From the NCBI RefSeq assembly GCF_017163705.1, contig NZ_JAFIWB010000010.1, positions 1 to 64,000 of the forward strand: a stretch of DNA of 64,000 nucleotides, written 5' to 3'. Below are positions 1-64,000 of the stretch, one piece after another (the first letter of the stretch is position 1; the number at the start of each line of letters is the position of its first letter). Both the position numbers and the translations under genes were made by a program. The notes below the pieces were generated by a model. The model was not told where the DNA came from, ran no database searches, and saw only the letters and a program-made list of their open reading frames with translations. This stretch comes from Xanthomonas bonasiae. Its GTDB lineage: Bacteria > Pseudomonadota > Gammaproteobacteria > Xanthomonadales > Xanthomonadaceae.

Positions 1-10
1 GGTTCCCCTC

Positions 11-181
11 AAACCCCGAAGGCTTTTCGCTGAACCGAGCCGCCCATCATAGCGGCTTTTTTGTTGCCGTCAATACCCTGATTTATCAGGAGGTTGACGC
101 CGCTTCTTGCGGAAGACCCTGAGGTCTTTTCGTTGAAGCGAGCCGGCCATATTAGCCGTTTTTTTCACGCCGTCAACACCC
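11..181 (+). repeat. Duplicated ~100-bp element ending in T-runs
   Basis: Two diverged copies of one element lie about 102 bases apart, at roughly 11-80 and 113-181. Each contains a block similar to CTTTTCG-TGAA-CGAGCCG, then a short stem, then a T-run, then CCGTCAA-ACCC. The T-runs are at 57-62 and 159-165. The layout could be a duplicated transcription terminator or a small structured RNA with two 3' ends. No open reading frame of its own is convincing, and the element may continue to the left of the window. Seen in the sequence; the RNA interpretation is inference. Confidence 0.4.
38..62 (+). terminator. Rho-independent-like terminator
   Basis: AGCCGC (38-43) pairs with GCGGCT (52-57) around an eight-base loop, followed directly by a T-run. 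It would end a transcript entering from the left of the window. A weaker relative (CGGC at 144-147 with GCCG at 155-158, then seven T) lies in the second copy of the surrounding duplicated element. Confidence 0.45.
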
Positions 182-453
182 GATGTTCGCTAGGTGTTTC
201 CGGCCCGTTTCGCTTCTGTCGAGCCGAAGATCGGCAGCTGCGTAGCGGGCCGCGCAGTCTACCGGGCCAGGAAAAAACGTCAACCGCTTTCTTGCGCGCG
301 GTGCGTATGCGGCCATTGCAGGCGCTTCCGGCAGCGTTCCCATCAGTAGAACGCGCACGCGCCGCGTCCGCGCGCGGCGGCGACCCCATGCCGCTGCTGC
401 CGTTGGCGGCCGCTTCGCCGAGAATGCGGGTTCACCCCCTGCAGGATCTCGCA

Positions 454-1635
454 ATGCCCTCCACTGCCGGACGCTCCCTATGGCGCGACGCCTCGCTGCC
501 GGCGCTGGTCGCCGGCTTCGTCACTGTCCTGGTCGGCTTCGCCAGTTCGGCGGTGATCGTGTTCCAGGCCGCGCGCACGCTGGGCGCCTCGCAGGCGGAG
601 ATCGCCTCGTGGATGTGGGCGCTGGGGCTAGGCATGGGCGTCACCTGCATCGGCCTGTCGCTGCGCTACCGGATGCCGGTGGTGACGGCCTGGTCCACCC
701 CCGGCGCGGCGATGCTGATCAGCAGCGGCGGCGGCTTGCCGCTGTCCGATGCGATCGGCGCGTTCGTGGTGGCGGCGCTGCTCGGTACCGCAGCCGGATT
801 TTCCGGCGTCTTCGAGCGGATGATCCGGCGCATCCCGGTGTCGCTGGCGTCGGCGATGCTGGCCGGGGTGCTGCTGCGCTTCGGCCTGGACGTGTTCGTG
901 GCGATGCAGAGCCGGCTGGGCATGGCGCTGGCGATGTTCGCGGTCTATCTGCTGGGGCGCCGCGCGTTCCCGCGCTATGCGGTGATCGCGACGCTGGCGG
1001 TAGGCATCGCGATCGCCGCCGGCAGCGGCACGCTGCATCTGGAGACCGCGCAGCTGAGCCTGGCGCGGCCGGTGTTGGTGTGGCCGACACTGTCGTGGCA
1101 GGCGCTGTTCGGCATCGCGCTGCCGTTGTTCGTGGTGACGATGGCCTCGCAGAACCTGCCCGGGGTGGCGGTGATCCGCGCGTCCGGCTATGCGGTGCCG
1201 ATCTCGCCGACGATCGGCTGGATCGGCGTGGTCAATACGCTGCTGGCGCCGTTCGGCGCCTATGGCCTGAACCTGGCGGCGATCACCGCGGCGATCTGCA
1301 TGGGCCGCGAAGCGCAGGAGGATCCGCAGCGGCGCTACATGGCCGCGGTGTTCGCCGGCCTGTTCTATCTGCTGATCGGCCTGTTCGGCGCGACCGTGGC
1401 CGCGCTGTTCGCCGCATTCCCGAAGGAACTGGTGATGGCGATCGCCGGCATCGCGCTGTTCGGCACCATCGGCAACAGCCTGGCGATGGCGCTGAAGGAC
1501 GAGGGCGAACGCGAGCCGGCGCTGATCACCTTCCTGGTCACCGCCTCGGGGCTGTCGCTGTTCGGCATCGGCGCCGCGTTCTGGGGCCTGCTGGCCGGCG
1601 CGGCGACGTCGCTGCTGTGGCGGCGCACGCGCTGA
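454..1635 (+). CDS. benE: Benzoate/H+ symporter, BenE family
   Basis: Inner-membrane permease of the BenE family, which takes up benzoate or related aromatic acids with protons. The 393-residue protein is almost entirely hydrophobic, with about a dozen membrane segments, and carries the family-like stretches TAWSTPGAAM (around residues 70-80) and SQNLPGVAV (around 230). The frame stays open upstream to a TTG at 94. I start at the ATG at 454 because AGGA lies about seven bases before it, the length then matches the family, and the upstream residues are Arg/Pro-rich and not membrane-like. It is a single gene, with bphP convergent on the other strand 22 bases beyond its stop. No benzoate catabolic genes are visible nearby, so the substrate is inferred from the family only. 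Confidence 0.85.
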   Translation: MPSTAGRSLWRDASLPALVAGFVTVLVGFASSAVIVFQAARTLGASQAEIASWMWALGLGMGVTCIGLSLRYRMPVVTAWSTPGAAMLISSGGGLPLSDAIGAFVVAALLGTAAGFSGVFERMIRRIPVSLASAMLAGVLLRFGLDVFVAMQSRLGMALAMFAVYLLGRRAFPRYAVIATLAVGIAIAAGSGTLHLETAQLSLARPVLVWPTLSWQALFGIALPLFVVTMASQNLPGVAVIRASGYAVPISPTIGWIGVVNTLLAPFGAYGLNLAAITAAICMGREAQEDPQRRYMAAVFAGLFYLLIGLFGATVAALFAAFPKELVMAIAGIALFGTIGNSLAMALKDEGEREPALITFLVTASGLSLFGIGAAFWGLLAGAATSLLWRRTR

Positions 1636-1657
1636 GCGTGCGCCGCCACGGATTCGC

Positions 1658-3558
<1,901 letters not shown>

Positions 3559-3562
<4 letters not shown>

Positions 3563-4158
3563 GCGACTGTCTCCAGGGAAAAGTGGGTGTGGAAGTGCGC
3601 GAACATCGCGCGTGCGCCAGCGACGGCGGCCTGCCGCGATTGCGGCGTCGGCAGGGCCTGCTCCAGGCGTTGCTGGAAACGCCGCCAGCAGGCCGGATCG
3701 GCATGACCGAGCTCGAAATAGGTCAGCGCCGGGGCGGCGGCGGCGAGGCTCTGCCGCAGTTGCCGGGCGATCAGGCGCCCGCCCAGGCGCGAGCCTTCGA
3801 CCACGTACAGCATCCCCCAGCGGCTGCCGGCGTCGGGCGCTGGCGGCGCTGGCGCCGGCAGCGGCGGCGTGGCCCGCAGCGCGGCCAGGTCCTGTTCCAG
3901 CAGCGGACTGCGCGGCTGGTAGCGCCAGGGGGCGTCGCCAATGGCGTGCAGCCAGGCGCCCTCGCGCTGCTCCCAGCCGGCCAGCGCGGCGTGATGGCGG
4001 CGCAGCACCTGGGCGTAGTCGTGCACGGACAGGGAATCGCGCATCAGCGCGCGCATCGCCGGCAATTGTTCGACGGCCAGATGCTGTTGCGCGGTGGCTT
4101 CGCGCAACAGGCGCGAGGCGGTGAGGGGCGCGGCGGAACCGTCGGGGGGCGACATCAT
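3559..4158 (-). CDS. bphO: Biliverdin-producing heme oxygenase BphO
   Basis: Bacterial heme oxygenase that opens heme to biliverdin, the chromophore for the phytochrome encoded directly downstream. The 199-residue protein has the N-terminal helix with the expected proximal heme histidine (TAQQHLAVEQ) and the glycine-containing distal region (YVVEGSRLGG). Its TGA overlaps the bphP ATG. The frame extends upstream to 4239, but the tandem Met codons at 4158/4155 give the normal family length and start just before the conserved LTASRLLREAT region. Context and length make the assignment firm; the exact start is less sure. Confidence 0.92.
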
Positions 4159-4358
4159 GGAGGGCGTGCGGTCTACAGCAGCCGGACCGGCCGCGACGGC
4201 GGAGAGGCCGTACAGCGTAGCATCGTGGACGCGTGGCACCGGGCGACAAGGCGGCCACGCGCGGCTGCGCGCCGGTTCAAGCTGAGCAATTCATCCGCCA
4301 GCGGCGGGCGCCACGCCCTCCAGGCGGGCAACGGTCCGCCGCAACGCGGTTCGGCGTG

Positions 4359-5603
4359 CTAAGCGGTGGCGCTGGCGGGCAGGCGCGCACGGCGCCAGGC
4401 CACGACCCAGCCGGCAGCCAGCAACAGCGCGGCCAGCAGCCACGGCGCGCCGGGCAGATGCGCCGGTGCGTGCGTGCCGATGAACAGCGCGAACACCCAC
4501 GTGTACAGCAGCGGCCCGACGATGCCGGCCAGGCTGACCAGGCTCATCAGCGCGCCCTGCACGCGGCCTTGCGCATCGGCACCGACGTGGCGGGTGACGA
4601 TGGCCTGCGCGGACGGCGATGCCACCGCCCACAGCGCGCTGACCGGCACCCCGAGCAGGAACATCGCGCCGCTGCCGGCGACGCTGTAGATGGCGAAGCC
4701 GGCCACGCCGCAGCCCAGCCCGAACAGCAGCGCCCCGCGTTCGCCGAGCCGGCGCACCACGCGCGCGACCAGCAAGGCGTTGACCACGATGCTGCACACC
4801 CCGACCAGGGCCAGCACCCAGCTGACCTGCTTCGGTCCCCACTGGTACTGGTACTCGGCGAACAGCACGAAGATGCTCGGATACACGTAGTGCGCCAGGT
4901 TGGCCAGGAAGATCACCGCGGCCAGCGCGAATACCTGCGGGTAGCTGCGCAGCAGCCGCAGCGCGCCGAACGGATTGGCGTGCTTCCAGTCCAGGCGCGG
5001 GGTGCGCCGCTCCGGCGCCAGCGATTCGGGCAGCACCCATAAACCGTAGAGGAAGTTGAGCAGCGCCAGCGCCGCGGCGAACCAGAACGGCGCGCGCAGG
5101 TGGTAGCTGCCGAGCCAGCCGCCGAGCAGCGGCCCGATCACGAAGCCGAGCCCGAACGCGGCGCCGATCATGCCGTAGGCCTGGGCGCGCTTGTCCGGCG
5201 TGGTGATGTCGGCGATGTAGGCGTTGGCGGTGGTGAAGCTGGCCGAGAACACGCCCGACACCACCCGCGCCAGCAGCAGCAACGGCAGGCTCTGCGCCAG
5301 CGCCATCACAACGAAGTCCACGCCCAGGCCCAGGCACGAGGCCAGGATCACCGGGCGCCGGCCGTAGCGGTCGGACAGCGCGCCCTGCAGCGGCGAGCTG
5401 ACGAACTGCAGCGCGGCGAACAGGAAGCCGAACCAGCCGACCCACTTCGCCGCCGCGGCGAAATCGCCGCCGGTGAAGCCGCGCACCAGCCCCGGCAGCA
5501 CCGGAATGATGACGCCGAAGGCCAGCACGTCGATCAGCAGGGTGATGAAGATGAAGACCAGGGCGGCATTGCGCGTGCGCGCGGCAGGGGGCGAGGAATG
5601 CAC
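4359..5603 (-). CDS. MFS exporter, TetA-like (TCR/Tet family)
   Basis: Twelve-helix major facilitator transporter of 414 residues resembling the class of TetA drug/proton antiporters. The motif-A region reads GALSDRYGRRPVIL in the loop after helix 2, and a motif-C-like glycine/proline stretch (GLGFVIGPLLGG) lies in helix 5. The start is GTG at 5603, with GGGAGA about eight bases upstream; an ATG just before it is in another frame. It is transcribed alone. The region directly upstream is filled by a 184-bp tandem repeat. The substrate cannot be told from sequence; resistance to tetracycline itself should not be assumed. Confidence 0.8.
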   Translation of the reverse strand: MHSSPPAARTRNAALVFIFITLLIDVLAFGVIIPVLPGLVRGFTGGDFAAAAKWVGWFGFLFAALQFVSSPLQGALSDRYGRRPVILASCLGLGVDFVVMALAQSLPLLLLARVVSGVFSASFTTANAYIADITTPDKRAQAYGMIGAAFGLGFVIGPLLGGWLGSYHLRAPFWFAAALALLNFLYGLWVLPESLAPERRTPRLDWKHANPFGALRLLRSYPQVFALAAVIFLANLAHYVYPSIFVLFAEYQYQWGPKQVSWVLALVGVCSIVVNALLVARVVRRLGERGALLFGLGCGVAGFAIYSVAGSGAMFLLGVPVSALWAVASPSAQAIVTRHVGADAQGRVQGALMSLVSLAGIVGPLLYTWVFALFIGTHAPAHLPGAPWLLAALLLAAGWVVAWRRARLPASATA

Positions 5604-5714
5604 GGCATGGTCTCCCGGTGGAGGCGGCAGTGTAATCGGCGGGCGCGGGGTTTCGGGGTGGGGCCGAGCGGCGGCGGTGGGAATGGTACGGTCCCGGCGC
5701 CTGTCGGTAGCGCG

Positions 5715-6295
5715 CGTCGGGACTGAAGTCCCTCCCACAGAGGGATCGAGGCGGCCCCACGCTTGGTCGATAGAGCGGCTGGAGCCGACAGCCTGAAACC
5801 ACCGAAAGTCCCTACCTGGACGAGTCGCCCGGCAGGAGCGTCTTTGCGAAGGGCGCGAGCGCGGCGGCGAGGTTCGGCCCCGATACCGCGTCGGTAAAGC
5901 ACGTCGGGACTGGAGTCCCTCCAACAGGTGGGTCGAGGCGGCCTGATGCCTGGTCGATAGAGCGGCTGGAGCCGATGGCCTGAAACCGTCGAAGCCCCTG
6001 ACTGGACGCGCCGCCCGCAGAGCGTCTTTGCGAAGGGTGCGAGCGCGGCGGCGAAGATGGGTTCCGACGCATTGTCGGTACAGCGCGTCGGGACTGAAGT
6101 CCCTCCCACAGGGGGTCGAGGCGGCCTGATGCCTGGTCGATAGAGCGGCTGGGGCCGATGGCCTGAAACCGCCGAAGCCCCCGCCTAGGCGCGCCGCCCG
6201 CAGAGCGTCTTTGCGAAGGGCGCGAGCGCGGCGGCGAAGATGGGTTCCGAGGCATTCTCGGTATAGCGCGTCGGGACTGAAGTCCCTCCCACAGG
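5715..6295. repeat. 184-bp tandem repeat, 3.1 copies
   Basis: A unit beginning CGTCGGGACTGAAGTCCCTC recurs at 5715, 5902, 6086 and (partial) 6269, so the period is 183-187 bases. Each unit contains the short palindrome GGGACT-GAAGTCCC, then a block with TCGATAGAGCGGCTGG, GCCTGAAACC and GAGCGTCTTTGCGAAGGG. The copies are clearly diverged. They fill the space between the 5' end of the MFS exporter and the 3' end of the transglycosylase/mutarotase gene. Long open frames here are by-products of the repeats. This is not a CRISPR array: the units are too long and there are no unique spacers. Confidence 0.9.
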
Positions 6296-6426
6296 GGAGC
6301 GGATCGGCCTGGGCCGGTCTATTCCTTCTAGTGCCGGTCGATCTGGTAGCGGTCGATGACGCGGTTGCGACTGATGGCCAGAGGCCGCCGCCTATCCGCA
6401 GCGAACCCTCGCGGCAGCGCGCGCCG

Positions 6427-8664
6427 TTACAGCGGCGCGACCGCGATGGTCTGCTGCAGCACGTGCTGCGCGCCGGCGGCCAGTTCGATCACCTCGGGGC
6501 CGGCGTTGGCCGCTTCCAGGCACACGAACTGGCGCCAGTGGGCGCCGACGTCGACCATCTTCTGCGCGCCGGCTTCGCCCGGATTCCAGGCCACCAGGGT
6601 GCGGCTGCCGGCGGTGGCGATCTCGATGCGGCGCTGCAGGCCGGGATCGAGCAGCGTGTAGCGGCCGCCGGCGCCGGTGTAGATGCGGTCGCTGCGGCCG
6701 GGATCGCGCGGGTCCTGCAGGCTCCAGTCGCCGTGCTGGCGGTGCGGCGTGGCGTAGTTTTCGAACTTGTCCAGGTAGTCGAGCCCGTCCAGGCCCTGCA
6801 CCCGCACCCGGGTGGCGTCGGCGACGTGGAAATAGTTGTGCAGCGCCTGGGTGAAGCGCGCCGGTTCGCGGCCGACGTTGTCGGTGATCAGGCGCTGCTC
6901 CAGGGTCGCGCCGATGCGCAGCTGCATGCGCAGGCGCAGCGGCAGGTCGTCGAAGTCCGGCGGCGCCAGGGTCAGCAGCATGCTGCCGTCGGCCTCGCGG
7001 CGCGCGTCCTGCAGCTGCCACGGCACGGTGCGCACGAAGCCGTGCGCCGGCACGTCGGCGCTCTGGTCCTGGCGGCCGAAGTACGGCCAGCACACCGGGG
7101 TGCCGCCGCGGATCGGGGTGGGCGTGGGCTGCGCGCTCGGCGACAGCCACATCACCTCGGTGCCGCCCTTGGGCACGAACGACAGCAACTGGCCGCCGAA
7201 CAGGCTGATCGCGGCAGTGGAGTGCGGAGTTTCCACCAACAGCGAAGGGTAACCGTGGAAATCGCCTGTGCTCAGGCCGGGGATCTCGGACATGGGGGGG
7301 ATGCTCCGTGGCGCGGGGGATTGGACGAAGGCCGGATAGCGCGCCGGCACGCGGAACGCGGTCGCGGGCTTGCCGCCGAACGGCGTGGGTGGCGCGGGTG
7401 TGAGCGTGGTCGGCGCGGCGGGTGCGGTGGCCGGAGCCCCAGACGCCTCGCGGCGCAGCGCATCGAGGATGCGCTGCCCGGCGCGGCCGTCGGCCGGCTG
7501 CAGGCCCAGGCGCAGCTGCTCGGCCTGGATCGCGCGGCGGCTGGCGCTGCCGATCATGCCGTCGGCCTGGCCGATGTCGTGGCCGCGCGCCAGCAGCAGG
7601 GTCTGCAGTTCGCGCCGCTCCGGACGGCCCAGGCCGGGATCGTCGGTGGGCCAGGCGGTGACCAGGCCGGGCTTGCCGCGCAGTTGGTCGGACAGCAGCG
7701 CGATCGCCAGCGCATAGCTTTCGGCGGCGTTGTAGGCGTAGATCGCGTCGTAGTTGCGGAACACCAGGAACGCCGGGCCGTTGGTGCCGGCCGGGATCAG
7801 CACCGCGGCCGGCGTCTGTGGCGCCAGCGCAGGCAGGTCGAGCGCGCTGCCGTCGATGGCGGTCACGCCGCGCGTGCGCCAGTCGGACAGCGGCCGGCGC
7901 TGGGTGCGCCCGGCCAGGGCCGGGTCGAACCCGGCCGGCAACTTGACCTCCATGCCCCACGGCTGCCCGCTCTGCCAGCCGGCCAGCTTCAGGTAGTTGG
8001 CGGTGGAGGCCAGCGCATCGGGAATGCTGGCGACCAGGTCGCGGCGGCCGTCGCCATCGCCGTCCACGGCGACGCGGGCATAGGTGCTGGGCATGAACTG
8101 GGTGTGGCCGAACGCGCCGGCCCAGGAGCCGCTCAGGCCGTCGGCCTGCAGGTCGCCGGCCTGCAGCAGTTTCAGCAGCGCGAACAGTTCGCCGCGGAAG
8201 AACGGCTGGCGGCGGCCGTTGCACGACAGGGTCAGCAGCGACACCAGCAGCGGGCGCTTGCCGGAGACGCGGCCGTAGTCGCTCTCCACGCCCCACACCG
8301 CGACCACTGTCTCCGCGTCCACTCCGTATTGCTGCGCCACCCGGGCGAGCAGATCGCGATGCGTGACCAGCATCGCGCGGCCGTCGGCGACGCGCTGGGT
8401 GTCCACCAGCCCGGCCAGGTAGTCCCAGATCGGCGTGGTGAATTCGGGTTGCGCGTCGAGCAGCGGCAGCACGCTCATGTCCGGCTGCACGCCGGCGGTG
8501 AAGCGGTCGAACGCGGTGGCGGCCACGCCGCTCTTGGCGGCGGCGGTGCGCAGCGTGGACAGGCAACCGACGAAGGCGGGGTCCGGCGCCACGGGCGGCG
8601 CGGGCAGGGTCTGCGCGGCGGCGCAGGGCGCGGCCAGCAGCAAGGCCCAGGCGAAACGCATCAT
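6427..8664 (-). CDS. Fused lytic murein transglycosylase / D-hexose-6-phosphate mutarotase
   Basis: One uninterrupted 745-residue frame holds two unrelated proteins. Residues 1-18 are a Sec signal peptide. Residues about 25-330 are an MltB-type lytic transglycosylase domain with the catalytic region AVWGVESDYGR and the SYAGAFG-like block SGSWAGAFGHTQFMPST. Residues about 340-400 are a peptidoglycan-binding domain. A Pro/Ala linker follows. Residues 458-745 are a complete YeaD-type D-hexose-6-phosphate mutarotase (CWPYFGRQ, ALHNYFHV, LDYLDKF). The first enzyme acts in the periplasm and the second in the cytoplasm, so a fused product makes little sense. The junction contains seven C, and one C fewer would end the transglycosylase eight codons later at a TGA. 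Either the two are normally separate overlapping genes, or the tract varies. Confidence 0.8.
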   Translation of the reverse strand: MMRFAWALLLAAPCAAAQTLPAPPVAPDPAFVGCLSTLRTAAAKSGVAATAFDRFTAGVQPDMSVLPLLDAQPEFTTPIWDYLAGLVDTQRVADGRAMLVTHRDLLARVAQQYGVDAETVVAVWGVESDYGRVSGKRPLLVSLLTLSCNGRRQPFFRGELFALLKLLQAGDLQADGLSGSWAGAFGHTQFMPSTYARVAVDGDGDGRRDLVASIPDALASTANYLKLAGWQSGQPWGMEVKLPAGFDPALAGRTQRRPLSDWRTRGVTAIDGSALDLPALAPQTPAAVLIPAGTNGPAFLVFRNYDAIYAYNAAESYALAIALLSDQLRGKPGLVTAWPTDDPGLGRPERRELQTLLLARGHDIGQADGMIGSASRRAIQAEQLRLGLQPADGRAGQRILDALRREASGAPATAPAAPTTLTPAPPTPFGGKPATAFRVPARYPAFVQSPAPRSIPPMSEIPGLSTGDFHGYPSLLVETPHSTAAISLFGGQLLSFVPKGGTEVMWLSPSAQPTPTPIRGGTPVCWPYFGRQDQSADVPAHGFVRTVPWQLQDARREADGSMLLTLAPPDFDDLPLRLRMQLRIGATLEQRLITDNVGREPARFTQALHNYFHVADATRVRVQGLDGLDYLDKFENYATPHRQHGDWSLQDPRDPGRSDRIYTGAGGRYTLLDPGLQRRIEIATAGSRTLVAWNPGEAGAQKMVDVGAHWRQFVCLEAANAGPEVIELAAGAQHVLQQTIAVAPL
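7279..7306 (-). other. Internal ribosome site and C7 tract at mutarotase start
   Basis: On the minus strand GGAG stands about ten bases before an ATG at 7293, with seven C (7294-7300) lying between them. This ATG starts the natural mutarotase (288 residues, the normal family length), so the second enzyme can be made alone whatever the upstream frame does. Removing one C shifts the upstream gene into a TGA within eight codons. The tract therefore decides whether the upstream enzyme is fused or free. Confidence 0.55.
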
Positions 8665-8760
8665 CGGAACTTCCTCGCCAACAGCAGGCCGGACATCATA
8701 AACAACCGCCGGGAATGGCTGCTCACGCGCGGTGGCGGGTTCACGGGGGTCCGGCGCGTT

Positions 8761-8828
8761 TGTAGGAGCGGCTTCGGCCCCGACAGGCGTTACCGATAGA
8801 TCCTGTCGCGGCTGAAGCCGCTCCTACA
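8761..8828. repeat. REP-type inverted repeat pair
   Basis: Two copies of the common Xanthomonas palindromic repeat face each other: TGTAGGAGCGGCTTCGG at 8761-8777 and its complement CTGAAGCCGCTCCTACA at 8812-8828, each with a flanking CGACA/TGTCG. They sit between the diguanylate cyclase stop and the transglycosylase start. As RNA they would fold into a long stem. Related copies occur at 16002-16026 and inside recB at 47308-47402. Confidence 0.9.
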
Positions 8829-8844
8829 CGGGTCCTGCGCCGGC

Positions 8845-10560
8845 TCAGTGCACGGCGACCACGCGGTTGCGGCCGCCGCTCTTGGCCGCGTACAGCGCTT
8901 CGTCGGCGCGCTGCACCAGGCCGTTGGCGTCGTCGCCGGGGCGCAGTTGGACCACGCCGATGCTCACGGTCGGCTGCAGCTCGGGAAAGGCGAGCGCGGC
9001 CTGCGCGCGGAAGCGTTCGCGGATCCGCTCGGCGATCGGGGTGGCCTGCGCCGCATCGAGGCCGGGCAGCGCGATCACGAATTCCTCGCCGCCGTAGCGG
9101 CCGATCAGGTCGTCGCCGCGCAGTTCCTCGCGCAGCGCCTGGGCCAGCGCGCGCAGGCCGTCGTCGCCGGCACGGTGGCCATAGCGGTCGTTGAGCCGCT
9201 TGAAGTGGTCCACGTCCAGGAACATCAGCGCCAACGGTTGCCGCCGGCGCCGGGCGGCCTGCTTCAGCGCGGTCAGGCGCTCGTGCCAGGCGCGGCGGTT
9301 GAGCAGGCCGGTCAGCGGATCCAGGTCGGCCAGCTGCCGCGCCTGGTCGCGGTCGCGGCGCAGCGAGGTGCTGCGCTCGGCCAGGCCCAGCGACAGCACC
9401 AGCGCCTCGAACGCACCGGCGGCCAGTGCCGCCTCTTCGCTCCACGTCCAGTGCGCCACCATGCCGAAGCCCTGCAGGCTGCTGAGCGCGGTGACCAGCA
9501 GCAGCGGCGTCCAGCCGAGCAGGAACAGCCCGGCATAGCGCGAGCCGCGCCATGCCGCCACCACGGCGATGCCGATCAGCAGCGGCCCGCCGAGGATCAG
9601 CAACGGGTTGACCAGCGCCCGGCCGAGCGCGTCCAGCCACGGCAACGGCAGCAGCGCCGGCAGCGCGATCAACGCGACCAGCAGCGCATAGCCGCGCAGC
9701 CAGCGCCGCGCGCGCGGCAGGTACTGCGCCAGGTCGGCGAAGCGTTCCAGGAACAGCACCGCGGCCACGATCGACGTGGTGACGCCCAGGCGGCCCCAGA
9801 ACCGCGCGGCCTGGCCGATCGCTTCCAGGCCCAGCGGATGCACCACGTAACCGGTCTCCAGCGCCATCACCAGGCCGTAGCCGAGCACGTAGACGGCGTA
9901 GTACAGGAACGTCGCCTCGCGCAGCCGCCAGGCGAACACCAGCGCCATCGCCGCCATGCTCAGCATGATCGCGAAGCTCAGGCTGGCGACCACCAGCCAA
10001 CGGCTGTCCTGGCGCAGGTAGTCGGACTCGCTGCGCAGCTGGAAGCGCAGCGAAGCGGCCATGACCCCGCGCTGGTCCACCCACAGCCGCAGCGGCTGCC
10101 CGGCGGCCGGTGCGGCATCGATGCGGAAGCCGAGGCGGCCGTTGCCGGGCAGCGCCTGCGGGTCGTCGCGCATCAGCCCGCGCTGCTGCGGTGCCGCGCC
10201 GGCGACCGGCGCCAGCAGGGTGACCCGCTGCAACGCAGGACTGGGCACTTCCAGCACCCACGGCGCCGGCGGCCACTGCCCCTGCGCCGGCCACAACAGC
10301 ACCCAGGCGCCGGCATCGCCGCCGTGCAGCTGGGTCATCCGGTTCGGATCGAAACGCTGCAGCGCCGGATCGGCGCGCGAGGGCGGCACCCCGCGGTCGG
10401 CGGCGGCGACCGGGCGCCAGGCGCCTTGCAGCGCCGGCATGGGCGCGGGCGCCGCCGCGGCAGCGTCGCAGGCGAGCAGCAGGCAGCACCACAGCAACGC
10501 CCGGCCATGGCTGCGCCAACGGCGCAACCGGGCGAAGAACGCGGCAAACACGAAAGACAT
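8845..10560 (-). CDS. Membrane diguanylate cyclase (7TM-DISM sensor with GGDEF)
   Basis: Makes cyclic di-GMP from two GTP at the inner membrane. The 571-residue protein has an N-terminal signal/anchor, a periplasmic 7TMR-DISM-like sensing domain (residues about 40-185), seven membrane helices (about 190-390), and a C-terminal GGDEF domain. The active-site motif is GGEEF, and RGDD lies five residues before it, so the allosteric inhibitory I-site (RxxD) is present; an active, product-inhibited enzyme is expected. I start at the ATG at 10560; a GTG eight codons upstream (10584) is an alternative, and neither has a clear ribosome site. Transcribed alone, with a REP pair beyond its stop. The sensed ligand is unknown. 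Confidence 0.9.
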   Translation of the reverse strand: MSFVFAAFFARLRRWRSHGRALLWCCLLLACDAAAAAPAPMPALQGAWRPVAAADRGVPPSRADPALQRFDPNRMTQLHGGDAGAWVLLWPAQGQWPPAPWVLEVPSPALQRVTLLAPVAGAAPQQRGLMRDDPQALPGNGRLGFRIDAAPAAGQPLRLWVDQRGVMAASLRFQLRSESDYLRQDSRWLVVASLSFAIMLSMAAMALVFAWRLREATFLYYAVYVLGYGLVMALETGYVVHPLGLEAIGQAARFWGRLGVTTSIVAAVLFLERFADLAQYLPRARRWLRGYALLVALIALPALLPLPWLDALGRALVNPLLILGGPLLIGIAVVAAWRGSRYAGLFLLGWTPLLLVTALSSLQGFGMVAHWTWSEEAALAAGAFEALVLSLGLAERSTSLRRDRDQARQLADLDPLTGLLNRRAWHERLTALKQAARRRRQPLALMFLDVDHFKRLNDRYGHRAGDDGLRALAQALREELRGDDLIGRYGGEEFVIALPGLDAAQATPIAERIRERFRAQAALAFPELQPTVSIGVVQLRPGDDANGLVQRADEALYAAKSGGRNRVVAVH

Positions 10561-10638
10561 CACGACTGCAGGGGCGGCGGACACTGCAACATCATCGGCC
10601 AGCGCCGCGCAAACCTGATGCCACGCCTGCCCATCGGT

Positions 10639-11031
10639 TCAGTCCAGCGCATCCAGGTAGTACCAGCGGCCGTCCTCGCGCACGAAGCGGCTGTGCTCGG
10701 TCATGCGCACGGCGCTGCCGCCGCCGATGCGATAGCGCGCCAGGAAGGCGACCTCGGCGCTGTCGGCGCCGCTGGCGACGACCCGCTGCACGGTCAGGCC
10801 GAGCCAGGCGGTGTGCGTATCCAGTTCCAGTTCCGCCGGGCGCGTGGACGGGTGCCAGCTGGCGCGCAGGTAGTCGGCGTCGCGGCGCACGTAGGCGCTG
10901 TAGCGCGCGCGCATCAGCGTTTCGGCGTCGGGCGCGGCGGCGCCGGCGTGGTAGAGCCCGCAGCACTGCGCGTAATCGCGCGGGCGGCCGCAAGGGCAAG
11001 GATCGGCGAGGCGCGGGGCGGACGGAGACAT
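10639..11031 (-). CDS. YchJ family SEC-C motif protein
   Basis: Small 130-residue protein of the YchJ (UPF0225) family. It opens with the SEC-C zinc-binding motif ([15 protein letters not shown], residues 11-25; spacing CxC-x8-CC), as found at the end of SecA. A SnoaL/NTF2-like domain ([16 protein letters not shown] and so on) follows. The family's cellular role is not settled. It lies 76 bases beyond the start of the diguanylate cyclase and is divergent from the TSUP transporter. The single start at 11031 fits the family length. Confidence 0.85.
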
Positions 11032-11129
11032 GCGCCGATTGTGCCGGCTGCGGCGGCGCGGCGCACGCCGGCGCTGCCGTGCGCGGCGGCCCCGGCTATG
11101 CTTGCGCGCCCATCGCCCGGAGCGCCGCC

Positions 11130-11903
11130 TTGCTGGAGCTGATCCCGACCGAACTGCCCTGGCTGCTGTGCATCGCCTTCGTCGCCGGGCTGGTGGATGC
11201 GGCGGTGGGCGGCGGCGGCCTGATCCAGTTGCCGGGGCTGTTCGCGACCCTGCCGCAGCAGGCGCCGGCGGTGCTGCTGGGCACCAACAAGTTCAGCGCG
11301 ATGGCCGGCACCGGCGCGTCGGCCTGGCGTTATGCGCGCAACGTGCGCTTCCCGTGGCGGCCGGTGCTGTACGCCACCGCGGCGGCGTTCGCGTTCTCCT
11401 TCCTCGGCGCCACCGCGGTCAGCCTGTTGCCGAAACAGGCGGTACGGCCGCTGATCCTGGCGCTGCTGATCGCGATGCTGGTCTATACGCTGATCAAGAA
11501 GGATTTCGGCGCGCTGCACCGGCCGCGCCACATCGGCCGCCGCGAACTGGCCATCGCGCTGGCGATGGGCGCGGCGATCGGTTTCTACGACGGCTTCTTC
11601 GGGCCCGGCACCGGCAGCTTCCTGATCTTCCTGTTCATCCGCTTCTTCGGCCTGGACTTCCTGCGCGCCTCGGCCGCCTCCAAGGTGGTCAACCTGGCCA
11701 CCAACCTGGCCGCACTGTGCTTCTTCGTGCCCAGCGGGCAGGTGCTGCTGGCGGTGGCGGTGCCGATGGCGGTGGCCAACATCGCCGGCGCGGTGGCCGG
11801 CACGCGGCTGGCGCTGCGCGGCGGCACGCCGTTGATCCGGCAGCTGTTCCTGGTGCTGGTGGTGGTGCTGATCGGCAAGATGGGCTGGGACCTGCTGCGC
11901 TGA
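11130..11903 (+). CDS. TSUP family transporter (TauE/SafE-like)
   Basis: Inner-membrane exporter of the sulfite/organosulfonate (TauE/SafE, DUF81) family with about eight membrane helices in 257 residues. The first half-repeat has the signature [16 protein letters not shown] followed by [11 protein letters not shown]; the second has [15 protein letters not shown] followed by SKVVNLATN, so the characteristic internal duplication is intact. I choose the TTG at 11130, with GGAG eleven bases upstream, over the GTG at 11079, because the extra residues are not conserved in character. No sulfur genes lie nearby, so the substrate is unknown. Confidence 0.85.
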
Positions 11904-12047
11904 GGCGCGGCGGTCGCTGCGCGCGCCGATCGCATCCGGCGTCGATGGAGCCGACGCCAGCGGCGCGCCGCTGCCGTGATCGGTGTCGGCGCGATTGACG
12001 CACGCGCGTCGACGGCGCCGTCCGTGAGCGCGATCGGCCGGACGCGC

Positions 12048-15000
12048 TCAGCGGCGGCTGCGCGCCTTCGGCGAGGCAGGGGGCTTGGTCTTGGAGGCCG
12101 GCGGCGGTGCCTTCACGGGCGGTGCCGCGCGCTCCGGTGCCGCGCGCCTGGCGGCGGAAGGCTTGGCTGCAGCAGGCTTGGTTGCCGCGGTCGCCGTGGC
12201 GGGCTTGGCCGCTGCTCTCGCCGATACCGGCTTGGTCGAGGTTGCCGCCTTGCCGCCCTTTGCCAGCGTGCCGCTGGCGGCAGGCTTGGCAGAACGAGTC
12301 GGTTCCGCGGATCTGGCGCCGGGCGCGGCGACGGCAGCAGCGGTGCCGCGCTTCGCGGCCCGGCGCTTGTCGCCATGGGGAGCGTGCACCGCATCGGCGA
12401 TGTCGGTCGCCGCAGGCACGGAAGCGGCGCTCCCGACATCCGCAGCGGCACGCGCAACCGCGATGGCAGCAACGTTCGCGACCGTCGGCGCAGCCGGTAC
12501 CGTCTGCGCGCGCGCCGCCTGGGCCGGCGCCGCCTCGTGCAGCGCCGGCTCGTCGCCGCGCGTGCGTTCCGGCAACTTGAGCCGATGCTGCTGCTCGTCG
12601 TACTCGATCAGCAACACGCCGGAGGTGTGGCGGCCGCTGATCTCGACGAAGCAGGCGCCGCCGATGAACGGCTCCAGCGTCATCACCGACTTCAGCGGCG
12701 TGGCCACCACCATCTGGAAGCCGAAGTTCTCGAAGATGTTCATCGCCAGCGCGGTGAACTCGTTGTCGGCCTTGTCGAACGCCTCGTCCAGCACCACCGC
12801 CGCGTAGCGCGGCAGTTCGCCGTCCTCGCCGCCGAGCTGGTAGCGCAGCGCCGCGGCCAGGCAGGTGGTGGCCAGCTTCTGCCGCTGGCCGCCGGACTTG
12901 CCGGCGCCGCTGCGGTAGATCTCCACCTGCGCGCGGCTGTGCGCATCCAGCTCCACGCCGACGAACTCCACGTGCTGGCGCACGTCCAGCACCTGCTCGC
13001 GCCAGCGCCGCAGTTCCGCGTCCTGCGCACCGAGCCGCTGCACCAGCGTGCGCAAGGTGGCGAACTGGGCCTCGGCCAGCGCGCGGTCCTCGGTCTGCTG
13101 GTGGCCCAGCACCTCGCGCAGTTGCTGCTGGAATTCCTGCACCTCGAGCAACCGGCGGTCGCTGACCTCGATGGTCAGCAGGGTGCCGCGGTTGAACGGG
13201 ACCTGTTCGAGGCTGGCGTTGACCTCGTCCATGCGCTGCTTGATCGCCTTGTGCGCTTCGGCGGTATGCCGTTGCAGGGCCAGCAGGTTGTTCTTGCTCT
13301 GGGTCTGCAGCAGGTCGAAGAAGCGGCCCTCGTGGCGCGGCAGGCCGTCGCTCTCCAGCCGCTGCAGGCGCGCCAGGAAATCGTCGGCGCTGGCCAGGCT
13401 GACGGTGAAGTCGCCGCTGTCCTCCGGCCATTGCTGGCAGTAGCGGCGGAAGCAGTCGAGCAACTGCTGGCCCAGCCGCGCGTCCTGGCCATGGCTCTGC
13501 GCCAGCTGCTCGCCGAGGCCGCGCTCGACGCTGCGCAGGTGCGCTTCCAGGTTGTCCAGGCTCAGCGGCGACAACGCCGCCAGGCGCGCGTCCAACCCCT
13601 GCGCCTGCGCCGGCGTGATCGCCGCGGTCGCCACGCGCGCGGCGCAGGTCTCGCGCTGCGCCTGCAGCCGGCTGCGCTCGCGGCCCAGTTGCGCGCGTTC
13701 CAGGCGCACGTCCTCGTAGGTGCGCCGCGCCTGGTCGCGCAGCGCCCGCGCCACGGCGATCTGCTCGCCCAGCGCGCGCAGCGCGGTGTCGCCTTCGCGC
13801 AGCTGCAGCAGCTGCTCGGCGATGTCGCTCAGGCGCTGCAGCTTGGGCGCCACGTCGATCTCGTCCCAGTCGCGCTCGGCCAGGGTGTGCGCGGCCAGCT
13901 GGCGGCCCTGGTCGAGTTCGCGCTGCTTGCGCAACGCGGCGACGTCGGCGTCGCAGGCGGCGATGCGCTGCGCCAGGGCCTGGCCCTCGCGCTCGTAGAC
14001 CTTGAGCTTGTCGCGGTTGTCGTAGCCGAGCAACCAGCGCTTGCGGTCGCCGACGGCGTGGCGGTCGTCCTTCTCGTAGCGGTCGCCGGGATGCTTGAGC
14101 TGGCCTTCGCGGGTGATCGCGCGCTCGGCGTTGCGCAGCTGCGCGGCGCTGTCGACGCAGGCGTAGTCGAAGCGCCGGCCCAGTTCGTGGCGCAGCCAGG
14201 TCGCGTAGGGATGGTCGCGCAGCTGCAGCTTGCGCAGCAGCGAGCGCGGGTCCGGTTCGCGGCTGTGCAGGGCTTCGTTGTGGCGCACCCGGTAATAGAC
14301 CAGGCGGGTGCCGAGCTGGGTCTGGTTGACCCACTCGGCGACCGTGGCGTGGTGGCGCTCGTCGACCAGCAGCGACTGCGCGAAGCCGTGCAGCACGCGC
14401 TCGATCGCGCCGCGCCAGGCGGCCTGCGCCTCGTCCACCTGCATCAGCTCGCCGACGAACGGCAGCGCCGCCTCGGCCAGGCCGGTGTCGGCGCACAGCC
14501 GCGCGCGCAGCGCCTGCATCGGCGCGGGGATGCTCGACGGCGCCTTGTGCAGCGCGTCGATCTCGGTGCGGATCGCGGCGAAGCGGCGCTCGTCCTCGCG
14601 GCGCTCGGCCATGCGCTCGGCGATCGCTTCGTCCAGCGCGCTGGCGTCGCCGGCCACGCCCTCGCGCAGCGCACGCGCCTGCGCCACCTGTTCGGCGAAG
14701 CCGGCGGCGCTGCCGGCCAGGCCCATGCCGAGCTGGCGGCAGGCCTGCTCGACCTGGCTGCGCCGGCGCATGCGTTCGTCGCGTTCGCGCTCGACCCGGC
14801 CGCGCTCGCGCTCCAGCGCCTCGACCCGCTCGCCGCCCTGCGCGCGCTGCTCGGTCTCGCGTTCGGCCAACTTCTGTTCGTGGTTGTCCAGCGCCTCGCG
14901 GCGTTGCCCTTCCTCGCCGGCCAGGCCGCGGTCCTGCGTGTCCAGTTCCTGCAGGCGCGCGTCCAGCAGCGCCAGCCGGCGCTGCTCGCGGTAGCCGTCG

Positions 15001-15935
15001 ATGCCCAGCTGCAGCTCGCGCAATTCGCCGACGCTGCGGCGCAGGGCCATCAACTCGGCGTAGTGCTGCCGCGCCGGGACCAGCGTCTCCACCTGGCGCC
15101 GCGCGGTCACCACCGCATGGTGGGCGCCGTCGAGTTCGGCGAAGTCGTCGACCAGGCGGTCGGCGGCCTCGAAGGTGCGCGGCTCGTCGAGCATGAAGCT
15201 GCGCAGGAACGCATTGAGATCGCCCAGGTTCTTCGCCGACTGGGTCTTGTGCAGCAGCCGCAGCGCCATCTCGTTGCCGATGCCGAGCAGGTGACGGAAG
15301 CGCTCGGCATAGCCGGCGAAGCTGTCGAAATGGTGCACCTCCTCGCCCAGGCGCTGCTTGAGCCGGCGCAGGTCCAGGTCGAAGCCGTCCAGCTCGGCGG
15401 CCACGTCGAAGCCGCGCGGCGCCACCATGTAGTGCTTGCGCACGTCGGCCGCGGCGGTGCCGCTGCCGGCGATCCAGAACAGGCGCACCAGGCTCACCGC
15501 CTGGCCGTGCGCGTTGCGGTATTCCAGCGCCAGCGCCGACCAGGTCGCGCCCTTGCGCAGGTACTGGGTGGCGATCTCGCCCGAGGCGCTGTCCTGCTGG
15601 TCGGCCCAGGCGCCGCGCACGTACGACACCAGGCTGCGGTCGCGGCCGCTGCGCTCGGCCTCGCGCGCGGCGGCGTTGAAGTCGACGATGCTCGGCGGGG
15701 TCAGCAGCGCCGACATCGCATCGAGCAGGGTCGACTTGCCGGAGCCGGAGCGGCCTACGAACAGGAAGCCCTTGTCGGCGACCGGCACGTCGGTCAGGCC
15801 GTTGAAGGTGCCCCAGTTGTGCACCTGCAGGCGGCGCATGCGGTATTGCTGCGCGCGCTGCTCGGCCAGCGTGTCGGCGAACAGCGACGGCGCGGGGACG
15901 GATGCGGACGCAGACGGATCGGACAGGGACGTCAT
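12048..15935 (-). CDS. jetC: JetC/MksB-like SMC ATPase with basic C-terminal tail
   Basis: SMC-like ATPase of the Wadjet (JetC) / MksB condensin family, 1295 residues. Walker A GRSGSGKST is at 61-69. Long coiled coils surround a hinge-like globular region at about 470-690. The ABC signature SGGQRQ is near 1016 and Walker B AVVLDEAF near 1047. Such proteins load with JetA and JetB (kleisin complex) and extrude DNA loops; in full Wadjet systems they present small circular DNA to the nuclease JetD. Residues from about 1125 to the end are a Lys/Ala/Pro-rich, histone H1-like tail that is unusual for the family. No JetD gene follows; the next gene is a convergent transporter. The ATG overlaps the stop of a four-codon frame (Met-Ser-Thr-Arg), which suggests coupling. 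Confidence 0.9.
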   Translation of the reverse strand: MTSLSDPSASASVPAPSLFADTLAEQRAQQYRMRRLQVHNWGTFNGLTDVPVADKGFLFVGRSGSGKSTLLDAMSALLTPPSIVDFNAAAREAERSGRDRSLVSYVRGAWADQQDSASGEIATQYLRKGATWSALALEYRNAHGQAVSLVRLFWIAGSGTAAADVRKHYMVAPRGFDVAAELDGFDLDLRRLKQRLGEEVHHFDSFAGYAERFRHLLGIGNEMALRLLHKTQSAKNLGDLNAFLRSFMLDEPRTFEAADRLVDDFAELDGAHHAVVTARRQVETLVPARQHYAELMALRRSVGELRELQLGIDGYREQRRLALLDARLQELDTQDRGLAGEEGQRREALDNHEQKLAERETEQRAQGGERVEALERERGRVERERDERMRRRSQVEQACRQLGMGLAGSAAGFAEQVAQARALREGVAGDASALDEAIAERMAERREDERRFAAIRTEIDALHKAPSSIPAPMQALRARLCADTGLAEAALPFVGELMQVDEAQAAWRGAIERVLHGFAQSLLVDERHHATVAEWVNQTQLGTRLVYYRVRHNEALHSREPDPRSLLRKLQLRDHPYATWLRHELGRRFDYACVDSAAQLRNAERAITREGQLKHPGDRYEKDDRHAVGDRKRWLLGYDNRDKLKVYEREGQALAQRIAACDADVAALRKQRELDQGRQLAAHTLAERDWDEIDVAPKLQRLSDIAEQLLQLREGDTALRALGEQIAVARALRDQARRTYEDVRLERAQLGRERSRLQAQRETCAARVATAAITPAQAQGLDARLAALSPLSLDNLEAHLRSVERGLGEQLAQSHGQDARLGQQLLDCFRRYCQQWPEDSGDFTVSLASADDFLARLQRLESDGLPRHEGRFFDLLQTQSKNNLLALQRHTAEAHKAIKQRMDEVNASLEQVPFNRGTLLTIEVSDRRLLEVQEFQQQLREVLGHQQTEDRALAEAQFATLRTLVQRLGAQDAELRRWREQVLDVRQHVEFVGVELDAHSRAQVEIYRSGAGKSGGQRQKLATTCLAAALRYQLGGEDGELPRYAAVVLDEAFDKADNEFTALAMNIFENFGFQMVVATPLKSVMTLEPFIGGACFVEISGRHTSGVLLIEYDEQQHRLKLPERTRGDEPALHEAAPAQAARAQTVPAAPTVANVAAIAVARAAADVGSAASVPAATDIADAVHAPHGDKRRAAKRGTAAAVAAPGARSAEPTRSAKPAASGTLAKGGKAATSTKPVSARAAAKPATATAATKPAAAKPSAARRAAPERAAPPVKAPPPASKTKPPASPKARSRR

Positions 15936-16001
15936 CGGGTGCTCATCGGAAAATCGAGATCGCCAGGGCGCCTGGCGGTGGGCTGGGCGGGCCGGCGGTG
16001 G

Positions 16002-16026
16002 GTCGCGGCTGACGCCGCTCCTGCAG
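16002..16026. repeat. REP element between jetB and jetC
   Basis: A single copy of the genus palindromic repeat (GTCGCGGCTGACGCCGCTCC on the plus strand) lies directly after the jetB stop codon, inside the 91-base gap before jetC. Its position in an operon suggests a role in mRNA folding, or simple insertion. Confidence 0.8.
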
Positions 16027-16713
16027 TCACTGCGGGGCGTCCGCGGCCGTGCCTTCGCGCAAGCCGCGGTAGGCGGCGGCCAGCGCCTGCACGTCCTCCG
16101 CGGAGAACAGCAGTTTCAGCGCCGGCGACACCTCGTAGCGGTCCTCGCTGCCGCGCAGCTTGGACAGCAGGTGGTTGTCGCGCATCTTCGCGATCGCCGC
16201 CAGCACCCGCCGCGCAAAGCCCGCACGGTCGGTGGACACGTTCTTCTCGTACACCGACAGCACTTCCAGCAGCTGCGCCTCCTGCACCACCGCGCGTTCG
16301 CCGCGGGTGTCGGCTTCGGCCAGCTGCTGGCGCAGGAACAGCAGCAATACCGACTCGATGAAGGTCAGCGGCGCGGTGCGCAGCAGCGCCGGGGTCTCCA
16401 GCTCGGCGGTCTCGGCCTGGCGGGCGAAGGCCACGCCGCCGTCGCGGTCCAGCACCAGTTCCAGGAACAGTTCGCATAGCACCCGGCGCACCGCGGCCTC
16501 GTGGCGCAGCAGCGCCGGCCACAGCGGTCCGTGGCGGTAGGCGTCGATGCTCGGCCCGGACAGCAGCTGGCACAGCGCGCGGCGCGCCTCCAGCGGCAGG
16601 GTGCCGGTGTCGCCGGCGAACAGCTCGCTGCGGCCGTCGGCCTGGGTCGCGGCGGCGGCCGCGGGGTCGAAGCCGTCGGCGTCGCCGCCGGGCATATCGT
16701 CAGACCAGTTCAT
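16027..16713 (-). CDS. jetB: JetB/MksE-like subunit (DUF4194)
   Basis: Winged-helix 'kite' subunit of the Wadjet/MksBEF complex, 228 residues, DUF4194 type. After a disordered, acidic first 35 residues come helix-rich segments ([35 protein letters not shown]) and a basic C-terminal half ([25 protein letters not shown]) typical of this family. It starts 14 bases inside the end of jetA, so the two are translationally coupled. Its partner relationship with jetA and jetC is inferred from gene order and the family. Confidence 0.85.
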
Positions 16714-18169
16714 TGCGTTTTTCCTTGGTGAACCACACCAGCGGGATGCGGGCGCGCCGCAGCTGGCCGTCGTTGCCTTCCCACTGCACCGCTTCCCATT
16801 CGTCCGCGACCACCACGCCGTGGCGCGTGCCCAGCGCCAGGTAGCCGATCACGCTGCCCAGCCCCTGCTGCGCCGGACGCTGCCGCAAGGCCTCGCCGAT
16901 GGTCAGCTGCGGCTGCTGGCCGAGCAGCGCGTGCAGGTCCTCGCGCAGGCCGCGCAGGTCGATCTCCGACTGCGCGACCAGGTCGCCGACGCTGTCCAGC
17001 GAGATCATCGCCGCCTCCGCCGCCTGCACCCGGCCATCGACCTGCTGGCTGCGCGGGTCGTGCAGCCGCCACTGCGACAGCGAACGCAGCCGCGCGCTGC
17101 TCAGCGGCAGCGTGTAGCCGGTGGCCGCGGTGGCGTGCAGCCGGTCGCGCAACTGCAGCGCCTCGCCCTGCGCCTGCTTCAGCAACTGGTTGAGCCGGCG
17201 CTGCTCCAGGTAGCCGCGGCTCTGCACGAAGCCGCGCAGGCTGCGCGCGAAATGCTGCATGACCTCGTGCACCTGGCCGCCGCGCTCGAGCAGGGTGCCG
17301 GTGAGTCCGCGCAGGAACGCGCGTTCCTGGCGGTCGAGCCGGCGCGCGAACCCGCGCGCCAGCAGCGTGTCCAGCGCCGCGTCCAGCTGCACGCTCTGTT
17401 CGGCGTCGTTGAGCAGGCTCCAGAACGCCTGGAAGCTGCGCCCGGCGTCGCTCTCGCCGATCACGTCGATGCCGGCGAACAGCTTCTCCAGCACGTCGCC
17501 GCGCGCACCCTCGTCGTCGATGATGCGCTCGCGGAAATCGCGGTTGAGCTGTTCGAAATCGTCGCGAACGCGGCGGAAGTCCTCGGCCAGGTCGTCGGAC
17601 AGGCGGATGATGTCGCGGGTGCGCTCCAGCGCGCGCTTGCCGTCCAGCGCGGCCAGCTTGCCGGCGGCCACGCGCTCGATCTCCGCGTCCAGGCGCGCGC
17701 GTTCGGCGCGCAGCGCGGCCAGCCGCGCGTCCGGATCGGTCTCGGTCTGCCCGGCCAGCTGCACCAGCTGCTCGATCACCAGCGACAAGCGGCTCTCGGT
17801 GGCGACGCTGGCGCTGCCCTGCACCCCGGCGATGAAGCGGATCGCCTGCGCGGCCTGGCGCGACAGCTCGTACTCTTCCTCGGCATCGCCTTCGGGCAGG
17901 CGCCGCTCCAGCCAGCCCTGCGCCAGCCAGTGCGCCAGGTAGGCCTGCGCGGTGCGCGGCAACTCGCGCGACAGCTCGTCGTCCTTCAGCGCATCCAGCT
18001 GGCGCTGCAGGCGCTCGTGCAGCACCGACGACGGCAGCCGCCGCTGCGCATCGCCCAGCAGGGTCTGCAGCAGGCCGATCAGTTCCGGCGCATGGTCGGC
18101 GGCGAGCAGCTTCCACAACGGCTGTTCGCGCAACTGGCGATAGCCGGCGATCCGGACACGGTGCTTCAT
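16700..18169 (-). CDS. jetA: JetA/MksF-like kleisin (DUF3375)
   Basis: Kleisin subunit of the Wadjet/MksBEF family (DUF3375), 489 residues. The N-terminal half is helical ([32 protein letters not shown]), the middle is a long charged coiled coil (about 170-250), and the C-terminal half contains [16 protein letters not shown] and ends in a small mixed domain. It opens the jetA-jetB-jetC operon and begins only 31 bases after folE, so it may be co-transcribed with that housekeeping gene. This setting fits a resident chromosome-organising complex as well as a plasmid-defence system. Confidence 0.85.
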
Positions 18170-18200
18170 GCAGGAACCGACGACCGCCCCATCCGCACGC

Positions 18201-18803
18201 TCAGCGCACGCCGCCGTCGATGAAGCGCAGGAACTCGGCGCGGGTGCGCGCGTCCTCGCGGAAGGTGCCGAGCATCTTCGAGGTGACCATGCTGACGCCG
18301 CGCTTGTGGATGCCGCGGGTGGTCATGCACTCGTGCGCGCCTTCCACCACCACGCCCACGCCCAGCGGCTGCAGCACGTCCTGGATGCACTGCGCGATCT
18401 GCGCGGTCATCTTCTCCTGCACCTGGAAGCGCCGCGCATAGGCCTCGACCACGCGCGCCAGCTTGCTGATGCCCACCACCTTGCCGCGCGGCAGGTAGCC
18501 CACATGGACCTTGCCGATGATCGGCGCCATGTGGTGCTCGCAATGGCTTTCGTATTCGATGTCGCGCAGCACGATCAGCTCGTCGTAGCCGGCCACTTCC
18601 TCGAAGGTGCGCAGCATGTACTCGCGCGGATCGGCCTTGTAGCCGCTGAACCAGTCGCCATAGGCCTCGGCCACGCGCCGCGGCGTGTCCAGCAGGCCTT
18701 CGCGGTCCGGGTCCTCGCCGGCCCAGCGCAGCAGGGTGCGCACGGCGGCTTCGGCCTGGTCCTGGGTCACAGGGGAGTCGGGGGTCTTCTTGGAGTCGGC
18801 CAT
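18201..18803 (-). CDS. folE: GTP cyclohydrolase I
   Basis: Catalyses GTP to 7,8-dihydroneopterin triphosphate, the first step of folate (and tetrahydropterin) synthesis, in the cytoplasm. The 200-residue protein carries the zinc and substrate residues in [18 protein letters not shown] and the C-terminal [19 protein letters not shown] block that are diagnostic of FolE type I. The frame is open upstream to 18908, but the ATG at 18803 gives the normal length. It is followed after 31 bases by jetA, probably on the same transcript. High certainty. Confidence 0.96.
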
Positions 18804-18942
18804 GAGCGAAAACGCCCGTGAGGGGGGCTGCATGGTACCCGAGTCGCACGCGCGCCGCCGAACCCGCAGGCCGACGCCCCGCCGGGAGCGCGGTGCTTGC
18901 CGCGGCACGGGCGCGGTGGTCGCGCCCGTGCCGCCGCCGGCC

Positions 18943-20259
18943 TCAGCCGCGCCCGGCCGCCGCCTTCGCGGCCTTGCGCTCGCGCATCGCGCGCTCGTCG
19001 TCCAGCCAGTTCGCGCCCTTGTTGGTCAGGAAGAACATGTACACCACCAGCGACACCGCGATCACCGCCGTGGCGTACCAGACGAAGGTGGTCACATGGC
19101 CGGTCTTCAGCGAGGCCTGGTACAGCAGCGGCGCGGTGCCGCCGAAGGCCGAGTTCGCCAGCGCGTAGCCCAGGCCCACGCCCAGCGCGCGGATGTGGGT
19201 CGGGAACAGCTCCGCCTTGACCACCGCGTTGATCGAGGTGTAGCCGGTCAGGATCACGAAGCCGCCGGTCAGGATCGCGAACGCGGTCAGCCAATCGCTC
19301 TGCTTGGGCAGCTCCAGCACCAGGAACCAGGTGTAGAGCACGCCGCCGATGCCGAAGAACACCAGCAGGGTCTTGCGCCCGATGATGTCCGACAGCCAGC
19401 CGCCGACCGGCTGCATCAGCATCAGCACGGTCAGCGCGACCAGGTTGATGATGGTGCCGGCCATCACGTCGTCGCCGGCGAACGCGGTCTGGATCATCTT
19501 CGGCCCGGTGACCGAATAGGTGTAGAAGGCGATGGTGCCGCCCGCGGTCACCAGGAAGCACAGCAGCAGCGGCCGCCACTGGTGCACGAACAGCTCGTGC
19601 AGCGAACCGGCCGAGCGCGCCCCGCCCTTCTTGGCCTCGGCGATGGAGTCCGAGCCCAGCGACTCGTCCATCGTGCGGCGCAGCCAGAACACCACCAGCG
19701 CGCCGATGCCGCCCAGGCCGAACGCCAGGCGCCAGCCCCATTCGGACACCCAGCCCTTGTCGGCGAAATGCAGCATCAGCAGCAGCGTGGTCTGCGCCAG
19801 CACATGGCCGCCGACCAGGGTCACGTAGTGGAACGAGGACAGGAAGCCGCGCCGGCCCGGGATCGCCGCCTCGGACATGTAGGTGGCGCTGGTACCGTAC
19901 TCGCCGCCGGTGGCGAAGCCCTGCAGCAACCGCGCCAGCAGCAGCACGATCGGCGCGGCGATGCCGATCGTGGCCACCGTCGGCGTCACCGCGATCACGA
20001 ACGAACACAGCGCCATCAGCGACACCGAGATGGTCAGCGCCAGGCGGCGGCCGAAGCGGTCGGCGAAGCGGCCGAAGTACCACGCGCCGATCGGCCGCAT
20101 CAGGAAGGTCATCGCGAAGATCGCCCACACGAACATCGTGGCGTTCTTGTCTTCCTTGGAGAAGAACTGCGATTCGAAATAGGTGGCGAACACCGAGTAG
20201 ACGTAGACGTCGTACCACTCGACCAGGTTGCCGGCCGAGCCCTTGAGCGTATTGGACAC
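18943..20259 (-). CDS. MFS metabolite:H+ symporter
   Basis: Proton symporter of the ProP/KgtP-like (metabolite:H+ symporter) branch of the major facilitator superfamily, 438 residues from the GTG at 20259. It has the branch signature [13 protein letters not shown] at the start of helix 1, the motif-A-like [13 protein letters not shown], and [12 protein letters not shown] in helix 4. Dicarboxylates such as alpha-ketoglutarate are common substrates, but none can be assigned here. The frame continues 22 codons upstream (Ser/Ala/Pro-rich, normal for this family) to an ATA at 20325 preceded by AAGGG at ribosome-site distance, with no ATG, GTG or TTG there. The real start may be this non-standard codon. 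Lies upstream of folE on the same strand, 139 bases apart. Confidence 0.85.
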
Positions 20260-20442
20260 CGAGCGGCGCAGGCTGCCGGGTGCGGCGCCGGAAGCGGCGG
20301 TGGTCGGGGATGCGGGTGCGCTTATGCGATGAGACCCTTCAGCAGATGGACACCGCCGGAGTATAGGTGGCGGTTTGCGAGGACGATGTCGCGGCAGCGG
20401 CGGCCCTCGCGCTGCGCTAGCGCTGCAACGTATTGCGGCGCG

Positions 20443-20991
20443 TCATTGCGCCGCCTTCGGCGCGCCGAGCGACTGGCTGTACATGCCCGAGCGGTCGAAG
20501 CAACAGGCGCGGCGCTTGCCCGAGGCGAGCATGTCGCAGGCGCTGGCGATGCGCTTGGCGCGTGTGTCGGCCTTCTTGCCCGAGACGATCCAGAAGATCC
20601 AGTCGCGCCGCGCCAGCGCGGTGATGGCGTCCCAGGTCACACGCGCGGCCGGATGCGCGGCCAGCGCCGCGCCCAGGTCGGGCGGCAACACCGGCTCCGG
20701 CTCCACCGCCATCGGCGCGATCGCCAGCGCGACCGTGTCGCCCGCGGCGACCCCGGCCGCCACCCGCAGCGCTGCTTCAACCTTCAGCCAATGGCTGCCC
20801 TGCCCGTCCGGTTCCAGCGTGGCTTGGAACGGCTGCCCGGCGAACGTGCCGTCCACGCTGACCATGCTGCGCGTCGGTAGCTTGGCGCTGGCCTCGGCGG
20901 GCAGCACCAGGAACGTCCAGGCCGAGTCCGGCGGCGTCGCCGGCCGCAGCAACGTCGCCTCGAAGCGGAGGGTGGCGGTGGCCTTGGACAT
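20443..20991 (-). CDS. YdeI/OmpD-associated family protein (DUF1905)
   Basis: Cytosolic-looking 182-residue protein with an N-terminal DUF1905 domain (TATLRFEATLL through VDGTFAGQPFQATL) and a C-terminal YdeI/OmdA-type segment (ITALARRDWIFWIVSGKKADTRAKRI). Family members are poorly characterised; some have been linked to stress tolerance. The start at 20991 is chosen because the sequence before it (frame open to 21210) is Arg/Pro/Cys-rich and unlike the family. It is a single gene, with the short region beyond its 3' end leading to the MFS symporter. Confidence 0.75.
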   Translation of the reverse strand: MSKATATLRFEATLLRPATPPDSAWTFLVLPAEASAKLPTRSMVSVDGTFAGQPFQATLEPDGQGSHWLKVEAALRVAAGVAAGDTVALAIAPMAVEPEPVLPPDLGAALAAHPAARVTWDAITALARRDWIFWIVSGKKADTRAKRIASACDMLASGKRRACCFDRSGMYSQSLGAPKAAQ

Positions 20992-21289
20992 GGCGCGGAC
21001 GATAGCACTGGGCGGCGGCGCCCTGCCTGCACGCGGGCACATCCCCGTGCCGAGCGTCCCGCGGGAGTGGCCGCCCGATCCGCGCGCAGTTCCCGCTGAT
21101 GCTGTACGCCGCCGACCACAGGCAGGCGCGGCCTGGACGCATCCCCTGTCCCGCCAACAGCAACAGACCCTAAGCGTGGTGTGGCCCGACAAATGAACCG
21201 GCCCTCGCACGCGTTACGATGGCGCCCCCACCGGCCGCACCCTGCAGACCCCCCATGAAGGCCCGCACTCCCGACGCCCCCGCGGCGGC

Positions 21290-22180
21290 ATGAGCAACGC
21301 GTCGCATCGCGCGGACCCCCGGGCCAAATCCTGGGTCGAACGCCTGGACCCGTGGATTGCCGCCATCGTCAGCGCCGTGCTGCACCTGCTGATGTTGCTG
21401 CTGTTGCTGCTGGCCGACCCGCCCACCATGAGCACGCCGCAAGGCGCGGCCAGCGGCGGCCGGACCAAGGTGGACTTCATCGGCGCCACGCGCCAGCCGG
21501 TGCATCCGGCCAAGACGCCGCCCAGCCCCACCCCCGCGCAGAAGCCGGTCGCGGCCAAGAAACGGCGCGCCACTTCGCCGGTGCAATCCACGCTGGTCGC
21601 GCAGTCCGACCACCCGGTGCCGCCGCCCGATCCGGCCGCCACGGCCAGCACGCCAGCGCCGCCCGCGCCCACGCCCGCCGAGCAACCGGCGCCGCCGCAG
21701 CCGGACCCCGCCACGCAGCAGCAGGCCCAGGCCGCGGCCAGCGAACCCGAACCGACCCAGCGCCGCGAGACCTGGACCGGGCGGCCGCCGGGCGCGATCG
21801 ACCAGGACCTGGGCCCCAACGAGACCGGCCTGGTCCGCGACGGCGGCGGCCGTGGCGGGCGCCGCGGCGACCCCAGCGACGCCGGCCCCAGCATGGAACT
21901 GGGCGGCTACCTGGTCTATTACGACCTGCGCAGCGAAACCCTGCTGCGCGCCTGGATGGACCAGGGCATGAAGGAATTCTTCATCCTGCTGCCCGGCACC
22001 CAGTACCGCATGGCCTGCCCGCTGGAGATCGCGATGAAGCGCGGCTCCGGCAAATGCCGCGCGCTGCCGCCGGACTCCCCGGAACTGAAGGCCATCGGCG
22101 ACGCCCGCGAGGTCATCACCATGCTGCAGGTCTACAAGCAGGGCGAACTGGTCTGGCGCGGCCCGGGGCCGTACAAGTAA
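21290..22180 (+). CDS. Proline-rich single-pass membrane protein, TonB-like architecture
   Basis: Unrecognised 296-residue protein. It has a short basic cytoplasmic start, one membrane helix (residues about 22-41, AAIVSAVLHLLMLLLLLLAD), then a long Pro/Ala/Gln-rich periplasmic spacer (about 75-165), and a compact C-terminal domain (about 200-296) with two cysteines. This is the architecture of TonB/TolA energy transducers, but the C-terminal domain is not a TonB domain I can identify. The start at 21290 gives the helix at the expected distance. Repeats begin immediately after its stop. Function unknown; a cell-envelope role is inference from topology. Confidence 0.7.
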   Translation: MSNASHRADPRAKSWVERLDPWIAAIVSAVLHLLMLLLLLLADPPTMSTPQGAASGGRTKVDFIGATRQPVHPAKTPPSPTPAQKPVAAKKRRATSPVQSTLVAQSDHPVPPPDPAATASTPAPPAPTPAEQPAPPQPDPATQQQAQAAASEPEPTQRRETWTGRPPGAIDQDLGPNETGLVRDGGGRGGRRGDPSDAGPSMELGGYLVYYDLRSETLLRAWMDQGMKEFFILLPGTQYRMACPLEIAMKRGSGKCRALPPDSPELKAIGDAREVITMLQVYKQGELVWRGPGPYK

Positions 22181-22555
22181 GCCCCTCTCCCCTGGGAGAG
22201 GGATTGGGGCGAGGGTCCGGCGCGAAAGCGACTCACGGAGTTGGGTGCACGAGGCTGCGCCCGTACCCTCATCCGCCCCTGCGGGGCACCTTCTCCCGGT
22301 GGGAGAAGGAACAGCCTTAGCCCCTCTCCCCCCGGGAGAGGGGTTGGGGTGAGGGTACGGCGCGAAAGCGACTCGCGGAGTCGGGCGCGCAAGGCTTCGC
22401 CCGTACCCTCATCCGGCCCTGCGGGCCACCTTCTCCCGAGGGGAGAAGGAACCGCCTTAGCCCCTCTCCCCCCGGGAGAGGGGTTGGGGTGAGGGTCCGG
22501 CGCGAAAGCGACTCGCAGAGTTCGGGCGCGCAAGGCTTCGCCCGTCCCTGCATCC
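22181..22555. repeat. ~140-bp tandem repeat, 2.7 copies
   Basis: Units start GCCCCTCTCCC at 22181, 22320 and 22460. Each holds one palindrome (CCTCTCCC-GGGAGAGG), the link GGGTGAGGGT-CGGCGCGAAAGCGACTC, and a second palindrome (CCTTCTCCC-GGGAGAAGG). The third copy is truncated. The same family, in reverse orientation, fills 51125-51548, and fragments occur between and inside recB and recD. They begin one base after the upstream gene stops and probably fold into strong RNA stems. Confidence 0.92.
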
Positions 22556-22912
22556 GGCGTTGCTGCACGGAGACGACAGCGCTTCCACCCCGATGCGCAG
22601 TGCAGCAACTCGAAACGTTCGCTCACCCTCCGCAGCGATGCCGACACCTGAGCGCGCCAGGCAATGCGCACGCGCGTGTCGCCGCGCTCCCCGCATACCT
22701 ACCGCCACTGGGCCAGTGCCTTTTCGCCGCCGCCATCGATCAGCACATGCAAGGTGAATGGAAGCGTGCACGAGGTCACGCGCCATCACGCTTCATTTGC
22801 AATTGTCCATCGACCTTGTTGATAGAGTCGCCGCGCGTCCCCGGCAGCGGCCCACCTATGCAGCGTGGCCCACCGCGACGTCTGGAGTAATTCATTCAAT
22901 AGGAGGTGTCAC
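22556..22912. other. Intergenic region without recognised gene
   Basis: No frame here has a recognisable product or good start. The last part contains the ribosome site AGGAGG (22901-22906) of the next gene and a comparatively AT-rich stretch (22795-22830) where a promoter would fit. Confidence 0.5.
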
Positions 22913-23368
22913 GTGCACTGGAAGTCCACTGTCGCAATGCTCGCCCTGTCCGCCGCCGCCCTGCCGGCCTTCGCCCAGCCCGATCGGCAAGTGGTCGAGG
23001 ACATGCTGCTCCGCTCGGCCAACGTCTGCCCCGGCCACAGCACCGACCGCACGGCGCCCACCGTGAAAGCCGTCCCCGTTGGCGCACTGCGCGTGATGCT
23101 CGATCGCGGCCTGGTCATGTGCCCCGACCGCCGTCTCGACGCCGACGCGCCGGCCGTGTTCTACGGCAGGCTCGGCGTATTCGCCTGGAACCCCGAAGTG
23201 AAGGCCGGCTCGACGGTGATCGTCAAGCAGATCGGCGCCATGACCCGCAACGAGGAATACCCCGCCGAGACCCTGGTGTGGGATGCCAACGGCAAAGCAC
23301 TCAAGCAGCAGACCGTGCCCATGTTCGAACCGAAGCCCGGTGCGGCGGTGCTGTACAAGGTGCGCTGA
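22913..23368 (+). CDS. Small exported protein of unknown function
   Basis: 151-residue protein with a clear Sec signal peptide (hydrophobic core AMLALSAAALPAFA, cleavage likely after AFA near residue 18). Two cysteines at about 36 and 67 of the precursor could form a disulphide in the periplasm. The start is GTG at 22913, fixed by a perfect AGGAGG six bases upstream, although the frame is open further 5'. The body is a mixed beta-like fold that I do not recognise. It ends in an intrinsic terminator at 23413-23447, so it forms its own transcription unit. Confidence 0.75.
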   Translation: MHWKSTVAMLALSAAALPAFAQPDRQVVEDMLLRSANVCPGHSTDRTAPTVKAVPVGALRVMLDRGLVMCPDRRLDADAPAVFYGRLGVFAWNPEVKAGSTVIVKQIGAMTRNEEYPAETLVWDANGKALKQQTVPMFEPKPGAAVLYKVR

Positions 23369-23412
23369 TCCGCTGCGTCCGGCCTGCGCAGCCGTGCAGG
23401 CCGCTACACCCG

Positions 23413-23447
23413 GCCGGCATGCCCTGATGGGGCAGCCGGCTTTTTTT
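23413..23447 (+). terminator. Intrinsic terminator after the exported-protein gene
   Basis: GCCGGC-TGCCC pairs with GGGCA-GCCGGC (23414-23440) and is followed by seven T (23441-23447). A strong hairpin with U-tract, 45 bases beyond the stop codon at 23368. Confidence 0.85.
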
Positions 23448-23970
23448 CGTCTACGCCGCGCGCGCTGCTGGACGCCTCCACGCGCGCGGCATGCGCCATG
23501 ACCTACGGCGAAACCAGGCGGCCCCCCGACGCCGCTGCCTCGCCGCTTCGCGCCCCCCAATCGATGCGATCGCCCATCCCCGACATGCAAGGCATGCCGG
23601 ATTATCTTTCAGTGCGCGGCGATCACCTTTATCTCGAGATTATCGAATACCGAAAGATCCATTATTGAATGAAGCGCGGCGCCATTTTTTATTTTTCCGC
23701 CATTGGCGAAACAGGCAGAAATCCATCGAAATCATGCGGATTTAAGGCGAATTTCTGCATCAGTGTGCCGCTCCGCACGCCGCCACACATACGCGGTACA
23801 AGATTTATTTTCGCTCCGTGTCTCGATATTCGCCAGATTGCCGCGCGAATCCATACTGCAGATAAACATTGCCGCGAATTGTCAGAAAAACCATCGCAGC
23901 GCCGTAGTAGTGTTTGGCCCTCAACCCCACGGCCCCGTGCAACCGGGATTTAATTGCGAGGACGTTGTTC
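23448..23970. other. AT-richer intergenic region upstream of the hydrolase
   Basis: Base composition drops clearly between about 23590 and 23900 (AT-rich stretches such as TTATCTCGAGATTATCG and TTTTTTATTTTTCC). No convincing gene is present. The region probably holds the promoter and 5' leader of the secreted hydrolase. CTCGAGATTATCG at 23632-23645 includes a small palindrome. Function of the composition shift unknown. Confidence 0.4.
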
Positions 23971-25233
23971 ATGGCCACACTGCGGAATCGGCTGGCGCTG
24001 CGCGTACTGTCCACCATCGGCGTTGCGGGCGCGATGCTGCCCCTGGCCGCGTCGGCCGCACCGGCACGCGGCACCCTGCTCAAGAGCAATGTGCTGACCA
24101 GCTACACCCACCAGGCGATCGGCACCCTGCTGGCCAACGACCAGTCCACCGACCAGGCCAAGTGCGACGTGCGCGTCGCCGAGTTCACCTACGCCACCAT
24201 CGGCGTCGACGGCGAACCCGCCACCGCCTCCGCCGCACTGCTGGTGCCGGGCGGCAGCCAATGCGCCGGGCCGTTCCCGCTGGTGAGCTACAGCCAGGGG
24301 ACCGAGTCGCTGCGCCGCGCCGAGCAGGCCAAGGAGATCCGCGACGCCAAGGGCGACGACACCATGGTCACCCACCTCGCCACCCAGGGCTACGTGGTGG
24401 TCAGCAGCGACTACCTGGGCATCGGCCAGTCCACCTATCCGTTCCATCCCTACCTGCACGCCGCGTCCGAGGCCAGCGCCACCATCGACGCCCTGCGCGC
24501 CGCGCGCCAGATGCTGCAGCGGCTCAACATCCCCCTGTCGGGCAAGGTCATGCTGACCGGCTTCTCGCAGGGCGGGCATGCCGCCATGGCCACCCAGCGC
24601 GAGATCGAAGCGCACCTGTCCGACGAATTCCACCTGGTCGCCAGCGCGCCGATCTCCGGCCCGTACGCGCTCAGCCAGACCTTCCGCGACAGCTGGAGCG
24701 GCCGCAGCGCCGTGGGCGAGAACACCTTCGGCATCGTGCTGGCCAGCTACGCCATCGTCGGCATGCAGCACACCTACCACAACCTCTACCTCGACCCGGC
24801 GCAGGTGTTCCAGGATCCGTGGGCCAAACAGGTCGAAGCGCTGTTCCCCGGCACGCAGAGCCTGACCGACCTGGTGCTCGGCGACACCCTGCCCGGCGTC
24901 GACAAGATCCGCCAGTACTTCCAGCCCGGCTTCTACAAGGACTTCGCCAGCAACGCCAACGACCCGTTCCTGCGCGACCTGGAGCGCAACGACCTGCTCG
25001 ACTGGGCGCCGCGCACCCCGACCCTGCTGTGCGGCTCGGACAACGACGCCACCGTGCCGCTGAAGAACGCCACCACCGCCGTCGCCGCGTTCAAGGCCCG
25101 CGGCAGCAACCAGGCGTCCGTGCTCGACCTGGGCAGCGGCAAGCCCAGCGACAACAGCGCCGTCGAGCACCTGCTGACAGAAGACGCCTGCACCGTCGCC
25201 GTGCGCCAGCAGCTGTTCGACAAGCGCCGCTGA
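23971..25233 (+). CDS. Secreted alpha/beta hydrolase, lipase-like
   Basis: Exported serine hydrolase of 420 residues. A Sec signal peptide (residues 1-30, ending ASAAPA) precedes an alpha/beta-hydrolase fold with nucleophile elbow GFSQGG (Ser near residue 196) and a candidate catalytic Asp in LLCGSDNDATVPL (about 355). The overall pattern resembles secreted LipA-type lipases/esterases; the target may be lipid or plant esters. The ATG at 23971 has GAGGA upstream and sits exactly before the signal peptide. It is a monocistronic gene. Substrate unproven. Confidence 0.8.
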   Translation: MATLRNRLALRVLSTIGVAGAMLPLAASAAPARGTLLKSNVLTSYTHQAIGTLLANDQSTDQAKCDVRVAEFTYATIGVDGEPATASAALLVPGGSQCAGPFPLVSYSQGTESLRRAEQAKEIRDAKGDDTMVTHLATQGYVVVSSDYLGIGQSTYPFHPYLHAASEASATIDALRAARQMLQRLNIPLSGKVMLTGFSQGGHAAMATQREIEAHLSDEFHLVASAPISGPYALSQTFRDSWSGRSAVGENTFGIVLASYAIVGMQHTYHNLYLDPAQVFQDPWAKQVEALFPGTQSLTDLVLGDTLPGVDKIRQYFQPGFYKDFASNANDPFLRDLERNDLLDWAPRTPTLLCGSDNDATVPLKNATTAVAAFKARGSNQASVLDLGSGKPSDNSAVEHLLTEDACTVAVRQQLFDKRR

Positions 25234-25479
25234 GTTCGCCGCAGAGGATCGCAGGGGCAACCTCCTCCCCCATGCCCTTGCGATCGCCAGCGAACGGACG
25301 CTGCCGCGCCTGACCATCGGCGCGGCAGCGTCCGGGGCGATGGCCGCGCGGACTGCGGCGATCGCACATCGCGGCTAGCGGGCGTGGCCGAACCGGCGTG
25401 TCGCGAACGCGGACCAACAAGGCGCGGACCTTCCGCGCAAGCGCGACGCACCACCGCACTCCCGGCACGCACTCCTCGA

Positions 25480-26193
25480 TCAGCCGGCATCGCCCCCGAT
25501 GCGGGCAGCTCCCGCAACCGGCGCTGCCTGCATGCCACCGCGCAGCGCATGCACCACCGCGCGACCAACCGCATACAGCAGCAACGGCACCATCCAACTG
25601 GCCCACAGCAACAGCGCGATCAGGCCGGGCGATGGCGTCATGCCCAACCCGATCGCCGTGGGAAGCGCCAGCCGGAACAGCACAGGTGCCAGCGTCGCCA
25701 GATAGGCGCGCACCATCCAGCGCTGGTGGCGCAGCACCTGGCCGCGCAGGATCGCCAGCAACCCCATCGACGCGGTGACCAGCCACACCAGCGCCGTCAC
25801 GGAAAACGCCAGCCGGATCGACAGCGGCGCCGGCGACGTGGCGATCAAGCCGACCGCCCCGACCATCGCCACCGCCATACCGGCGAAGTAGACCCGCCCC
25901 ACCCAGCGGTGCAGCCGCGGCCACCGCCGCCAACGCTGCGTCGCGAACTGCAGCGCGCCGAGCAGCAGGCCGACTGCGCCGCCACCCAGATGGCACCACA
26001 GCCAGCCGCGCCGGGTCAGGAACATCGCATAGGCCGGCGACTGCAGCGATGCGTACTTCGCGTACACCGAGTGCACGAACTCCCCCGCGAACACCGACAA
26101 GGCCAGCCACAACAGCCACCAGGCCAGGCGCACGCCTGGCTTGGTGCGCGGCGCCACCACGCGGCGCTCCACTGGCACTGACTCAATGCGCAT
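25480..26193 (-). CDS. DUF2306 multi-pass membrane protein
   Basis: 237-residue integral membrane protein with about six or seven helices and the DUF2306 pattern: H in HRWVGRVYFAGM, then LRGQVLRHQRWMVRAYLATLAP in the middle. Such proteins resemble heme-bearing membrane proteins, but their function is unknown. The start at 26193 places a short basic N-terminus before the first helix (WWLLWLALSVFAG); the longer upstream frame (to 26595) is Arg/Pro-rich and improbable. Transcribed alone. Confidence 0.75.
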   Translation of the reverse strand: MRIESVPVERRVVAPRTKPGVRLAWWLLWLALSVFAGEFVHSVYAKYASLQSPAYAMFLTRRGWLWCHLGGGAVGLLLGALQFATQRWRRWPRLHRWVGRVYFAGMAVAMVGAVGLIATSPAPLSIRLAFSVTALVWLVTASMGLLAILRGQVLRHQRWMVRAYLATLAPVLFRLALPTAIGLGMTPSPGLIALLLWASWMVPLLLYAVGRAVVHALRGGMQAAPVAGAARIGGDAG

Positions 26194-26374
26194 GCCTGCC
26201 CCTTCGCATTGCCGGACTCTCGGCAGCGGCACGCTAGCACGGCGGCGCCCACCGGGCAGCCGCAGCGCCAGGCCATCGTCGGACCGACCCGACGCACAGC
26301 GGAGCATGCCGCAGCGGCCGGCCGGGCCGGTGTTCAACCGTCCATGCGCACGCCCGCGCGTGGCCGTACGCGCG

Positions 26375-26731
26375 TCACTCCTCCCCGGCCATGCGCACCA
26401 CCAACGCGCCATCGCGCACCTCGATCCGCAAGGTGCTGCCGATGGCAAAGCCCAACTGTTCCAGCCAGCGCCCACGCAGGCGCAGCGACGGCACCACCTG
26501 GTTGCTGGCCGGGTAATAGCCGTAGCCCATCTTGCAGCGCTGCGGTGGGCGCCGGCGGCGGGGTGCGCGCGGCGTGCGGGCCTCCTCGGCGGCAAGTTCG
26601 GCGGCGATCTGGTCGGGCGTCAGCATCGGCGTGAGCGATGGCTCCACGATGGTCCAGTCGCGAAATTGCGCTGTCTGGCGCGGCGCACGCTTGCGCGAGG
26701 CGGCGGCGGTAGGGGAAGGCGGCTTACGCAT
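26375..26731 (-). CDS. SymE-like toxin
   Basis: 118-residue protein with a C-terminal SymE-type toxin domain (MGYGYYPASNQVVPSLRLRG, then WLEQLGFAIGSTLRIEV) that resembles AbrB-fold proteins. E. coli SymE is an SOS-induced toxin controlled by an antisense RNA. The N-terminal 60 residues are a basic, Arg/Pro-rich extension. The ATG at 26731 lies eight bases inside the end of the upstream small gene, so here the toxin is translationally coupled to a protein partner. Whether an antisense RNA also exists cannot be judged. Family assignment good; activity inferred. Confidence 0.8.
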   Translation of the reverse strand: MRKPPSPTAAASRKRAPRQTAQFRDWTIVEPSLTPMLTPDQIAAELAAEEARTPRAPRRRRPPQRCKMGYGYYPASNQVVPSLRLRGRWLEQLGFAIGSTLRIEVRDGALVVRMAGEE

Positions 26732-27053
26732 GGCGCGGCTCCCCGTGCGACACCGGCGCCAGGCCATCGCCGCCCAGCCGCTGTGCGTGGATCTCGTCCA
26801 CGATCCCGCGCACCGCGCGGGCGGCCGTGAAGATGCTCTCGCCCAGGATCGACACGCTCTTGTCGTCCAGCGGCGCCCCGCTGCACACCGCCACCATGTC
26901 GCTCTGCGCGGTGATGGTGCGTAGCAGCGCGTGGAAGCGGTCGATCTGATCGAGCGTGACGCCGAAGGAGAAGTGCTCCTCTTGCGAGTCTAGGGTGCCC
27001 GCCGGCGCGACGCGCGGCCGGGCAAGGGTGGTGCGGGCTTGCGAAGTCGTCAT
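26724..27053 (-). CDS. Small protein coupled to the SymE-like toxin
   Basis: 109-residue protein without an assigned family. The middle is helical (DQIDRFHALLRTITAQSDMV; ESIFTAARAVRGIVDEIHAQ). This amphipathic two-helix pattern is also seen in small hypothetical proteins that sit before symE genes. It overlaps the toxin gene by eight bases. A role as regulator or antitoxin of the downstream gene is inference from coupling only. The ATG at 27053 is preferred over the upstream frame start at 27098. Confidence 0.6.
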   Translation of the reverse strand: MTTSQARTTLARPRVAPAGTLDSQEEHFSFGVTLDQIDRFHALLRTITAQSDMVAVCSGAPLDDKSVSILGESIFTAARAVRGIVDEIHAQRLGGDGLAPVSHGEPRHA

Positions 27054-27299
27054 GGCATCCGTCCTCGACGTGGGCGGACTGGGTGTCCGCACAACCACCG
27101 TAACGCGCTCTTTTTGATATCCAAAAGTCAGATATTCACTGGGAGCTTCAGCCGCGAAATGCCCCCGTGGCCGTCACCTCGAACCGGCCGCTCGACCGCT
27201 ACGCCTGAAGCACCTCATGTCTCGTTTCGTAGACGCCGCAATCGCCAGGCGGACAACTGCTGATTCCGGCGCTATGTTTGGTTCTGGGACGGGGGTCGC

Positions 27300-28124
27300 A
27301 TGGGACGCAAACGGGGAAATACCACTTTTGATGCGCTGGCTGCATTGCCGTGGCCACTTGGGCTAGCGGTGGGCATCGCTGGCTTTCTTACCGTGCGCTA
27401 TGGACTCGCATGGTGGCTCTCCCAGCACGGCGGCATGCTGGCGCAAGGCATCGTGCAGCACTCGGACAGCACGCTTGCACCTTTTGCGTGGATTGTGCTG
27501 ATCGTCTGCTGGATCGCTGCGCTCTTCTCCTTCCTAGGCGCGCGCCATCGCCGCCGCTTGCTGGACACCCGCACCACCCTGGAAAGCCTCGCCGCCGGCG
27601 GCTGGCGCCAATTCGAACTACTTGTCGGCGAAGCCTTCCGCCGACAGGGCTACAGTGTGGAAGAAACCGGCCTGGGCGGCGCCGACGGCGGCATCGACCT
27701 GGTCCTGCGTAAGGACGGCCGCCGCACGCTGGTGCAGTGCAAGCAATGGAAGCGGCAGCAGGTCGGCGTCAGCGTCGTGCGCGAGATGTATGGGCTGCTG
27801 GCGCATCACCAAGCGGATGCAGTGAAGATCGTTTGTGTGGGTGGATACACGGCCGATGCAGCGCGGTTTGCGCTTGGTAAGCCGATCGAGCTGATCCGCG
27901 GAGAGCAGTTACTGGACATGATCCAAACGGCGCAACGTGGCAGCGCTCTTGGAATACCTCTCTATTCCCTCATCGAACCGGCGCTCGGCTCGACGATCGA
28001 AACTCCCTCTCAATCACCAACCTGCCGACGGTGCGGAAGCGTACTCGTACAGCGGACAAACAAACGCACGGGTGAGGCATTTCTTGGCTGCAGCCAGTTT
28101 CGGCGCTGCCGAGGAACTGGGTAA
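27300..28124 (+). CDS. Membrane-anchored Mrr-type restriction endonuclease with zinc finger
   Basis: 274-residue protein with two N-terminal membrane helices (about 20-38 and 62-82), an Mrr_cat restriction-endonuclease domain (about 98-205), and a C-terminal topoisomerase-type C4 zinc finger (CRRCGSVLVQR ... GCSQFRRC). The PD-(D/E)xK active site reads DGGIDLVLRKDGRRTLVQCKQW, giving the Asp and QxK residues expected. It probably cuts or remodels foreign or damaged DNA at the membrane. It lies at the left end of the accessory region, next to an OLD-family nuclease. Start ATG at 27300; a 246-base gap to the divergent small gene holds an AT-rich promoter-like stretch (27108-27140). Confidence 0.82.
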   Translation: MGRKRGNTTFDALAALPWPLGLAVGIAGFLTVRYGLAWWLSQHGGMLAQGIVQHSDSTLAPFAWIVLIVCWIAALFSFLGARHRRRLLDTRTTLESLAAGGWRQFELLVGEAFRRQGYSVEETGLGGADGGIDLVLRKDGRRTLVQCKQWKRQQVGVSVVREMYGLLAHHQADAVKIVCVGGYTADAARFALGKPIELIRGEQLLDMIQTAQRGSALGIPLYSLIEPALGSTIETPSQSPTCRRCGSVLVQRTNKRTGEAFLGCSQFRRCRGTG

Positions 28125-28284
28125 GTGAACATGACCCGTCACTTAGACCCAGTTACCTAGCTGCGATGGGTCTCGCGACGCAGGACGCTTCTTGAACGCC
28201 CTAGGCGCGCGAAGTGAACTAGTCCCTCCTTTCCACAATCTCGGCATTCTGCAAACCCTCCAACTACAACCGGGCAGTTTGATC

Positions 28285-30087
28285 ATGCAACTAATTACGG
28301 CGATCGAGATAGCTTACTTCCGGTCAATATATAAAGAGTCATTAAATGAACTCAAGGACATCACAATCCTCTTTGGAAGGAACGACTCCGGGAAGAGTAA
28401 TTTCCTCAGGGCCCTCAATCTGTTCTTTGAATCTCAAACCAATCCAGGAACTTCTTTTGATTTTTTAACAGATTTTAACCTAGCAAGAAGAAGCGAAACG
28501 GATTTGAGCAAGGGCGCCAGAAAGTTTGCTTATATAAAAATCTGGTTCGCCGCACCCAGCAGCTGGAAGAATTCTCTTGGAGAATCCTTTTGGGTTAAAA
28601 AGCAGTGGAGCACTCTTAACCAAGAAGAGCCAAATATAGAAAGCTCGGTCGCACAGAACAAACGGCATTATCTAACAAGATTTCTCAATACCGTCAGATT
28701 TCACTATATTCCCGCCATCAAAGACCGAAGAATTTTCGAATACCTTCTTGGCAATGTTTACAGCATTCTTTCGAATAAGGCGAGCTTTAGAGAGTCACTG
28801 GGGCCATTCTCCAATGCAATTCGGGACGAAACGGAGAATCTGAGTAACTTCTTAAAGTCAACACTCAATCTAGATAGCGTCATAACTCCGCCTACAGACC
28901 TAACCAATCTTTTTAGGTCGCTTGATTTCGGCACAACTGACGAGTACGGAGATAAATTTTCTCTCACAACTCAGCGGGGTGATGGAATACAAGTTAGACA
29001 CATTCCTGCTGTTTTGAACTTTCTCTCCGAACATGGCAAAGAGGACTATCACATATGGGGCTTCGAAGAACCAGAGAACTCGCTTGAGCTTGCTAGCGCC
29101 ATTGAGGAAGCAGATGAATTCAAGAAATACGGGAAAAGCTCAAAAAAGCAAATATTTGTCACCAGCCACAGTCCCGCATTTTTCAGGCAACAGGGCCCCG
29201 AAATTAAGAGATTCTTTATTTTCAAGAAAGTGCCTGACACCCTCAGTAAACCTTGCTCCTCAGTGCTCGAAATAAACGGCTTGAAGCCTGGAAGCCTACC
29301 GGGTGAACTCATGGGTGAAACCCCGCATCTAGCAATTATGGGGTCGCATCTAGAGGAAATCTCCAAGCAGATTGAAAGATTAAAATCTGACGGGGCTGAC
29401 CTGACGCGACAAATAGAAGCAGCCGCCGCACCAATACTATTTGTGGAAGGCGAATCAGATGCTAAACTGATGGAGTGCGCTTGGAGTCTTTTCGCCGGGG
29501 AAATACCAGCCCCATCCATCCAATCTTGCCAAGGAACCACGAAAATGGAGAGCTTAGCAGGTGATGGATTGGTTCTTAGCAGTCTTGTCCCAGGAAAACA
29601 AATATATGTGCTTGTGGACAATGACAGAGACGGCAGAGAGCTAAGAAAAGACAAAAGACTCACGGCCCGGGGTGGCATTTGGAAACAACACAATTCCAAT
29701 AAGACATTTTGGTGTCGACTAGCTGCCAGTGATGAATTTGTTTCAATGATGTCTTCAAAAGGAATTCCCGAACAAAATTGGCCAGCAACTCTTGAGAATA
29801 TATTTCCATCTTCCACTCGAGTTCGAGCGGGAGATAACTATCAAAGATCAACTACTCCATTCAAAGAACTTTTGGAACCGTCAATCTACCCTAAAATCTC
29901 CGGATCTCTACAAGAAAGTGACGAAGAAAGTTTCTATTTTTTAGCTCCAACTCCAGAAACCAAAGATCTGTTCGTGGACTGGCTTATAGAGCAGTCTCGA
30001 CATAACTCTGATTTGTTGGAACCGGTAAGATCAGTAATCGAGGACCTCAGGAACCTGATCGTTCAGTCGGAGCAAGGCGCTGGCTAG
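28285..30087 (+). CDS. OLD-family ATPase with TOPRIM-type nuclease domain
   Basis: 600-residue overcoming-lysogenization-defect-type protein. The N-terminal ABC-like ATPase has Walker A FGRNDSGKSN (around 29-38), the RGDGI block of the signature region, Walker B IWGFEEPENS, and the switch TSHSP. The C-terminal TOPRIM-like half has the glutamate in FVEGESDAKL and the acidic pair in LVDNDRDG. OLD nucleases act in anti-phage defence. No UvrD-type helicase follows, so this is not a Gabija pair. Codon use and base composition are strikingly AT-rich against the window, which indicates recent acquisition. The ATG at 28285 starts the conserved domain; the frame is open from 28192. Confidence 0.82.
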   Translation: MQLITAIEIAYFRSIYKESLNELKDITILFGRNDSGKSNFLRALNLFFESQTNPGTSFDFLTDFNLARRSETDLSKGARKFAYIKIWFAAPSSWKNSLGESFWVKKQWSTLNQEEPNIESSVAQNKRHYLTRFLNTVRFHYIPAIKDRRIFEYLLGNVYSILSNKASFRESLGPFSNAIRDETENLSNFLKSTLNLDSVITPPTDLTNLFRSLDFGTTDEYGDKFSLTTQRGDGIQVRHIPAVLNFLSEHGKEDYHIWGFEEPENSLELASAIEEADEFKKYGKSSKKQIFVTSHSPAFFRQQGPEIKRFFIFKKVPDTLSKPCSSVLEINGLKPGSLPGELMGETPHLAIMGSHLEEISKQIERLKSDGADLTRQIEAAAAPILFVEGESDAKLMECAWSLFAGEIPAPSIQSCQGTTKMESLAGDGLVLSSLVPGKQIYVLVDNDRDGRELRKDKRLTARGGIWKQHNSNKTFWCRLAASDEFVSMMSSKGIPEQNWPATLENIFPSSTRVRAGDNYQRSTTPFKELLEPSIYPKISGSLQESDEESFYFLAPTPETKDLFVDWLIEQSRHNSDLLEPVRSVIEDLRNLIVQSEQGAG

Positions 30088-30184
30088 CTACTTCCTAATA
30101 GGAGCTGAAGTCGGATGACTGGAGCTAGATTTCAATTTACCCTTGCCACCAAAGCATGCGGGGCATTGATTTCGGCTCCAGCCC

Positions 30185-30370
30185 ACCCCCGGTTGTCCGA
30201 TTGACGGCCACCCAGAGTGCGCACAGAATCCATTCCCGCCCCACAGTAGGTTCTCTTTGCCGTTGCGCCTCATGCGGCACTCTCCCACAGAGTACGACTG
30301 TCCGTTCTGCGGGATCGCGGCCACGCGGCCGTCGCCTGCACCAGAATCGGCCGTTGTCCTGCCGGATGCC
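30185..30370 (+). repeat. Direct repeat, left copy (HIT gene start)
   Basis: Matches 36783-36967 in the same orientation, starting at TTGTCCGATTGACGGC and covering the shared promoter/leader and first 30 codons of the HIT gene. The repeats bracket about 6.4 kb that contains the immunity gene, effector, decayed parDE and the unknown exported protein. Confidence 0.85.
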
Positions 30371-30409
30371 AGCGCGCCCTTGGCCACGATGCTTCTGCTA
30401 TATCGTTGA
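30272..30409 (+). pseudogene. Truncated copy of the HIT gene 5' end
   Basis: A 45-codon frame whose first ~30 residues (YDCPFCGIAAT, then PSPAPESAVVL) match the start of the intact HIT gene at 36866, after which the sequence diverges into an unrelated end. About 100 bases of upstream sequence are also shared (from about 30185). The copies are roughly 85-90 percent identical. The HIT catalytic motif is absent, so no enzyme can be made. It marks one side of a duplication that brackets the effector/immunity region. Confidence 0.85.
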
Positions 30410-30572
30410 GACCAAGTTCCACTGTTTCGCTTGCATCAAGCCCCGTCATCAATCCCGCAAGCCAACCACGGCTACTGCTAAGTGAACCTGAGCCCGTTGC
30501 TCGCTAGAATAACATCGACCGAAAGCATCAGCTGAAACGTCCAACGCAACCGCATCCACGATGGAAGCCAAA

Positions 30573-31220
30573 ATGAACGAACAGACTGCTATTCCCGTCA
30601 CGATTGCGAGCATATCTCAAGGGAAATTTTTTGTCCTTGAGCCAAGCTTTTGGGGCAATGGCAAACAGCCTGGCATAGAGATTGCCAACAAGAAGCAGCT
30701 TAGGCTTCCCGGGACCTTCATGATCGAGCCACCCAACGGCGATCCAGGCCAGTACCCAGAAATGCCCCATCTGGTCCAGGTACCGGAACTGGGCGGGATG
30801 CCAAGAGATTTTGAAAAGGTGGCGGGCAAATGGATCGTCTCCGATGCGTTGAAACGCGTCTTTGAGTCTGTTGATCCACATGGATTCGCCTTTGCCTCCT
30901 GTAACTTTACTCTCGCCGATGGCTCGACAGGGCCACAATATTATCTTTGTGGGGTACTGCGTTCGCTTGATGCGCTTGATGAGGAGAATTCGCAGGTAAA
31001 AGTCGAATACGAGCGGGATCATCAAAGCGGAGAGGATCTCAAGTTCTACAGCGTGGCTGGTGGCGCCAGCCTCGTTTTCAGACAAGACATTGTTGGGGAC
31101 GCACATGTCTTTCGGCAACCACGAATTGGACTGGATGCGATTTGCGACAACGTGCTTGCAGATGCGCTAAGGGCTGCGAACCTCGATGGTGTTCGACTAC
31201 GGGACGCTGCGGAGATTTGA
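30573..31220 (+). CDS. Imm11-type (DUF1629) immunity protein, probable X-Tfi
   Basis: 215-residue cytosolic-looking protein of the DUF1629/Imm11 type, a family found next to AHH nuclease toxins. Recognisable stretches are VPELGGMPRDFEKV, KWIVSDALKRVFESVDPHGF and LVFRQDIVGDAHVFR. It lies 42 bases before the AHH effector gene on the same strand, the usual immunity-before-effector order of Xanthomonas type IV-secreted toxins. Its inferred job is to neutralise that toxin in the producer. The ATG at 30573 has GGAAG five bases upstream; an ATG at 30561 in the same frame is possible. Confidence 0.8.
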   Translation: MNEQTAIPVTIASISQGKFFVLEPSFWGNGKQPGIEIANKKQLRLPGTFMIEPPNGDPGQYPEMPHLVQVPELGGMPRDFEKVAGKWIVSDALKRVFESVDPHGFAFASCNFTLADGSTGPQYYLCGVLRSLDALDEENSQVKVEYERDHQSGEDLKFYSVAGGASLVFRQDIVGDAHVFRQPRIGLDAICDNVLADALRAANLDGVRLRDAAEI

Positions 31221-31262
31221 TTTCCCCATCGGTTTGAAGCGTTTCGCCGCAGGAGCATTGTC

Positions 31263-34094
31263 ATGTCCGACACACCTGTCTTCCAGGGGCATCACGTCAT
31301 CGAGCAAGCTGCGTATGGCCGCAGCGAGCTATTGCAAGCGCTATCAGAACGCGGCTTGTTCGATCTCCATGGTCCGCGCAATATCCTCAATCTGCCCGCC
31401 GACAAAGCGTTGGCAGCACAGATGGGGTTATCGCCTCACCCGGGCGGACCACTCGGCGCCTACACTGACGAACTTGCGGCCGCGCTTCAGCGGCTGGAAA
31501 TTTCTCCGGACGGCCAAGCCACGCTGCTTGGGGACCAAGCAGCAGCGCAACGCATCGCGGCCAGGGTCAATGGCCTGACCGACACGCTTAAAGCGGGGCT
31601 GGTCAATGGCGACCTCGTAAGCAACACGCCGCAAGGCATGACACCAGAGCTGGCAAATGCGCGGATCCGCGCGTTTCATGGCGATCTCGCGGGGTACCAA
31701 CAGCGCCACGCTGCCCAGATTCGCGACTTGGGAAGGATGGCAGGGGCCGAGGCGCAATGGGCTGGGGTCACGCGGTCGGAAGGCAACGTCAGGCTGGCAT
31801 TGGACGCCATCGACCAGCCTGGGTCTTCGACCCTCAGCGACAGATGGGGTGGCCGGCAATCACTCGGCACAGCGATTGCCGAGGCGAACCAAGCCGGCCG
31901 CTTGCCACTCACCGAATCGGTGGAAACGCGTCTACGCCTCGCGTTCGCCAGGGAGATGCCGCCGGTTCTCGCGCGGCCGCCGGCTGCGCCCCGGATGCCC
32001 GGTGCCCCAGGCGAAGGCGGCGGCGTGGCAGGTGAAGGTCTCGCAGCAGAAGCGGCTGTAGCACGCGGGTCGATTTCTGGGGCTCGCGTCCTCGGTGCTG
32101 CCGGCGTAGCGCTGATGGCTTATGACTTCACGGTTACCGGCCACCGCGTCGTCCAACTTCATACGCAGGGCAACGACACCGGTGCTGCGTCGGCAGCTAC
32201 CCACTTTGTTGGCCGCAACGCTGGCGGCATCGCTGGCGGTTTTTTGCTCGGTGCAGGCTATGGGGTCGCCACCGGCTCGTGGACCGGTCCGGGCGCGCTC
32301 GCGACCGGTCTGGTCGGTGGCGTCGCTGGCGCCTACCTTGGCGAGCGCTGGGCCGAGAAACAGGACATCGACCGGATCTACACGCAGCCCGACCGCAGTG
32401 GCAACGAGTGGACCCGCAACCCGGAGGATCCACAAGGCACGTGGACGCGCACCGTCAGCGCTCCGTTGCCGAACGGCGGCTATCGGGAGACGCGCCTGGT
32501 TGCCGCTGGCCGCCTTGCCGATGAGCTGAATTATCGCGCGGCCAACGACTCGTATTCACTCGGACTGGCGAATCCACCCAAACCCCAGGATCCGTACCGC
32601 CTGGATGCCAAGGCCGAAACGCATCCGCCACGCGAGCCTTTTGAAACCGGCCGCGACTACGTGCGCGATCCGCAGACCGGAGGTTGGCAGCTTGAAATCA
32701 GGGAGAATATCGACGGCAAGATACCGATCACCCGTAACACGCCGGTCAGCCCGGAGCGTGCGACTGCGTTGGAGCAACAATCGCAGACGATCATCGCGCA
32801 GAACGCCGCCAACACTCCGGAAGCGATAGCGGCCCGTTACCAGATCGCCTATCACCAGTTCGGCTGGAGTGAGTTCACCAATCGCGAGCCAGTGCCACAG
32901 GCAATTACCAACGCCCGTACGCAACCGCAGCCGCTCCAGGCTTCCGACGGTAATGCCTATACCCGCGACGCCAACGGCGAATGGAGCACACCTGGCACGT
33001 TCTATGGCACCAATCCAGCGACCGGCAACACGCGCGAGGAATTGAACCGTACGTGGCAGAGTCAGCAGACCGGGCTTCAGGACATGGCGGCGATGGCTGA
33101 GGTAGCGCGCAACAACCCTACGCCCACGCAGAGCGGCTTGCGCAGCCAGGTCGCCGGCATCTACGCACGCGCTCACATTCCACGCACCGACGCGCAGATC
33201 GACGCGGCGACGGCCGCAGTGGCGCAAGACCACGCGCGTGACACAGGCAAGCAGATGCCCTTCTTTCTGCAGCTGCAGAAGGATGGTTCGATCAACACCG
33301 TGGTTGGCGAGAATGACGACCGCATGGAGATCAGAACTACCACGACGGCAGAAGAGATATCGCAAGCAGAAAGACAGCAGGCGAAGCCGGCCGACGCTAC
33401 CCAACCCAATCCCTCCACTCAAGCGCCCCAGACACAGCAACCTGCAGCGCCGTCGTCGGGAGCGCCCTTGCCCAGTACGCCGTCGCCGGAGGCGGTACCC
33501 GGGAGGTCGTCATCGCTGGATAGCCCGACACCGAAGCATGCAGCGGCTACAAGCGCGATTACGGCGCAGGTCGACGCACCGGCAATGCAGGTGGGCGCAC
33601 GCTCGAACATAGCGCAGGATTCGCACGTAGACGATCAGCCGCCCGTGGATCGTCAGAGCATTGCCGGCCCGAAGCCGCAAGACGCCGCGTTGGTGGGCCA
33701 GATACGGTCCTCCATTGCCAAGCTCGATGAAAGCGCCAACAAGCCTTGGGACGAGCGCAGTGATCGCATGGTCGCTAGCGCCTACAAGATGGCAGTTGAA
33801 GCAGGATTCAAACCCGGCGACAAGGTGGACGTTGCATTGAATGCGCCGACCGATAAGTTCGCTGGGGGGGAGACGATGTTCGTGATGCGCAGTGGCCCTG
33901 GCGCCTCCCCGGATCCTTTCGCCAACCGTGCCCAGATGCCAACCAGCGAGGCGCTGGCCGCAGCCCCGGAACAACAGTACCTGGCCGCTAGCCAGGCACG
34001 CGATACCCAGGAGCAAACGCGATTGCAAGAGCTCGCGCAGGCACGCGACAACAGCCAGAACGACCCGAGCAGAAGCGGGCCAAGAATGTCCTAG
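31263..34094 (+). CDS. AHH-nuclease effector with XVIPCD, probable X-T4SS toxin (X-Tfe)
   Basis: 943-residue modular toxin. Residues 5-65 are an AHH/HNH-type nuclease domain with GHHVIEQ (His10-His11) and HGPRNILNLP. A glycine-rich, membrane-prone segment is at about 275-360, followed by repeats of a linker domain rich in Asn/Thr/Tyr (about 370-700). A Pro/Gln/Ser linker lies at about 700-790. The C-terminal 140 residues are the Xanthomonas VirD4-interacting domain (VGQIRSSIAKLDE, SDRMVASAYKMAVEAGF, ETMFVMRSG, then a Gln-rich tail), the signal for secretion into rival bacteria by the X-type IV system. ATG at 31263 has AGGAG upstream. No T4SS machinery is in this window. Secretion and killing are inferred from domains. 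Confidence 0.85.
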   Translation: MSDTPVFQGHHVIEQAAYGRSELLQALSERGLFDLHGPRNILNLPADKALAAQMGLSPHPGGPLGAYTDELAAALQRLEISPDGQATLLGDQAAAQRIAARVNGLTDTLKAGLVNGDLVSNTPQGMTPELANARIRAFHGDLAGYQQRHAAQIRDLGRMAGAEAQWAGVTRSEGNVRLALDAIDQPGSSTLSDRWGGRQSLGTAIAEANQAGRLPLTESVETRLRLAFAREMPPVLARPPAAPRMPGAPGEGGGVAGEGLAAEAAVARGSISGARVLGAAGVALMAYDFTVTGHRVVQLHTQGNDTGAASAATHFVGRNAGGIAGGFLLGAGYGVATGSWTGPGALATGLVGGVAGAYLGERWAEKQDIDRIYTQPDRSGNEWTRNPEDPQGTWTRTVSAPLPNGGYRETRLVAAGRLADELNYRAANDSYSLGLANPPKPQDPYRLDAKAETHPPREPFETGRDYVRDPQTGGWQLEIRENIDGKIPITRNTPVSPERATALEQQSQTIIAQNAANTPEAIAARYQIAYHQFGWSEFTNREPVPQAITNARTQPQPLQASDGNAYTRDANGEWSTPGTFYGTNPATGNTREELNRTWQSQQTGLQDMAAMAEVARNNPTPTQSGLRSQVAGIYARAHIPRTDAQIDAATAAVAQDHARDTGKQMPFFLQLQKDGSINTVVGENDDRMEIRTTTTAEEISQAERQQAKPADATQPNPSTQAPQTQQPAAPSSGAPLPSTPSPEAVPGRSSSLDSPTPKHAAATSAITAQVDAPAMQVGARSNIAQDSHVDDQPPVDRQSIAGPKPQDAALVGQIRSSIAKLDESANKPWDERSDRMVASAYKMAVEAGFKPGDKVDVALNAPTDKFAGGETMFVMRSGPGASPDPFANRAQMPTSEALAAAPEQQYLAASQARDTQEQTRLQELAQARDNSQNDPSRSGPRMS

Positions 34095-34194
34095 CCGGGC
34101 TAAGCATCTGACTGACACTAATTTGAGACTTTGACGCTGAAAGAAGCCATCTTCCGCGCTAGTGTCTCTACGGTGCTTCAAGCTAGGAACAACA

Positions 34195-34653
34195 ATGGCC
34201 AAGAAATCTGACGCAAAACGAAGATCTAAGTTGAAGGAACGCCGAAAAAGAGCTGAAGAAGCTCAGGCGAGACCAAAGACTGGGCTGAGTAAGGTTGAAA
34301 GGTGGATGGCGGCTTTTGATGCTGAGCGCAACATCATTGCTGAACTCATAGGGGAAGACGGAACTGTTCTCGCCTACGTTGAAGGTGACGATACCGATTC
34401 CTGGACGGTCGTAGTGGATAATGACCCTGTCGCCGGCACAAGTGATGAGGTAGCCACGCTTGGCTGGCTTCTCGATGCAGCGGTCGATGACATCGCAGCT
34501 GGCAACGCGCCTGTACTGGTTTTATCGCTCTGGCTCGTTGAGCAAGTTGAAACACGCTGTGAGGCAGCGAACATCGAATGGCACGATTTCCTGCGCTCTC
34601 TCTTGCCCATTGAGAAGCAACATATGCCGCTCCCACAACAACGCACGATGTGA
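34195..34653 (+). CDS. Hypothetical protein with basic N-terminus
   Basis: 152-residue protein that I do not recognise. The first 40 residues are strongly basic (KKSDAKRRSKLKERRKRAEE), then a compact acidic domain follows (ERNIIAELIGEDGTVLAYVEG, then a helical C-terminal half). The ATG at 34195 has AGGAAC upstream; an in-frame start at 34162 is less likely. It follows the effector gene after 100 bases and may belong to the same acquired block. A second, weak immunity role is possible but nothing in the sequence demands it. Confidence 0.6.
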   Translation: MAKKSDAKRRSKLKERRKRAEEAQARPKTGLSKVERWMAAFDAERNIIAELIGEDGTVLAYVEGDDTDSWTVVVDNDPVAGTSDEVATLGWLLDAAVDDIAAGNAPVLVLSLWLVEQVETRCEAANIEWHDFLRSLLPIEKQHMPLPQQRTM

Positions 34654-34826
34654 TAGCTCTTGCACCAAAGATCGGGGCAGCTCAACCTGACCCCATTACT
34701 CGGACGTGGCAGGAATTGAAAGCCGTGTTGGGTGCACGCATCGACGAGGGGCTTGCGGGCAAGGTGTCCGCCAAGAGCGTCGGCGACATTCTCGATGAAG
34801 AACTGGCCGGGGGCCGCCGCGTTTGA
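34650..34826 (+). pseudogene. parD-like antitoxin remnant
   Basis: The last ~45 codons encode an antitoxin-like C-terminus (TWQELKAVLGARIDEGLAGK, then SVGDILDEEL) that ends in a TGA overlapping the TTG start of the parE remnant (TTGA), as in intact parDE operons. The normal DNA-binding N-terminus is missing. The frame can be opened only from a GTG at 34650 through unrelated residues, and that GTG overlaps the end of the upstream gene. The upstream break lies near 34685-34705. Confidence 0.65.
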
Positions 34827-35133
34827 CCAAGCGCTACGTCCTCACCGAGGCGGCGGAGGCCGATCTGCGCGGGGTCGTCCGCTACACGATGCAGCGCTGG
34901 GGCGAACCGCAGGGGCGCCGTTACATCGCAGACCTGGAACTGGGCATTGCTCGCCTCGCAGAGGGTGACGGACCTTTCAAGGAGCTGAGCACGCTCTACA
35001 CCCGGCGCTGCGGGTGGCGCACTACGCACACCACTACGTCTTCTGCTTGCCCCGTGAGAGCGCACCAGCGTTGATCGTGGCGATCTTTCACGAACGCATG
35101 GACTTGATGGCTCGCCTGGCCGACAGGCTGTAG
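34823..35133 (+). pseudogene. Frameshifted parE-type toxin
   Basis: The first 60 codons encode the N-terminal two-thirds of a ParE/RelE toxin (YVLTEAAEADLRGVVRYTMQ, then GPFKELSTLY). After TAC at about 34998-35000 an extra AC (TACAC) shifts the frame. Skipping those two bases restores a normal C-terminus (ALRVAHYAHHYVFCLP, then IVAIFHERMDLMARLADRL) to a TAG at 35131-35133. Read as it stands, the protein would end at 35074 with an unrelated tail, so the toxin is probably dead. This agrees with the truncated antitoxin in front. Confidence 0.8.
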
Positions 35134-35625
35134 TTCCACTTCCAGGCCACCGTCCGGCCATCCAGGCCGCTCCGCTTAGCCCGTGCCCCACCACTCGAAC
35201 AGGGCCGACATTTGCGGCCGCCGGCCAACTTCTCGCCCTGTGTGCCAGCAGCCATGCGCATGCGCTGCAGACAGAATTTGGTGCGACCTAGCAAACGGCG
35301 TCGCGGTGGCGGATGACAGAAGCCACTAGCGCGCGCCTACGCCCGCACAGGTTCCCGAGACGGAGACCAGTGTCCGGTTGTGGTTGAACCCGTAGGCGAC
35401 GTGCTCTCCCTCGAATGTCGCCCCTTCGAGTTTGCCGACATAGGCGTCGTAACTGTCGCAGAGTTCATTGACCAGCAAAAAGTCCCGACCCCCCAGTATT
35501 GACAGAGCCGACCAGCGTCACAGTTCAATGCCGCTTAGGCCTTTGTCTAAGCGGCATGCCCTACACGCGTAGTAACATTGGGTCGATGCATACGATTTGC
35601 ATCGCGTAGACCATAAGGAAATCAG
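35134..35625. other. Intergenic region with possible gene remnant and perfect hairpin
   Basis: On the minus strand about 35332-35480 a coherent frame without a good start (LVNELCDSYDAYVGKLEG, then FEGEHVAYGFNHNRTL) runs to a TAG at 35332; it looks like the C-terminal end of a lost gene that I cannot name. At 35528-35557 an 11-base perfect inverted repeat (ATGCCGCTTAG / CTAAGCGGCAT, eight-base loop) stands before the next gene. The rest holds nothing I can support. Confidence 0.4.
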
Positions 35626-36507
35626 ATGATTAAGTATATTTTCGGCGTATCGCTTCTTTTGGCTTCCACAGGTGCGAATGCGGCGATTCCTGTCCCTTGC
35701 AGCACGTGCAAAACGGACGACGACTTCCGGACGCGGGCCATGCTTGAGGAAGCCATCGGAAATCGGGGTGGCACTTATTGGGTCTACAATCTCGCTGACA
35801 ACACGGTTCAGAAGTGGACGATCAAGGCAAGCAGTGGCGGAGGCGGCGGTCCAGTCCCTACCTCAGTGCCAAGCTATCTTCGAGGCGTCGCACCGGCAAG
35901 CAATGGTCAAACGAAGGGCACAGTGGAAGCCTCCGTAGTCGGCGAGGTTCAAGCAGGGCACAAGGTATTTATCGAGGGCGGCGGCTCTCTCCGCCCGATC
36001 TACAGCGTGCCAGTTTCAATGCTAAATATGGCCGTTACGAACAACCAGACGGCGTACGACGTAGTTTGGGACCAAAATCTCAAGGGTCAGATCGAATCAA
36101 AGTTTGCGAACAGAGATTTCGTTTTGAGTGTGGTCAAGGCAACCTTCTTGGCCGAACTGACCAACATGCTTCAATACACATCAAACTATCTTGGCCTTAA
36201 GGATCAAGCGCGGGTCGTATTTCGTCTAGTCCTGTCAGATGGCTCGTACGTCGATTTCTTCTGGGATCCCCTAGACACGACCGCGGATGCTCAGGAGAAC
36301 AGCGCCAGAACCGCTACCGGCCAAGTCATCCCCGAGAATATCCAACAGCTGCAAGGAAAGTGGGTCGGCGAGACCGATAATTTGGGCGCTTTCGTCGAGC
36401 ACGCGGCTAGGCTCGGTGCTTCAATCGAATATGTGGGTGAAGGCAACTGGATAAATTCCATATCTTGCTCGCCGAAGAGCTGTATCGTTGAGCGCAACAT
36501 GCGCTGA
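35626..36507 (+). CDS. Exported protein of unknown function
   Basis: 293-residue protein with a Sec signal peptide (residues 1-19, LLLASTGANA), followed by a CSTC motif that could form a disulphide or bind metal, a Gly/Ser/Pro linker (about 70-85), and a C-terminal domain (about 90-293) with two further cysteines (SISCSPKSCIV). No family recognised. AAGGAAA lies eight bases before the ATG. Base composition is lower in GC than the core genes. It is flanked by two unrelated perfect hairpins (35528-35557 and 36549-36572). It lies within the duplication-bracketed segment and so is probably acquired. Confidence 0.7.
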   Translation: MIKYIFGVSLLLASTGANAAIPVPCSTCKTDDDFRTRAMLEEAIGNRGGTYWVYNLADNTVQKWTIKASSGGGGGPVPTSVPSYLRGVAPASNGQTKGTVEASVVGEVQAGHKVFIEGGGSLRPIYSVPVSMLNMAVTNNQTAYDVVWDQNLKGQIESKFANRDFVLSVVKATFLAELTNMLQYTSNYLGLKDQARVVFRLVLSDGSYVDFFWDPLDTTADAQENSARTATGQVIPENIQQLQGKWVGETDNLGAFVEHAARLGASIEYVGEGNWINSISCSPKSCIVERNMR

Positions 36508-36548
36508 CGCTTGGCTTTTTTTCTAAGCTCCGGAATTGAGCTACCTAA

Positions 36549-36572
36549 CCGGTCCTGGACGCCCAGGACCGG
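36549..36572. repeat. Perfect 10-bp hairpin
   Basis: CCGGTCCTGG (36549-36558) and CCAGGACCGG (36563-36572) pair perfectly around a four-base loop, 42 bases after the exported-protein stop. There is no T-run directly after it, so it is not a classic terminator, though it could stabilise the 3' end of the mRNA. Confidence 0.75.
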
Positions 36573-36782
36573 CGAAGTTACGACACGCGGAACGTGGATG
36601 TATGGTCGTGGAATTCGCAGCGGAGAGCCGCAGCGCCCTGAGCTTATCCCTCGACTAGAGTCAACTTTTCACCTAATTCGCCCGGACAGGCATACCAAAT
36701 GCGGCAGAAGCTAGGGGTAGAGTGCACTTCCCTTCGGCCATCATCGCCTGGCGACGCAAAGATCTGTTATAGCTCACCACCC

Positions 36783-36967
36783 GGATTGTCCGATTGACGG
36801 CTAGCCAGAGCGCCCCACAAAATCCGTTCCCGCCCCACAGTGGGTTCTCTTCGCCGTTGCGCCTCATGCAGCACGCTCCCCCCGGGTACGACTGTCCGTT
36901 CTGCGGGATTGCGGCCACGCTGCCCTCGCCTGCACCGGAATCGGCCGTTGTGCTGGTGGATGCCAAC
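36783..36967 (+). repeat. Direct repeat, right copy (HIT gene start)
   Basis: Partner of 30185-30370 in the same orientation. It covers about 85 bases of leader and the first ~33 codons of the intact HIT gene, so this is the original copy or the one that kept function. The 36573-36782 stretch before it holds no gene I can support. Confidence 0.85.
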
Positions 36968-37312
36968 GTGTTCGCCTTGGTGCCGACGCACCACTATGGC
37001 GGCATCCAAGGCAACTGCCTGGTGATCCCGCGTGGCCACTACGAGAACGTGTTGGACATGCCGGACGACCTGGGCCGCGAGGTCTTCCGCGCCACGCGGC
37101 GCCTGGCGCACGCGATGCTGGCGGCCTTCGGCTGCGACGGCATCTCCACGCGCCAACACAACGGGCCGGCCGGCAATCAGGATGTGTGGCACTACCACCT
37201 GCACGTGTTCCCGCGCTACACGAATGACGGGCTGTATGGGGGGCAGAAAGTGCGCTACGCCACCGAGCAACGCATTGCGCTGGCCGCACGTCTCCGGGCT
37301 GCTTTGCCGTAG
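36866..37312 (+). CDS. HIT family protein
   Basis: 148-residue member of the histidine triad nucleotide-binding/hydrolase superfamily. The catalytic triad motif reads HYHLHVFPR (around residue 112), and the N-terminus carries a CPFCG zinc-like pair. Such enzymes cleave nucleoside phosphoramidates or dinucleoside polyphosphates; the exact substrate is unknown. The ATG at 36866 follows the leader shared with the truncated copy at 30272; the frame is open upstream to 36794. GC content returns to the chromosomal level here, marking the edge of the accessory region. Confidence 0.88.
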   Translation: MQHAPPGYDCPFCGIAATLPSPAPESAVVLVDANVFALVPTHHYGGIQGNCLVIPRGHYENVLDMPDDLGREVFRATRRLAHAMLAAFGCDGISTRQHNGPAGNQDVWHYHLHVFPRYTNDGLYGGQKVRYATEQRIALAARLRAALP

Positions 37313-37656
37313 CGTGCCCGCCCTGGTGGTGCCGGACTTCGTGGCGCTGTGCCGGCGCGTGCTGGAACATCATGGCTACGCGGTGACGCTGCTCGCCGGC
37401 TGACGCCGCGCAGGGCGTGCCTCCTCGGTAGCCGGCGGGCCACGTGCCCCGCAGCGCGCTCTTCCCGTGGCCGGTTGCCGCCAGTTTCGACGTGATGGCA
37501 ATGCGCCAGGAGCGGGTTTTGCGCGCGCTCCGGTGCTCCGCCCCCGATGTGCGCGCTGCGAGGTCGGCGCTGCTGCCTGCCAGGCGCATCGCGATGGACT
37601 TTCGAACAGGACAGGGGAAAGATGCAGCGAGCTCCGTCTCTCAACGGCCAGGTGTC
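37313..37656. other. Intergenic region, no clear gene
   Basis: A short coherent frame directly after HIT (about 37315-37403, ALVVPDFVALCRRVLEHHGY) looks like the tail of a lost gene but has no start and no recognised family. The rest up to the TPR gene holds nothing I can support. Confidence 0.4.
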
Positions 37657-39282
37657 ATGAGCGCCAAACGCTTTGTTGCCGCATCCCTCCTGGCCATCGT
37701 GGTTGCGGCCGATGCATCGGCTCACGACCCCATGCACGACCATGCCGCGATGGAGCGGCTGGGCAGCGTCAGCTTCGCGACCTCGTGCAATGCGGCGGCG
37801 CAGCCGCGGTTCGATCGTGCGGTGGCGTTGATGCATTCCTTCCAGTTCGGCCCGGCGATCGAGGGTTATCGCGCGGTGCTGGAGGCCGACCCCGGCTGCG
37901 CCATCGCCTATTGGGGCATCGCGCTGAGCAGTTGGAGCAATCCGTTCGCCGGGTTCAAGTCTCCCGCGCAACTGCAGCAGGGGTTGAACGCGGTCAACGC
38001 GGGGCGGGCGCTGAAGGCCAAGACCCCGCGCGAGCAGGCCTATCTGGAGGCGGTGGCGCATCTGTATGTGGACGCCGACCGCCTGGACCAGGACGCGCGC
38101 ACCCTGGCCTACGAGCAGGCGATGGCACGGCTGGCCGCCGCCTACCCCAAGGACACCGAAGCGCGCATCTTCTACGCCCTGGCGCTGGCCGCGGCCGCCA
38201 ATCCCGCGGACAAGACCTATGCGAAACAGCTGAAGGCCGGCGCGATCCTGGAGACGCTGTTCGCCAAGTATCCCGATCATCCGGGCCTGGCCCACTACAT
38301 CATTCACGCCTACGACGAGCCGGCCCTGGCGTCGCGCGCCGCGGGCGCCGCAAAGCGCTACGGCGCGATCGCGCCGTCCACGCCGCACGCGCTGCACATG
38401 CCCTCGCATACCTTCACCCGGATCGGCGACTGGCAGGCGTCCATCGACACCAACCTGGCCTCGGCCGCGTCGGCGCGCGCCGCAGGGCAGCCGGCCGATG
38501 AGCTGCACGCCAGCGACTACATGATCTACGGCTATCTGCAGACCGGGCAGGACAAGGCCGCCGGGCAATTGGCCGATGCGTCGGCGCAGGTCTTCGCGCG
38601 GTTCGATCCGGCCAAGGCGAACGGCGCGGCGCCGGCCTCGGCCGCCTATTACGCCCGCGCCGCGATTCCGGCGCGCTACGCGCTGGAGCGCCGCGATTGG
38701 GCGCAGGCGGCCACGCTCGAGTCCGTGCCGAGCCGTTTTCCCTATGCCGATTCGATCACCTATTTCGCCCGTGGGCTGGGCGCGGCGCATCTGAACGACG
38801 GCGCCGGCGCACGCGCGGCAATCGCGTCGCTGGACCAACTCCACGCCACGTTGGCCAAGCAGGGCGAGGACTATTGGGCCGAGCAGACGGATATTCAGCG
38901 GCGGGAAGTGGCCGCGCTCCTGGCGCTGCAGGAAGGGCATGTGGCCGACGCGCTGACGGGCATGCGCCAGGCGGCCGATCTGGAGGACAAGACGCAGTTG
39001 GCCTCGGTCACGCCCGGCCCGCTGGCACCGGCCCGGGAAATGCTGGGCGAGATGTTGCTGGCCCAGAATCAACCGGCCGACGCGCTGACGGCGTTCGAAG
39101 CCTCGCTCGTGCAGGAGCCCAATCGCTTCTGGTCGCTGTACGGCGCGGCCGCGTCGGCCAGGCAGGCGGGCGACGGCGACAAGGCCCACGTCTATTTCCA
39201 GAAGCTGCTGGCCGTGGCGCAGCGCGCGGACCGCCCCGAGCGTCCGCAATTGATCGAGGCGCGCCAGCAAGCCCGGCAGTGA
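37657..39282 (+). CDS. Exported tetratricopeptide-repeat protein
   Basis: 541-residue protein with a signal peptide (residues 1-24, LLAIVVAADASA) followed by a His/Asp-rich segment (HDPMHDHAAM) and then helical TPR-like repeats throughout (for example FDRAVALMHSFQFGPAIEGYRAVL near 50; AREMLGEMLLAQNQPADALTAFEASL near 475). A central conserved block HALHMPSHTFTRIGDWQASI is typical of a widespread uncharacterised periplasmic family. It is probably a scaffold for protein-protein contacts. The ATG at 37657 places the signal peptide at the N-terminus; the longer frame from 37444 does not. Confidence 0.8.
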   Translation: MSAKRFVAASLLAIVVAADASAHDPMHDHAAMERLGSVSFATSCNAAAQPRFDRAVALMHSFQFGPAIEGYRAVLEADPGCAIAYWGIALSSWSNPFAGFKSPAQLQQGLNAVNAGRALKAKTPREQAYLEAVAHLYVDADRLDQDARTLAYEQAMARLAAAYPKDTEARIFYALALAAAANPADKTYAKQLKAGAILETLFAKYPDHPGLAHYIIHAYDEPALASRAAGAAKRYGAIAPSTPHALHMPSHTFTRIGDWQASIDTNLASAASARAAGQPADELHASDYMIYGYLQTGQDKAAGQLADASAQVFARFDPAKANGAAPASAAYYARAAIPARYALERRDWAQAATLESVPSRFPYADSITYFARGLGAAHLNDGAGARAAIASLDQLHATLAKQGEDYWAEQTDIQRREVAALLALQEGHVADALTGMRQAADLEDKTQLASVTPGPLAPAREMLGEMLLAQNQPADALTAFEASLVQEPNRFWSLYGAAASARQAGDGDKAHVYFQKLLAVAQRADRPERPQLIEARQQARQ

Positions 39283-39507
39283 AGGCGCCGCGCTGGTGCA
39301 ACGGAAACGCAGGCCATTGATCCGCGCGCCGATGGCGATCCATCGGCGCCAACTCGCCAGCCATCCGCGGCCTGGCACATGGGGTCACCATTCCTGCGGG
39401 ATGCATCTGGCGATGATGGGACGACGCCTGGTCAGGTTCACCGCTCGCCGCCAGCCGACCTCGCCCGGGTCACGACGTGGCGATGCCCATCTGCCGGCGA
39501 TACCGGC

Positions 39508-40056
39508 TCAGTTCGTCACCGCCTTGCCTGGTTCGCCCTGCTTGGTTGGATAGGTCAGCAGGTAGAGAAGGACCAGGATGCCTGCGACCGGCGCCAGGCT
39601 GATCAGCTGCCACCACGGGCTGAGTCCCGCGTCGCGCAGGCGGCGGGTGCAGGCCGCAAGCCAGGGCAGCAGGACCAGCAGGCCAGTTAACTGCGCCGGC
39701 AGCGGCCCGGTCGCGTCGGCGAGCAGTTGCGCGAAGGCCAGCAGCATGGCCACGGCGAGCGCGAACCACCAGAAATCCGCCCGCGCGGTGGTGCCGCCGA
39801 AGTCCAGGCCACGCAGCACGCCCTCGCGGATCGCGCCGAGGGCCGGTTGGCCAGGCGTCGGGCGGCCCGCCAGCAGGCTCTCCGCAGGCACCTCGAACAC
39901 GGCCGCCAACGCCTGCACCGACTCGGCCGAGGCCTTGGCGCCCGATTCGAGCCGCTGGATGGTGCGTAGATTCAGGCCGCTCAGCGTGGCCAGCTGCTCC
40001 TGCGACCAGTGGCGGGCGGTGCGCAGCGCGCGCAGTCGGGCAGCATCGAGGAACAT
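39508..40056 (-). CDS. HTH-XRE domain fused to DUF805 membrane domain
   Basis: 182-residue protein that combines an N-terminal Cro/C1-type helix-turn-helix (LRTARHWSQEQLATLSGLNLR, then RLESGAKAS, residues about 5-58) with a C-terminal DUF805 membrane domain of about three helices (ARADFWWFALAVAM through LLYLLTYP). It is thus a DNA-binding protein tethered to the membrane, possibly sensing an envelope signal; the regulon is unknown. I start at the ATG at 40056; tandem in-frame Met codons at 40089/40092 are alternatives. Single gene. Confidence 0.75.
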   Translation of the reverse strand: MFLDAARLRALRTARHWSQEQLATLSGLNLRTIQRLESGAKASAESVQALAAVFEVPAESLLAGRPTPGQPALGAIREGVLRGLDFGGTTARADFWWFALAVAMLLAFAQLLADATGPLPAQLTGLLVLLPWLAACTRRLRDAGLSPWWQLISLAPVAGILVLLYLLTYPTKQGEPGKAVTN

Positions 40057-40323
40057 CGGCGTCTCGGCATCGGGCTTGGGTGCAGCCATCATCCTGCCGC
40101 ATCGCGCCATCCCGTGACGACGGCGATGCGACACGGGCACGACAGGACCCCGACAGTGCGCTGTCGGGCGTGCCGTGGACGAGGCCGACGGGGTGGCAGG
40201 GCGGCCGGCCTTGCTGTTCGGCGCAGTGCCATGGGCGGCGTTCGGCCTGCTCCCGGCATTTTGACCTCCCATACATCCAGCACTGCGCATCCTTGCCCCG
40301 ACTTCAATACCGGAGCGCTGGAA

Positions 40324-40656
40324 ATGACGAAGTGGATGGGTGCCGCGCTGGCCGCGGCGATGCTGATGACCGGCTGCGCCAAGGTGGAGGGCGAGAAGTT
40401 CGTCGGCCATTGGGTCAATGTGGAATCGCAGGACGACACGATGGACATCGAGCGCAACGGCGACTCCTTCATGGTGCGCAACACCACGCCGCGGTTCTTC
40501 AGCCGCAAGCCGAAGACCGAGAGCTACCCGGCCATCTACAAGGACGACGTGCTGCAGGTCTCCAACGACGGCGAAACGGTGAACTTCGCCATCGACCAGG
40601 CCAATGGGCACCTGCGCACCGGCAGCGACGAGTACCAGCGCGTTCCGGCCAAGTGA
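40324..40656 (+). CDS. Small lipoprotein
   Basis: 110-residue protein with a lipoprotein signal (hydrophobic AALAAAMLMTGC, lipobox Cys18), so probably anchored to the inner or outer membrane. The mature part is a small beta-rich domain (FVGHWVNVESQDDTMDIERN, then KPKTESYPAIYKDDVLQVS), the pattern of many lipocalin-like or META-like envelope proteins. No specific function recognised. Divergent from the HTH-DUF805 gene with 267 bases between. Confidence 0.72.
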   Translation: MTKWMGAALAAAMLMTGCAKVEGEKFVGHWVNVESQDDTMDIERNGDSFMVRNTTPRFFSRKPKTESYPAIYKDDVLQVSNDGETVNFAIDQANGHLRTGSDEYQRVPAK

Positions 40657-40853
40657 GCGCGTCGCCGGGGCGCTAGGTCTGGAAGGAACGCCGCGCCGCT
40701 GCCTCTCGGGCCGGCGCGGCGGCTCCACGCGTCGCGATGGAGCACCGTGCGACGGGCGTGCCTCGGGTAACGCGGCTAACTGCGCCGGGGCTCCATTTCT
40801 CCCCTCTGCCGTTCTTCGCTAAAGTAGGCCTGTCCCTGTAGCGGAGCACACCC

Positions 40854-41039
40854 ATGCCCAACAGCATGAAAACCGAAGCCGAACAGCTAGTGCGCAGCCT
40901 GCCGGAACAGGCCAGTTGGGACGACCTGATGTACGAAATCTACGTTCGCCAGAAGATCGAACAAGGCTTGCGTGCAGCCGAAGAAGGTCGTGTGGTACCA
41001 CATGATGAAGTCAGAAGGCGCTTCGCTCTCGACCGATGA
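40854..41039 (+). CDS. Antitoxin of a RelB/ParD-like pair
   Basis: 61-residue acidic, helical protein (WDDLMYEIYVRQKIEQGLRA, then EEGRVVPHDEVRRRF) with the C-terminal pattern common to small type II antitoxins. Its TGA overlaps the ATG of the toxin gene (ATGA, 41036-41039), giving tight coupling. It would bind and neutralise the toxin and repress the operon. Annotated from context plus the typical sequence; the DNA-binding fold is not obvious. Confidence 0.75.
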   Translation: MPNSMKTEAEQLVRSLPEQASWDDLMYEIYVRQKIEQGLRAAEEGRVVPHDEVRRRFALDR

Positions 41040-41344
41040 ACATCGTCTGGGCCGAACCTGCCGTCGATTCCCTGCAAGCCATCCGCGACTATGTCGCCCA
41101 CGACAGCGTTTTCTACGCCGACCTCTTCGTCAATCGCCTCATCGACGCAGCGGAGTCGCTGCAAGCGTTCCCCGAGCGCGGCCGAGAAGTGCCTGAGGCC
41201 GGCAATTCTGCAGTGCGCGAGTTGCTTTTCCAGAATTACCGCATCATCTATCGCTCGCACGCGGCAGTTGTCGAAATTCTCGCCATCGTGCATGGCGCGC
41301 GCGACCTGTCGCTGATGCCCCGTCCGCCGTGGGAAGCCGGCTGA
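41036..41344 (+). CDS. ParE/RelE-family toxin
   Basis: 102-residue toxin with the ParE/RelE fold pattern: VWAEPAVDSLQAIRDYVAHDS near the N-terminus, FPERGREVPE in the middle, and ELLFQNYRIIYRS then VEILAIVHGARDL at the C-terminus. Intact, unlike the pair at 34.7-35.1 kb. Members either poison gyrase (ParE) or cut ribosome-bound mRNA (RelE); the sequence alone does not decide. It directly overlaps its antitoxin gene. Confidence 0.82.
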   Translation: MNIVWAEPAVDSLQAIRDYVAHDSVFYADLFVNRLIDAAESLQAFPERGREVPEAGNSAVRELLFQNYRIIYRSHAAVVEILAIVHGARDLSLMPRPPWEAG

Positions 41345-41418
41345 TCTGTGCGATGAGAGTGTTTCCATAACGCTTGCGGCACGCGGATCAGATCAACGTT
41401 GTGGCTCGTCCGAATAGG

Positions 41419-43449
41419 TTAGAACAATGCGCCTTGGAGGGGGAACGGCTGGCCTTCTGTTTGAAGTGTTGACGACGGCGGTGCAGAAACCTGTTCCACC
41501 CCACCCAAGCGCCACGCCAATCCCGAGATCCGCGCGGCATGCCTTGCCAGCGCGCCACGCAACACAGCCTCGCTGGCGGCCAGGTGCAGGCTCTGCCGCG
41601 CGCGGGTGATGCCGGTATAGACCAGTTCGCGGCTGAGCACGCGAGCGTCGCGGGTGGGCAGTTGCAGCCAGACGTCGTCGAACTCGCTGCCCTGCGCCTT
41701 GTGCACGGTCATGGCGAAGGCGCTTTCGTGCGCGGGCAGTGCGGCGGGGTGGAAGCCGCGGACCTGGCCGTCGCCCTCGCCTTCGAACCAGCCCACCAGG
41801 GCGCCCTGCGTATCTCTGAGGCAGATACCGACGTCGCCGTTGAACAGGCCGTGGCGGTAGCTGTTCTCGGTGATCAGCAGCAGGCGGCCGTGGAACCAGG
41901 GCGAGGCCGCGCCCAGGCGGCGCGCGCCGGCGCCGCTGTCGGCCAGCAGTTGTTCGATGCGGGCGTTGAGGCCGCGTGCGCCTTGCGCGCCGGCGCGTAC
42001 GGCGGTGAGCAGGCGCAGGCGGGCGGCGTCGCGCAGGGCGGCCGCGGGATCTTCGGCGTCGGCCAGGGCGCGCCAGTGCGCGAGCAGGGCGTCGCGGCGG
42101 GTGGCGAGCGGGTCCTCGCTGTCTTCGTGGAAATGCACGCCGGCCAGTTCGCCGCTGCGCAATAGGGCGAGCGCGGTGTCGGCGTCGCCGGCGCGTACGG
42201 CGTCGGCCAGTGGCGCGAGTTCGAAGCCCTGCGCCTGGCGGTAGCCGCGCAGCAGGTGCACGCGGTGGCCGGCGAGTCCGCCGCTGCTGTGCGTGTCGCT
42301 GGGGGTATGGCCGAGCAGCGGGTGCAGCGCTTGCGCGTCGTCCGGCTGCAGGGCGTCGCCGGGGCCGGCGGCCTGCAGGATGGCGGCGAGCACGTCGCCG
42401 GCTTCGACCGAGGGCAGCTGGTCGGCGTCGCCGAGCAGGATCAGTTGGGTGCCGTCGGCGACGGCTTCGACCAGTTTGCACATCAGCGGCAGGTCGACCA
42501 TCGAGGCTTCGTCGACCACGATCAGGTCGAACGGCAGCGGGTTGTCGGAGTCGTGGCGGAAGCGCGGCAGGTCGGGGATGACGCCGAGCAGGCGATGCAG
42601 CGTGCTGGCGCCGGCGGGTAGCGCGGCGGCCAGGGCCGGGTCGATGCCGTGGTCGAGCGCGCGTGTCACCGCCGCGCGCAGACTTTCGGCCATGCGTTCG
42701 GCGGCGCGGCCGGTGGGAGCGGCCAGGGCGATGCGCGGGGCGGTGGCCGCGCTGGCCTGCGCTTGCGCGATGCGCAGCAACAGCAGGCGCGCGATGGTGG
42801 TGGTCTTGCCGGTGCCGGGGCCGCCGGTGACCAGCAGCAGGGCGCGGCGCAGGGCGAGTGCGGCGGCCTGGGCTTGGCGGTCGGTGGGGTGGTCGGGGGC
42901 GGACGTACCCTCGCCCGCGCTTCGGGCACCCTCTCTCCCACGGGGACTTCCTTCGGTCGCCGATGGGAGAGGGGAAGCGGCTGCGTTTGGAAACAGCTGC
43001 GCGAACAGCGGAGCGAGCGTAGCGACGTCGAAGGCGGGCAGCGGTTGCGCGGCAAGGCGGCGCAGGCCTTGCGCGAGGCGGCGCTCGTATTCGCGGTAGC
43101 GGCGCAGGTAGAGCAGGCCGTGTTCCAGCACCAGCGGGCAGTCGGCGGCCGCCGGCTCCTCCGGCGCGGGCTGGGCGATCCAGCGCGAGGCGGCGAGGAC
43201 GCGTTGCCAGTCGGTGTGGTCCGGGAGTTGCGGCGGCGGGCCGTCGCGTGGGTCGAGCAGGACGTTGGCGTGGGCGGGATCCAGGCCGGCTTGGCCGCTG
43301 GCGACGGCCAGGGAGGCCAGTGCGGCGCCGGCCAGGACCAGGTCGGGGGTTTCTGCGTCCAGGCGGCTCAGGGTTTGGGCGAAGGCGTGGTCGAGCGTGC
43401 GCAGGGTGCCGCTGCGGTGGAGGGCGGCCAGGAGGTTGGGCTGGTTCAC
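41419..43449 (-). CDS. recD: Exodeoxyribonuclease V subunit alpha
   Basis: RecD, the 5'-3' helicase subunit of RecBCD, which processes double-strand breaks and regulates Chi recognition. 676 residues, with Walker A GGPGTGKTT near 213, Walker B VVDEASMVD and the C-terminal motifs TVHKAQGSEFDDV and YTGITRARQ. The start is GTG at 43449, which overlaps by four bases the TGA of the mini-gene before it. Residues about 159-182 (PSATEGSPRGREGARSAGEG) are encoded by an inserted copy of the dispersed repeat, in frame, between the N-terminal domain and the helicase core. It is the last gene of recC-recB-recD. Confidence 0.93.
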   Translation of the reverse strand: MNQPNLLAALHRSGTLRTLDHAFAQTLSRLDAETPDLVLAGAALASLAVASGQAGLDPAHANVLLDPRDGPPPQLPDHTDWQRVLAASRWIAQPAPEEPAAADCPLVLEHGLLYLRRYREYERRLAQGLRRLAAQPLPAFDVATLAPLFAQLFPNAAASPLPSATEGSPRGREGARSAGEGTSAPDHPTDRQAQAAALALRRALLLVTGGPGTGKTTTIARLLLLRIAQAQASAATAPRIALAAPTGRAAERMAESLRAAVTRALDHGIDPALAAALPAGASTLHRLLGVIPDLPRFRHDSDNPLPFDLIVVDEASMVDLPLMCKLVEAVADGTQLILLGDADQLPSVEAGDVLAAILQAAGPGDALQPDDAQALHPLLGHTPSDTHSSGGLAGHRVHLLRGYRQAQGFELAPLADAVRAGDADTALALLRSGELAGVHFHEDSEDPLATRRDALLAHWRALADAEDPAAALRDAARLRLLTAVRAGAQGARGLNARIEQLLADSGAGARRLGAASPWFHGRLLLITENSYRHGLFNGDVGICLRDTQGALVGWFEGEGDGQVRGFHPAALPAHESAFAMTVHKAQGSEFDDVWLQLPTRDARVLSRELVYTGITRARQSLHLAASEAVLRGALARHAARISGLAWRLGGVEQVSAPPSSTLQTEGQPFPLQGALF
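42904..42974. repeat. Dispersed repeat inserted in frame within recD
   Basis: CGTACCCTCGCCC followed by CTCTCTCCCACGGGGACTTC and GATGGGAGAGGGG matches the repeat at the recB end (43824-43893) and the 140-bp repeat families. It adds about 24 residues to RecD just before the Walker A region without breaking the frame. Confidence 0.8.
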
Positions 43450-43619
43450 GGGGTGGGCGCTCCGTGGGCGGACGTACCCTCACCCCAACCCCTCTCCCGG
43501 GGGGAGAGGGGCTCGAGCGCGGCGCCGGCGGACAGGGCGTCGACGGCTTTGAAGGCGTGGTCGAGGGGACTTAGCGTGCCGCTGCGATGGAGGGCGGCTA
43601 GGAGGTTGGGTCGGTTCAC
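43446..43619 (-). CDS. Mini-gene: RecD N-terminus joined to RecB-like/repeat tail (copy nearer recD)
   Basis: A 57-codon gene. Residues 1-16 (MNRPNLLAALHRSGTL) repeat the RecD start almost exactly; residues about 26-40 (VDALSAGAALEPLSP) match the C-terminus of RecB; the last ~17 (GWGEGTSAHGAPTP) come from the dispersed repeat. GTG start at 43619 overlaps the TGA of the previous mini-gene, and its own TGA overlaps the GTG of recD. It therefore arose by tandem duplication of the recB/recD junction. No function is known; it may only keep ribosomes moving from recB to recD. Confidence 0.7.
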   Translation of the reverse strand: MNRPNLLAALHRSGTLSPLDHAFKAVDALSAGAALEPLSPRERGWGEGTSAHGAPTP

Positions 43620-43804
43620 GGGGTGGGCGCTCCGTGGGCGGACGTACCCTCACCCCAACCCCTCTCCCGGGGGGAGAGGGGCTTGAGCGCGGCGCCGGCG
43701 AGCTGAGTGTCGGCGGCTTCGACCTGGCTCTGGGCGAAAGCGTGGTCGAGGGTGCGCAGGGTGCCGCTTCGGTGGAGGGCGGCTAGTAGGTTGGGTCGGT
43801 TCAC
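43616..43804 (-). CDS. Mini-gene: RecD N-terminus joined to repeat tail (copy nearer recB)
   Basis: A 62-codon gene. Residues 1-25 (MNRPNLLAALHRSGTLRTLD and on) match RecD, then a short divergent stretch, LAGAAL as in RecD residues 40-45, and the repeat-encoded tail shared with RecB and the other mini-gene. GTG start at 43804 overlaps the recB TGA (GTGA), and its TGA overlaps the start of the next mini-gene. No domain is complete, so an enzymatic role is excluded; a coupling relay or simple duplication debris are the options. Confidence 0.7.
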   Translation of the reverse strand: MNRPNLLAALHRSGTLRTLDHAFAQSQVEAADTQLAGAALKPLSPRERGWGEGTSAHGAPTP

Positions 43805-46800
43805 GGGGTGGGGGCTCCGTGGGCGGACGTACCCTCACCCCAACCCCTCTCTCCCACGGGGACTTCCTGCGGTCGCCGAGGGGAGAGGGGCTCGAGCGGG
43901 GCGCCGGCGAAGAGGGCGTCGACGGACGCGACCAGGGCGGGGTCGAAACGCCAGGCGTGGACGCCCGGCGAGGGGTCGCGGGTGGCGTCCAGGCCACGGC
44001 AGAACAGGTAGCGCACGCCGCCGAAGTCGCGGGCGTAGTCGTAGGCTTCGCCCAGGCGGAAACGCAGCCAGCGGTGCAGCGCGACGGTGTAGATCAGCGC
44101 CTGCAGTTCGTATTCGCTGTGCGCCATCGCCCGCGCCAACGCGTCGGGGTCGTAGCTGGGCAGGCGGTTGGATTTGTAGTCGAGCACGTACCAGCGCCCG
44201 TCGTGCTGGTAGGTGAGATCGATCAGGCCGGTCATCAGGCCTTCCAGGCGCTGGCGCGCGCCGAACGCCTGGCGTTCGCCGACCACGCCGAAGCGGTGCA
44301 GCAGCGCCAGCAGCGCATCGACCCGGGTGGGGCGCATGGCGAAGTGGAATTCCATTTCGTTGCGGCGTTGCGGTTCGGGCACCGCGGCCAGGTGGGTGCC
44401 TTCGGGCAACGCGACGGTCAGGGTGTGGCCGACCAGGGCGGTGAGCATGGCCGCGCCATCCTCCAGTTCGTCCTGGGCGTAGCCGCCGCGTTGCAGGGCT
44501 TCGAGCAGTGCCGCGGTCTGCCCGTCCGGCGCCGGCTGGCCGGGATGCCAATCGCGCCAGGCGGCGAAGTCGCAGCGTTCGAACACGTCGTGCATGGCCA
44601 CGCCGAAACGGTTGCCGGTGAAGCGCCGGTCGAACGCTTCCACGTCCAGCGTCGTCGCGACGGCCTCGCTGGTGGACGGCTCGTCGCTGCCGCCGCTGCC
44701 GACCACGGTGGCGCTGGCCATCGGGTCGGCGGCGGCGCCGGCATCGGCATTGGCCAGCTGGGTGAAGCTGTACACCCACCACTCCGGCACGACATGCCGC
44801 TGCGGCACGCGCGCCGGCGGCACCTGGATCGCGTCGGCCAGCGGCAGGCGCGGCAGCGTGGCCGGCGGCGGTGTGGTGTCGATGGCGATCGCGCCCTCGC
44901 CTGCGGCGGCCTGCAATGCGTCCAGGTCGCCGACCATCGCCGCCAGCGCGGTGCGCTCGTGCTGGTGGAAGGGGCCGGTGGCGATCCACAGTGCGTGCTC
45001 GGCGCGGGTCAGGCCGACGTAGAGCAGGCGCGCGTCCTCGGCGCGCTGTTCCTGTTTCCACGCGGCCTCGGCGGCGCTCCAGGCCGGGTCGTCCTTGCCC
45101 GTGTTCCAGTGCAGCTGGCGGCCGAGCGGCGGCGCGTGCACGACGCAGTGGCGGCCGGCGCCGCGGTCGCTGCGGCCGATGCCGACGTAGGGCAGGAACA
45201 CCAGCGGATACTCCAGGCCCTTGCTCTTGTGCAGGGTCACGATCTGCACCCGGCGCGCGTCCGATTCCAGGCGCAGCTGCTGGGTCTCGTCGTTGTCGTC
45301 GGCATTGGCGATGCGCCGCGACAGCCAATCGACCAGTCCGTGCGGGCCGAGCGCGCGGGTGTCGGCTTCCTGCAGCGTTTCGGCCAGTTGCAGGTAGTTG
45401 GTCAGCCGGCGCTCGCCATCGACCAGCGCCAGCAGGCGCTGCGCGTGCGCGGCGCCGAGGTCGCCGATCAATGCCAGCGGGCCGCCGCGCTGCCAGCGCT
45501 CGCGCCAGTCCAGCGCCTGCTGTTGCCAGCTGCGGTGCCGATCGCCGTTGTGTTCCAGCGCGGCGATCGCCGCGGCGTCTTCGCCGATCAGCACCGTCGC
45601 CAGCGCCGCGCGCAGGCGGCTGTCGTCGCCCGGATCGAGCAGCGCCTGCAGAATGGTTAAAAGCTCCAGCGCCTCATCAGTCGCAAATATGCTTTTTTTG
45701 CCAGCCACCACCGCGGGAATGCCAATCGCGCCCAAAGCCTGTTGAATACGCGTGGCTTGCTTATGCTCGCGCACTAGCACCGCAACGTCGCTAGCCTGCA
45801 CAGGACGACCTTCAATAGTTGCCTCGCCAGCGCGGCCATCAGCGAGCCAGCCATGGATTGCAGCTACACAGGCATCGGTGCACATCTCCTGTGAAAGTCC
45901 CGATTTCCAGGTAGGTCTGCTGCTAGGAGATTTCTTGGATGCCGTCGCAGCAGCTGGCGCTAATTCGGCAGGTTGCGGCGCGCGCCACAGGGTCAGCGCC
46001 GGCGCGGTGGCGCCGTTGCGCTGCAGCTCCGCGTCGTGGCGCTTGCTGCCGGGCTGCACCGGATGGAAGGCGATGCCGTCGGTCAGGAACGCCTGCGCAT
46101 AGCCGGCCTGCGCGTACAGCGCATCGATCGCCGCCAGCAGCACGGGGCGCGAGCGGAAGTTGTGGCCGAGCGGCGGCGCCGGTTCGGCATCGGCGGCCGC
46201 GGCCAGGTAGGTCTGCACGTCGCCACCGCGGAAGCCGTAGATCGCCTGCTTGGGATCGCCGATCACGAACAGCGCCGGTTCCAGCCCCGCCTCGCGCGCC
46301 AGCGCGCCTTCGCCGAACACGTTGGAAAAGATCGCCCACTGGCGGTCGTCGGTGTCCTGGAATTCGTCCACCAGCGCGATGGCGTATTGCGCGCGCAGCC
46401 GCCGCGCCAGCGCTTCGGCCTGCGCACTGTCGGGCCGCAACGCGTGCGCGACGCCATCGACCAGATCGTCGTAGGTCTGTACGCGGCGCTGGCGCTTGAG
46501 CAAGGCCAGCCGCTTCACTGCATCGCCGCGCAGCGCGTGCAGCAGGCGGATGCGGCGCCTGGCGCGCGCTTCTTCCAATCGCGCCAGTGCGGCCAGATAG
46601 CCGTCGATCTCGTGACTCATCGGCGAGGCCGGCGTGCGCCCGACGAATTTCTTGTTGGTGCCGGACGCCAGTTCCGCTGCCGTGAGCTTGATCAGCTTGG
46701 CGTGCGGCGCGAGGCCCGCCGCAGGCGCGGCGGCGAAGCCGTCGCACCAATGCCAGAGCGATGCCAGCCATTCCGGCTTGTAGCTGACCTTGCTCAACAC

Positions 46801-47655
46801 GCCGTCTTCGATGGCGGCGGCGATCGCGTCGAAGAATGCGGTGCCGTGCGCGTGGAACGCGGCGGCGAGCGCGGCGGCCGCGTCCTGCACCTGCTGCGTG
46901 GCCGCGGCGACATCGTCGGCCAGCACCGGTGCCGCCGGCAGCAGGTGCGGATGCCGCACCAGTTCGCGCAGGTCGCTGGCCAGCGCGTCGGGTCCGCCCG
47001 GCCATAGCGCGACCAGGTCGTCGGCCATCGCTGCGTCGGCGGCGCGCTGACGCCACAGGTCGGCGGCGACTTCGCCGAGCAGGTCGCGATCGTTGGCCAG
47101 CAGTTCCGGCGCGGCGAAGGTCTGGCCACTCTCCAGCGCGTGCTCGCGCAGCACGCGCGCGCAGAAGCCGTGGATGGTGAAGATGGCGGCGAGGTCGATT
47201 TCCTCCACCGCCTGCTGCAGGCGGCGGCGCAGGGCGGCGGAGGTTTCGTCGCTGGCGGCCAGGTGCGCGTCGAGGATCGCGCGGGTGAGAACGCCGTCCG
47301 GCGCTTCCTGCAGGAGCGGCTTCAGCCGCGACGGGGTGTCTGCGCTCCGGGACGGCGACAGGTCGTCCATGCTCTCTGTCGCGGCTGAAGCCGCTCCTAC
47401 AGGAAGCGGGGCAGCGTCGGGCACCAGCGTCGCCGCGAGCGCCAGGCGCTCGCGGATGCGCCGGCGCAGTTCCTGGGTGGCGGCTTCGGTGAAGGTGACC
47501 GCCAGGATCTGGCCGATGCGCAGGCCGCGCTCGACCACCAGCCGGGTGAACAGGGTGGCCAGGGTGAAGGTCTTGCCGGTGCCGGCGCTGGCCTCGATCA
47601 GGCGCACGCCGTGCAGCGGCAGGGTCAGGTACGGGTCGTGGGCGGGGGCGCTCAT
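43801..47655 (-). CDS. recB: Exodeoxyribonuclease V subunit beta
   Basis: RecB, the 3'-5' helicase and nuclease subunit of RecBCD; 1284 residues. Walker A EASAGTGKT is near residue 22; UvrD motifs include VTFTEAATQELRRR, LVDEFQDTD, IGDPKQAIYGFRGGD and VTLHKSKGLEYP. The C-terminal nuclease active site reads GLIDLTYQHDGRWYVLDYKSN. Two oddities: a REP doublet inserted in frame near residues 85-120, and a C-terminal tail (about 20 residues, PLSPRRPQEVP and on) encoded by the dispersed repeat. A lower-GC block at 45645-45975 interrupts the codon use. Start ATG 47655 overlaps the recC stop (ATGA); the stop overlaps the first mini-gene. Confidence 0.94.
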   Translation of the reverse strand: MSAPAHDPYLTLPLHGVRLIEASAGTGKTFTLATLFTRLVVERGLRIGQILAVTFTEAATQELRRRIRERLALAATLVPDAAPLPVGAASAATESMDDLSPSRSADTPSRLKPLLQEAPDGVLTRAILDAHLAASDETSAALRRRLQQAVEEIDLAAIFTIHGFCARVLREHALESGQTFAAPELLANDRDLLGEVAADLWRQRAADAAMADDLVALWPGGPDALASDLRELVRHPHLLPAAPVLADDVAAATQQVQDAAAALAAAFHAHGTAFFDAIAAAIEDGVLSKVSYKPEWLASLWHWCDGFAAAPAAGLAPHAKLIKLTAAELASGTNKKFVGRTPASPMSHEIDGYLAALARLEEARARRRIRLLHALRGDAVKRLALLKRQRRVQTYDDLVDGVAHALRPDSAQAEALARRLRAQYAIALVDEFQDTDDRQWAIFSNVFGEGALAREAGLEPALFVIGDPKQAIYGFRGGDVQTYLAAAADAEPAPPLGHNFRSRPVLLAAIDALYAQAGYAQAFLTDGIAFHPVQPGSKRHDAELQRNGATAPALTLWRAPQPAELAPAAATASKKSPSSRPTWKSGLSQEMCTDACVAAIHGWLADGRAGEATIEGRPVQASDVAVLVREHKQATRIQQALGAIGIPAVVAGKKSIFATDEALELLTILQALLDPGDDSRLRAALATVLIGEDAAAIAALEHNGDRHRSWQQQALDWRERWQRGGPLALIGDLGAAHAQRLLALVDGERRLTNYLQLAETLQEADTRALGPHGLVDWLSRRIANADDNDETQQLRLESDARRVQIVTLHKSKGLEYPLVFLPYVGIGRSDRGAGRHCVVHAPPLGRQLHWNTGKDDPAWSAAEAAWKQEQRAEDARLLYVGLTRAEHALWIATGPFHQHERTALAAMVGDLDALQAAAGEGAIAIDTTPPPATLPRLPLADAIQVPPARVPQRHVVPEWWVYSFTQLANADAGAAADPMASATVVGSGGSDEPSTSEAVATTLDVEAFDRRFTGNRFGVAMHDVFERCDFAAWRDWHPGQPAPDGQTAALLEALQRGGYAQDELEDGAAMLTALVGHTLTVALPEGTHLAAVPEPQRRNEMEFHFAMRPTRVDALLALLHRFGVVGERQAFGARQRLEGLMTGLIDLTYQHDGRWYVLDYKSNRLPSYDPDALARAMAHSEYELQALIYTVALHRWLRFRLGEAYDYARDFGGVRYLFCRGLDATRDPSPGVHAWRFDPALVASVDALFAGAPLEPLSPRRPQEVPVGERGWGEGTSAHGAPTP
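43824..43893. repeat. Dispersed repeat encoding the RecB C-terminal tail
   Basis: CGGACGTACCCTCACCCCAA followed by CTCTCTCCCACGGGGACTTC and GAGGGGAGAGGGG. Shorter relatives stand at 43472-43511 and 43636-43681 between the mini-genes, and a close match lies within recD at 42904-42974. These repeats are the likely substrates for the local duplications. Confidence 0.85.
47308..47402. repeat. REP doublet inserted in frame within recB
   Basis: CTGCAGGAGCGGCTTCAGCC (47308-47327) and the opposing GGCTGAAGCCGCTCCTACAG (47383-47402) form the same facing pair seen at 8761-8828. It is read through by RecB as about 36 extra residues (GAASAATESMDDLSPSRSAD and on) between the first helicase motifs. Confidence 0.88.
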
Positions 47656-50600
47656 TCGGCGTCCTCCTGCGCGCCGCGCCACTGCCGCCAGCTTTCGGCC
47701 AGCCGTGCCGGATCGAGCGCGCTGTCGGCGCTGCCGCGTTCCAGCAGGGAGTACAGCGTGTGGCTGGTGGCGGCGAACTCGGCGAAGCGCTGCGCATCGG
47801 CGAACGGGTCGCGCCCGCGATGCACCAGGCGCAATTCCGGCGTGGCCGCTTCGCTCCAGCCGAAGCTGGCCTGCCATTGCGCGGCGGCGTCCTTGATCGC
47901 CTTGTCGAGGTCGTCGTTGCGCGCGGTCTGGTAGTACTTCCAGCTGCTGTAAGGCGCGAACGCCAGCGGCGCCTGCAGGCCCTGCCGATACAGCCGCAGC
48001 AGGTCGGCCAGTGCCGCCTGCGCCTGTGCTGGCGGCAGCGGTTCAGCCGCGGTCGCGTCCATCGGATGCGGACCGAGGCCGTCGTCGTCTTCGAAGAAAC
48101 GCACGAACGGCGCGCGCTCGCCGGCGGCGCGCAGCAGCAGCCATTCCAGGCCGTGGCGGATCGCGGCGCGGCCGCCGATCGCACCGACCTGCACCCGGCC
48201 CACGCCGTTCGCATACCAGCCGGGCAGGCGACCATGCAGATCGACGCCGTCGAGGTGCAGCTGCAGCCGCTGCGATTGCGCCGGCGCGTCGCCACGCCAC
48301 TGCGCGAACGCTTCCGCGTACGGGCGCAGCTGGCGCAGGCGTTCGTCGAGCAGGCGCCGGCCCAGCGGCCCGGACGGCAGCAGCGCGCGCGCGCGCAGGC
48401 GGGCGTACAGCGCATCGGTGGCGCCGCTCAGCACCGCCTCCAGCACCTGTTGCTGCAAGTCGTGTTGCTCCAGCCCGCTGCCCGGCGCCAGCAACGGTTC
48501 CAGATCGCTGTCCTCGCCGGCCGGGTCGGGCAGGCGCATGCCCAGGCGATGGCGCAGGAACTGCCCAGCCGGATCGGCGAACAGGCGGCGCAGGTCGTCG
48601 ATCGAAACGCTGGTCGGCGCGGCCATGTCATCCGCGGGCAATGCCGCGGCGACCCAAGGCAGCAGCGCCTGGCGCTGTCCGGCCAGGCTGTCCACCGCCG
48701 GTCGCCACTGCCGGCGATAGCTGAAGCGGCGCGGATCGGCGCCGTCCTCGCCGAGCGCGCCGAACGCGGCGGCGGCGAACGGCTGCAGCGGGTGGCGCAC
48801 CACGAGGGTTTCGCTGGCCTTCGGGTCGGCGTGGTACTGCGCGGCGCTGGCCAGCAGTTCGCTGACCAGCACCGACGGCTCGCGCACGCTGCCGTCGCGC
48901 GCATCGGCGCCGAGATAGCTGAGGTAGAACACGTCCTGCGCCGAGGCGAACAGTTGCAGGAACAGGAAGCGGTCGTCTTCGCGAGTGGAGCGGTCGCCGT
49001 GGCGGCGGCGCTCGCTGCCCAGCTCGGCGGTGAGGCGGTTGAGCCCGGCGGCCGGGTCGCGGCGCGGGAAGTCGCCATCGTTCATGCCGAGCAGGCAGAT
49101 GACGCGGAACGGCAGCAGCCGCATCGGCACCATGCGGCCGAAGCTGATGCCGCCGGTGAGCAGCGGCGCGCGCGTGTCCGATTCGCCCAGCACCGCGGCG
49201 AAATGCGCGCGCACCACCTCGGCCGGCACCTTGCCGGCGTATTCGGCGCGCGCGGCGTCGCGGGCGAACTGGTCGATCACGCTGCGCAGCCGGTCCAGCG
49301 CGCGTTGCGCGCGCGGCGCCGACGGCGCCTGCGGGATCAACGCATCGAGCAGGCCGAGCAGGCATTCGCGCCAGTCGGCCGGGGCCATCGGCTCGGCCAG
49401 CATGGCCTGGTGGCGGTCCAGCACGCGCAGCAGCCGCAGCAGCGTATCCAGCGCCACCAGCGCGCTGCCTTCCAACTGCGGCCATGGCGCGACGCCGGCG
49501 ATATCGTCCTCGGCGCCGCTGGCGTGGCCGAGCAGCAGCCGGTCCAGCGCGAAGCGCCAGGTGTAGGCGTCGTCGGCGGGCGCCTGGTGGTGGAACCGGT
49601 GCGCCGCATCCAGGCCCCAGCGCACGCCGGCGGCGTGCAGCCAGCCGCGCAGGCGCTCCAGCCCGGTCTCGTCCAGCCCGGCGGCCTCGGCGATCGGCGC
49701 GCTGGCCAGCAGGTCGAGGATCTCGTGCAGGCCGAAGCGCGACAACGGCAGGCCGAGCAGGCTCAGGAACACTTCGGCCAGCGGCTCGCTGGCCAGCGGG
49801 CTGGCGTCGGCCAGCGCATACGGCAGCGCGTCGTCGCGGCCGTGGCCGCCGAACACCGCGTCCAGGTACGGCACGTAGGGATCGATGTCCGGCGACAGCA
49901 CCGCGATCTCGCGCGGCTGCAGCGGCGGGTCGAAGCGCGGGTCGTCGAGCAGCGCGCGCAGCTGGTCGTGCAGCACCTGCAGTTCGCGCAGGCGGGTATG
50001 GCAGGCGTGGATCTGCAGGCTGGGATCGGCCAGGTCCACCCGCGGCAACGGTGGCGACACGGCGGGCGCGCGGCGGTGGAACAGGTCGCTCTGCATGCGC
50101 CGCAACAGGCTGTCGCCGAGGCCGCCGTCGGCGAGTGGGCGCTGGCCGGAGGCCAGCGGATCGGCGTAGACCGCGATCTCGGCCAGCGGATGCACCACTT
50201 CGTAGTCGCCGACCAGCGCCATGAAATCGCGCCCGGCCGCGCCCCAGGCCTGCAGCAGCGGGTTTTCCTGCACCTGCGCGGCGAACAGGTCGACGGCGCC
50301 GTCCTCGCGGCGGCGCTGCCACAGCGTCTGCAGATCGCCCCAGTAGCCCTGGGTCGGCGTGGGCAGGTAGAAGTGCAGCGTGCCCACCCGCGCCTGGGTG
50401 GCGAGCACGCGCAGCACGTCGGGCGAGATGTTGAGGATGGCGAAGGCGAACAGCCGTTTCGGCAGGCCCTGCGGCAACGGGCCGTCGGGTCGCGCGTAGC
50501 GGTCCAGGTACTGGCCGATGCGGCGCGCGCGGTACTGGCGGCCGCTGGCGATCCTGCGCCACAAGCGCGCCTGTGGGTCGTCGGCGTCGGCGCCGCCTTC

Positions 50601-51065
50601 CCAGCGCAGCAGCCAGTCGCGGCGCCAGGCCTGGTATTTCTCGAACACGTTGCCCAGTTCGCCGGCCAGCGCCCAGGGCTTGAGCACGTCGCCGTCGACC
50701 AGGTAGCCGGCCAGCGGTGCCAGTGCCGCGTCGCTGCCGAGATCGGCCTGCAACGCCGCGTACAGCCGCCACTGCGTGGTGGCCATGTCCAGATCGTCGG
50801 CGGCCGCGCCGAGGTTGGCGTCCAGCGCGCGCGCGACGAATTCGCCGGGGGTGAGGAATTCCAGATTGGCGGCGACGCCGTGCGCGGCGGCCAGCGTGGA
50901 CTGCAGCCAGCGCCGCATCGCCACCTGCGGGATCAGCACTACCTCCGGCGCCAGCAGGTGCTGCTCCGGCACCGGCCGGCGCAGTTCCTCGGCGAGCAGG
51001 GCGGCCAGGGTATCCAGCGCGTTGGACGGGTACAGGCGGAAATCGGGCGCGGAAGGGGCGTGCAT
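47652..51065 (-). CDS. recC: Exodeoxyribonuclease V subunit gamma
   Basis: RecC, the Chi-reading subunit of RecBCD, 1137 residues with an inactivated helicase fold and a C-terminal nuclease-like domain. Recognisable blocks are LAPEVVLIPQVAMRRWLQ (near 42), FAFAILNISPDVLRVLA (near 200), EIAVLSPDIDPYVPYLDAVF (near 390) and LPFRVICLLGMNDGDFPRRD (near 660). The ATG at 51065 places these at normal distance from the N-terminus. It heads the recC-recB-mini-mini-recD chain, and every junction overlaps by four bases. The 140-bp repeat array lies 60 bases upstream of its start, where the promoter should be. Confidence 0.93.
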   Translation of the reverse strand: MHAPSAPDFRLYPSNALDTLAALLAEELRRPVPEQHLLAPEVVLIPQVAMRRWLQSTLAAAHGVAANLEFLTPGEFVARALDANLGAAADDLDMATTQWRLYAALQADLGSDAALAPLAGYLVDGDVLKPWALAGELGNVFEKYQAWRRDWLLRWEGGADADDPQARLWRRIASGRQYRARRIGQYLDRYARPDGPLPQGLPKRLFAFAILNISPDVLRVLATQARVGTLHFYLPTPTQGYWGDLQTLWQRRREDGAVDLFAAQVQENPLLQAWGAAGRDFMALVGDYEVVHPLAEIAVYADPLASGQRPLADGGLGDSLLRRMQSDLFHRRAPAVSPPLPRVDLADPSLQIHACHTRLRELQVLHDQLRALLDDPRFDPPLQPREIAVLSPDIDPYVPYLDAVFGGHGRDDALPYALADASPLASEPLAEVFLSLLGLPLSRFGLHEILDLLASAPIAEAAGLDETGLERLRGWLHAAGVRWGLDAAHRFHHQAPADDAYTWRFALDRLLLGHASGAEDDIAGVAPWPQLEGSALVALDTLLRLLRVLDRHQAMLAEPMAPADWRECLLGLLDALIPQAPSAPRAQRALDRLRSVIDQFARDAARAEYAGKVPAEVVRAHFAAVLGESDTRAPLLTGGISFGRMVPMRLLPFRVICLLGMNDGDFPRRDPAAGLNRLTAELGSERRRHGDRSTREDDRFLFLQLFASAQDVFYLSYLGADARDGSVREPSVLVSELLASAAQYHADPKASETLVVRHPLQPFAAAAFGALGEDGADPRRFSYRRQWRPAVDSLAGQRQALLPWVAAALPADDMAAPTSVSIDDLRRLFADPAGQFLRHRLGMRLPDPAGEDSDLEPLLAPGSGLEQHDLQQQVLEAVLSGATDALYARLRARALLPSGPLGRRLLDERLRQLRPYAEAFAQWRGDAPAQSQRLQLHLDGVDLHGRLPGWYANGVGRVQVGAIGGRAAIRHGLEWLLLRAAGERAPFVRFFEDDDGLGPHPMDATAAEPLPPAQAQAALADLLRLYRQGLQAPLAFAPYSSWKYYQTARNDDLDKAIKDAAAQWQASFGWSEAATPELRLVHRGRDPFADAQRFAEFAATSHTLYSLLERGSADSALDPARLAESWRQWRGAQEDAE

Positions 51066-51124
51066 GCGTGCGGCATTGTGCCGGATGCGCGGGTGCGGCG
51101 TCGTTGCGGGATGGTGGTGGCCTA

Positions 51125-51548
51125 GGGTTGTTCCTTCTCCCATCGGGAGAAGGTGACGCGCAGCGCCAGATGAGGGTACGAGCGCAGCCTCGTGTACCCA
51201 AACTCCGCGAGACGCTTCGCACCGGACCCTCACCCCAACCCCTCTCCCGGGGGGAGAGGGGCTAGTCGGCTGTTCCCTTCTCCCCTCGGGAGAAGGTGCC
51301 CCGAAGGGGCGGATGAGGGTACGGGCGCAGCCTCATGTACCCGAACTCCGCGAGACGCTTCGCGCCGGACCCTCACCCCAACCCCTCTCCCGGTGGGAGA
51401 GGGGCTAGAGCCGTTCCCTTCTCCCATCGGGAGAAGGTGCCCCGCAGGGGCGGATGAGGGTCCGGGCGCAGCCTCGTGCACCCAAACTCCGCGAGACGCT
51501 TCGCGCCGGACCCTCACCCCAACCCCTCTCCCGGTGGAGAGGGGCTAT
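51125..51548. repeat. ~140-bp tandem repeat, 3 copies (reverse orientation)
   Basis: Three units ending in GAGGGGCTAG (copies end at about 51265, 51408 and 51548; periods about 143 and 140). Each carries CCTTCTCCC-GGGAGAAGG, ACCCAAACTCCGCGAGACGC and CCCTCTCCC-GGGAGAGGG. They are the reverse complement of the 22181-22555 family. They separate the autotransporter stop from recC and would be transcribed as strong stems. Confidence 0.93.
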
Positions 51549-51551
51549 AGG

Positions 51552-54500
51552 TCAGTACTTCTTCTCGACGTTGAACATCCAGGTCTGGTCGTTGCCGCTG
51601 TCGCCGTCGGTGACGCCGCGGTATTCGACACGGGTGGACAGGCCCTGCTCGGTGGTGAACACCGCGCCCAGCCCCAGCATCAGCCGGTTGCGATCGAACA
51701 CGCTCAGCCCGGTGCGGTACAGCAGGCCAGCGTCGACGATGTCGGCATAGCTCAGCGTGGCGTCGCCGCGGCCCTGGAAGTCGCGCTGGTATTCCACGCG
51801 CAGCTGCGGGGTGAACTGACCCCAGCTCGTCTCGCGACGCCACTCCAGGCGCAGGCCGAGGTTGCCGGTGGTGGTGGACACGTCCATGTCCGCGTAGTGC
51901 AGCGCGTACGGCGCCATCGCCGCTTCGCTGTACGCGTCCAGCGTGGCGCGGGCCATGTCCACGCGGGCATACGGCGTGATCTGCCAATCGCCATGCTGCA
52001 GGTCGGCGCCGGTGGACACCGAGCCGATCCACTGGCTGCCGTCGCGGCGGCCTTCGGCCAGTTCGCCGTTGCCGGTCACGTAGCGGCGCAGGTCGTAGGA
52101 CAGCAGCTGGTAGCCGACCAACGTGTCGAAGAAGAAATGCCGGCCCGGGTGGAAGCTGGCATACAGCGCCAGCGTGTACGCGGTGGCCTTGCTGCGGCTG
52201 CCGTTGTTGCCGACATCGCTGTCGTCGCGGCCCCAGCCCACGCCCGCACCCAGCGCCAGCGCATCCGACGCGCGGTAGTCGGCGCCCATGCTCAGGCCGT
52301 CAGTCTGGAAGTCCACGCCGGCACGCTGGCTCTGCTTGTCCAGGCTGCCGGAGCGGATCGCACCGCCCACCCACAGGCCGAGTTCGCCGTTGACCGCGGT
52401 CTTGCCGGTCGACGGCGCCGCCGCCGCATCGCCGGTGTCGGTATCCGCATCCCAGGTCGGCTGGCTGCACGGCTGTGCGCCCATACCACGCTCGGCTTCG
52501 CGGCAATGCGACCGCGAGGTGGACTGGAAGCTCAGGTTGTTGTCGAAGCCGCGATCGCCGCGATGGGTCGCCTCCAGCCGGCGCTGGAAGTTGTCGATCT
52601 GCGCCTTGGCGAAGCGCCGGGTCGATTCGGCCTGCGCATCGATCAGGCCACGCACTTCCGCATCCAGGCTCGGATCCGGACGCGGCGCGACGACGAACAC
52701 GATGGCCGCTTCGGCCGACGTCGCATACGCGTTGGACAGGGTGAAGCGCACCGTGGCCTGGCCGGAGAACGCCGGGTTCGGGGTGAAGGTCATCACGAAA
52801 CTGGGGCCATCGGCCGCCGCCGCGGTCGGAACGCCCGCCGCCGCCGCACCGCCGCTGCGGGTGATGGTCGCGCTACCGGCATTGGCCGGCATGATCGCCA
52901 CCAGCGCGGCGGCCACGAATGGCCCGCCGGTCGCGTTGCGGGTCAGGTCGACCGTTTGCGCTTCGCCGGGTACCGCCTGCGCCGTCGCCGAGACCGCAAC
53001 CGGGCGCGCATTGACGGTGATGGTGACCGTGGCCGGCGCCGACGTGCCGCCGGCACCGGTGGCGGTATAGCTCAGGGTGTCGGCGCCGACATAGCCGGCC
53101 GCCGGCGTGTAGACCAACTGCACGCCACTGACCACCGCGGTGCCGTGGGTCGGCGCGGTGGTCACCGCGATCGTGTCGATGCTGCCGGTGTCGTTGCCGG
53201 TCACCGCCAGCGTCAGCGCGGTATCGACCAGCGTGCCGCCAGTGTCGTTCACCGCCACCGGTGCCGGCACCGCCGCAGCGATCGCCAGGGTGTAGGCCTG
53301 CGCGGCGCCGAAGCCATGCGCGTCGGTCGCGCTGACGGTGAAGGCGGCGTTGCCGGCGGCGGTCGGCGTGCCCGCGAGCACGCCGGCGGCGGTCAGGGTG
53401 AGGCCGGCCGGCAGCGTGCCGGCGCTGACTCTGTAGCTGTACGGCGCAGTGCCGCCACTGGCGCTCAGGGTCTGGCTGTAGCCGGTGCCCACCGTGCCAG
53501 CGGCCAGCGTCGGCGGCGCGATGACCAGCGTCGGCGCGGCGACGCTCAAGGTGTAGGCGTAGCTCACCTGTGCGGCCACGCCGGCCGTGCTGTCGGTCGC
53601 GGTCACGGTGAAGGCGAAGCTGCCGGCCACGGTCGGAGTGCCGGACAGCGCGCCGCCCGTGGTCAGGGTCAGCCCGGCCGGCAGCGCGCCGGCGCTGATC
53701 GTGTAGCTGTACGGCGCGGTGCCCCCGCTCGCGCTCAGGGTCTGACTGTACGCGGTGCCGGCGATGCCGGCGGGCAAGGTCGGCGGGGTGATGGTCAGCG
53801 TCGGCGAAGCGATGCTCAATGTGTAGCTGCGGCTCGCCTGCGCGGCCACGCCGGCCGTGCTGTCGGTCGCGGTCACGGTGAAGGCGAAGCTGCCGGCCAC
53901 GGTCGGGGTGCCGGACAGCGCGCCGCCCGCGGTCAGGGTCAGCCCGGTCGGCAGCGCGCCGGCGCTGATCGCGTAGCTGTACGGCGTGGTGCCGCCGCTC
54001 GCGCTCAGGGTCTGGCTATACGCGGTGCCGATGGCGCCGGCCGGCAGCGTCGGCGGCGCGATGGTCAGCGTCGGCGAGGCGATCGACAGCGTATAGGCCT
54101 GCGCGGCGCCGAAGCCGTGCGCGTCGGTGACGCTGATGGTGAAGGCGAAGTTGCCGGCCACGGTCGGGGTGCCGGACAGCACGCCGCCCGTGGTCAGGGT
54201 CAGGCCCGTCGGCGCTACACCGGCGCTGATCACGTAGCCGTACGGCGCGGTGCCGCCGCTGGTGCTCAGGGTCTGGCTGTAGGCCGTGCCGATGGCGCCG
54301 GCCGGCAAGGTCGGCGGCGCGATGGCCAGCGTCGGCGACACGATGCTCAGGCTGTAGCTCTGGCTCGCCTGCCCGGCGGTGCCGGTAGTGCTGTCGGTCG
54401 CGGTCAGGCTGAAGTTGAAATTGCCGGCCACCGTCGGCGTACCGCTGAGCGCACCGGTCGCGCTGTTGACGGTGACGCCGGCCGGCAACGCGCCGGCGCT

Positions 54501-56582
54501 GAGCGTGTAGGTGTACGGCGCGATGCCGCCGGTCGCCGGGTTGATCGCGGCCGTATACGCCTGGCCGGCGGTGCCGCCGGCCAGGGTGGTGGCCGGCAGG
54601 GTGATCGTCGGGCTGGCCACGGTCAGCGTGTAGGCGCGGCTGCCGCTGGTGGGGCTGCCGCCGCTGTCGGTGGCGGTCGCGGTGAAGTTGAAGCTGCCGC
54701 TGGACGTCGGGGTGCCGGACAGCACGCCGCCCGGGCTCAACTGCACTCCGACCGGCAACGTACCGGCGCTGACGGCGAAGCTGTACGGCGCAGTGCCGCC
54801 GCTGGCGCTCAGGGTCTGGCTGTAGGCACTGCCTGCGGTCGCCGCCGGCAGCGATGCCGGACTGACCGTCACCACCGCATCGTCGTTGAGGATGGTACCG
54901 GTGCCGGTGGCGCGGGCGATGCTCGCGTTGCTGGCGCCGGACAGGCCGACGCTGAAGGTTTCGTTGGGTTCGACCGCGGTGTCGCCGTTGACGGTGATGG
55001 CCACGCCCTGCGCGGTGACGCCCGGCGCGAAGGTCAGCGTCCCGGAGCGCGCGACGTAGTCGCTGCCGGCGGTGGCGGTGCCGTCGGCGGTGGCGTAGTT
55101 GACCGACACGGTCTGGCCGCTGGCCGCACTCAGGCTCACCGTGAAGGTGGCCGTGGTGGTGCCGCTGTTGCCTTCGTTGACGCTGACGTCGTCGATCGAC
55201 AACGCCGGCTGCGCATCGTCGTTGACGATGGTGCCCTGGCCCTGCGCATCGGCGACGGTGGCGCCGGTGACGTTGCTGACGTTGACGAAGAAGGTCTCGT
55301 TGGGTTCGTTGAGCGTGTCGCCGTTGACCAGCACGGTGAAGGTCGCGCTGCTGCTGCCGGCGGGGATGGTCTGCCCGGTCAGGCTGGCGGCGACGTAGTC
55401 CACGCCCGCGGTGGCGGTGCCGTCGGCGGTGGCGATGTCGAAGCTGACGCCGCCGGTGCCAGCCGGCTGGTCGAGCGAGACGGTGAAGGTGGCATTGGTG
55501 GTGCCGGCATTGCCCTCGTTCACCGACACGTTGTTGATGTTCAGCACAGGCTGATCGTCGTTGGTGATGGTGCCAGTGGCACTGGACGGCGAACCGACCG
55601 TGTAACCGGTTCCGGCATTGAGGCTGATCACTACCGTCTCGTCGGGTTCGACGGTGGTGTCGAGGGTGGGATTGATGGTGATGGTGCCGCTGGTCTGGCC
55701 GGCGGCGATCACCAGCGGCGAACTCACGGCCGCGTAGTCGGTACCCGAGGTGGCGGTGCCGCCGACGCTGAAGGCGACCGACACCGCGCTCTGCGCGGCC
55801 TGGTCGAGGCTGACGGTGTAGGTGAGATTGGTGGCGCCGTCCTCGGATACGCTGGAGGGGGACACCGTGATCGACGCGGTGGGCAGGTCGTCGTTGAGGA
55901 TGGTCGCGGTCGCGCTGGACGGATTGCCGATGCCATAGCCGCTGCCGCTGGCCACACTGAACACGACCGTCTCGTCGGCCTCCACCGTGGTGTCGGCGAC
56001 CGGGGTGACATTGAAGCTGACCGAAGCGGTATTGGCGGGGACCACGACGCTGGTCACCGCACCCGTGTAGTCGGTGCCGCTGGTGGCGGTGCCGCTGCGG
56101 GTGAGGTTCACCGTGGTCGCCGAGCTGCTGGTCTGGCTCAGGGTCACCGTGTAGGTGAAGACGGTGCCGCTGTCTTCGTTGGCGCTGGACGGCGAAACCG
56201 CGATGCTGGCGCTGATCGCAGGATTGATGGTGATGTTGAAGACGACCTGGTTGTTGTCCTCGTCCAGCAGGTAGAACGAGTCCGAGGTCGCACCGTCGCC
56301 ATTGTTGGTATAGGTCACCGTTTGCGTGCCCGGACCAGACTGTCCGCTGAGGACGTAGCTGCCATGCGCAGGCGGCACGCCGTCATCGGTCATACCGGTA
56401 TTGGAAGGACCGTCGCAGTCGCTGACATCGAAGGTCACCGAGCTACCGGAGTTGATGGTGGCGCTTTTCGGGCTTGTGCAATAGGCCGCCAGCGCGACGT
56501 GAGATGTCGCCAGCAGCAACAACCCCAGCATCCAACGCAACAGCGGGCGCACGCCGCCCAACGCGGTGCAATTCGTAGACAT
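51552..56582 (-). CDS. Autotransporter with Calx-beta and putative-Ig repeats
   Basis: 1676-residue type V-secreted surface protein. A signal peptide (1-32) is followed by a Cys-containing N-terminal domain (about 33-115), four to five Calx-beta calcium-binding domains (about 115-565), and six putative-Ig (He_PIG) repeats of about 88 residues (about 571-1100, each with PPTLPAG, YSQTLSASGGTAPYSY and GLTLTxGGxLSGTPT). A cadherin-like/Big_9 domain (about 1105-1190), a linker, and an outer-membrane beta-barrel (about 1400-1676) ending in the aromatic-terminal KKY follow. ATG at 56582 with GGGGGAA upstream. Expected to be an adhesin or surface scaffold. The repeat region makes length changes by recombination likely. 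Confidence 0.9.
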   Translation of the reverse strand: MSTNCTALGGVRPLLRWMLGLLLLATSHVALAAYCTSPKSATINSGSSVTFDVSDCDGPSNTGMTDDGVPPAHGSYVLSGQSGPGTQTVTYTNNGDGATSDSFYLLDEDNNQVVFNITINPAISASIAVSPSSANEDSGTVFTYTVTLSQTSSSATTVNLTRSGTATSGTDYTGAVTSVVVPANTASVSFNVTPVADTTVEADETVVFSVASGSGYGIGNPSSATATILNDDLPTASITVSPSSVSEDGATNLTYTVSLDQAAQSAVSVAFSVGGTATSGTDYAAVSSPLVIAAGQTSGTITINPTLDTTVEPDETVVISLNAGTGYTVGSPSSATGTITNDDQPVLNINNVSVNEGNAGTTNATFTVSLDQPAGTGGVSFDIATADGTATAGVDYVAASLTGQTIPAGSSSATFTVLVNGDTLNEPNETFFVNVSNVTGATVADAQGQGTIVNDDAQPALSIDDVSVNEGNSGTTTATFTVSLSAASGQTVSVNYATADGTATAGSDYVARSGTLTFAPGVTAQGVAITVNGDTAVEPNETFSVGLSGASNASIARATGTGTILNDDAVVTVSPASLPAATAGSAYSQTLSASGGTAPYSFAVSAGTLPVGVQLSPGGVLSGTPTSSGSFNFTATATDSGGSPTSGSRAYTLTVASPTITLPATTLAGGTAGQAYTAAINPATGGIAPYTYTLSAGALPAGVTVNSATGALSGTPTVAGNFNFSLTATDSTTGTAGQASQSYSLSIVSPTLAIAPPTLPAGAIGTAYSQTLSTSGGTAPYGYVISAGVAPTGLTLTTGGVLSGTPTVAGNFAFTISVTDAHGFGAAQAYTLSIASPTLTIAPPTLPAGAIGTAYSQTLSASGGTTPYSYAISAGALPTGLTLTAGGALSGTPTVAGSFAFTVTATDSTAGVAAQASRSYTLSIASPTLTITPPTLPAGIAGTAYSQTLSASGGTAPYSYTISAGALPAGLTLTTGGALSGTPTVAGSFAFTVTATDSTAGVAAQVSYAYTLSVAAPTLVIAPPTLAAGTVGTGYSQTLSASGGTAPYSYRVSAGTLPAGLTLTAAGVLAGTPTAAGNAAFTVSATDAHGFGAAQAYTLAIAAAVPAPVAVNDTGGTLVDTALTLAVTGNDTGSIDTIAVTTAPTHGTAVVSGVQLVYTPAAGYVGADTLSYTATGAGGTSAPATVTITVNARPVAVSATAQAVPGEAQTVDLTRNATGGPFVAAALVAIMPANAGSATITRSGGAAAAGVPTAAAADGPSFVMTFTPNPAFSGQATVRFTLSNAYATSAEAAIVFVVAPRPDPSLDAEVRGLIDAQAESTRRFAKAQIDNFQRRLEATHRGDRGFDNNLSFQSTSRSHCREAERGMGAQPCSQPTWDADTDTGDAAAAPSTGKTAVNGELGLWVGGAIRSGSLDKQSQRAGVDFQTDGLSMGADYRASDALALGAGVGWGRDDSDVGNNGSRSKATAYTLALYASFHPGRHFFFDTLVGYQLLSYDLRRYVTGNGELAEGRRDGSQWIGSVSTGADLQHGDWQITPYARVDMARATLDAYSEAAMAPYALHYADMDVSTTTGNLGLRLEWRRETSWGQFTPQLRVEYQRDFQGRGDATLSYADIVDAGLLYRTGLSVFDRNRLMLGLGAVFTTEQGLSTRVEYRGVTDGDSGNDQTWMFNVEKKY
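53290..54880 (-). repeat. Six in-frame tandem repeats in the autotransporter
   Basis: Units of about 258-273 bases encode the putative-Ig domains. Copies three to five are almost identical over long stretches (for example the blocks near 53620, 53890 and 54160), which points to recent amplification or gene conversion. The first two copies are more diverged. Confidence 0.88.
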
Positions 56583-56846
56583 ATTTCGATTCCCCCAAAA
56601 CGCGCCACCCCATGGGCGCTGGCAGCCATCCTGGTGCCTCGGACGACGCGGAATATCGATCCAGCAAGGATCGGCACGCGCGTTGCGCGGCTATTGAAAC
56701 AACAAGTGATCCGCCACGTAAAGCAACAAATGCGTCATGTCTGTCTGGTTCAGCGAAATCGTCGCTTGCATGTCGCCAGCGTCGTGCTTAAGTATTCTCG
56801 CGTCAGACACGAGGTCTGGCGTTACCAACTCCGGGGGGAGATCCGC

Positions 56847-57392
56847 ATGAGCGAGTTCTTCATCGGTCAGATCATGCTGACCGGTTTCGCGTTTGCGCCG
56901 AAGTATTTTGCGCAGTGCAACGGGCAATTGCTGCCGATCAATCAAAACCAGGCCCTGTTCAGTCTGCTCAGCACGCGCTTCGGCGGCGACGGCAAGACCA
57001 ATTTCGCATTGCCGGACATGCGCGGGCGCACACCGATGGGCTACGGGCCCTCGGCCGATCCGAGTTGGCAGCCGCCTGCAATGCCGATGGGCCAGGCCGC
57101 CGGTGCGGAGACGGTAACGCTGGTGGTCGACAACCTTCCCGCGCATACCCATCTGATGGATTGCAGCAGCGCCAATGGCGACAACCGCACGCCGACCGGC
57201 CGCCTGTTCGCGAACAACAGCATGAATACCGGGACCCCGCATGCGTTGTATGCCGCGCCCGGCGCAATGGTGCCGCTGTCGCAGTCCACGGTCGCCAACA
57301 GCGGCGGCAGCCAGGCGCATCCGAACCTGCAGCCGTACACCACGATCAATTTCTGCATCGCGCTGTCCGGCATCTTCCCTTCGCGCAGCTAG
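56847..57392 (+). CDS. Phage tail-collar-like protein 1
   Basis: 181-residue protein with a tail-collar domain (FIGQIMLTGFAFAPKYFAQC, LLPINQNQALFSLLSTRFGG, NFALPDMRGRTPMGYG) and the conserved C-terminal FCIALSGIFP. Relatives are called phage tail collar or microcystin-dependent (MdpB) proteins and occur in bacterial clusters without phage genes. GGGGGGAG stands six bases before the ATG at 56847. It opens a cluster of three paralogues, divergent from the autotransporter across a 264-base AT-containing spacer with both promoters. Function unproven; a secreted or phage-tail-like fibre is likely. Confidence 0.85.
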   Translation: MSEFFIGQIMLTGFAFAPKYFAQCNGQLLPINQNQALFSLLSTRFGGDGKTNFALPDMRGRTPMGYGPSADPSWQPPAMPMGQAAGAETVTLVVDNLPAHTHLMDCSSANGDNRTPTGRLFANNSMNTGTPHALYAAPGAMVPLSQSTVANSGGSQAHPNLQPYTTINFCIALSGIFPSRS

Positions 57393-57464
57393 GCGCATCC
57401 GCATCCGGGCGCGCGCAGCGCACGCAGCCTTGCGCAGGGCGCCTCATCGACCAGGAAGAATTTC

Positions 57465-57992
57465 ATGGGCACTCCCTTCATCGGCGAAATCCGCATGTTC
57501 GGCTTCGGCCGCACTCCCCAGGGCTGGCAGGCATGCGACGGCTCGCTGCTGCAGATCTCCGAATACGAACCGTTGTACGTCCTGCTCGGCACCGTTTACG
57601 GCGGCAACGGCACCAGCACGTTCGGCGTGCCTGATCTGCGCGGCCGCGTGCCGATCCACCAGGGTCAGGGACCGGGCCTGAGCAACTACGTACTCGCCCA
57701 GCGCGCCGGCACCGAGACGGTGACGTTGACCGACCTGCAGATGCCGGCGCACACGCACACCGCCCAGGCCACCACCGCGGCAGCGACCGCCACCGCGCCA
57801 GCCGGTCTGCTGCCGGGCACGGTCAACGGCAGCCTGTTCTACGCAAGCGACACCACCGGCTCCACCACGCTGGCAATGTCCGGGCAGAGCACCTCGTTCA
57901 CCGGCGGCAACCAGCCGCACGACAACATCATGCCGACGCTGACGGTGCAGTACTGCATCGCCACCACCGGCATCTTCCCGCAACAGGCCTGA
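57465..57992 (+). CDS. Phage tail-collar-like protein 2
   Basis: 175-residue paralogue with IGEIRMFGFGRTPQGWQACD, LLGTVYGGNGTSTFGVPDLR and the C-terminal YCIATTGIFP. AGGAAG lies about eight bases before the ATG at 57465. It follows the first collar gene after 72 bases in the same operon. The three paralogues differ mainly in the variable middle (here Thr/Ala-rich, 95-120), as expected if they form a hetero-oligomeric fibre. Confidence 0.86.
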   Translation: MGTPFIGEIRMFGFGRTPQGWQACDGSLLQISEYEPLYVLLGTVYGGNGTSTFGVPDLRGRVPIHQGQGPGLSNYVLAQRAGTETVTLTDLQMPAHTHTAQATTAAATATAPAGLLPGTVNGSLFYASDTTGSTTLAMSGQSTSFTGGNQPHDNIMPTLTVQYCIATTGIFPQQA

Positions 57993-58052
57993 CCCCATGC
58001 GCCGCGCCGACATGGCTGCGGCACGCATCCGCTCCATCGGAGGAATCCGCTC

Positions 58053-58589
58053 ATGACCGAACCCTATATCGGCGAAATCCAGCTGTTCGGCTTCGACTAC
58101 AACCCCTACGGCTGGGCGTTCTGCAATGGCGCCACGCTACCGATCACGCAGAACACCACGCTGTACTCCCTGCTCGGCGTGGCCTATGGCGGCAACGGCA
58201 GCAGCACCTTCCAGTTGCCCAACTTCTCCGCGCGCGCCGGCTGCCAGCAGGGCGCGGGGCCGGGGCTGACCCCGCACACGCTGGGCAGCGACTTCGGCTC
58301 CGCCTCGGAAAGCCTGCTGAGCACGCAGATCCCGCTACACCAGCACGGCGTCAACGCGTTCTCGCAATCGGACGCGACCAAGAAGACCGGCACACCGGCC
58401 AACGGTGTCGCCCTCTCATCGCTGAACGTGAATACCGAGCGTCCGTTCCTGGCGGTCGCGCCGGACAAGCAATTCTCCCCGACCATGCTGTTGCCCACCG
58501 GCACCGGCCTGGCGCACGAGAACCGGCAGCCCTATCTGGCGGTGAACTTCTGCATCGCGCTGCAGGGCAACTACCCGGCGTTCAACTGA
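58053..58589 (+). CDS. Phage tail-collar-like protein 3
   Basis: 178-residue third paralogue (YIGEIQLFGFDYNPYGWAFC, LLGVAYGGNGSSTFQLPNFS, C-terminal NFCIALQGNYP). GGAGGAA stands seven bases before the ATG at 58053. Its stop is seven bases before the acetyltransferase start, so the two are probably translated from one mRNA. No sheath, baseplate, terminase or portal gene is near, so this is not an ordinary prophage. Confidence 0.86.
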   Translation: MTEPYIGEIQLFGFDYNPYGWAFCNGATLPITQNTTLYSLLGVAYGGNGSSTFQLPNFSARAGCQQGAGPGLTPHTLGSDFGSASESLLSTQIPLHQHGVNAFSQSDATKKTGTPANGVALSSLNVNTERPFLAVAPDKQFSPTMLLPTGTGLAHENRQPYLAVNFCIALQGNYPAFN

Positions 58590-58596
58590 GACGCAG

Positions 58597-59169
58597 ATGA
58601 GCGCTAGCGCCGCCGCGCAGGCGCCGGACTTTCCGGACCGCGCTGTTTCCTTCGCCCCGTCGGCGGCGTTGCAAACGCGTGGCCTCGGTCTGCGACCGGC
58701 GCGGGCGGCGGACCTGCCCTGGCTGCGCGACCTGTACGCCAGCACCCGCAGCGCGGAGCTGGCGGCAGTGCCATGGCCGGAAACGGCCAAGCGCGCGTTC
58801 CTCGACCAGCAGTTCGCGCTGCAGCACGCGCACTACCTGCGCCACTTCGCCGACGCAGACTTCCTGATCGTGGAAACCGCGCAGGCGCCGCTGGGCAGGC
58901 TCTACCTGCAGCGCGGCGCGGCGCAACACGTGCTGGTCGATATCAGCCTGTTGCCGGCCTGGCGCGGGCAAGGCGTGGGCACGGCGCTGATCGCGCAGGC
59001 GCAAGCGCTGGCGGCCGCGGCCGGATGCGCGCTGTCGCTGCACGTGCTGCATGCCAATCCCGACGCGCAGCGCCTGTATGCGCGACTGGGCTTCGTCGCC
59101 GGCGACGCCAGCGACACCCACCTGGAGATGCATTGGCGCGCCGCCTGTGCGGCGCCGGCGCTCAGTTGA
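58597..59169 (+). CDS. GNAT family N-acetyltransferase
   Basis: 190-residue acyltransferase with the GNAT fold: N-terminal region LRPARAADLPWLRDLYASTR, the acetyl-CoA site QGVGTALIAQAQALAAAAG (motif A, Q/RxxGxA, around residue 128), and LHVLHANPDAQRLYARLGF near the C-terminus. The substrate may be one of the collar proteins encoded just upstream, but this is inference from the operon. Starts seven bases after collar protein 3. Its last eight bases overlap the convergent small gene. Confidence 0.88.
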   Translation: MSASAAAQAPDFPDRAVSFAPSAALQTRGLGLRPARAADLPWLRDLYASTRSAELAAVPWPETAKRAFLDQQFALQHAHYLRHFADADFLIVETAQAPLGRLYLQRGAAQHVLVDISLLPAWRGQGVGTALIAQAQALAAAAGCALSLHVLHANPDAQRLYARLGFVAGDASDTHLEMHWRAACAAPALS

Positions 59170-59449
59170 AGACCGCCTGGTACAGGAAGCCGTCGCGTTC
59201 GCGCGCCACCGGCACCAGGAAGATCCCCAGTTCGCCCAGCCGCGCGTGCCGCATCCGGTAGGTCTGCTGCGGGAACAGGAACGAGGAGGTATTGCGGAAC
59301 AGCAGCGAGAACGGCGCACGCAACGCGGCTGGTTTGGCCGGCAACGGCCGCGCCTCGACCAGCACGAACGAAATCTCGCCCTCGTTCAACTCCGCCGCGA
59401 AGGTCTCGTTCACGCTCCCGGCGAAATGTTCCAACGTCAGCAATTCCAT
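59162..59449 (-). CDS. Small DUF6916-like protein
   Basis: 95-residue protein (MELLTLEHFAGSVNETFAAE, then FSLLFRNTSSFLFPQQTYRM) of the type found beside tail-collar and acetyltransferase genes; the match to DUF6916 is by pattern and context. It is convergent with the acetyltransferase, overlapping by eight bases (59162-59169). The ATG at 59449 starts the conserved part; the frame is open upstream to 59824 without coding character. The sequence suggests a beta-strand-rich fold; function unknown. Confidence 0.72.
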   Translation of the reverse strand: MELLTLEHFAGSVNETFAAELNEGEISFVLVEARPLPAKPAALRAPFSLLFRNTSSFLFPQQTYRMRHARLGELGIFLVPVARERDGFLYQAVFN

Positions 59450-59854
59450 GCACGACTCCCTGTCGCGGCGCCATCGCCGCCCTGCATCGTGGCGCGACCC
59501 GGCACTGCATACAAGACCGGTACCGCGACGGCACCCGGATCCAGCGATTCGGCGATGGAGGCGGCCTGGCTTGAGCGGCACCGGACCGCGCGCAGCGGCG
59601 GCGGCGACGGCCATGCGGTTCCTGCCGCGACGCGTGATCGCAAGGCCTGCGGACACCCGCGCCGGAGCCGCCGGCGCTGTGTCACCCGCACCGGCAAACC
59701 GGACAGCCCCAGGCCCAATACACGCTGTTGCATGTACGGCATCCCCGGACCACGCGCACACGGGCTTCACGGATGCGACAATACTGCACGGCCCAGTTCG
59801 GTTAAGTTCAGCGGACTGGTTCAATCCTGTGTTGATTTTTCGTTAAAGGCCGCG
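59450..59854. other. Intergenic region with the mla operon promoter area
   Basis: No gene supported. The last 60 bases are AT-richer and contain AAAGG seven bases before mlaF; the promoters of mlaF (rightward) and the small DUF6916-like gene (leftward) must both lie here. Confidence 0.5.
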
Positions 59855-60646
59855 ATGGCGTCTTCCGAATCCAATGTGGTGCAGCTGTTGGGCGTGCGCA
59901 TCGACCGTGGCGGCCGCGCGATCCTGCGCGATGTCTCGCTGGTGGTGCCGCGCGGCAGCATCACCGCCGTGCTCGGCCCGTCGGGCAGCGGCAAGTCGAC
60001 CCTGTTGGCGGCGCTGACCGGCGAGCTGGTGCCGGTCGCAGGCACGGTCGAGGTCTTCGGCCAGCCCTTGCCGCGCGGCAGCCGCGCGCTGCGCGAGACG
60101 CGCAAGAGCATCGGCGTGCTGCTGCAGGGCAACGGCCTGCTCACCGACCTGAGCGTGGCCGAGAACGTGGCGCTGCCGCTGCGCGCCCACACCCGCCTGC
60201 CCGAGCCGGTACTGCAACGGCTGGTGGCGCTGAAGCTGCATGCGGTGGGCCTGCTCGCCGCCGCCGACGCCTGGCCGCGCGAGCTGTCCGGCGGCATGGC
60301 GCGGCGCGTGGCGCTGGCCCGCGCGCTGGCCCTGGACCCGCCGCTGATGATCTACGACGAACCGCTGACCGGCCTGGACCCGATCGCCTCCGGGGTGATC
60401 ATGAGCCTGATCCAACGCCTCAACGACACCCTCGGCCTGACCAGCATCATCGTCAGCCACCACGTTCACGAGACCCTGCCGATCTGCGACCAGGCGGTGG
60501 CCATCGCCAATGGCGGCGTGGTCTTCGCCGGCACCCCGGACGCGTTGCAGGCCAGCGCCGATCCGCTGCTGCAGCAGTTCCTGCACGGCCGCCCGGACGG
60601 CCCGATCCCGTTCGATGCGCCGGCGCGCCCGCGGAGTGCCGCCTGA
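59855..60646 (+). CDS. mlaF: MlaF, ATPase of the lipid-asymmetry ABC transporter
   Basis: Cytoplasmic ATPase (263 residues) of the Mla system, which moves phospholipids between the inner and outer membranes and keeps the outer leaflet free of them. Walker A GPSGSGKST is near residue 44, signature LSGGM near 147, Walker B LMIYDEPLTGLDP near 168, and the switch His in IIVSHHVHET. ATG at 59855 with AAAGG upstream. It ends by overlapping the mlaE start (TGATG). First gene of mlaFEDCB-mlaA. Confidence 0.93.
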   Translation: MASSESNVVQLLGVRIDRGGRAILRDVSLVVPRGSITAVLGPSGSGKSTLLAALTGELVPVAGTVEVFGQPLPRGSRALRETRKSIGVLLQGNGLLTDLSVAENVALPLRAHTRLPEPVLQRLVALKLHAVGLLAAADAWPRELSGGMARRVALARALALDPPLMIYDEPLTGLDPIASGVIMSLIQRLNDTLGLTSIIVSHHVHETLPICDQAVAIANGGVVFAGTPDALQASADPLLQQFLHGRPDGPIPFDAPARPRSAA

Positions 60647-61395
60647 TGGGCGCCGTCGCCTCGATCCGTGCGCTGGGCCGCGCCGGGCTGTTCTCGATCA
60701 CCGTGCTGCGCGGTTCGCTGCCGACCCGCGATTTCCTGGCCGAACTGGTCCGCGAGATCTACAAGGTCGGCGCGCGCTCGCTGCCGATCATCGCCGTCGG
60801 CGGCGCCTTCGTCGGCCTGGTGCTGACCCTGCAGGGCTACCGCACGCTGCAGACCTACGGCGCCTCCGATGCGCTGTCCACGCTGCTGGGGCTGTCGCTG
60901 TACCGCGAGCTGGCGCCGGTGCTGACCGCGCTGCTGTTCATCGGCCGCGCCGGCAGCTCGATCGCCGCCGAACTGGGGCTGATGCGCGCCACCGACCAGA
61001 TCAAGGCGCTGGAGCTGATGGCGATCGACCCGGTGGCCAAGGCGGTGGCGCCGCGCTTCTGGGCGGCGGTGCTGACCGTGCCGCTGCTGACCGGCATCTT
61101 CTGCTCGCTGGCGATCAGCGCCAGTTACTTCGAAGCGGTGCACGTGCTGGGCCTGGACAAGGGCACGTTCTGGTCGGCGCTGTCGAGCAGCGTGGATTTC
61201 TGGGACGACTTCGGCGTGGCGATGCTGAAGTCGGCGGTGTTCGGCGGCACCGCGGCGCTGGTGGCCTCGTATGTGGGCTTCCACGCCGAGCCGACCATCG
61301 AGGGCACCTCGGTGGCCACCACCCGCGCGGTGGTGAACGCCTCGCTGCTGGTGCTGATGTTCAATTTCGTCCTGTCGGCGCTGCTGTTCCAGTAG
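60646..61395 (+). CDS. mlaE: MlaE, permease of the lipid-asymmetry transporter
   Basis: Inner-membrane permease (249 residues) of the MlaE/YrbE family with five to six helices and the family regions RELAPVLTALLFIGRAGSSI and AAELGLMRATDQIKALELMA. It overlaps mlaF by one base (TGATG), so translation is coupled. It partners MlaF and the MlaD hexamer encoded next. Confidence 0.94.
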   Translation: MGAVASIRALGRAGLFSITVLRGSLPTRDFLAELVREIYKVGARSLPIIAVGGAFVGLVLTLQGYRTLQTYGASDALSTLLGLSLYRELAPVLTALLFIGRAGSSIAAELGLMRATDQIKALELMAIDPVAKAVAPRFWAAVLTVPLLTGIFCSLAISASYFEAVHVLGLDKGTFWSALSSSVDFWDDFGVAMLKSAVFGGTAALVASYVGFHAEPTIEGTSVATTRAVVNASLLVLMFNFVLSALLFQ

Positions 61396-61495
61396 GGACC
61401 GCGCGCCACCCTCCGCCCTCGCCGGCGGGCGCTTGCGCAACACCGGCCGCGGCACTGTCGCCGCGGCCCAGATGAATCAACAAGGTAGACACGTT

Positions 61496-62044
61496 ATGGC
61501 TATCCGTGGTCCCCGTCTCGAGTTCGCCGTCGGCGCCTTCCTGCTGCTGGGTCTGGCCTCGCTGCTGGTGCTGGCGCTCGCTTCCACCAACCGCCAGTGG
61601 GGCTTCGGCGGCGGGCGCTACGAGCTGACCGCCCGTTTCTCGCAGATCGGCCAGCTGCGCCAGCAGGCGCCGGTGAAGATCGGCGGGGTGATCATCGGCC
61701 AGGTGGCCAAGATCGAGCTGGACCCGGCCAAGTTCGACTCGGTGGTGACCCTGGCCATCGACGACCGCTACAAGGACCTGCCGGCCGACACCTCGGCCGG
61801 CATCCTCACCAGCGGCCTGCTCGGCGAGAGCTATGTCGGCCTGCAGCCCGGCGGCGACCCCGACACGCTCAAGCCCGGCCAGGAGATCGCCTTCACCCAG
61901 CCGGCGGTGGACCTGATCCAGCTGGTCGGCAAGTACATGTTCGGCGGCGGCAGCGGCAGCGGCGGTAACGCCGGCGCGACGCCCGCTGCCGCATCCTCCG
62001 CGAACACCGCCACTCCCTCTACGGAAACGGAACCCAAGCCATGA
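61496..62044 (+). CDS. mlaD: MlaD, MCE-domain periplasmic subunit
   Basis: 182-residue membrane-anchored MCE protein: one N-terminal helix (FAVGAFLLLGLASLLVLALA), then the MCE domain (LTARFSQIGQLRQQAPVKIG, GVIIGQVAKIELD, ILTSGLLGESYVGLQPGGD) and a Gly/Ser/Thr-rich tail. MlaD forms a hexameric ring that passes phospholipid between MlaFEB and MlaC. Start ATG 61496; the frame is open from 61433 but that extension lacks the anchor pattern. Ends four bases inside the mlaC start (ATGA). Confidence 0.92.
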   Translation: MAIRGPRLEFAVGAFLLLGLASLLVLALASTNRQWGFGGGRYELTARFSQIGQLRQQAPVKIGGVIIGQVAKIELDPAKFDSVVTLAIDDRYKDLPADTSAGILTSGLLGESYVGLQPGGDPDTLKPGQEIAFTQPAVDLIQLVGKYMFGGGSGSGGNAGATPAAASSANTATPSTETEPKP

Positions 62045-62706
62045 CCAACAAACTGCTTTCCGCCGCTCTCGCCGCCGCCCTGGCCGCCGCCGCACCCGCC
62101 ATCGCGCTGGCCCAGGCCGCGCCTGCCGCTGCCGCCGCCCAGCAGGGTTCGGCCAGCAAGGTCGTGCTCGACAACAGCACCCGCATCCTGACCACGCTGG
62201 AACAGCGCCGCGCCGAGTTCAAGAACAACAACGCCGCGCTCAAGCAGTTCATCGACAGCGAGATGAACAAGTCCTTCGACCGCGACTACGCCGCGCGCCT
62301 GGTGCTCGGCGTGCACGGCCGCGGCGCCTCCGATGCCGACGTCAAGCTGTTCGCCGACGCGATGGCCGACAACTTGATGCAGCGCTACGGCACCTCGCTG
62401 CTGACCTTCGAAGGCAAGCCGCAGGTGCGGGTGAAGTCGGAAACCCCGCTGCCGGGCGGCCGCGGCGCCAAGGTCTCCACCGAACTGCTGCGCAGCGGCG
62501 GCGACCCGATCCCGGTCGATTACCTGGTGCGCAACGTCGGCGGCAGCTGGAAGATCTTCGACGTGATGGTGGAAGGCGTGTCGTACGTGCAGACCTTCCG
62601 CAACCAGTTCGACACGCCGCTGCGCACCAAGTCGATCCCGCAGGTCGCGGCCGATCTGCGCAACGGCGCGCTGCAGGTGGCACCGGCGAGCAACAGTGGC
62701 AAGTGA
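62041..62706 (+). CDS. mlaC: MlaC, periplasmic phospholipid carrier
   Basis: 221-residue exported carrier (Ttg2D/MlaC family). Signal peptide 1-27 (ALAAALAAAAPAIALAQA), then the mixed helical/beta fold with the family patterns DRDYAARLVLGVHGR, YLVRNVGGSWKIFDVMVEGV and YVQTFRNQF. It shuttles phospholipid across the periplasm between MlaA at the outer membrane and MlaD. Overlaps mlaD by four bases and mlaB by 11. Confidence 0.92.
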   Translation: MTNKLLSAALAAALAAAAPAIALAQAAPAAAAAQQGSASKVVLDNSTRILTTLEQRRAEFKNNNAALKQFIDSEMNKSFDRDYAARLVLGVHGRGASDADVKLFADAMADNLMQRYGTSLLTFEGKPQVRVKSETPLPGGRGAKVSTELLRSGGDPIPVDYLVRNVGGSWKIFDVMVEGVSYVQTFRNQFDTPLRTKSIPQVAADLRNGALQVAPASNSGK

Positions 62707-63010
62707 GCCACGCCTGCGTCGCGACGGCGACACGCTCGCGCTGAGCGGCGTGCTCGACCGCGCCGCGGCCACCGCGCTGTGGCCGGCGGCGCTGCCGCTG
62801 CTGGCCGGCGCGCGCGCGCTGGACCTGCGCGAGGTGGCGCAGGTGGACAGCGCCGGCCTGGCGCTGCTCGCCGAACTGGCCGCACGCCTGCGTGCGCAGG
62901 GCCAGGCCGAGGTCGCCATCCATGGCGCCCCGGCCGGCCTGACCGAATTGAGCGCCGCCTACCGGCTGGCGCCGACCCTGGATTTCCAATCTCCCCTGGC
63001 GGCGAGCTGA
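62696..63010 (+). CDS. mlaB: MlaB, STAS-domain subunit
   Basis: 104-residue cytosolic STAS domain protein (LALSGVLDRAAATALWPAAL, then LDLREVAQVDSAGLALLAEL with the conserved serine of the DSAG motif). MlaB binds MlaF and is needed for transporter stability and activity. GTG start at 62696 lies inside the end of mlaC; no other in-frame start fits the domain. Short distance to mlaA confirms the operon. Confidence 0.86.
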   Translation: MASEPRLRRDGDTLALSGVLDRAAATALWPAALPLLAGARALDLREVAQVDSAGLALLAELAARLRAQGQAEVAIHGAPAGLTELSAAYRLAPTLDFQSPLAAS

Positions 63011-63014
63011 CCCC

Positions 63015-64000
63015 ATGAACGTGCTGCGTATCCTCACTTCCCTGGCCCTGGCCGCCGCCCTGGGCGCCTGCGCCGGCGCCCCCAAGCGTTCCCCGCCGCC
63101 GCCGGCCGCGACCGCGGTGCCGGCCACGCCGGCCGACGCGGCCGTGGCCGATAGCGGCGCCATGGACGCGGCGCCAGCGGCCGATGCGCAGGCCGCGCCG
63201 GCCGCCGTCGCCGGCGACACGCTGGCCGCACCGGCGAGCGTGCCGCCGACCGCTGGCGCAGCCACCACGGCCGAAGACGACTACGCCGCGCTGTACGGCG
63301 GCGACCCGTACAACCCGGTGGCCGATCCGACCCTGCCGGCCGGCGTCGCCGTGCCGCAGAGCTACGATCCGTGGGAGAAGTTCAACCGCAAGGTGCACAA
63401 GTTCAACAACGTGGTCGACCGCACCGTGGCGCGGCCGCTGGCGCGCGCCTACGTCAACGTGGTGCCGCGGCCGGTGCGGCTGGGCGTCACCAACTTCTTC
63501 GACAACCTCAGCTCGCCGCTGACCATGGTCAATCAGCTGCTGCAGGGCCGTCCGCTGCAGGCCGGGCAGACCCTGGGCCGGTTCGTGATGAACAGTACGC
63601 TGGGCATCGGCGGCATCTTCGACCCGGCCAGCGACGCCAAGCTGCCGCGGCGCAGCGAGGACTTCGGCCAGACCCTGGGCGCCTGGGGCTGGCGCCGTTC
63701 GCGTTACGTGGAGCTGCCGCTGTTCGGGCCGCGCACGGTCCGCGACGTGTTCGGCCTGGCCGGCGACGCGCCGCTGTCGCCGCTGCGGCAGATCGAGGAA
63801 GACACCGTGCGCATCGGCCTGCAGGGCCTGCAGTTGGTGGATACGCGCGCGCAGTTGCTGTCGCTGGACAGCATGCGCGACAACGCGCCGGACGAGTACC
63901 AGCTGACCCGCGACGCGTGGATGCAGCGCCGTGCCTACCAGATCGAAGGCGACCTGCGCAGCCACAACAAGCGCCAGGACAACGACCTGCCCGACTATCT
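63015..64000 (+). CDS. mlaA: MlaA (VacJ) outer-membrane lipoprotein, cut by window end
   Basis: Outer-membrane partner of the Mla system that removes misplaced phospholipid from the outer leaflet. At least 328 codons are visible and no stop is reached. Lipoprotein signal with lipobox LGAC (Cys19), a long Pro/Ala-rich spacer unusual in length (about 20-110), then the MlaA domain (DPWEKFNRKVHKFNNVVDRT, NFFDNLSSPLTMVNQLLQGR, LGRFVMNSTLGIGGIFDPAS, FGQTLGAWG). ATG at 63015, five bases after the mlaB stop. The product continues past the right edge. Confidence 0.93.
   Translation, partial: MNVLRILTSLALAAALGACAGAPKRSPPPPAATAVPATPADAAVADSGAMDAAPAADAQAAPAAVAGDTLAAPASVPPTAGAATTAEDDYAALYGGDPYNPVADPTLPAGVAVPQSYDPWEKFNRKVHKFNNVVDRTVARPLARAYVNVVPRPVRLGVTNFFDNLSSPLTMVNQLLQGRPLQAGQTLGRFVMNSTLGIGGIFDPASDAKLPRRSEDFGQTLGAWGWRRSRYVELPLFGPRTVRDVFGLAGDAPLSPLRQIEEDTVRIGLQGLQLVDTRAQLLSLDSMRDNAPDEYQLTRDAWMQRRAYQIEGDLRSHNKRQDNDLPDY

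What the first reader, a model, noticed from the sequence alone, without database searches (positions are those of the whole stretch)
43446..43804. Two mini-genes made of RecD N-termini form a GTGA relay between recB and recD
Seen directly: recB ends in a TGA overlapping a GTG (43804) that starts a 62-codon frame; that frame's TGA overlaps a GTG (43619) starting a 57-codon frame; its TGA overlaps the recD GTG (43449). Both small products begin with the first 16-25 residues of RecD and end with the repeat-encoded tail that also ends RecB. The unit duplicated is the recB/recD junction, and repeats flank each copy. Because both copies kept the overlapping stop/start, selection for coupled translation of recD is plausible. 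The mini-proteins could also be bound by RecB or RecC as partial RecD mimics. Mechanism and function are inference.
Basis: partly seen in the sequence, partly recalled or inferred. Interest (0 to 1): 0.75.

Follow-up and report, generated by a model that had tools for sequence, protein, structure and literature searches.

The report
Duplicated recB–recD junction forms ribosome relay
Between two DNA-repair genes this bacterium carries two tiny genes that look like stepping stones passing the ribosome along, and many relatives have similar stepping stones with quite different letters, which suggests that the open path to the next gene, more than the peptide, is what is kept.

Summary
In a recC-recB-recD operon, two mini-ORFs (62 and 57 codons) lie between recB and recD; all three hand-overs are 4-nt GTGA overlaps. 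Each mini-ORF has a RecD-like head and RecB's repeat-derived tail.

It is not an assembly artefact: 7 of the 9 mini-bearing genus genomes are single-contig. Of 99 distinct family junctions, 32 carry 42 mini-ORFs; each mini-ORF's stop overlaps the next start by 4 nt (42 of 42), leading to recD. The other 66 readable junctions are direct or nearly so; none holds an unfilled insert. One record (L084) has frame breaks, probably sequencing error. The mini-ORFs' other two frames are open in 10 of 84 cases.

Peptides are mostly weakly constrained: pN/pS is near 1 in five of eight mini sets and 0.34-0.43 in three; recD's dN/dS is 0.18-0.31. recC-recB carries none (20 of 20 direct).

Best reading: tandem duplications across a coupled junction survive when ribosomes can still reach recD. 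Mycobacterial MIRUs are the closest precedent. The RecD-mimic idea is not supported in general, but constraint in the window's own lineage is not excluded. Translation itself is untested.

The parts
47652..51074 (-). recC; its stop overlaps recB's start as ATGA (control junction, no mini-ORF)
   Evidence: Pfam Exonuc_V_gamma and RecC_C; direct -4 junction in 20 of 20 genus genomes
43801..47655 (-). recB; C-terminal tail is encoded by the repeat element
   Evidence: Pfam UvrD-helicase, UvrD_C, PDDEXK_1; three genus genomes without the repeat (G012, G019, G001) end differently
43845..43890 (-). part of recB's repeat-element variant; a 46-nt stretch shared with the in-frame insert in recD
   Evidence: direct repeat D4, 96%
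43801..43804 (-). hand-over 1: recB TGA / mini-ORF 1 GTG (GTGA); GGAG with 10 nt spacing
43616..43804 (-). mini-ORF 1, 62 codons: RecD-like head plus RecB-like repeat tail
   Evidence: no Pfam hit
43657..43683 (-). palindromic core of the dispersed repeat (12-bp hairpin predicted in the mRNA) inside mini-ORF 1
   Evidence: in the MFE and centroid; the whole stretch is not unusually stable, z -1.7; dispersed in the genome
43616..43619 (-). hand-over 2: mini-ORF 1 TGA / mini-ORF 2 GTG (GTGA)
43446..43619 (-). mini-ORF 2, 57 codons: RecD-like head plus RecB-like repeat tail
   Evidence: no Pfam hit
43487..43513 (-). palindromic core inside mini-ORF 2
   Evidence: z -1.3 for the 121-nt stretch
43446..43449 (-). 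hand-over 3: mini-ORF 2 TGA / recD GTG (GTGA)
41419..43449 (-). recD, 676 codons
   Evidence: Pfam AAA_19, AAA_30, RecD_N, UvrD_C_2
42883..42974 (-). same repeat family inserted in frame inside recD
   Evidence: D3, D4; RecD matches break at this place in G007, G019 and G001

Best explanation
recD is translated mainly by ribosomes that finish recB and restart at the overlapping stop/start (termination-reinitiation). A tandem duplication that spans this junction leaves recB and recD whole and puts a mini-ORF between them, starting with recD's head and ending with recB's tail. If a chain of open frames still leads from recB's stop to recD's start, ribosomes step recB, mini-ORF, mini-ORF, recD; if not, recD loses its ribosomes and the variant is removed. 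The mini-ORFs are therefore kept as stepping stones: the open path and the overlaps are conserved, the peptide little or not at all. Shown: anatomy, recurrence, conservation of the path and overlaps, mostly weak amino-acid constraint, repeated gain and loss. Inferred: that the ORFs are translated, that recD depends on coupling, and that loss of coupling is selected against.
For:: 99 distinct junctions, 32 with 42 mini-ORFs; mini-ORF stop to next start is -4 in 42 of 42; recB to first mini-ORF is -4 in 25 and an 11-nt overlap in 7. The 66 direct junctions (L084 left out) are -4 in 64, one -7, one +2 (recD taken as an ORF over 350 codons). Other two frames open in 6 and 4 of 42 (145 stops). (frame-blind): 13 copy spacings in the genus, 12 at 2 mod 3 and one at 0 mod 3 (fused, read through); same-strand spacings of the repeat elsewhere in the own genome are 13, 8, 13 at 0, 1, 2 mod 3 (34 spacings); pooled pN/pS 0.91 to 1.16 in five of eight mini sets; recD dN/dS 0.18 to 0.31; codon-position GC of mini-ORFs 0.73, 0.67, 0.76 against 0.79, 0.53, 0.89 in recD heads; head or tail in register in 25 of 42. 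Surviving frame changes keep the path: L045 (fused to recD), G017 and L072 (fused units), X. melonis; six gains or losses, four forced by supported branches; recC-recB direct in 20 of 20; 16 other relay-like junctions at 610 gene ends. Reinitiation falls steeply with distance (PMC10666635, passages); a short ORF may only deliver ribosomes (PMC12548453, passages).
Against: No expression data. Three of eight sets have pN/pS 0.34 to 0.43 (first 61-codon, 78-codon, G000/G002), near recD's, so peptide constraint is possible there. Sets are small and pairs within a set are not independent (the second 61-codon set rests on 8 differences). L084 (X. phaseoli) has frame breaks in recB's tail and recD's head; short gaps beside homopolymers suggest sequencing error, not proven. 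Seventeen of 42 mini-ORFs show no trace of junction origin and may be other inserts. Mini-ORFs are not independent: 28 of 42 fall in one cluster, joined partly by the shared repeat. Lengths of chained ORFs are 2 mod 3 by construction, so only the frame-blind spacings count as a test, and X. melonis copies include one spacing of 1 mod 3. SD-like matches of 4 nt or more precede recD in 18 of 32 relay junctions against 58 of 66 direct ones: dependence on coupling, or merely lineage. The hairpins are not unusually stable (z -1.3 to -2.1).
Confidence: 0.74

Rival explanations
1. The mini-ORFs are recent, neutral tandem duplications of a repeat-rich junction; frames are open only because there was no time to break them.
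For: Tandem arrays of the same repeat occur elsewhere in the genome; copy number varies between relatives; two 73-codon units at another G017 junction are nearly identical.
Against: X. maliensis units differ from each other at 25 to 34 of 120 nt with no frame break; frame-blind spacings in the genus are 2 mod 3 in 12 of 13, the other read through, while the repeat's spacing elsewhere is spread; the other frames hold 145 stops.
Confidence: 0.12
2. The mini-ORFs encode functional peptides, for example partial RecD mimics that bind RecB or RecC and modulate the enzyme.
For: In the window mini-ORF 1's head shows 6 silent and 1 amino-acid change on its own branch against recD; G000/G002 dN/dS 0.30, and 0.34 to 0.44 in the 78-codon set.
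Against: RecD heads are in register in 15 of 42; five of eight sets have pN/pS near 1; lineages share the open path, not the peptide; no Pfam hit for the window's two.
Confidence: 0.08
3. The number of relay steps is an adjustable gear (an extension of the best explanation, not exclusive of it): each hand-over loses a fraction of ribosomes, so copy number sets the RecD to RecBC ratio and is itself selected.
For: Steps vary from 0 to 3 and come and go at recB-recD but were not seen at recC-recB (20 of 20 direct).
Against: No expression or phenotype data; 9 of 18 genus junctions and 20 of 20 Lysobacter-named loci have none, so copy number need not matter.
Confidence: 0.15

Closest known systems
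Mycobacterial interspersed repetitive units (MIRUs; Supply et al. 1997, as described in PMC12548453, passages read; the original not seen)
   Same: Short repeats with an ORF coupled at -4 to the gene behind, so that the insertion has little effect on expression; tandem arrays inside an operon (array detail recalled).
   Different: MIRUs are described as mobile and inserted at start codons; here the full unit was found at one place among the matches scored in the own genome, is made of the local genes' own ends, and recurs at the same gene pair with different letters in different lineages.
Termination-reinitiation at 4-nt overlaps (PMC10666635, passages; PMC6728339, start of abstract in a listing)
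   Same: ATGA or GTGA hand-over between genes for subunits of one complex.
   Different: Ordinary cases have one hand-over; here one to three extra ORFs are interposed.
Short upstream ORFs that deliver ribosomes (PMC12548453, passages; iraD leader in PMC5574718, search listing only)
   Same: The short ORF may act only to bring ribosomes to the next gene.
   Different: Here it lies inside an operon between two long genes and, in 25 of 42 cases, shows descent from their junction.
In-frame palindromic repeat insertions in proteins (Rickettsia palindromic elements; recalled, no paper seen)
   Same: Dispersed palindromes read in frame within recB's tail and recD.
   Different: Here the repeat is also part of separate mini-ORFs.

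Membership tests
recBCD operon (exonuclease V) | RecC, RecB and RecD domains in recC-recB-recD order | tested here: met
   Pfam hits for all three
Translationally coupled gene pair (-4 overlap) | 4-nt stop/start overlap at each hand-over | tested here: met
   3 of 3 in the window; in the family 67 of 74 hand-overs of mini-bearing junctions, the other 7 being 11-nt overlaps at the first step
Translationally coupled gene pair (-4 overlap) | downstream translation depends on upstream translation | not testable with these tools
   needs reporter or ribosome profiling
MIRU | ORF in the unit coupled at -4 to the following gene | tested here: met
   feature as described in PMC12548453
MIRU | whole unit dispersed over many loci as a mobile repeat | tested here: not met
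   full-length match only at recB-recD in the own genome; places outside recB-recD match over at most about 92 nt, mostly the 40-nt core (79 matches, 40 of 220 candidates scored; 82 matches, 40 of 193 scored)
MIRU | sequence relationship to mycobacterial units | not tested
   no MIRU sequence was fetched; different phylum

The most novel reading that the evidence does not exclude
The recB-recD junction of Lysobacteraceae is a self-renewing translational gear: tandem duplication adds or removes ribosome hand-overs, each lowering RecD relative to RecBC, so that lineages tune end-processing between nuclease-rich and recombination-prone enzyme (the effect of low RecD is recalled) through peptides whose sequence does not matter.
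Probability: 0.17. Interest if true: 0.82.

Novelty: new variant of a known kind. Interest (0 to 1): 0.64.

Why it matters
It offers a natural series (0, 1, 2, 3 extra hand-overs at one gene pair in related genomes) for asking how well ribosomes reinitiate in sequence and whether the RecD to RecBC ratio is under selection. It shows small ORFs whose open path is conserved while the peptide mostly drifts, which matters for annotation: such ORFs would be called genes or ignored. And it suggests a general route, junction duplication, by which small ORFs arise inside operons; a second case was met by chance at another junction of one genome.

Tried and rejected
Assembly artefact: rejected, since 7 of the 9 mini-bearing genus genomes are single-contig. 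The two genus genomes without a readable junction are drafts: G013's contig ends just after recB's GTGA and G015's begins just before recD, which fits a collapsed array but says nothing of copy number.

Known protein family for the window's mini-ORFs: none in Pfam; other libraries were not searched. Structure prediction was not run: short, largely repeat-derived peptides would give weak models.

Unit length 2 mod 3 as evidence: the lengths of chained ORFs are 2 mod 3 by construction, so I replaced this argument by the frame-blind spacings (G008's copy fell under that scan's identity threshold and gives no spacing; X. maliensis, X. melonis and four further loci were scanned beside the 18, with a lower threshold for the first two, and the four gave no second copy).

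A first recC tree used wrong frames for several rows and was discarded; one search replaced it. One search stopped on a division by zero at its last-but-one set, so G011 (no silent difference) and G017 have no pooled ratio.

Controls that weaken the case: relays of any small ORF are not absent elsewhere (16 besides recB-recD at 610 gene ends in 864 kb), and some look like ordinary small genes. In one search the rows lying in recB-recD were not typed and four rows that align to recB's element variant were left out; itself scored 40 of 220 candidates.

Rows dropped before counts: L187 and L189 as duplicates; L053, L054, L055 and L036 as the same genomes as G005, G001, G012 and G015 (judged by equal contig lengths); L084 from the direct count. 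One search found no recB motif in 23 loci; of these L048 (one mini-ORF), L087 and L112 (direct) were read, and L190 and L191 (direct); the rest were contig edges or distant taxa and stay unread.

Literature: searches listed no report of this junction array that I recognised; I saw listings (at most 20 rows; 142 and 273 papers held the terms) and passages of three papers. The library lacks most subscription journals, so absence from print is not claimed.

Full report
What is there. The window carries a recC-recB-recD operon on the minus strand (Pfam). recC and recB are joined by ATGA. Between recB and recD lie two mini-ORFs of 62 and 57 codons, and all three hand-overs are GTGA. Each mini-ORF begins like RecD and ends like RecB: heads match recD in register at 0.89 and 0.82 nt identity, tails match recB's tail at 0.85, far above other registers. 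The unit is therefore the recB/recD junction itself, at spacings of 185 and 170 nt. Inside each unit sits a palindromic core predicted to form a 12-bp hairpin in the mRNA, though the stretches as a whole are not unusually stable (z -1.3 to -2.1). The core belongs to a dispersed repeat: the junction query has 79 matches in the own genome, self included, one of them full length (40 of 220 candidates scored; with the two mini-ORFs alone gives the same picture). The same repeat family also sits in frame inside recD. A GGAG precedes each of the three GTGs with 10 nt spacing.

Relatives. A genus search (20 genomes, own included) gave 18 readable junctions. Nine of 18 junctions carry 13 mini-ORFs (one a fused double), nine carry none, and all hand-overs are ATGA or GTGA. 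Seven of the nine mini-bearing genomes are single-contig. A scan blind to frame looked for copies of the recD start upstream of recD: 13 spacings, 12 at 2 mod 3, one at 0 mod 3 in G017 where the two units are fused and read through; no copy found lies outside an open path to recD (G008's diverged copy fell under the threshold). On a recC tree presence and absence need six changes, four of them forced by supported branches, so mini-ORFs come and go.

Family. With 80 named loci and a search of 101 genomes of the order (30 loci given), 99 distinct junctions could be read; 32 carry 42 mini-ORFs. They occur in loci named Xanthomonas, Pseudoxanthomonas and Luteimonas, and in one Stenotrophomonas (L048, read only); none of the 20 Lysobacter-named loci has one. 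Every mini-ORF stop overlaps the next start by 4 nt (42 of 42). recB's stop overlaps the first mini-ORF by 4 nt in 25 and by 11 nt in 7 (X. arboricola and close relatives). The 66 direct junctions are -4 in 64, with one -7 and one +2; recD was taken there as an ORF of more than 350 codons. Among these 98 no unfilled insert was found. X. maliensis (L056) has three 41-codon units without the dispersed repeat, much diverged from each other and from recD, all in frame. In L045 the mini-ORF appears fused to recD; in G017 and L072 units are fused with each other; in X. melonis (L079) copies stand out of phase (one spacing of 1 mod 3) inside one ORF that still runs to recD's start. In all of these ribosomes could still reach recD, so the path rather than each unit's phase seems to be kept. 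The one exception is L084 (X. phaseoli), with frame breaks in recB's tail and recD's head beside homopolymers, probably sequencing error.

Is the path selected? The other two frames of the 42 mini-ORFs are open in 6 and 4 cases and hold 145 stops. Taking 10 of 84 (0.12) as the chance that a frame is open, and the 10 sequence clusters as independent, the chance that all are open is about 6e-10; the independence is an assumption, and clusters were joined partly by the shared repeat. Spacings of the same repeat elsewhere in the own genome are spread over the three residues mod 3 (13, 8, 13 of 34). Duplication across the junction creates both overlaps by itself, and the length of a chained ORF is 2 mod 3 by construction; what chance does not give is the lack of copies that break the path.

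Is the peptide selected? Pooled pN/pS is 0.91 (76-codon set), 0.95 (69), 1.03 (131), 1.02 (X. maliensis, copies within one genome) and 1.16 (second 61-codon, 8 differences), but 0.35 (first 61-codon), 0.43 (78) and 0.34 (G000/G002). recD's dN/dS in 13 pairs of the same loci is 0.18 to 0.31. Codon-position GC is nearly flat in mini-ORFs (0.73, 0.67, 0.76) against 0.79, 0.53, 0.89 in recD heads. In the window's own mini-ORF 1 six silent and one amino-acid change lie on its branch in the head, so constraint there is possible; mini-ORF 2 and the G002 and G017 heads show more amino-acid change. Overall the path is kept better than the peptide.

Controls. recC-recB, also a 4-nt overlap, is direct in 20 of 20 genus genomes. 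In 864 kb of three genomes (400 kb each of G017 and G011, plus the window) 610 gene ends gave 50 direct -4 pairs and 17 relay-like junctions, 16 of them not recB-recD; several look like ordinary small genes, and three contain what I take by eye for dispersed-repeat peptides. One, in G017 before an MMPL-family transporter gene (Pfam), is a second case of the same process: two nearly identical 73-codon units made of the next gene's head. So recB-recD looks like a hot spot of a more general event. SD-like matches of 4 nt or more are fewer before recD in relay junctions (18 of 32) than in direct ones (58 of 66), against 0.28 in shuffles.

Mechanism and precedent. Reinitiation after termination falls steeply with distance (PMC10666635, passages), so an insert of 355 nt as in the window should cut RecD unless it is translated. 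A review (PMC12548453, passages) describes MIRUs as apparently mobile repeats whose ORF couples at -4 to the next gene, which limits damage. The present array works like a MIRU but fails the dispersal test as a whole unit. In E. coli K-12 recB and recD overlap by 1 nt, so close joining of this pair is not confined to the family. Whether each hand-over costs RecD, and whether copy number is tuned, is open.

Noticed in passing
L154 (G017:C1:340001-360000), around G017:C1:344975-345515: Second relay of the same kind: a 34-codon ORF and two nearly identical 73-codon ORFs made of the next gene's head, linked by 4-nt overlaps before an MMPL-family transporter gene.
   Followed up: partly
window about 15932-16030, minus strand: A 32-codon ORF with a dispersed-repeat-like peptide (GAASAAT, by eye) linked by 4-nt overlaps between two longer ORFs.
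   Followed up: no
window 5702-6297, 22180-22558, 51133-51547: Other tandem arrays (periods 183, 140 and 143); the latter two contain the same palindromic repeat as the recB-recD array.
   Followed up: partly
L056 (Xanthomonas maliensis): Three 41-codon relay units without the dispersed repeat, strongly diverged yet all in frame.
   Followed up: yes
L079 (Xanthomonas melonis): Three junction copies before recD, not all in phase with each other, inside one 121-codon ORF that still ends at recD's start.
   Followed up: partly
L045 (Xanthomonas axonopodis DSM 3585): The mini-ORF appears fused in frame to recD, giving an 863-residue product.
   Followed up: partly
L207 (G013 contig end), L208 (G015 contig start): Both draft genomes break at the recB-recD junction, as if an array there was not assembled.
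   Followed up: partly
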